Below, in pieces: positions 1 to 23,575 of a stretch of DNA of 23,575 nucleotides. Source of the DNA: a virus; IMG/VR virus record IMGVR_UViG_3300037088_000036, positions 1 to 23,575 of that record; one strand, written 5' to 3'. The position numbers and the translations under genes are program-made. How positions within the stretch are numbered: position 1 is the first letter of the stretch; each line of letters opens with the position of its first letter. The notes beneath the pieces were generated by a model, which saw nothing but the letters and a program-made list of their open reading frames with translations, ran no database searches and had not been told where the DNA came from.

Positions 1-288
1 TCCGTTATTGAGAAGTTCAACGAGAAGGCAGCCGGGCTTGATCCAACGGTAGAGCCTCCACTTGTCTTTTCGAATCGAATTATCCGACAGCTCATTGACC
101 ATATGATAGGGGAGGACACAATCTCCGAAGACATTGACTTCAAGTCGATGAGGATTGTGTTCAAATCTTGTGGTGGGTCTTGGGAGAAGTTCATGAATGG
201 GGACATCTTGAACAATGAGCTTCTTCAAAAGATCGTTACAGCCTGGGCTCAGATGCCAGGGCGAAAGCAGAAGCAGGAAACTATCTAA
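1..288 (+). CDS. Unknown phage protein, C-terminal part (5' end outside window)
   Basis: An open frame enters from the left edge and ends at TAA 286-288, giving the last 95 residues of a longer protein. An internal ATG at 103 has no reason to be the true start, because the frame stays open and protein-like upstream of it. The fragment is mixed alpha/charged, with a helical stretch near residues 26-40 and a basic tail ending RKQKQETI. I do not recognise the family, and nothing in it resembles a terminase ATPase or nuclease motif. Its stop overlaps the next start as TAATG, so it is probably translated in series with the three paralogous genes that follow. Confidence 0.75.
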   Translation, partial: SVIEKFNEKAAGLDPTVEPPLVFSNRIIRQLIDHMIGEDTISEDIDFKSMRIVFKSCGGSWEKFMNGDILNNELLQKIVTAWAQMPGRKQKQETI

Positions 289-824
289 TGCCAGAGCAGC
301 CCCGATCCAGGGATTGCATCATTCTGGTCAAGGGTGATGCCTACCCAGTTACGGTAGACGACGCTCTTGTTAATCAAGGGTGGGCCGGGGGTCAGGGTGT
401 GAAGTGGGTTGCTCCAACCTTGGATGAGTTCCTGGTTACCCTCTCTGATGGCTACTACGCCGGGTTCATGCTCTGGGGAAGCAATGAGTCTGCTGATGAG
501 TACACGGCTATGACGAGGAACCAACCTTACTACAAGTTTGGAACCGTCGGCGCCGGTGGGTGGCACATCCTAACAACCTCCTTCGAACAGTATACCTTCC
601 TGTCAAGACAGTCTGGCGGCCCTCTTGTTCCACTTGTCTATCATGCGAGTGACAGACTTGTGTTTTCTATTAGGGGCTTTTGGACTAAGGAGATCACAGA
701 GTGGGTTGATTCAGGAATCCCCGATCTAGTCGCCAGAGGTTTTAACACTTATTATATTGGATTTGTAACACAAGCCCCCACCTCCTACACGAATTTCTAT
801 ATGGGGGTTCAAGTTTCGATATGA
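288..824 (+). CDS. Tandem paralogue 1 of 3, unknown (probable virion) protein
   Basis: 178 aa; ATG 288 overlaps the upstream stop. First of three adjacent genes that clearly share ancestry. Shared landmarks are R(S/T)RDC near the N-terminus, GW.GGQGV.W near residue 35, a DE..V..S.G.Y.GF..WGS block near residues 45-65, MT..QP.Y, Y-T-hydroxyl-SR near residue 105, and GPLVP soon after. It has no signal peptide, membrane segment or catalytic motif that I can see, and the composition (many Gly, Tyr, Trp, Val, Thr) suggests a compact beta-rich fold. Function is unknown. The location upstream of the portal gene suggests a virion component, possibly a surface or adaptor protein, but this is inference only. 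Confidence 0.85.
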   Translation: MPEQPRSRDCIILVKGDAYPVTVDDALVNQGWAGGQGVKWVAPTLDEFLVTLSDGYYAGFMLWGSNESADEYTAMTRNQPYYKFGTVGAGGWHILTTSFEQYTFLSRQSGGPLVPLVYHASDRLVFSIRGFWTKEITEWVDSGIPDLVARGFNTYYIGFVTQAPTSYTNFYMGVQVSI

Positions 825-1348
825 CCTTCATTCAAGAATTCCCAAGGACTCGTGATTGTTATGTTCTGTTCAAAGGAGACGCCTACCCAGTAGCGGTTTC
901 CCAGAGCATGGCTACTCAAGGGTGGCAAGGGGGTCAGGGTGTTCGTTGGATCGACTCCCCTCAAGATGAGTTCCTCGTTGACTACTCTGATGGGATCTAT
1001 GGAGGCTTTCTTCTCTGGGGCTCGAACGAATCCTCGGATGATTTAACCTCAATGACTGGAGCACAACCCCTGTATGGGTACGGGACCTTCTGTGCTGGTG
1101 GTTGGTTGATCGCTACTAGAACCTATGAGAAGTACACTTACGCCTCTCGCCAAGTTGGCCCCCTTGTTCCAATCAATTATGTTGTAGGGGTTAGAGTCCT
1201 ATTCTCCATTCGTGGATTATTCACAATCGAGGATGAATGGACCCCGTCTGGTGACCCTAGGGCCCCAAATACGTTTTACATCGGGAGTGTTGTTCAAGCT
1301 CCCTCAGCGGACAACAACAATTACATCGTACTCCAAACATCAATCTGA
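821..1348 (+). CDS. Tandem paralogue 2 of 3, unknown (probable virion) protein
   Basis: 175 aa; the start overlaps the stop of copy 1 as ATGA, which favours coupled translation. It carries the same landmarks as its neighbours: RTRDC, GWQGGQGVRW, DEFLV.YSDG.YGGF.LWGSNES, YEKYTYASR and GPLVP, and it ends in TSI as copy 3 ends in TSM. The N-terminus is two or three residues longer than in the others, and one Gly before PLVP is missing. Copies 2 and 3 share ED(E) and SGD motifs near the C-terminus (around residues 135-145) that copy 1 has only in altered form, so copy 1 may be the most diverged there. Function unknown. Confidence 0.85.
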   Translation: MTFIQEFPRTRDCYVLFKGDAYPVAVSQSMATQGWQGGQGVRWIDSPQDEFLVDYSDGIYGGFLLWGSNESSDDLTSMTGAQPLYGYGTFCAGGWLIATRTYEKYTYASRQVGPLVPINYVVGVRVLFSIRGLFTIEDEWTPSGDPRAPNTFYIGSVVQAPSADNNNYIVLQTSI

Positions 1349-1353
1349 CTGAT

Positions 1354-1872
1354 ATGCCTGAAATTGTTCGATCCAGAGACTGCGTTGTCTTCTTTATGGG
1401 AGATACTCAGTCTGTAGTTGTGTCGCAGGCCATGGTGAACAACGGTTGGGCTGGTGGGCAAGGGGTTCAATGGGTCGACTCCACGATTGACGAGAGGGTT
1501 GTAACTTATTCTTCAGGCCTCTACGGTGGGTTTTTGATCTGGGGCTCAGATGAGACATCAGATCGATTTACCGCCATGACTAAGCAGCAACCTCAATATA
1601 GGTATGCCGTTATGGTTTCAGGCGGGGCGTTGATGTCAACCATCAGCTACGAACGCTATACTTACAACTCACGAACCTTCGGTGGCCCACTGGTTCCTCT
1701 GGTCTACACACCCAATGCAATACTCTACTTATCAAAACGTGGTCTTTGGACTATTGAAGATGAACTAACTCTGTCAGGGGATCTTTTTGCTCCGGCTTTC
1801 TTTACCGGTTTTGTAGCTCAGATCCCTAAAGAAAGTAACAACTTCTACCTCGGTATTCAGACATCAATGTAG
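1354..1872 (+). CDS. Tandem paralogue 3 of 3, unknown (probable virion) protein
   Basis: 172 aa, ATG 1354, five bases after the previous stop. It shares RSRDC, NNGWAGGQGVQW, YGGFLIWGS, TAMT..QP.Y, YERYTY.SR, GGPLVPLVY and the RGLWTIEDE block with copies 1 and 2. It has lost the GDAYPV sequence seen in copies 1 and 2 (here GDTQSV). The conserved Cys of RDC is kept in all three copies, but there is no second invariant Cys, so a conserved disulfide within the monomer is unlikely. Possible roles are differently specialised subunits of one ring or fibre, but no function can be assigned from sequence. Confidence 0.85.
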   Translation: MPEIVRSRDCVVFFMGDTQSVVVSQAMVNNGWAGGQGVQWVDSTIDERVVTYSSGLYGGFLIWGSDETSDRFTAMTKQQPQYRYAVMVSGGALMSTISYERYTYNSRTFGGPLVPLVYTPNAILYLSKRGLWTIEDELTLSGDLFAPAFFTGFVAQIPKESNNFYLGIQTSM

Positions 1873-1875
1873 TGT

Positions 1876-2379
1876 ATGCCCTCTAATCAATCAGTTAAAC
1901 CACTCTCCCAGATGACTCCGGCAGAGCTTTGTGCTGAAGCCAACTTCCTACGTACATCTCTTACGGATATGGCTGAGCGTTTGAGCTCAGTCTACTCTCA
2001 TTTGCATACAATGGCTAGAAGAAGCCAAGATAGTGATTCAATCTCCTCCTACCTATCAGTGGCCAACATTGGGAAACGCTTTGCTGGAATGATTATGCAA
2101 GCGTCCAGGAGAAGTTCCACTACGGAAGGAAGACTCATGCTGGCTATCCAGCGTGACGAGGAGGAAAAGGCTCTGAGGGTTCGAGAGGATGCCAGGAAGA
2201 GGGAATCCGCCGACAGAAGGAAGAAGGCAGCTGCTGAAAAGCCTGACCCTCTCGAGGCTTTGTTCGGAGTCGTAAAACCCAAGATTGAGGTTGACCCGGC
2301 CTTGATAGACAGTGAGTTGGTTTCCAATAGAGACCCCTCTTCTGATCTTGATGACTTGTACGGTGAGGAGCTGGTCTGA
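1876..2379 (+). CDS. Small charged helical protein upstream of portal, unknown
   Basis: 167 aa, ATG 1876; the TGA overlaps the portal ATG as TGATG. The protein looks almost wholly alpha-helical. Residues 14-90 form amphipathic helices rich in Leu, Ala and Ser. Residues about 93-125 are a dense run of Glu, Arg and Lys typical of a single charged helix or coiled coil. The C-terminal tail is acidic (DLDDLYGEELV). No enzyme motif is visible. Small helical proteins beside the portal are sometimes small terminase subunits or head-assembly accessory proteins, but there is no sequence support for either here. The tight coupling to the portal gene suggests a shared assembly step. Confidence 0.75.
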   Translation: MPSNQSVKPLSQMTPAELCAEANFLRTSLTDMAERLSSVYSHLHTMARRSQDSDSISSYLSVANIGKRFAGMIMQASRRSSTTEGRLMLAIQRDEEEKALRVREDARKRESADRRKKAAAEKPDPLEALFGVVKPKIEVDPALIDSELVSNRDPSSDLDDLYGEELV

Positions 2380-4214
2380 TGCCATCGGATCGTTTTACCA
2401 ACACTCGTAGTAGTCTTGGAACCAACTTCGGTTCTGAGTCTTCCTCTTCAGGTAGGTACCCTAAGTCTCCCTACATTTCAAAAGGTGGGAAATACTCCAA
2501 CCTAACTGAGAAGGAAAGACTCGCGCGTAGGATTCGAACCTCGAACATGAGTGGTTCTGGCAACTATGGTGGTCCAGTCCCCCTTGGCTCTGGTTCGAAT
2601 ACCTCCCTATCTGGAACTAGTGCGTTCTTCTCCCCGCAGCTCTCCACCGACTTCTTAGAGCTGCCACAGTCCCTTCGTGAGAAGAGGGAGATCTACCGCC
2701 ACTTTTACAACACAGACCCGCTTGTGGGTCAAGCTATTGACATCCACACCGAAATCCCACTCTCTAAGGTTCGACTTTCAACACCCAAACCTAGAACGTT
2801 CCCCAAAGGGTTCAAGGATGCAAATGACTATGGAAAGTACATCCTAGACTTCTTTGAGAGGATGTGTAATCGGGTATCATTATTCGACCGCCTAATCATG
2901 GGAACCCATCACTATTGGTTAGATGGGAATGTGTTCTTTTTTGCTGAAGATTCCGTTGTCGAAGTCCCCCCAGAAGTTGGTTACAAGATCGATAAGGTTC
3001 CAAGGGCTGTCCTTAATGATGATGGGACAGGCTCTGAATTTGAGGACGAGTCTGTAGAAGAGCACCCTGATCGTGAAGATCGAGAGTTGGCCTACTACCA
3101 GAAGAACTATCAGGGTTGGTCTAAGCTCATCATTCTTCCAATTGATCAGGTAAAACTCACCACCTTTTCATTTACAGACAAAGTTAGAATCGAGTTAATT
3201 CCAAGCGAGCGCGACCGGGCTCTATTCAGTCAGGCCAAGGCGGGGGACGATCGAGCTCAGGAGATGGTGGAAGAAATCCCACCCGAGGTACGTGAGTACT
3301 TGGAAGCCGGAAAGCTCATCCCTCTGGGGACAGATCCTGATGAGGGATCCTTCTGCTATCACTTGGCGGGGCGACGTGGAGCTGGTGAGGATCTTGGAGC
3401 TAGCCTCTTAGATCGTTGTTTGCGGACTCTGTACTATCGTGAAAAGCTCCGTCAGGCTCAGACCCTGATTGCTACCAGGGCTATGACCCCAAAGCGTTTG
3501 GTCTGGGGTGAGAACCTTGCAGATCCAGATGTGGACGACCTACGCGAGCAGGTTGACCTTTCCCTGGTTGATCCAGACTTCTCCATTGTAACTAACTATG
3601 AAGTCCATTGGGAAGAAATTGGATCTCGAGACCGTCTGCTTGATTTGTCTGGTGAGTATGAAATCACTGACAAGCAGCTCTTCGCCGGTCTTGGTGTAAC
3701 CGAGTCCCTTCTTAATGGTGAGTCCACCTTCGCCGGTGACCGTGTCAAGCTCGAGGTGCTCAACACTCGATACCTTCTATTCAGGGAAGTCATTCAGCAG
3801 TATGTTGAGAACTTCCTTTTCAAGCCAGTTGCTCGTAGGAAGGGCTTCGTTGAGACTGATGATTGGGGCAATGAGGTGGTTATCTACCCGCGCCTCAGCT
3901 TCACACGCTTGGCTCTCCGTGACTCGCAGGATACGTTTGATGCCCTCTTCAACCTTTACCAGAAGGGGTCTGTCCCAATCGAGACCATCCTGGAGCTCTT
4001 CAACTTGGATGCTGCTGACATCAAGGAGAAGCTCGAGAGAGATGCCTTCACAGTCAATGATGCCATCTTCAACGAAGTAGTCCGTGGGATCTACAGTGAA
4101 GTTGGTAGGATGTTGGCTGAGAAGACTGATGTGATGCCCAAGATCGCAGAGTACTTGAAGTTAACCGTCAAACCTGAGCCTGAAGGGGGGCCTGAGGCTG
4201 GGCGGTACGGCTGA
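2379..4214 (+). CDS. Phage portal protein
   Basis: 611 aa. The portal is the dodecameric ring at one head vertex through which DNA is packaged and to which the tail attaches. Support: a disordered Ser/Gly-rich N-terminus (about 85 residues), then a segment around residues 95-130 (REIYRHFYNTDPLVGQAID) of the kind that opens the core of many portals, where a helix is followed by 'D..V..AI.I'. Later there is a helical stem/crown region around residues 400-500 with ITDKQLFAGLGV and FAGDRVKLEVLNTRYLLF, which matches the family pattern of a glycine-containing loop followed by a long helix. Length is usual for large myovirus-type portals. The following genes (protease, scaffold candidate, capsid protein) support the call. 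The start is fixed by the TGATG overlap. Confidence 0.85.
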   Translation: MPSDRFTNTRSSLGTNFGSESSSSGRYPKSPYISKGGKYSNLTEKERLARRIRTSNMSGSGNYGGPVPLGSGSNTSLSGTSAFFSPQLSTDFLELPQSLREKREIYRHFYNTDPLVGQAIDIHTEIPLSKVRLSTPKPRTFPKGFKDANDYGKYILDFFERMCNRVSLFDRLIMGTHHYWLDGNVFFFAEDSVVEVPPEVGYKIDKVPRAVLNDDGTGSEFEDESVEEHPDREDRELAYYQKNYQGWSKLIILPIDQVKLTTFSFTDKVRIELIPSERDRALFSQAKAGDDRAQEMVEEIPPEVREYLEAGKLIPLGTDPDEGSFCYHLAGRRGAGEDLGASLLDRCLRTLYYREKLRQAQTLIATRAMTPKRLVWGENLADPDVDDLREQVDLSLVDPDFSIVTNYEVHWEEIGSRDRLLDLSGEYEITDKQLFAGLGVTESLLNGESTFAGDRVKLEVLNTRYLLFREVIQQYVENFLFKPVARRKGFVETDDWGNEVVIYPRLSFTRLALRDSQDTFDALFNLYQKGSVPIETILELFNLDAADIKEKLERDAFTVNDAIFNEVVRGIYSEVGRMLAEKTDVMPKIAEYLKLTVKPEPEGGPEAGRYG

Positions 4215-4245
4215 CAATAGTTCTTTTTGATTTTGGACTTAGTTA

Positions 4246-5340
4246 ATGCATCTTCTTGGTACCAAAGATCAAGGTGAGCGCGAGGACGAGGAGGTAGAGC
4301 GCCTTGTCCACCCTCTACCAAGATTCAAGCCCCCTCGACATGACCGAAGGCGTGAGAGGGTCAAGGTCGATCAGGATCCGGATATCGATGGGGACAAGGA
4401 CACCAAGAAGGACAAGGACAAGTCGATGAACTTTCGTGAAATAGGAGGTTCTTCGAGCTTATACCGAGGGTTCGTTCAGGCGGCGATGGGGTCTCATAAA
4501 GCTTCCCCCTATTCTTCTTATCCCCTGCAAGTTTGGCAGACGGACGAGTCAATGCCTTCAAACGACCCAATCCTGCAAGCAGTCAGAACCGCGATTTATC
4601 ACGGTGTTACCCCATACCCAGCTGGTCATGAGGGCTTTGCTCCCTACACCAAATGGCAACAGGGTAGGGTTCGTGACCTGACTAGTGAGGATTTCTCACT
4701 GTTACTGGCTTCTGCTCGTGAGTGGATGCGATCCTCAGTACTGTCAAAGCAGATTGAAGGGATGCTTCCTGATACGAGATTCAGGGCCGCCCTTGATCTT
4801 GCTATCCGATCTGCTGAAGACGGCAGGTACGGAGACGTCATCAATTCAGATCTCTACAACATGTTACTAGCTAAGTTAGCCGGGGAGACGGAAACTGACA
4901 CCCTTCTAACAATTCGGGAGTCCTCAACCAATCAGTCAGAGGGTAATGATATGACCATCAAATTGGCTAAAGAAGAAGCAAGCAAGGTTCTTGGTCGCTT
5001 AGACCACATGGCAGCTACCATTCAGGATAATCATGCATCCTGGGGTATGCCGTTTGTCGTAGCAAGGGCTCTCGTCAACAGCATCGACAAGATCGCTGAT
5101 GACGTTGAGGCATCTTCCATGGGCCCCGAATCACTCTTCAAGCGTCAAGTAAGTACCATCGCTAAGAGTGGCAAGGTTGTCCAGAAGGACGCTGATGAGA
5201 GCTACATGGAGACCTTCCAGAATCCCATGGCCCCCATCAAGACGGATGCGGACGAGAGCTACATGTCGTTGTTCAAGGATGACCAGTCAAGCGCAGTCGA
5301 AGCTGGAAAGTCCACCACCGGCCGTCCTCTAGCTCCGTAA
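4246..5340 (+). CDS. Unknown protein between portal and protease, with repeated DADESYM motif
   Basis: 364 aa from ATG 4246. Residues 1-60 are extremely charged (Lys/Asp/Glu/Arg) and probably disordered; a second in-frame ATG at 4426, preceded by a purine-rich AAGGACAAGG, is a reasonable alternative start that would remove this part. The middle is helical (about residues 95-290), with no recognisable enzyme motif. The C-terminus holds two copies of a short motif, DADESYMETF and DADESYMSLF (DNA about 5185-5271), separated by a Pro-rich linker, then a Ser/Gly/Pro tail. Position suggests a head-assembly role. Two copies of a short acidic peptide are the kind of element that docks to a partner or marks a cleavage region, but this is speculation. 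Family not recognised. Confidence 0.75.
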   Translation: MHLLGTKDQGEREDEEVERLVHPLPRFKPPRHDRRRERVKVDQDPDIDGDKDTKKDKDKSMNFREIGGSSSLYRGFVQAAMGSHKASPYSSYPLQVWQTDESMPSNDPILQAVRTAIYHGVTPYPAGHEGFAPYTKWQQGRVRDLTSEDFSLLLASAREWMRSSVLSKQIEGMLPDTRFRAALDLAIRSAEDGRYGDVINSDLYNMLLAKLAGETETDTLLTIRESSTNQSEGNDMTIKLAKEEASKVLGRLDHMAATIQDNHASWGMPFVVARALVNSIDKIADDVEASSMGPESLFKRQVSTIAKSGKVVQKDADESYMETFQNPMAPIKTDADESYMSLFKDDQSSAVEAGKSTTGRPLAP

Positions 5341-5374
5341 TCAGTCCTGTAATCCGTTTTGAAGGTAGGGCCTT

Positions 5375-6106
5375 GTGGCAATCGACTATTGGAAACTGAC
5401 CAAAGAGTTCTCCCGCGGGGACGTCGTTCAAAAGATAGACGTCTACGATGGGGATCTCTCACCTTACGTGGGAACAGTTACGGCTGTCCACAAAGGACTT
5501 GGCGTTCTCGATGTTCAATGGCCATTTGGCAACGAACGGGTTTTCCCGGATGATGTGGTAAGGGTTGCTCCGGAGTTCATCCGGTACTTACCTCCTCAAT
5601 TCGATCAGAGCTATGTCACGGTTGAGATTGAGAGGGCCAGGAAGGAAGCTTCTTCCTCTTCCCTCTGGAGGACTAGTTATTTCCAGCCCGCAATCTACCG
5701 AGACTTAGCCAGGTACTGGCACAAGGGAGCAAGCGAGGTCATCGCTTATGACGACCTCTATCGGTTGCTTGCTCCCAACGTGGACGATGCTGCCCTCCGA
5801 GATGAAGTTTCTAAGTTCTACCGTTTTGCCAAGAATGCGGGTGAGCTTAGGATTCAGAGTCACATGAGGAAGTCAGCCGCCTACTGGGTAGCTCAGAATC
5901 GTCAGTACCGAGCTACAGGGCAAGACATCAAAGCCGGTAAGCCCGCCTGCCCCAAGTGTGCCAATGCTATGCGTTGGGCCACCTACAAGATGCACGAAGG
6001 TGCCAAGCACAAGATCTTCGCTTGCCCCAAGTGCCTCTACCTTATTGATCCTGTATCCGTTCTTGGGCCCACAGGTGAACCCCATAATTGGCTTGGTGGA
6101 ATCTAA
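5375..6106 (+). CDS. SH3-like N-terminal domain plus C-terminal zinc ribbon protein
   Basis: 243 aa from GTG 5375, with a purine-rich AAGGTAGGG just upstream as ribosome binding site. Residues 14-64 contain GDVV...GTVTAVHKGLGVLDVQWP and FPDDVVRV, the pattern of a small beta-barrel (KOW or SH3-like) domain. The middle is helical. The C-terminus holds CPKC at 192-195 and CPKC at 217-220, a four-cysteine zinc ribbon. Both domain types are common in nucleic-acid-binding or assembly proteins, but the specific role is unknown. It lies between the unknown pre-capsid protein and the protease and ends three bases before the protease ATG, so it belongs to the head-assembly operon. Confidence 0.8.
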   Translation: MAIDYWKLTKEFSRGDVVQKIDVYDGDLSPYVGTVTAVHKGLGVLDVQWPFGNERVFPDDVVRVAPEFIRYLPPQFDQSYVTVEIERARKEASSSSLWRTSYFQPAIYRDLARYWHKGASEVIAYDDLYRLLAPNVDDAALRDEVSKFYRFAKNAGELRIQSHMRKSAAYWVAQNRQYRATGQDIKAGKPACPKCANAMRWATYKMHEGAKHKIFACPKCLYLIDPVSVLGPTGEPHNWLGGI

Positions 6107-6108
6107 GT

Positions 6109-9057
6109 ATGGCGTTCTCTAAGTATGCTAAAGCTCGAGTCACCAATGCGACTATCAATCAAGCCGTTTGGGAGGATATTAGAGCTAAAGCTAGCATACC
6201 AGCGCCCACTTTCGATCTTAGAAAAGCCTCCCAGGTCGTACTACAGCAGTATGACCCGGGGCAGTACTTATTGAGTCACTGCACCATCATTGCGTCAGTT
6301 GATACTGAGACCCCAGTTGGGATGCCTACTGGCAAACAGATGTTTGACGGTACTCAGATTGACCGTAAATACCCAGACTTCTACATTACTGCTGGTACAA
6401 CCAAATATATCAACAACAATTGCTTCGTTTCAGGAACCCAGATCCTTATGGGAGATGGAACTGAGAAGTCTATTGAGGATGTTAAAGTTGGGGATAGAGT
6501 AGTCTCCCATACTGGAAATGTTCGTCGGGTAATTGAAACCTTCATAAAACCATTTAATGGTTACTTGAGTGTAATCCGTAGGCTTGGTGATCAGCGAGAT
6601 CTAGAGGTAACTCCAGAGCACCCGCTATACGCTATGACCCCTGCACAGACTTGTGCTTGCGGATGTGGCACAAGATTAAACCGGGGTTCTCGTAAAGCTG
6701 CCATCCATCGATTCCAAGACTATGTTCGTGGCCATGGTTGTAAGGAGCGCAAGAACCCAAAACCAGACTACACCTGGGTCTCAGCCGGTTTCCTAAATAA
6801 GGGTGACTTCTTATCCACCCCCCGCCTTCAAGGTGAGGTAGTTGAGTCCGGTATTACTCTAGGGAAGGCACGCTTGCTTGGGTACTACTTAGCTGAGGGG
6901 TACTACCATAGGCAAAAGCGTAACCGCCTTTCTAAAAAGTACCTAGGATCTTCATCTGAAGTCTCAGTGCCTGTCGGAATTGACTTTGCACTGTGTCTTG
7001 ACGAAACAGATACCCTAGTTTCAGAGATCCAACGACTCCTTCAAGAAGAATTCGGAGTTGGTTCTTCAGTCAATCAAGTGAGTGCTAATGGGGTTAGTGT
7101 TTATAGTCAACAATCTGTTGAGTTAGTATCATTTTTCAAATCTCACGCCACTGAGTATGCCAAGTCAAAGAAGTTAGCTGAGCATGTTCTTAGATGGCCA
7201 ATCCACCTCCAAAGGGAACTTGTTCAGGGTTGGCTTGAAGGCGACGGTTGTGTTCAATCAACTGCTGGTGGTTGGGTAACAGTCACTTCAGCCTCCTCAG
7301 ATTTAATCTCCCAAATGCATATTATCCTTGGTCGTTTAGGGGTATTTGCAACTAGGGGTTATACTAGAAGTTGTGGGCGTAAGCGAGTTCGTGAGGCTAA
7401 TGGTGGGTTTGTTGTTACTAATGATCCAACAAAAGTATGTCATACCTACCACCTTCAGATTGGATCTGTTCATGCTGAGGCCCTGATGGGTGGTTCTTTC
7501 TTGAGTGCCCTATTTTCTAGGAGTACCCAGGGTAGAAAGAAGAACTCTTTGGGTTTTAGGGTTCGTTCTGATAGAACAACGTTCCCGATCAGATCAGTAA
7601 CCAAGAGATTTTTTGATGGTTCCGTATACAACTTCGAGACAGAAGAGGATCACTCTTATGTAGCGAATGGGGTTGCGGTTCATAATTGCGATGCTTGGGA
7701 GAGGAAGCTACTCATGTCGTCTTTCCGCACCTTCATTGGTGGGGAAAACTACGTTGAGCACATTCAAATACCTGAGCTTTCCAAGGGAAAGATCATTGAT
7801 GCCGCCGCTAGGGATATCGGTGACTCAGTTTATGTAGACATCTTGATTGCCACTGATAGGAAGCATCGGGAGCTCATAGCTGCCATTTTAGATGGAACTT
7901 TGAGCACTTTGTCGATGGGGTGCCATGTCGGCCACACGACCTGCACCAAGTGTGGCAACGTCGCAGAGGATGAAACTAACCTTTGCAGGCACATTAAATA
8001 TGAGAAGGGTCAGTGGTTCATAGATGCTTCTGGAACTCGTCGAAAGGTTGCAGAACTCTGTGGGCACATAAGTGCCGAGCCAGGTTCGGTCAAGTTCATC
8101 GAGGGTTCTTGGGTTGCCAACCCTGCCTTCGTCGGGGCTGTCCTTAATAAGATACTCGACCCCAAGACGGCCCTCATGGCTGAGCAAGCCAGGCAGAAGA
8201 TTCAGGTAGCCTTCTCTCGTCCGGTTGAGGTCTTTGATGTCAACACTATGCAGAAGGCCGCGAGGGTAATGACCCGGAGGAACGTGAAGGCCATCCCAGG
8301 GGACCACCTGGCATACCTTTATAGTGGCCCCTCCCTAGGGTCGCTCAAAGCCCCTCCGGCGTTCTCCGGTAGCGAGCGGGCTTCTAAGTCTCTCGAGGAG
8401 AGACTCAATCAAATTAATCAGGCTTATGAGCAGTCTAATGTACATTCTGCTCAACAGCAAGATTTTCCAGGGCAATCTGACTTTACAGACTCAGCCCCGA
8501 GTGCCGCCCCCACAGAGGATAAAGAGCACCCATTTAAGAAGACGATCGATGATCTGTATGGGGCAATCGTTGATGAGGTTACTAAGAAGGTCAAGAAGGA
8601 TCTTGCTGATGCTGGTAAGGATAAGGATCAGTCTGTAATAGATCCGAACCATTCAAATGAATCCCTCATCAAATCGGCACTCAAGTACCCTAAGTGGATT
8701 GAGAGAGCTCAGGTAGTAGCAGCTAACATTAAAGATGGAAGAGCTGCGAAAAGCGTGCTGGCAGGCTTGATTCTACATGATGTAGGTGGGTGGGAAGCCG
8801 TAGCTCAAGCAAAAAGATTTAGGGGCAGTGAGATTCTTGTTATGTGCCGACTTCTGGAGAGGACTGTCAAGAAGTCCTCTTTGGCAGGTGACACTCGAAT
8901 TTACAAGACCGTTATCGCAGTAGGCGGAACGAGATCATATCCAAATGTAGATGATTACCTTACTGCTTGTAGTGAGGTAATGGGACGAACCCCAATAGTT
9001 TCTGAGAGAGCTCAACTAATCGAAAAAGGTAAGCTGTTCTCCCTCGGTATCCAATGA
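6109..9057 (+). CDS. Capsid maturation (prohead) protease precursor with intein
   Basis: 982-aa precursor; ATG 6109 has GGTGGA eight bases upstream and is preferred over TTG 6088, which lies inside the previous gene. Residues 105-526 are an intein; splicing would leave about 560 aa. The joined extein reads NNNC-DAW, then FIGGENYVEHIQ...GKIIDA with His551, and LDGTLSTLSMGC with Ser602. This matches the HK97-like serine protease pattern of a His in a 'DH..G.V' context and a Ser in an 'LSxG' strand. A Cys/His cluster follows the Ser directly (C605, C612, C615, C626, H628), probably binding zinc. The part after about residue 690 is a helical, charged extension that may carry a scaffold-like or targeting function. 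Such enzymes cleave scaffold and capsid N-termini in the prohead. Confidence 0.8.
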   Translation: MAFSKYAKARVTNATINQAVWEDIRAKASIPAPTFDLRKASQVVLQQYDPGQYLLSHCTIIASVDTETPVGMPTGKQMFDGTQIDRKYPDFYITAGTTKYINNNCFVSGTQILMGDGTEKSIEDVKVGDRVVSHTGNVRRVIETFIKPFNGYLSVIRRLGDQRDLEVTPEHPLYAMTPAQTCACGCGTRLNRGSRKAAIHRFQDYVRGHGCKERKNPKPDYTWVSAGFLNKGDFLSTPRLQGEVVESGITLGKARLLGYYLAEGYYHRQKRNRLSKKYLGSSSEVSVPVGIDFALCLDETDTLVSEIQRLLQEEFGVGSSVNQVSANGVSVYSQQSVELVSFFKSHATEYAKSKKLAEHVLRWPIHLQRELVQGWLEGDGCVQSTAGGWVTVTSASSDLISQMHIILGRLGVFATRGYTRSCGRKRVREANGGFVVTNDPTKVCHTYHLQIGSVHAEALMGGSFLSALFSRSTQGRKKNSLGFRVRSDRTTFPIRSVTKRFFDGSVYNFETEEDHSYVANGVAVHNCDAWERKLLMSSFRTFIGGENYVEHIQIPELSKGKIIDAAARDIGDSVYVDILIATDRKHRELIAAILDGTLSTLSMGCHVGHTTCTKCGNVAEDETNLCRHIKYEKGQWFIDASGTRRKVAELCGHISAEPGSVKFIEGSWVANPAFVGAVLNKILDPKTALMAEQARQKIQVAFSRPVEVFDVNTMQKAARVMTRRNVKAIPGDHLAYLYSGPSLGSLKAPPAFSGSERASKSLEERLNQINQAYEQSNVHSAQQQDFPGQSDFTDSAPSAAPTEDKEHPFKKTIDDLYGAIVDEVTKKVKKDLADAGKDKDQSVIDPNHSNESLIKSALKYPKWIERAQVVAANIKDGRAAKSVLAGLILHDVGGWEAVAQAKRFRGSEILVMCRLLERTVKKSSLAGDTRIYKTVIAVGGTRSYPNVDDYLTACSEVMGRTPIVSERAQLIEKGKLFSLGIQ
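6421..7686 (+). mobile_element. Intein with LAGLIDADG homing endonuclease inside the protease
   Basis: 422-residue intein within the protease frame. It starts at Cys105 of the precursor (CFVSGTQILMGDGT, block A), has the block B TPEH with His171, and ends at VHN (His525-Asn526) followed by Cys527 as +1 nucleophile. All splicing residues are present. Between the splicing blocks lie two LAGLIDADG-type helices, LLGYYLAEG (residues 256-264) and LVQGWLEGDG (371-380), each with the acidic metal-binding residue (E263, D379), so the endonuclease looks intact. Just after block B is a Cys-rich insert, CACGCG (182-187) with further His and Cys downstream, resembling a small zinc-binding module. The insertion lies 24 residues before the proposed catalytic His. 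Confidence 0.93.
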
Positions 9058-9102
9058 AGTCTTTATACGCCTACTACCGGTAGCAAGAAAGGGATCACAT
9101 CC

Positions 9103-10533
9103 ATGACCCGCGAGCGCTCAACCTGGAACATTCACCAAATTGCCAAGCAGGCGGGTCTAAAACTTGCCGACCCGTACACCATGAACCAAGACCACGTCAA
9201 TCAGCAGCCAGCGGCTGATGAGTACGTGATTGGGGATCCTTCGACCTTCGCCGAAGACATCCACCCCTCTACTACTACCTGGGAGGCTGAGTACTCCGGG
9301 GGTCAGGTTAAGAGGAACGAGATCGGCATGCCCGAGATGAGGAACGACACATTCAATCATCCCGAGAAGACGGCCTCTGAAGAAGTTCTCACCAAGAAGG
9401 CAGCCCTCTGCGTAGCCATCGCTCGTTCGATGCTGCCGAAGACGGCTTCCAACCTCGACATCGAAGAGCAGTCCATCTCTCTCATGCACCTACCAGATGC
9501 TGAAGTGATGTCGACCTATACTCGCCTTGCAGCCAAGCAGGATCAAGATCAGCAACAGCAGCAAGTTCAGGCAGCCAAGCAGGATCAAGATCAGCAGCAG
9601 CAACAGGTTCAGGCAGCTCAGCAACAAGACCAACAGGGTCAGCAGCAGCAAGAACAGAAGCAAGCTGCCAAGCAGGATCAAGATCAGCAACAGCAGGTTC
9701 AAGCGGCTGTGATCAATGACCCGCGGTCTACCGCTGTGAGGGCTTTAGTTGGTCAGCAACAAGACCAACAGGGTCAGCAAGAGCAAGAACAGAAGCAAGC
9801 TGCTCAGCAACAAGACCAACAGGGTCAGCAAGAGCAAGAACAGAAGCAAGCCGGTCAGGAGCAGCAGGCTCAGATGCAACAGCAGCTAGCTCAGATGATT
9901 CAGCAAGCTCAGCAGCAGCTGGAACAACTACAAGCTCAATCTCAGCAGCAACAGGCGGGCCAGCAGCAGCAGCAAGCCGGTCAGCAACAGCAACAGGCTC
10001 AGATGCAGCAACAGAGTCAGGCCCAGCAGGTTGCACAAGCAGTGCAGCAAGCGATTCAGCAGGGTCAGGATCCAGTTGCGGCTGCCGATGCTTGCATGGC
10101 TCAGTACCAGCAGCAACAGGGTGGACAGCAGCAACAGCAGGGCAATGAAGGTGAGCTCATTGACCAGATGTTGGCACAGCAGACCCAGCAGCAACAGCCG
10201 ATGGCCAACATGGACATCCAGCTCGACACCCCCACAATGGATGTCGGAGAAGTCCAACTAGGCCCGGAAGATGACATGCTGATGCAGCTCTTCGCCAATG
10301 AAGAGACTCAGCAGGCTCAGCAAGCCCAAGAAGGTGGACAGCAACAGCAGAAGCAAGCTCATGCTGTCCGCACCGCCTCGATGAGGACTGTCGGTACAGT
10401 TCCAAGTCAGGGTGTGAGCAGGATCGGTGGAGGCTCAACAGCAACCGCCGGTGCCACCAGCAGTAATCTGTCCTCGCTTTGGAGTTCGGCTCCTGACGTA
10501 AGGGAAGCTTTCGGAATCCCAACTAATCAGTGA
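9103..10533 (+). CDS. Gln-rich repeat protein, candidate head scaffold
   Basis: 476 aa, ATG 9103 with a GAAAGGGA ribosome binding site. Residues 1-140 are ordinary and partly helical. From about 140 to 420 the protein is dominated by glutamine in QQDQQGQQEQEQKQA-like units, broken once by a non-Gln island (VINDPRSTAVRALVG, DNA about 9706-9752). The tail is Ser/Thr/Gly-rich. Scaffolding proteins are typically helical, low in aromatic residues and encoded between protease and major capsid protein, exactly the position here; this is the basis for the call. No sequence family is recognised, and a long Gln-rich virion or core protein is the main alternative. Confidence 0.6.
   Translation: MTRERSTWNIHQIAKQAGLKLADPYTMNQDHVNQQPAADEYVIGDPSTFAEDIHPSTTTWEAEYSGGQVKRNEIGMPEMRNDTFNHPEKTASEEVLTKKAALCVAIARSMLPKTASNLDIEEQSISLMHLPDAEVMSTYTRLAAKQDQDQQQQQVQAAKQDQDQQQQQVQAAQQQDQQGQQQQEQKQAAKQDQDQQQQVQAAVINDPRSTAVRALVGQQQDQQGQQEQEQKQAAQQQDQQGQQEQEQKQAGQEQQAQMQQQLAQMIQQAQQQLEQLQAQSQQQQAGQQQQQAGQQQQQAQMQQQSQAQQVAQAVQQAIQQGQDPVAAADACMAQYQQQQGGQQQQQGNEGELIDQMLAQQTQQQQPMANMDIQLDTPTMDVGEVQLGPEDDMLMQLFANEETQQAQQAQEGGQQQQKQAHAVRTASMRTVGTVPSQGVSRIGGGSTATAGATSSNLSSLWSSAPDVREAFGIPTNQ
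9529..9854 (+). repeat. Tandem DNA repeats coding the Gln-rich segment
   Basis: Two repeat families alternate. A 42-base unit beginning GCAGCCAAGCAGGATCAAG occurs at 9529 and 9571, with a partial copy near 9664. A 51-base unit beginning TCAGCAACAAGACC occurs at 9753 and 9804, with a related copy near 9618. Both units are multiples of three, so copy-number change would keep the frame. The two 51-base copies are almost identical, which indicates recent duplication. Confidence 0.85.
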
Positions 10534-10544
10534 GTCAAGTAGGG

Positions 10545-10567
10545 AGTGGGTCACAGTGTGGCCCACT
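10545..10567 (+). terminator. Hairpin after scaffold candidate, weak terminator or attenuator
   Basis: AGTGGGTCAC pairs with GTGGCCCACT across a 3-base loop, giving a 10-bp stem with one G-U pair. It starts 12 bases after the TGA of the Gln-rich gene. It is followed by TTTCCCC rather than a clean T run, so termination is probably partial. It would allow scaffold and capsid mRNA levels to differ. Confidence 0.5.
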
Positions 10568-10601
10568 TTCCCCACAAAGTTTCTCAGTCCTAGTGGCTGC
10601 C

Positions 10602-10619
10602 TAGATGTAGATGTAGATG
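10602..10619 (+). repeat. TAGATG x3 microsatellite before decoration gene
   Basis: Three exact TAGATG copies followed by AGGATG in the short leader upstream of the 10669 gene. No function is evident. Confidence 0.6.
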
Positions 10620-10668
10620 AGGATGTGAAGGTTTACCTCTCTTTATCCCCCTCAAGGAGCAATAACTA

Positions 10669-11304
10669 ATGCCCATGTACGGACAAAGCAGCGGTGATTT
10701 CAAGGAAACTAGTGGTAGAATTCAGCTGTTCCACGTTGTTACCCGCAATTCAGTGGGTGCACTTGCAGCCGACGCCTTCACTCAGTTAAACCCTGCACTC
10801 ATCACAGCTGCAGGAGCGAAGAGCTCCACCCTAGTCGGTATCACCAAAGTTGGTGTTCTCGGTGGTTCAATTGCGTTTACTCGCAACTCAGGCAATAACC
10901 TCACTGGTGGCCCAGTCGGAACTCCGGCTGCGAACACTGGTGCCCTATCCATCACTGGTGACAAGGGTGTGAGGCCTCTCGGATTCTTTATCAACGACGC
11001 CGTTGGTAATGCCTTTGAGAACACTCCAGGGCCAGCATCTGGTCGTGGCCCCTATGTCTGTGGATCAGGATCTTGCATCGGCTTGACCATCTACGAGACA
11101 GTGTCTCAGGTCGATGGGTCTACACCCATTGCATGGGCTGTTGGTGATCTCGTTTACGCGAGTGTCAACGGTCTTGCAACAAACAACGCCGTTGAATCCT
11201 ACGAGTACATCGCAGGTTCAACAGCTACAAACACAATCCTCGGCATTGTCAAGGCTATCCCCAATGCTGACACACCCATGCTCGTGATTGATCTCCGGAT
11301 CTGA
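10669..11304 (+). CDS. Small beta-rich protein, possible capsid decoration protein
   Basis: 211 aa, ATG 10669 with a good AAGGAG (10654-10659) nine bases upstream. The composition is rich in Gly, Ala, Thr, Val and Asn and poor in charge, with alternating hydrophobic residues typical of a beta fold. There is one Cys pair, CGSGSC, around residues 128-133, in a likely loop. It lies directly upstream of the major capsid gene, 25 bases away, the place where lambda-like and many large phages encode a head decoration or stabilising protein. That position, the size and the strong ribosome binding site are the only support; no family was recognised. A spike or fibre subunit is the alternative. Confidence 0.6.
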   Translation: MPMYGQSSGDFKETSGRIQLFHVVTRNSVGALAADAFTQLNPALITAAGAKSSTLVGITKVGVLGGSIAFTRNSGNNLTGGPVGTPAANTGALSITGDKGVRPLGFFINDAVGNAFENTPGPASGRGPYVCGSGSCIGLTIYETVSQVDGSTPIAWAVGDLVYASVNGLATNNAVESYEYIAGSTATNTILGIVKAIPNADTPMLVIDLRI

Positions 11305-11329
11305 ACGAAGAAAGGCTAAGGACACGAAC

Positions 11330-12199
11330 ATGGTATCCAACGAAATTAAGCAGCAGATCATCAGCGAGTATATCAAGACGGCAGCAGGCCGTGCAAAGCT
11401 CGCAGCTTCCATGATTCAGCCCCTCAGGCTGCGTCGTGACTACACAGCTGTAGGTCGCAAGACCTTCCTTGTGGAGCAACTGCCAGACGGTGCCCTCCCG
11501 ATCTACGACAAGGATCCGGACGTCACTGCCTACGTGGTTGGTGAAGAAGGTGAAAACATCCTGGCGATCCAGAAGCCTCGTAGGGTCATCTTCCCGCTGT
11601 TCGAGATTGCCTCGAACCCCGAGATCCCCCTTACGCAGATCAAGGAACGTCGGTTTGACTTGATCGAACGCGCTCAGGACTTGGCGAAAGCCCAGATCCA
11701 GGCCGCGGAAGACGAGCGTGTGTTCGCAGTTCTAGACAGCATTGCTGTCTCTGGCTTCGACACTCTCGGTCAGACCAACCCCGACATCAACGTTGTGGCA
11801 CCTATCTCTCCGAGCGTCCTCGCGGATGCATTTGCAGAGGTAGAACGTCATGATCTTCGTGTAGCTCGTATTTACATGAATGCTACCGATTATGCGGATA
11901 TCCGCAAGTTCGGTAGGGACATCCTCGACATCGAGAGCCAAGCCGTTCTGCTCAAGACCGGTCTGCAAGCGAACCTCTGGGGCGCACAGATCATCACGAG
12001 CCGTCTGGTTCCTGCAGGCTTCGTGTACATCGCGGCCGAGCCGGAAAACTTCGGCAGGTTCCCAGTCCGCACTGAATTGACAGTGCTCTCAGCTGACGAT
12101 CCAAAGGCCAGGACAATTGGTTTCAGCTGTTTTGAAAATGTCGGGATTGGGGCGTTCAACCCCCGAGGTCTTACCAGGCTACTGGTAACCCGCGTATAA
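11330..12199 (+). CDS. Major capsid protein (HK97-fold type)
   Basis: 289 aa from ATG 11330, with TAAGGA seven bases upstream; an ATG at 11288 lies inside the preceding gene and is not favoured. The order fits a major capsid protein: helical N-terminus, a long central helix (about residues 100-130, Ala/Glu/Lys/Gln-rich), then alternating helices and strands (NATDYADIRKFGRDI, LWGAQIITSRLVPAG, YIAAEP) and a beta-rich end. The phrase 'LWG..I..S..VP.G..Y' is typical of this fold's A domain, where strand, turn and 'v..g' recur. It ends 24 bases before a strong terminator. Length is at the short end of the usual range. Alternative: a second capsid-like subunit. Confidence 0.8.
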   Translation: MVSNEIKQQIISEYIKTAAGRAKLAASMIQPLRLRRDYTAVGRKTFLVEQLPDGALPIYDKDPDVTAYVVGEEGENILAIQKPRRVIFPLFEIASNPEIPLTQIKERRFDLIERAQDLAKAQIQAAEDERVFAVLDSIAVSGFDTLGQTNPDINVVAPISPSVLADAFAEVERHDLRVARIYMNATDYADIRKFGRDILDIESQAVLLKTGLQANLWGAQIITSRLVPAGFVYIAAEPENFGRFPVRTELTVLSADDPKARTIGFSCFENVGIGAFNPRGLTRLLVTRV

Positions 12200-12223
12200 T
12201 CATTCGTAATTGTTTGGTTATCA

Positions 12224-12265
12224 CAGAAGGCCGGCCCCCGAAAGGGAGTCGGCCTTCTGGTTTTT
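12224..12265 (+). terminator. Rho-independent terminator after major capsid gene
   Basis: CAGAAGGCCG (12224-12233) pairs perfectly with CGGCCTTCTG (12250-12259); the loop can form a further CCC/GGG contact. The stem is followed by GTTTTT. It closes the head-assembly transcript. Confidence 0.92.
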
Positions 12266-12274
12266 AGAGTAATA

Positions 12275-12316
12275 AACCTAAGTAAACTTGACAATCAAGT
12301 TTACTTAGGTTAGGCT
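12275..12316 (+). promoter_or_regulatory. Promoter inside a perfect 16-bp inverted repeat (likely operator)
   Basis: AACCTAAGTAAACTTG (12275-12290) and its exact complement (12296-12311) flank the 5-base spacer ACAAT. A consensus -35 TTGACA (12288-12293) spans the centre, and 17 bases later TAGGCT (12311-12316) fits the TANNNT form of a -10 box. Transcription would start at about 12323, at or next to the GTG start 12324, so the mRNA would be leaderless. A dimeric protein bound to the repeat would cover the -35 region and block the promoter. The lack of a T run argues against a terminator. Confidence 0.65.
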
Positions 12317-12323
12317 TTCTCCT

Positions 12324-14258
12324 GTGAGGAAGAATGCCTTCAAAAAATCTGGGATGACCCCTGAACGACTTAGGGAGTTATACACAAGTGGGAGTACCGA
12401 TGTGGATATTGGACTCCTACTTGGCATCTCTGACTCAGCGGTAGCTTACTTCCGAAAGAAGTTTGGTATTCAAAAGAAGGGCAGTGCTCTATCCTCTTTG
12501 AGCCCTGATGTCCTCAGGGAGTTGTACCAATCTCATAGCGATTTTGAGATAGCGGAGATGTATCATGTTGACAGAGCTGCGGTTCGTGCTCGCCGTAGCA
12601 GGGATGGAATTGAGGCAATCTCGAAAAGTGATAGAGTTAGGAAGGATGAAGAGAACCCTTCGTTGATTGAAACCAACCCAGAACCTCAAATAAATCCACC
12701 CATTGGTATAGAAGTAGTTGAACCCCCGAAGGTTCCATACAAGAAAACCGAAGACTACAAGAAAGAGGATGCTGACCGGGCACGTCTAGCACGTCAACGG
12801 TACCGAGAAGATCATCCTGCAAAGACTACTAGAACCTTTACTTGCAAGTCGTGTGGTAAGCCTTGGTCTACAGAAGAGAAGGGAAACTTCAGTACTTGCC
12901 CTCAATGTAAAGCTAACGCTGAAAGCGAGAAACGAACCAAGACCTGCCCTTATTGTAAGGGTACTTTTCTAGATACCACAACGCATTTATCCCAGACCTA
13001 CTGTAACGTTGAGTGTCGCCGGAGGGCTAAATTAGAGAGGTTGGGTCAGCTCCCTCCAGGTGGGTTTCTTGCTGACCAAGAATTAACCTGCCCTATTTGT
13101 CAGAAATCCTTCACACCTGTGCGGGGAAACCAGGTGTACTGTGCCGATGAGTGTCGTCTTGGGGCTTACTCTGAGGAAAAATTGGAATCTAGATCCAAGG
13201 AGTGCCTCGATACAGGTCAGCTATTCTTTGATGACTCCCCGAAGAACAACCGAAAGTTCGTTTCAAGTCAATCTCGTGAGAGATTGGGTATTAAGTTAGA
13301 CCCTACGAGGGAACCAAGCCTATCACCTAGATTAGGTGAGCGTCGAAGGGGGCATCTGCGATCTGGTTTAGGTGGGCGTATTGACGATATCAAGACCCTG
13401 AAGAAGGCAACAACCTGCTGGTGGGGTCGAGCATCTGAAGTTATTTTCTCTGTGTATCGAGCAAAGGCCAAAGATCTAGTACTGGAATTTGGAAATCGAA
13501 GTCCTTATGACTTTGAGGATCCAGAGTTTGGACGGATTGAGGTTCGTGGTACTACTGAGCGAGACTCACCCCAAGGTCGACCTATGTGGCTTTTCGTAGT
13601 TCATGGACTTAGGCAATCTTGTGACTACGTCTTATTTGTTGGTTACTCAAGAGACAAGAATCGAGTCGAACATCTGTGGTTCATCCCCTCTTCAGATATA
13701 CCAGAAGCCCTTGTTCGATTTTGCCCGAGTAGCTCCGAATATCGTTGGGCGCAATGGGACGTATCTCAGAAGTGGGGCCTTATGTTGGCGGATAGTACGC
13801 TGAAAGATCTTCTTGACCTACCTGAGCCAGAGAGATCACCTGATCGTTATGCTTGGATGGATGATCCGAGTCAGTTTAGTACTGAAGCACCGGGTCACAG
13901 GGGTAGAAAGGGTGAGTTTATGTATCGGTTGCGATACCCAACGAGTAAGGATTTGAATCGAGAGCTCGGTTCAGGAGCCCCCTACGACTTTGAGGACTTT
14001 GATGGGATCAAAGTAAATGTAAAGGTCTCCAAACGAAAGAGAGAGCTGGGTCACTCAGATAAGTGGTCTTTTTGCTTGGGTGCCAGTAGACTGCATCAGT
14101 GCGACATTTACTCATGTCTCTGTCTTGATTCTGACGAGAAAACAATCATTGCTGAGTATAGGATTCCGGTAAGTGCGTGGGGTGACCGGAGAACCATTCA
14201 CATTTACGTTTCAGGTGGGCAATGGGATCAATTTAGAGTTACCCCCACCCCCGAATGA
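12324..14258 (+). CDS. HTH / triple zinc ribbon / tandem PD-(D/E)XK-like nuclease protein
   Basis: 644 aa from GTG 12324; ATG 12354 is an alternative start. Residues 11-90 hold two related helix-turn-helix units (each with LRELY...S..(D/E)I). Three Cys4 zinc ribbons follow: C174/C177/C192/C195, C208/C211/C227/C231 and C256/C259/C273/C277. Two copies of one domain then occur, around residues 365-455 and 525-620, each with G-R-x(1,2)-E, KDL, a PYDFED motif (394-399; 553-558), a basic strand, W.F, a CD(Y/I) motif and a late IP. This matches the pattern of intron-associated PD-(D/E)XK nucleases (PYD ... (E/Q)xK ... DY ... IP). In copy 1 the catalytic strand reads IEVR (Arg for Lys); in copy 2 it reads VNVK (Asn for the acid). 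It is probably a DNA-binding homing-type nuclease or a regulator derived from one. Confidence 0.75.
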   Translation: MRKNAFKKSGMTPERLRELYTSGSTDVDIGLLLGISDSAVAYFRKKFGIQKKGSALSSLSPDVLRELYQSHSDFEIAEMYHVDRAAVRARRSRDGIEAISKSDRVRKDEENPSLIETNPEPQINPPIGIEVVEPPKVPYKKTEDYKKEDADRARLARQRYREDHPAKTTRTFTCKSCGKPWSTEEKGNFSTCPQCKANAESEKRTKTCPYCKGTFLDTTTHLSQTYCNVECRRRAKLERLGQLPPGGFLADQELTCPICQKSFTPVRGNQVYCADECRLGAYSEEKLESRSKECLDTGQLFFDDSPKNNRKFVSSQSRERLGIKLDPTREPSLSPRLGERRRGHLRSGLGGRIDDIKTLKKATTCWWGRASEVIFSVYRAKAKDLVLEFGNRSPYDFEDPEFGRIEVRGTTERDSPQGRPMWLFVVHGLRQSCDYVLFVGYSRDKNRVEHLWFIPSSDIPEALVRFCPSSSEYRWAQWDVSQKWGLMLADSTLKDLLDLPEPERSPDRYAWMDDPSQFSTEAPGHRGRKGEFMYRLRYPTSKDLNRELGSGAPYDFEDFDGIKVNVKVSKRKRELGHSDKWSFCLGASRLHQCDIYSCLCLDSDEKTIIAEYRIPVSAWGDRRTIHIYVSGGQWDQFRVTPTPE

Positions 14259-14284
14259 TCCATTTGTAACCCACAAAGTAAGTC

Positions 14285-14926
14285 ATGTCTCTTACAGAGA
14301 TACCGGGGATCCTGTCCAAGAGGGCTGTGGAGGAACACAGAAAGCTTGCGGACGGGTACCAAAAGACGCTCGACAGGGTGAATCAAGCCCTCAACAACCC
14401 GACGCTCCCCACGATGCATCAACCTGAGAGCCCGTACCGGGCTCTCAAGGAAGCTGAGCATTATGCTCTCGGGGGAGTTGTTCTTCATGAGTTATTCTTT
14501 GGGAATATCTCGGCTAATGTTGTTAGAATTCAGATTCTTCTTGAGGTTGAACGCTGCATTGAAAGCACCTGGGGGAGCCTCGAGAATTTCAGGGCTGAAC
14601 TTAGAGCTGCGTGCCTTTCTGCGAGGGGCTGGGCAGTTCTAAGTTTGGATCCTTTCGGTAGGCTACGTATTTTGATGCTTGACTCGCACGATATTGGTCC
14701 TGTAATGGGTTCGGTACCCATTTTGGTCATTGATGTGTTCGAGCACGCCTATTGGATGGACTACGGAGCTGACCGGGCATCCTACGTAGAAGGAATACTA
14801 AATCACGTGGATTGGATGGAAGTTAACCGTCGTTTCAGGAAGTGGGCCGACTACTCTGGTGTCATCGGAGAACTTTTTCCACTTGAACGGCGAGTAGCCA
14901 GGAAGTTTGCCTCCCGTCTGGTGTAG
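14285..14926 (+). CDS. Fe/Mn-type superoxide dismutase
   Basis: 213 aa, ATG 14285. Fe/Mn superoxide dismutases convert superoxide to peroxide and oxygen. The four metal ligands are all present: His18 in EEHRKL...Y, His68 in GGVVLHELFF (the family's H..LFW position), and Asp150 and His154 in DVFEHAY, the signature D.WEHAY with Phe for Trp. Also typical are the WGS..NF...L block around residues 98-106, GWAVL, PILVIDVF, and the end block (NHVDWMEVNRRF). The family's outer-sphere Gln of NQD is His135 here (SHD), as in mycobacterial-type enzymes, which may affect metal choice. The first gate His is absent. Nothing suggests inactivation. It lies in a cassette with a DNA-binding nuclease-like protein and HU. 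Confidence 0.88.
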   Translation: MSLTEIPGILSKRAVEEHRKLADGYQKTLDRVNQALNNPTLPTMHQPESPYRALKEAEHYALGGVVLHELFFGNISANVVRIQILLEVERCIESTWGSLENFRAELRAACLSARGWAVLSLDPFGRLRILMLDSHDIGPVMGSVPILVIDVFEHAYWMDYGADRASYVEGILNHVDWMEVNRRFRKWADYSGVIGELFPLERRVARKFASRLV

Positions 14927-14935
14927 ATCGGGGGC

Positions 14936-15355
14936 ATGAGTCCTTTCAACTCCCTGACATCAGCCCTCCATCTACTCGGGAAGGTTATTGATCCACCATC
15001 GATAACCAAAGTGACGATGACTTTCGAACATGCCCCTTCCGACTTCGGGGCAACTGATGGTGATTGGAAGCTCAAGGTATCCTTGATCGGAATCAAGGAT
15101 ATTAGTGAGACTGGCGTAAGTATAGCCTTCACTCAAGAGTTCACTGGTAGTGGCTCTACAGAAGTAGAGGCCTTCGATCAGGCCTTCAAACATGTTCAGG
15201 GAACTATAGAAAACTTCTTGCGTCTTAGAATAGAAGAGACTAAGTTTGCTCAGCAGGCGATGATGACGGTGAGCTCCCCGCAAAATCCAGACCTCGCCTC
15301 TATGTGGCCCAGCAGTGATACTCGTGAAGAGGGGCAACCAGGCCAACAGGACTAA
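14936..15355 (+). CDS. Unknown small protein after superoxide dismutase
   Basis: 139 aa, ATG 14936, with GGGGG a few bases upstream as ribosome binding site and nine bases after the dismutase stop. The first 80 residues look like a beta-rich domain (alternating hydrophobics in VTMTFEHAP, WKLKVSLIGI, VSIAFTQEF). Residues 80-110 form an amphipathic helix (AFDQAFKHVQGTIENFL). The end is a disordered Ser/Pro/Gln/Glu tail. No family recognised; there is no signal peptide or membrane segment. Its tight spacing suggests co-expression with the dismutase. Confidence 0.75.
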   Translation: MSPFNSLTSALHLLGKVIDPPSITKVTMTFEHAPSDFGATDGDWKLKVSLIGIKDISETGVSIAFTQEFTGSGSTEVEAFDQAFKHVQGTIENFLRLRIEETKFAQQAMMTVSSPQNPDLASMWPSSDTREEGQPGQQD

Positions 15356-15468
15356 TTAGTCCTTATTGGTTACTGAAGCTCTGACTCACCGGTGTAACTG
15401 TTTGGGTATTTCAAGGCACCACGTAGAGTGTGCCTTCAGATCCTAACAAATCAGAAGGAACTAGTAGT

Positions 15469-15825
15469 ATGACGAAAACTCAGCTCATCAATGCCATCTC
15501 CGCCGAAATGGAAAACACCACCAAGACTCACGTCAGGGCCTTTTTAGGTGCTCTGGTTACAGTCGCCGGCAAGACCCTCAAGAAGGAAGCGAAGTTTGTG
15601 ATTCCTGGAGTGGTCAAGTTCGTGTTGGTCAAGGTTGGTCCCAAGCCCCAACGCCAGGCACGCAATCCCGCCACTGGTGCCACCATGACGGTACCTGCGA
15701 AGCCTGCTTCGAAGAAGCTCAAGGCTCGCTTCCTGAAGGCAATCAAGGTCGATACAGGAGTAATCACGGTAACCGAGAAGCCTGCTCCGGCCAAGAAAGC
15801 TGCCAAGAAGGCCGCAAAGGACTAA
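15469..15825 (+). CDS. HU/IHF-family DNA-binding protein with Lys/Ala tail
   Basis: 118 aa from ATG 15469, with AGAAGG about ten bases upstream; an upstream GTG 15430 gives a 13-residue extension with no support. HU proteins bend and coat DNA as dimers. Residues 1-45 match the helical dimer part (TKTQLINAIS ... FLGALVTVAGKTL). A Gly near the start of the beta sheet follows (IPGVVKF). The DNA-gripping arm contains the family's RNPATG. The last 15 residues are KPAPAKKAAKKAAKD, a lysine/alanine tail like those of actinobacterial HU or histone H1, which would add non-specific DNA contact. A phage HU may help with genome condensation or replication. Confidence 0.88.
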   Translation: MTKTQLINAISAEMENTTKTHVRAFLGALVTVAGKTLKKEAKFVIPGVVKFVLVKVGPKPQRQARNPATGATMTVPAKPASKKLKARFLKAIKVDTGVITVTEKPAPAKKAAKKAAKD

Positions 15826-15873
15826 GGGTTCTCAGATCCAATCACTGGGATCCTCAGATCTTGTCCAAATGGG

Positions 15874-15905
15874 AGCCACCTCTAAAAGGTGGCTTTCCTG
15901 TTTTT
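15874..15905 (+). terminator. Rho-independent terminator after HU gene
   Basis: AGCCACCT (15874-15881) pairs with AGGTGGCT (15887-15894) over a 5-base loop, then TTCCTGTTTTT. It ends the 12275-15905 cassette. Confidence 0.85.
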
Positions 15906-16001
15906 GTCAACTTCATTAGTGATCTGAATACCCAGAGACCTTGTGTGTGATTTCTGCGAACCTCCCGGATGGGCGCGGGTAGATAAGTTGTTTATATGAC
16001 A

Positions 16002-16031
16002 CTCCTATAGGTGCTCATGCACCTATAGGAG
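16002..16031 (+). promoter_or_regulatory. Perfect 13-bp hairpin sequestering the ribosome binding site
   Basis: CTCCTATAGGTGC and its exact complement flank a 4-base loop (TCAT). The right arm ends in AGGAG (16027-16031), the Shine-Dalgarno sequence for ATG 16038 six bases later, and the left arm contains the pairing CTCCT. In RNA the start site would be closed unless the stem is opened by a protein, RNA, processing or temperature. Each arm also contains the 8-base palindrome CCTATAGG, so a DNA operator with two sites 18 bases apart is possible. A weak -10 like TATATG lies at 15993-15998. Confidence 0.75.
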
Positions 16032-16037
16032 ATTCAG

Positions 16038-17318
16038 ATGACAATCGATCAGATTAGATTCACACCCGGTAAGATGGAACGATACATAACCACTAAGAGC
16101 TTTGAGCTTGGTAACACAGGTCAGCGAGTCTTAGACGGAATGGAGATACTCTTCGATGGCACCAATGCTGTCATGAATGAGAATCGATTCGTTCTACCTA
16201 CTCTTCGTGGGGCGATCAAACTGGGTTGGCTCATTCATGAGAGCCTGTATGATCCAGATGCGGCTGCTCCTGCAAATCCGTCTGCTAATATTGGTATGCG
16301 GCCCGCCAACGACCTAGGTCAAAACCCCCTAAGCCCTCCAAAGAGGGTTGCGGCTGCCGTGGTGGAATCTGACGAACGGGTTGTTATGAGTCGTGGGGAT
16401 AGGACTCAAGCTGCTCAACAGCAAACCATGGCTGCGCGAAATCAGCAAGGCCGTGCCGGAGCTTTCGTAGCTCGAGGAGCCGCTCCAGATGTAGGTGGTT
16501 CTGAATTTGGAGTTGAGGTTAAGAGGGTTCTTCAAACACCTGCCAAGACAGCTCTTCAGGTTACCCCTAACAGTGTGGGAGCCGCCATTAGTCAGGCAAA
16601 TCAAATTAAGATTCAACCTGGCCAAGGGATCACTGAAGAGGAGCTTATGGCTCAGATGACTCCTGAACAGCAGGAGGACTACCGATCTGCGAAAGAGGCT
16701 AGGAAAGCAGATGTTGAGACTCGGAAAGTTGGGTACGTTCCACCCCCAGCTCAGACCACCAACTTAGCTATGAACAACCAACTCGGAAACAAGCGCCAGG
16801 AGGCCCCAGCTCGGGTCATGGTGGCTTCCACTCCTCAGGTTGTGGGCAGAGTAGCTCCAACCCAAGCCAAGGTCACAGAGGGCTTTAACGTTGGCGTAAC
16901 CACTGGTGGGGGGACCGAGATATTTGATGCTTCCGGCTCAGATCAGCCGGCTAAGCAGTCAGTAATGTCTGCTGAAGGGATCACATTCAAAAATACGAAT
17001 GGGCCTAAGACACCTGTTGCCGGGACGGCACCGGTGGCGTCAGGGGCCCCCCAGCAAGAACAACCTATCTACCCAGAGGAACAATCTTCTCGTATCGAGA
17101 GAGACGGTACAGCTGATGTTCGTCGGATGGTCGCCAAGTCTATCTGCAAGGATTTTCCAGATAGCTATGACTTCAATGATCATTGGAAACGCAGGTTAGC
17201 GATGATTCGTTTGAATTACGAGAAGAACCACAATGTAATTCGAGCAATCTTCGCTGCTGAAAGCGATGACTTCAAGAGGTCTTTACTAGAAGAGTTCCCA
17301 GAGGCCTTCCAGTCTTGA
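16038..17318 (+). CDS. Unknown structural-region protein, disordered middle
   Basis: 426 aa from ATG 16038, with AGGAG six bases upstream inside the hairpin described above. Residues 1-70 look like a folded domain (RFTPGKMERYITTKSFEL, RFVLPTLRGAIKLGWL). Residues about 75-330 are rich in Ala, Gln, Pro, Gly and Val and are probably disordered. The last 75 residues form a helical domain (RRMVAKSICKDFPDSYDF, KRRLAMIRLNYEKNHNVIRAIF). No family recognised. A folded N-terminus, long flexible linker and folded helical C-terminus resembles a tether between two particle parts, but this is only a shape argument. Confidence 0.8.
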   Translation: MTIDQIRFTPGKMERYITTKSFELGNTGQRVLDGMEILFDGTNAVMNENRFVLPTLRGAIKLGWLIHESLYDPDAAAPANPSANIGMRPANDLGQNPLSPPKRVAAAVVESDERVVMSRGDRTQAAQQQTMAARNQQGRAGAFVARGAAPDVGGSEFGVEVKRVLQTPAKTALQVTPNSVGAAISQANQIKIQPGQGITEEELMAQMTPEQQEDYRSAKEARKADVETRKVGYVPPPAQTTNLAMNNQLGNKRQEAPARVMVASTPQVVGRVAPTQAKVTEGFNVGVTTGGGTEIFDASGSDQPAKQSVMSAEGITFKNTNGPKTPVAGTAPVASGAPQQEQPIYPEEQSSRIERDGTADVRRMVAKSICKDFPDSYDFNDHWKRRLAMIRLNYEKNHNVIRAIFAAESDDFKRSLLEEFPEAFQS

Positions 17319-17331
17319 GATGTGTTTCGAC

Positions 17332-17362
17332 TGCCCAACGGTGAGTGTAACACCGTTGGGCA
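17332..17362 (+). terminator. Strong hairpin without T run after the 426-aa gene
   Basis: TGCCCAACGGTG (17332-17343) pairs perfectly with CACCGTTGGGCA (17351-17362) over a 7-base loop, 13 bases after the stop. No T run follows, so it may protect a mRNA 3' end, bind a protein, or act with Rho. A smaller hairpin CTCAGA/TCTGAG follows at 17382-17402. Confidence 0.5.
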
Positions 17363-17433
17363 ACCAGGGGGTCAGGGTGGTCTCAGAGTAAACTAATCTG
17401 AGTCGTTAGTCCTCTTGTAGCATATGCTGTTCG

Positions 17434-18318
17434 ATGGATACGGACAAGCCTACGAGCACTAACAAGGAAGCTGGTGCGTTAATTTACATTATGGAGGAAT
17501 TAACGGATGCTCGCCTTCGTTGCGACCAGTTAAAGAACTTTGTGAGTCAGGCGGTTCGCTTAATTTCGATGTCCCCACAAAGGGATCATCTTTACGAAGT
17601 TGCAGGGGATACTATCTACGGGATACCTGATGCCTTATTCAAGTTAGACAAGGCGCTCAATGCTACCGCACTTGCTGCCTCCCGCTTGGACTATGAAGAA
17701 CTAAAGGATCAGCTCAAACCTGAAAAGGTTGAGGAGCTAGAAAGTGTCCTAAGAGACACTCGGATCAAACAAATCGACCGCAGATCACCCTACCTCCAAC
17801 CTATGACAAACTCTCCAAGAAACGCCGGTGCTCTAAGCATACAGGATGTTAATCGAATCGGGGATAGTCTTGAAGACATTCTCGTTCAAGCCCTCAAGCT
17901 TCGAGAAACACTTCCACCGCTCCAACACAACAAGGTGGATACTATCATAGACGAAGCCGAAGAGGCTCTCAAAAAACTCAAGCGTGCGTCTACTAGTTCG
18001 AACCAAGGAAGTTACAACATGTTCAAAGCTGCCTCTAAGTCACACATTGCTGGTGCTCTTCGTCGGATTGCTGACGAGATCGATGCCGCTCGAATCCCCC
18101 CGAAGGAAGCCCGCGTGCGCCTTCACAGAGTCCTGATGGCTCTGTCTCAGACAGCTCAGGAAGCTGTAGAGGCGATGGGCCCCATCCAAGCCACCACTAG
18201 ACAGGACGTGATGGATGGCTTCAAGAAGTCAAACCCGGATCTTAGCAAAGAGCAATTGGAGGAAATTGCTGATCATTGGGAAGAGAATAAATCGGTTGTG
18301 AAGGATAAACACAAGTAA
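17434..18318 (+). CDS. Unknown helical protein
   Basis: 294 aa, ATG 17434. There is no clear ribosome binding site; TATGCT (17423-17428) close upstream could be a -10 for a near-leaderless message, but no -35 is visible. The protein looks almost entirely helical, with three stretches of heptad-like Leu/Ile/Val (about residues 15-45, 60-110 and 135-185), then a disordered Ser/Asn/Gly linker and a helical basic segment around residues 200-245 (HIAGALRRIADEIDAARIP). It ends with an acidic/Lys tail. No enzyme motif. It is separated from the next structural-region gene only by the GIY-YIG endonuclease, so the two may once have been adjacent. Confidence 0.75.
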   Translation: MDTDKPTSTNKEAGALIYIMEELTDARLRCDQLKNFVSQAVRLISMSPQRDHLYEVAGDTIYGIPDALFKLDKALNATALAASRLDYEELKDQLKPEKVEELESVLRDTRIKQIDRRSPYLQPMTNSPRNAGALSIQDVNRIGDSLEDILVQALKLRETLPPLQHNKVDTIIDEAEEALKKLKRASTSSNQGSYNMFKAASKSHIAGALRRIADEIDAARIPPKEARVRLHRVLMALSQTAQEAVEAMGPIQATTRQDVMDGFKKSNPDLSKEQLEEIADHWEENKSVVKDKHK

Positions 18319-18344
18319 GAGACACTTTCTGGTGTAACCTAATC

Positions 18345-19214
18345 ATGACTTCAACCTCTTTCAAAGGGTATGTTTACCTAATCACAAATCTTGTGAGTGG
18401 GAAGAAGTATGTTGGTTGTACCATTACTTCACTGAAACGCCGCTGGGTTCAACATCTTAGCTCAGCAAGAAAAGATAGCCCTATGGCTATTCATAGGGCT
18501 ATTAGAAAGTATGGAGAGGCTAACTTTGAGATCAAGTGTCTTGAAACTAGGCCTACTCGTGATGAGATGTTGGAAGCCGAGATTAATCAAATTGAGGCTC
18601 ATGCTTGCACTGTCCCCAACGGTTACAACTTGACTAGAGGCGGTGAGGGGGTCGACTTTTCTGTCTCAGAAGCTCGTGAGAAGTTGATGCGGGGAGCCGG
18701 TAAGAGAAAAGCCGATCCTAATTGGCATAAAGCGTGTTCAGATGGATCTCGTAGGCGTTCGGAAAATCCTGAGTGGAAGAAGAATGTGACTGAGGCGGCT
18801 AAAAGAAGATCTGAGGATCAAGAGTGTCAAGAGAAGCTCAGGGCTGGTATTAAAAAAAGAACTGCTGACCCGGGGTGGCGTAGGAATGTTGCTGATGGGG
18901 CCAGAAAAAGGGCTGCTGATTTGTCTTATAGAGAAGCTTGTTCACGGAGTGCTCAGAAAAAGCTATCTGATCCTGAATGGCGTAAGGCTAACCTAGAGCA
19001 GCTTCGAGTACAACATGCTGATCCAGATTGGCAGAAGTCAAATCTGGATGGTTTGCGTAAAGGGAGAGAGATCCTGTCAGCAATGGTCATTGCCAGAGAT
19101 GCCAACCTACCATTAAAGACTAGACTTCAACGAGCCCGACGTCGTGAGCAGAATCGAAAGTATAAAGCTGATAAAATGGCTAGAACACGGTTAGCCATAG
19201 ACATTAGGCAGTGA
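18345..19214 (+). CDS. GIY-YIG homing endonuclease with 17-residue repeat array
   Basis: 289 aa, ATG 18345. Free-standing GIY-YIG enzymes cut alleles lacking the gene and spread by repair. Motifs: GYVY (8-11) and KYVG (21-24) for the GIY..YIG strands, catalytic Arg in LKRRW (30-34), Glu in EAEINQIE (about 85-92), and NGYNLTRGGEG. Residues 128-229 are six full copies of a 17-residue unit, each shaped basic/acidic...R(R/K)....DP.W, with partial units at both ends. It resembles NUMOD-like DNA-binding modules of such enzymes, and the number of copies is high. Its TGA overlaps the next start as GTGA. It lies between two unknown genes, with no sign of an intron, so it is a free-standing invader. 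Confidence 0.9.
   Translation: MTSTSFKGYVYLITNLVSGKKYVGCTITSLKRRWVQHLSSARKDSPMAIHRAIRKYGEANFEIKCLETRPTRDEMLEAEINQIEAHACTVPNGYNLTRGGEGVDFSVSEAREKLMRGAGKRKADPNWHKACSDGSRRRSENPEWKKNVTEAAKRRSEDQECQEKLRAGIKKRTADPGWRRNVADGARKRAADLSYREACSRSAQKKLSDPEWRKANLEQLRVQHADPDWQKSNLDGLRKGREILSAMVIARDANLPLKTRLQRARRREQNRKYKADKMARTRLAIDIRQ
18726..19031 (+). repeat. Six tandem 51-bp units in the GIY-YIG gene
   Basis: The six in-frame units encode residues 128-229 with strictly constant 17-residue spacing but diverged DNA. The conserved protein pattern is K/R-rich start, small residues, a basic triplet, then S/A-(D/E)-P-x-W at the end. The array appears old rather than recently expanded. Confidence 0.8.
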
Positions 19215-20440
19215 GTACCATGCAAGATCTCCTTCGTGACTTCCAGGATGCTGTTCTTATTCAAAGGGTGGCAGCGGCTAAGAACCCTGCCACCAAGAAG
19301 AGAACCCCTGCCAAAAGAAAAGCACGACCTCCTGTAACTCCACGAGATATGGTTAACATTGCCCAGACAGAGGGGGCTGCTCTTCAATACTTGAAGGAAA
19401 ATCTGCACTTTGCTCTTCGAGGTTTAGAGACGAACAGGGAAGAGATCGAAGATAGGAAGAAGCAACAAGAGCGGGATCGCAAGCAAGATCTAGCGGAGTC
19501 GGAGAAGAGTGGAAGGCCCCCACTTGTAACCGATGAGCAGTTCAAAAAGAACCTGGAAGAGCTCGAGTATCCAGATGGCTCACTTGTGGATGACATGTAC
19601 AACTTCATCTACAAGGGGCTCGACCACTTAGCGACCATATTGAAGAGCAATGAGTGGGTCACTCGTGAAGGTGAACTAGCTGACGCTGTTGAGGGCTTCG
19701 CTAAGCTTTTCTACACAGATAAACCTATACGAAAAGAACCCAAGGCACTGAGTGAAGCAACGGGAGCCCTATACAGGGCCCAGGCAGCAGTTCCAACAAG
19801 CCTTAGTAGTCCAAGCACTCTGGGTAAGTTGAGAGAGTGCTTCGAATTGTTGGCTGAGACGGCAAACACTGTCTCGATGAACAACCTCAAAGCCCCGAAG
19901 ATCCCTAACGCTTTAGACGCAGAGGATCCTCGGCAGTTGGGTTTTGGTTTTGCTGCTAGGCACTATGTTCGATTGGCCATGCGCAAGTATGCCACCATCA
20001 ATGACCTCAATACGCTTGAAGGTCTTCTTGAGATGGAGGTTTCATCCTTAGACGGGGACTCTAAGAATGTGAGTTTGAACTCTGAGATCAAGAGCGCGGC
20101 TCGAGCCTATGATGAAGCTGTTGAGAAGACTTTGAAGGAATGGGCAAAAGACAACTTGGACAAGCTCGAGTTGGACTCTGGCCCCCTCCGTGGTTGTACT
20201 GATGCTGACGATGTGGTGGGGGTACTATCCGAGCTCAGAGGTGGCGCTGGCTACCTCTACTATATGGAAGCGGAAGAGGCTGGAGTGGGTACTTGGGATG
20301 GGGATTGGGATCCCTGTTTCAAAGAAGAGAAGACCCTCCACGAGCTGTCCAAGATAGTGAAGAGCAAGACTCACGCGGCATTTCAAAAACTCAAGAGTTC
20401 GTTCGAAGATCGAGCTATGGAGTTAGCTGAACCTGAATAA
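19211..20440 (+). CDS. Unknown 409-aa structural-region protein
   Basis: 409 aa from GTG 19211, which overlaps the endonuclease TGA; ATG 19220 is an equally likely start three codons later. The N-terminus has a Lys/Arg/Pro-rich segment (residues 24-40). A charged helix rich in Glu, Arg, Lys and Asp follows at about 65-100. The rest is helical and acidic, with isolated Cys residues and no metal-ligand pattern. The stop TAA overlaps the next ATG as TAATG. I do not recognise the family. The coupling to the SWIM protein suggests a joint role. Confidence 0.75.
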   Translation: MSTMQDLLRDFQDAVLIQRVAAAKNPATKKRTPAKRKARPPVTPRDMVNIAQTEGAALQYLKENLHFALRGLETNREEIEDRKKQQERDRKQDLAESEKSGRPPLVTDEQFKKNLEELEYPDGSLVDDMYNFIYKGLDHLATILKSNEWVTREGELADAVEGFAKLFYTDKPIRKEPKALSEATGALYRAQAAVPTSLSSPSTLGKLRECFELLAETANTVSMNNLKAPKIPNALDAEDPRQLGFGFAARHYVRLAMRKYATINDLNTLEGLLEMEVSSLDGDSKNVSLNSEIKSAARAYDEAVEKTLKEWAKDNLDKLELDSGPLRGCTDADDVVGVLSELRGGAGYLYYMEAEEAGVGTWDGDWDPCFKEEKTLHELSKIVKSKTHAAFQKLKSSFEDRAMELAEPE

Positions 20441-21291
20441 TGACCCAACCCTTGGTTCTCCGACCCCCTTATGCTGCCGGGGGTGCTCCCACTGCGGAGT
20501 CTGGTCTCCCGGGAACGGGACCATCGGACAGAGGTGTTTCTCTCGACAAGGACATTCCAGGGGAGTCTACTTTTGCCAAGCCCTCTGAGGAGGGCCCTAG
20601 GGAGCCTGATGTTGAGGATACCTCAATGTACAAGGTGGACGATGCTGATGACCTTCTGAAAGATCAGAATCGTCAGGATGATATCGATCACTCAGAGGCT
20701 CGTCCCACATACAATAGGCCAGGCCCCCGCACTGACAAGGACTACAACGAGACCCACTACCCATATAGGGATGGGATCCCCAATCGGCACAACGCGTCCC
20801 TTGTGGAGGACGTGGTGCAACTTTACCTTCTTCGTACCGCTCATGAAGCTCCAGTTTCCTTTGAGAGACCCATCCGGATAGCTACCAAGATTTCTGAGAT
20901 TGAGCAGGGACTCAACCGGAAGGTGATCGACCGAGCTCGAGTTTGTTCTGTGGGCCTCAAGAGGGCTGACATCAACAATCTCCGGTGGATTTTTACTGTC
21001 GATTGTGGACATGGGCCCAAGATGGTTCGGCTTAAGGCGGCAAGAAAGGGGAACATCACAGCCCTGGCGAGGATGGATGCAGCTTTTTCTTGCTCCTGTA
21101 AGGCCTGGCGATGGTTGGGATCTGAGTATCATGCAAAGAACGATAAGTACTTAGATGGCAAGCCAGTAGGTACCGCTTCTACCCCTGACATCAAAGATCC
21201 AACTCGAGTCAATCGTGTTTGCAAGCATGTAGCTGCGGTCATCGGTCATTCAAGAAAGTGGAGCATACCTATTCGTAGGCGGGGTAAGTAG
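20440..21291 (+). CDS. SWIM-type zinc finger protein
   Basis: 283 aa, ATG 20440. Residues 1-120 are Pro/Asp/Glu/Ser-rich and probably disordered. A folded region starts near residue 125. It includes a strand pair (WIFTVDCGHGPKMVRLKA) leading into C218-x-C220 (SCSCKAW), then C261-x-H263 (VCKHVAAVIGH). The CxC...n...CxH arrangement with about 40 residues between pairs fits the SWIM zinc-binding motif, which in other proteins contacts DNA or proteins. The basic C-terminus (RRRGK) supports nucleic-acid contact. Finding a SWIM domain in a structural block is unusual; a recombination, packaging or assembly role cannot be told apart here. Confidence 0.8.
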   Translation: MTQPLVLRPPYAAGGAPTAESGLPGTGPSDRGVSLDKDIPGESTFAKPSEEGPREPDVEDTSMYKVDDADDLLKDQNRQDDIDHSEARPTYNRPGPRTDKDYNETHYPYRDGIPNRHNASLVEDVVQLYLLRTAHEAPVSFERPIRIATKISEIEQGLNRKVIDRARVCSVGLKRADINNLRWIFTVDCGHGPKMVRLKAARKGNITALARMDAAFSCSCKAWRWLGSEYHAKNDKYLDGKPVGTASTPDIKDPTRVNRVCKHVAAVIGHSRKWSIPIRRRGK

Positions 21292-21295
21292 GATC

Positions 21296-21703
21296 ATGCC
21301 AACCTACGTTGTAGAATGTCATGAGTGTGGGACTACAAGGGATCAGCGCCTTGCTTATTCCGAGTATGATTCCATCAAAGCTGGTTCGAAAGAGATTCCT
21401 TGCAACAACTGCGGGTTACCTGCTCAGATCGGATTCTCCCCAGGAAACCTAGGTTTCATTTTGAAAGAGGGTGAGTCTGGCGGGTGGGCAACTAAGTCTA
21501 TCAAAGAGAATGCCTACCGAAAGAAGCGACGTGAAGAGGTTGGTAAAAAAGAGAAGGACCATGTTTTCAAGGCAAGTCTTCAACCAAACTTCGATGGGAT
21601 AGAGACTGGCACTTGGAAAGAGGCTCAGGAGCTTGCTCGTAAAGAGAAGGGGGGTGCTTCTGCGTCGACCTATGCTCCTTTAGTAAGTAAGATAGTGCAG
21701 TAA
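21296..21703 (+). CDS. FmdB-like zinc ribbon protein
   Basis: 135 aa, ATG 21296 with TAGGAT just upstream. It begins MPTYVVECHECGTTRDQRL and has a second pair, PCNNCG, near residues 36-39, giving the CxxC...CxxC zinc ribbon that follows an 'MP.Y...C..CG' start in FmdB-like proteins. The remainder is a Lys/Glu-rich helix and a flexible tail with no further motif. Small ribbon proteins of this type are common in phages, and their function is mostly unknown. Position directly behind the SWIM gene suggests that the two zinc proteins act together or are co-expressed. Confidence 0.8.
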   Translation: MPTYVVECHECGTTRDQRLAYSEYDSIKAGSKEIPCNNCGLPAQIGFSPGNLGFILKEGESGGWATKSIKENAYRKKRREEVGKKEKDHVFKASLQPNFDGIETGTWKEAQELARKEKGGASASTYAPLVSKIVQ

Positions 21704-21752
21704 TCTGACTTTCGTCAAGTACCACTAATCATTTGTTGTAGGCTCACTAAGT

Positions 21753-22406
21753 ATGAGTGGCCGCCTATTCTCGATCCTACGACGCAAGCCAGGCTTTGTT
21801 CATTTCGTGACACCGATATTGGACTCTGTGTCCACAGGTGTTGCGAAGTACCGGCTGTATACTGATTCCAGTCCTGACTTCCCATCCCCTACAGCGGTGG
21901 TGACAGTCACTAGCAATGGGTTGGTTGATCCGGCTGTAGCCGGTCAGACTCCTATTATACCTGGGAATAACGTATCAATTATCATGAAGCCTTCTAACTA
22001 CGGGCTTCCTGATTCGGCCTTCTTTTGGTTGAAGTTGGTTTATGTAGATTCTGGGGGCTCTGACATGACTAGTCCGGCTCCGAGTGCCCCTACTCTAGTG
22101 CTCCCACCGTTTGTGGGTAATGAGCAGTCTGGATTCAATGCAACGGCTCCGAGTGAGAGCACTATTGCTGATTCTCTTCGCATTGATCTACCTAGACAGA
22201 TGTCTAACTTCAGAATTAGAAATCTGAGTACAACGATAGACCTCTATGTGGCTTTCCAGGATGGGGGCCCTGAGATTGTTGTTCCAGGTCAAGCATCGAG
22301 TCAAGAGAGTGTTGGATTCGATGGCCTCGTATCTTCTATCTGGGTTCGTGGTTCCTCAGGATCACCAGCGTTTTCAACTCAATTCACATATGCAAATCCG
22401 CGCTGA
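21753..22406 (+). CDS. Beta-rich unknown protein before fibre gene
   Basis: 217 aa, ATG 21753. There is no ribosome binding site; TAGGCT (21739-21744), the same hexamer as the proposed -10 at 12311, lies eight bases upstream. Residues 1-115 resemble an immunoglobulin or fibronectin-like sandwich: alternating hydrophobics, AKYRLYTDSSPDFPSP, and FFWLKLVYVDSGG. A Pro-rich linker (SPAPSAPTLVLPP) leads to a second beta domain (MSNFRIRNLSTTIDLYVAF, IVVPGQ, SIWVRG). No signal peptide. It sits 34 bases before the fibre gene, so a fibre-base, baseplate or virion-surface role is plausible. Confidence 0.75.
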   Translation: MSGRLFSILRRKPGFVHFVTPILDSVSTGVAKYRLYTDSSPDFPSPTAVVTVTSNGLVDPAVAGQTPIIPGNNVSIIMKPSNYGLPDSAFFWLKLVYVDSGGSDMTSPAPSAPTLVLPPFVGNEQSGFNATAPSESTIADSLRIDLPRQMSNFRIRNLSTTIDLYVAFQDGGPEIVVPGQASSQESVGFDGLVSSIWVRGSSGSPAFSTQFTYANPR

Positions 22407-22440
22407 ACCCCAGCCAGTTTAATTCCGGCGGGAGGCGTTA

Positions 22441-23575
22441 GTGTATCTTGTCAACAACCTAAAAGGAGACCAAGGAAACCAGGGGGATCGAGGATTTCAG
22501 GGCCCTTTAGGATTTCAGGGGAGCCAGGGAAATCAAGGGAACCAGGGTGACGTCGGATCGACTGGGGTTCAGGGAGCTCAAGGTAATCAGGGTTGGCAAG
22601 GGACTGGAGTTCAAGGTCCTGAGGGGTTTCAAGGAAATCAGGGGAACCAGGGGTTTCAGGGAAATCAGGGAAACCAAGGTCTTGAGGGAGATCAAGGAAA
22701 TCAGGGAGTTCAAGGTAACCAGGGGAGCCAAGGTGACGTCGGATCAACTGGAGCCCAAGGAAATCAGGGGAACCAAGGCAACCAAGGGTCGCAAGGTAAT
22801 CAGGGTCGGCAAGGGAACCAGGGGAATGTTGGTTCGACCGGCAACCAGGGCGCACAAGGAGTCCAGGGGAACCAAGGTGACGTTGGATCTACAGGGTCGC
22901 AAGGTAATCAGGGTCGGCAAGGGAACCAGGGGAATGTTGGTTCTACTGGTGCTCAGGGGAACCAGGGTACTCAGGGGAACCAAGGTTGGCAAGGGACTGG
23001 AGCACAAGGTCCTGAGGGGTTTCAAGGGAACCAGGGAGCTCAAGGGAACCAGGGTGATGTTGGATCAACTGGGACTCAAGGGAACCAGGGGAACCGAGGT
23101 GTCCAAGGGAACCAGGGGAGTCAGGGGAACCAGGGGAGCGTTGGTCTAACTGGATTTCAAGGTGATCAGGGTGACCCAGGTGTTGTAGGGGTTCAAGGTT
23201 ACCAGGGTCGGCAAGGAAACCAAGGAAATCAGGGCAACCAAGGATCGATTGGGTTTCAAGGAAACCAAGGAAATACTGGCAGCCAAGGTTACCAAGGTTG
23301 GCAAGGTCGTCAAGGAAACCAAGGAAACCAGGGGAGCGTTGGTTCTACGGGAGCTCAAGGGAACCAAGGTTGGCAGGGGAATCAAGGATCACAGGGGAAT
23401 CAGGGAAACCAAGGTACTGGTGTCCAAGGCCCTAGTGGAGTTCAGGGCAATCAGGGGAATCAAGGGGACATAGGTTTAACTGGTGCTCAGGGAGTTCAGG
23501 GCGCTCAGGGAAACATTGGAGCGACTGGAGTCCAGGGAAATCAGGGGAACCAAGGAAACCAAGGGAGTGTTGGTA
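22441..23575 (+). CDS. Collagen-like fibre protein, N-terminal part (runs off window)
   Basis: GTG 22441 is the first possible start after the in-frame stop at 22420-22422 and has a strong GGGAGG (22430-22435) five bases upstream. The frame stays open to the window end (378 codons). After only eight residues the protein becomes Gly-X-Y repeats, mostly with Gln at Y and Asn, Phe, Ser or other residues at X (GNQ, GFQ, GSQ), interspersed with GDVGSTG-like units. Such triplets form trimeric collagen-like shafts in phage tail fibres and bacterial surface proteins. There are few prolines at Y. Gly-Thr-Gly interruptions recur at 22600, 22993 and 23413, each before (V/A)QGP(E/S)G. The C-terminal part is outside the window. 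Confidence 0.9.
   Translation, partial: MYLVNNLKGDQGNQGDRGFQGPLGFQGSQGNQGNQGDVGSTGVQGAQGNQGWQGTGVQGPEGFQGNQGNQGFQGNQGNQGLEGDQGNQGVQGNQGSQGDVGSTGAQGNQGNQGNQGSQGNQGRQGNQGNVGSTGNQGAQGVQGNQGDVGSTGSQGNQGRQGNQGNVGSTGAQGNQGTQGNQGWQGTGAQGPEGFQGNQGAQGNQGDVGSTGTQGNQGNRGVQGNQGSQGNQGSVGLTGFQGDQGDPGVVGVQGYQGRQGNQGNQGNQGSIGFQGNQGNTGSQGYQGWQGRQGNQGNQGSVGSTGAQGNQGWQGNQGSQGNQGNQGTGVQGPSGVQGNQGNQGDIGLTGAQGVQGAQGNIGATGVQGNQGNQGNQGSVG
22786..22943 (+). repeat. Perfect 50-bp direct repeat in the collagen-like gene
   Basis: 22786-22835 and 22894-22943 are identical, 108 bases apart, so 108 bases (36 codons) separate corresponding points. Many shorter repeats surround them. The perfect identity at the DNA level, including silent sites, points to recent duplication or ongoing recombination in the fibre shaft. 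Confidence 0.85.

Follow-up and report, generated by a model that had tools for sequence, protein, structure and literature searches.

In the literature that we searched, PD-(D/E)XK homing endonucleases are represented by a single intron-encoded enzyme, I-Ssp6803I from a cyanobacterial group I intron (PDB 2OST). I-Ssp6803I is a small tetramer (PMC3943268, PMC1995217). F-CphI, which we also considered as a possible enzyme of this fold, uses an Endo VII motif (PMC6083498). Other described systems touch on the present locus from the side of restriction. The BisI family enzymes NhoI and Eco15I are homodimeric, require methylated GCNGC and are not mobile elements, and carry a non-acidic third catalytic residue (QxK); replacement of the third acid by Asn or Gln is compatible with equal metal binding and active enzymes, while Eco15I depends on each one of its Glu, Asp, Gln and Lys residues (PMC11347163). 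Single-chain PvuII (PDB 3KSK) contains two PD-(D/E)XK domains per chain and is an engineered protein. In phages, homing endonuclease genes located near capsid genes and subject to domain shuffling have been described, and CapR, which is derived from a homing endonuclease, represses capsid expression (PMC10448857).

The DNA analyzed here (the window) is a whole IMG/VR record of 23,575 bases from a large tailed (giant-type) phage, and its features described below between 11288 and 14258 lie on the plus strand, apart from one palindrome. A portal gene and an intein-bearing gene are followed by the major capsid gene (11288-12199; PF05065, 8.9e-07; phrog_2522, 2.8e-53), whose product shares 92% identity with its counterpart in contig L003 and 83% with the one in phage LR745208 (485 kb). 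Behind the capsid gene lies a terminator-like hairpin with a 16-nt inverted repeat (12224-12259), and similar hairpins are found 3' of the capsid gene in many relatives. Just behind it starts a genomic slot, occupied in the window by an ORF at 12324-14258 that encodes a protein of 644 aa, here proposed to be a homing endonuclease; the coordinates reported in an initial annotation of this DNA, with the start (GTG at 12324) and the stop codon, were correct. That annotation had also described a duplicated helix-turn-helix (HTH) unit and three zinc ribbons, and both descriptions hold. In the full-length model, aa 13-46 and aa 61-93 each form a tri-helical unit, corresponding to HTH unit 1 at aa 11-50 (12354-12473; helices 13-21, 26-33 and 37-46) and HTH unit 2 at aa 59-105 (12498-12638; helices 61-70, 73-80 and 84-93). 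Three complete Cys4 sets follow, namely C174, C177, C192 and C195 (12843-12908), C208, C211, C227 and C231 (12945-13016) and C256, C259, C273 and C277 (13089-13154), the first and third recognized from sequence and alignment and the second from sequence and a match to zf-CGNR (3.7e-04) below the cut-off, and a degenerate fourth ribbon is present. The region containing both HTH units (aa 4-110) and the ribbons are 41% and 35% identical, respectively, to a LAGLIDADG-methyltransferase protein encoded in the same slot of LR745208. Judged by this similarity, the DNA-binding parts are common to the window protein and accepted LAGLIDADG homing endonucleases. Free-standing LAGLIDADG_2 phage homing endonucleases such as those of LR745208, L051 and L069 resemble the window protein in their slot, HTH pair and zinc ribbons, but slot proteins of this type have a LAGLIDADG nuclease domain, in many cases together with a fused N6/N4 methyltransferase.

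The C-terminal part of the window protein consists of two PD-(D/E)XK domains, copy 1 (aa 362-482, 13407-13769; E372, D396, E406 and R408, placed with the help of an alignment) and copy 2 (aa 523-640, 13890-14243; E531, D555, N565 and K567). That these domains are tandem homologs, as had been claimed, was confirmed by several comparisons. The copies, which are approximately 26% identical to each other in the window protein, matched in a one-against-one BLASTP comparison (E 3e-8); Smith-Waterman alignment of the two copies of one protein, carried out for four proteins, scored 11-17 sd above 500 shuffles in every case; and the family profiles of the two copies, compared with hhalign, matched with a probability of 98.6% (E 1e-15). 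In a phylogenetic tree, first copies were separated from second copies and each group was monophyletic (98/97), with copy 2 of L031 forming a long branch. Because first and second copies are separate, the duplication predates the sampled lineages, i.e., it is, on this tree, ancestral to the PD protein lineages.

An AlphaFold model of the tandem region was built from five sequences (mean pLDDT 73.8); its pTM of 0.54 makes the placement of the copies relative to each other unreliable. Each copy has an alpha-beta restriction-endonuclease core, and fold searches assigned both to the PD-(D/E)XK fold, as the initial annotation had supposed: copy 1 (model residues 11-157) matched NhoI with Z 11.6 and copy 2 (model residues 184-303) matched I-Ssp6803I with Z 10.5 (rmsd 2.5 A over 109 aa), both far above the bulk of the fold-search rows. 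Each copy is thus a PD-(D/E)XK fold in the predicted structure. I-Ssp6803I, with which the window protein would also have a homing role in common, differs in that the window protein is free-standing and carries two nuclease domains per chain together with HTH units and ribbons. A match to the intron-associated family PF11645 was not found up to E 10, and the nuclease domains had no match among Pfam, NCBIfam and PADLOC families; two PHROG families of unknown function (13389 and 28936) matched copy 2. When a nine-sequence profile was compared with PDB sequences, Eco15I and NhoI ranked first with weak scores (E 0.16 and 0.24), and their QIK/QVK aligned with the third motif, NVK in copy 2. This tolerance of a non-acidic third residue (QxK there, NxK in the window) and the fold of copy 1 may link the window protein to the BisI family, but NhoI and Eco15I lack such HTH units and ribbons. 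The top Foldseek match spanning both copies was single-chain PvuII; the window tandem differs from it in being natural. BFVD models of giant-virus proteins, from Klosneuvirus, Aureococcus virus and Hyperionvirus (the last named C2H2-type), also gave fold matches of approximately 280-320 columns over both copies, but with low TM-scores over the whole length.

Scans of viral contigs with the window protein or single copies yielded no relative, and a search with a two-copy alignment, like three further alignments, detected L003 only. With the capsid protein as query, 80 loci were retrieved, and PD relatives were present at L028, L030/L031 and L076 among them. There are thus four independent relatives (the near-identical L030 and L031 being counted once), all located directly behind the gene for the major capsid protein in related large phages; including the window, five PD proteins are available, one of them truncated. 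No PD domain was found elsewhere in 50 of the records behind the capsid loci, several of which are 200-510 kb long, and genome contigs, plasmids and PADLOC contained no relatives. A weak match (E 3) in Salmonella phage BP12A was attributed to chance, since the gene concerned encodes a plain HNH protein. The architectures vary: the window protein is HTH2-ZnR3-PD2, L003 has ZnR-PD2 followed by a separate HTH-LAGLIDADG gene, and L028 and L031 have ZnR-PD2 fused to an N6/N4 methyltransferase.

When the active sites of nine domains were compared (two copies each from the window, L003, L028 and L031 and one from L076), all nine had the motif-I Glu and the PD Asp, whereas the third position is D, E, N or S and the basic position K or R. 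The third motifs of copy 1 and copy 2 are EVR/NVK in the window, DVR/DVK in L003, DVK/NVK in L028 and SVK/NVR in L031, and L076 has SVK in copy 1 with copy 2 cut off. Arg takes the place of Lys in copy 1 of two proteins (window and L003) and in copy 2 of a third (L031), and at least one Lys copy is kept in every complete PD protein, which with four proteins is a pattern rather than a result. The initial annotation had proposed that each copy of the window protein bears a different catalytic substitution. The motifs themselves are as claimed, with PYDFED in both copies, IEVR (E406/R408) in copy 1 and VNVK (N565/K567) in copy 2, but Asn at the third position, as in copy 2, is a known working variant and only the Lys-to-Arg change in copy 1 is a real deviation. 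We had considered the Asn as a private loss, since copy 2 of L003 has DVK; this idea was dropped because L028 and L031 have Asn as well. As Asn or Gln is tolerated at the position of the third acid, copy 2 (NVK) is plausibly a working catalytic site, and the Arg of copy 1 appears to be the sole serious departure from the motif; copy 1 may be slow or dead.

The slot behind the capsid gene is a frequent site of such genes. Of 63 non-redundant capsid clusters, 31 have a match to the slot elements as the next gene after the capsid gene, and in the other 32 the space is empty or otherwise filled; the elements comprised LAGLIDADG/HTH proteins, LAGLIDADG-methyltransferase proteins and PD proteins. 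Pfam analysis of ten slot proteins detected LAGLIDADG_2 in all ten; six also matched N6_N4_Mtase, and the cut-off was exceeded in four of these. Two clean pairs of occupied and empty sites, both involving LAGLIDADG members, define the insertion: in L012 (occupied) and L011 (empty), DNA homology extends to +71 in both and resumes at +1047 vs +84, and in the pair L014/L023 it spans the terminator to about +71 and resumes past the element. No close empty allele was found for the window, whose homology to its nearest neighbor L009 ends at +3 and resumes 2.67 kb further on; its PD gene is intergenic and leaves the capsid gene intact. At the level of gene content and DNA alignment, these data show the slot to be a landing site for apparently selfish DNA-cutting genes that exchange parts.

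One protein combines an N6/N4-type DNA methyltransferase with a nuclease of the LAGLIDADG or PD-(D/E)XK type at each of eight loci, all behind the capsid gene (L009:9070-11373, L051:8070-10784, L065:3329-5617, L067:8070-9974, L069:8040-10523, L077:8027-9934, L028:8098-10686 and L031:7989-10277). Motif I (DPCAG-like) and a TSPPY-like motif IV of the fused methyltransferases are intact. Neither the window protein nor the other slot ORFs of the window contain a methyltransferase, in contrast to L028 and L031.

Upstream of the PD gene, a promoter pattern TTGACA-N17-TAGGCT (12288-12316) ends 7 nt before the GTG codon, a leaderless arrangement. In 7/31 slot elements, TTGAC-N17-19-TANNNT lies within a few bases upstream of the start codon, compared with 0/31 empty sites and 10/1550 random stretches, which points to leaderless expression of slot elements from their own promoter. 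Across the -35 box and spacer lies the palindrome already noticed in the initial annotation, which indeed spans 37 bp (12275-12311, not assigned to either strand) with perfect 17-nt arms (12275-12291 and 12295-12311). This operator-like sequence may be a candidate operator, but it is absent from other slot elements and, being private to the window, tells little about the family.

Considering the slot and the HTH and ribbon modules that these elements have in common, the exchange of nuclease types between otherwise similar proteins and the conserved catalytic residues, we favor the inference that the window protein acts as a free-standing homing endonuclease, encoded in the slot behind the capsid terminator of a large phage (probability roughly 0.7). 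Through its HTH units and ribbons, such a protein would recognize a long target within or next to the capsid gene in related phages. The two PD domains might act as a single-chain pseudo-dimer, each cutting one strand, which is the simplest use of two domains, and repair from the element-bearing genome would then copy the gene into the empty site. With copy 2 probably working and copy 1 maybe slow or dead, a nick or an asymmetric cut is possible. The initial annotation had suggested a composite active site in which the two copies complement each other, and the occurrence of Lys in one copy and Arg in the other in the window, L003 and L031 would fit such an arrangement. However, complementation is needless when each copy has its own Glu, Asp, third residue capable of binding metal and basic residue, L028 combines DVK with NVK, and residue losses are not reciprocal across relatives, all of which make a composite site extremely improbable.

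It had also been suggested that the protein is a catalytically dead regulator. A DNA-binding regulator domesticated from a homing endonuclease, which binds the palindrome of its own promoter and/or the capsid gene via HTH units and ribbons and does not cut, would accord with the palindrome overlying the -35 box and spacer, with the presence of Arg in copy 1 and with the precedent of CapR. We consider this unlikely, because the catalytic Glu and Asp have remained invariant in nine domain copies of 22-49% identity, copy 2 retains a full plausible active site and the palindrome is not common to the relatives. A nuclease kept for its benefit, which would cut related phage or host DNA in a restriction-like or competitor-excluding manner while the methyltransferase of sibling proteins shields self (a one-chain restriction-modification system), is suggested by the presence of PD-(D/E)XK and N6/N4 methyltransferase domains in one chain in L028 and L031 and by the restriction enzymes NhoI, Eco15I and PvuII being the nearest folds. 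The window protein itself is without the methyltransferase, PADLOC gave no match, and the fixed slot is common to LAGLIDADG elements, which fits homing; this explanation thus seems quite unlikely. Returning to the homing endonuclease, we offer with considerable doubt an extension that combines both ideas: the window protein might be a stripped member of a group of self-protecting homing elements, i.e., mosaics of LAGLIDADG or a natural single-chain PD-(D/E)XK pair with a methyltransferase that shields the capsid-locus target of the carrier, a hybrid of homing and restriction-modification.

The fused methyltransferases of sibling proteins are the strangest feature of these loci, and no description of a methyltransferase fused to a LAGLIDADG or PD nuclease was found in the open-licence literature searched. 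If the favored reading is true, the PD-(D/E)XK fold, mostly a restriction tool, also powers selfish phage genes, and the tandem would be a natural counterpart to single-chain restriction enzymes. The sibling fusions make it testable whether carriers of homing elements are protected by methylation rather than by target interruption.

Several other features of the window were observed. Directly behind the PD gene, a gene at 14285-14926 encodes a divergent Fe/Mn superoxide dismutase (Sod_Fe_C, 1.5e-24), which is absent from the slots of the fetched relatives and has distant matches only (approximately 30% identity) in other phage records, many of them short and unannotated. An intein that matches LAGLIDADG_3 (6.8e-11) and Hint domains interrupts the gene at 6088-9057. 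Upstream of the capsid genes, a very glutamine-rich ORF (9103-10533) has a counterpart in L003, and three tandem paralogous ORFs of approximately 175 aa occupy 288-1872 (starts at 288, 821 and 1354), a similar protein being encoded at L002:11437-12003. Near the end of the window, the region 22451-23473 is repetitive with a collagen-like look (repeated Gly-x-y-type DNA) and several open frames. The gene at 18345-19214 encodes a GIY-YIG homing endonuclease (9.2e-11) whose C-terminal part contains internal repeats, and relatives of this gene are present at varying nearby positions in L009, L023, L042 and L058.
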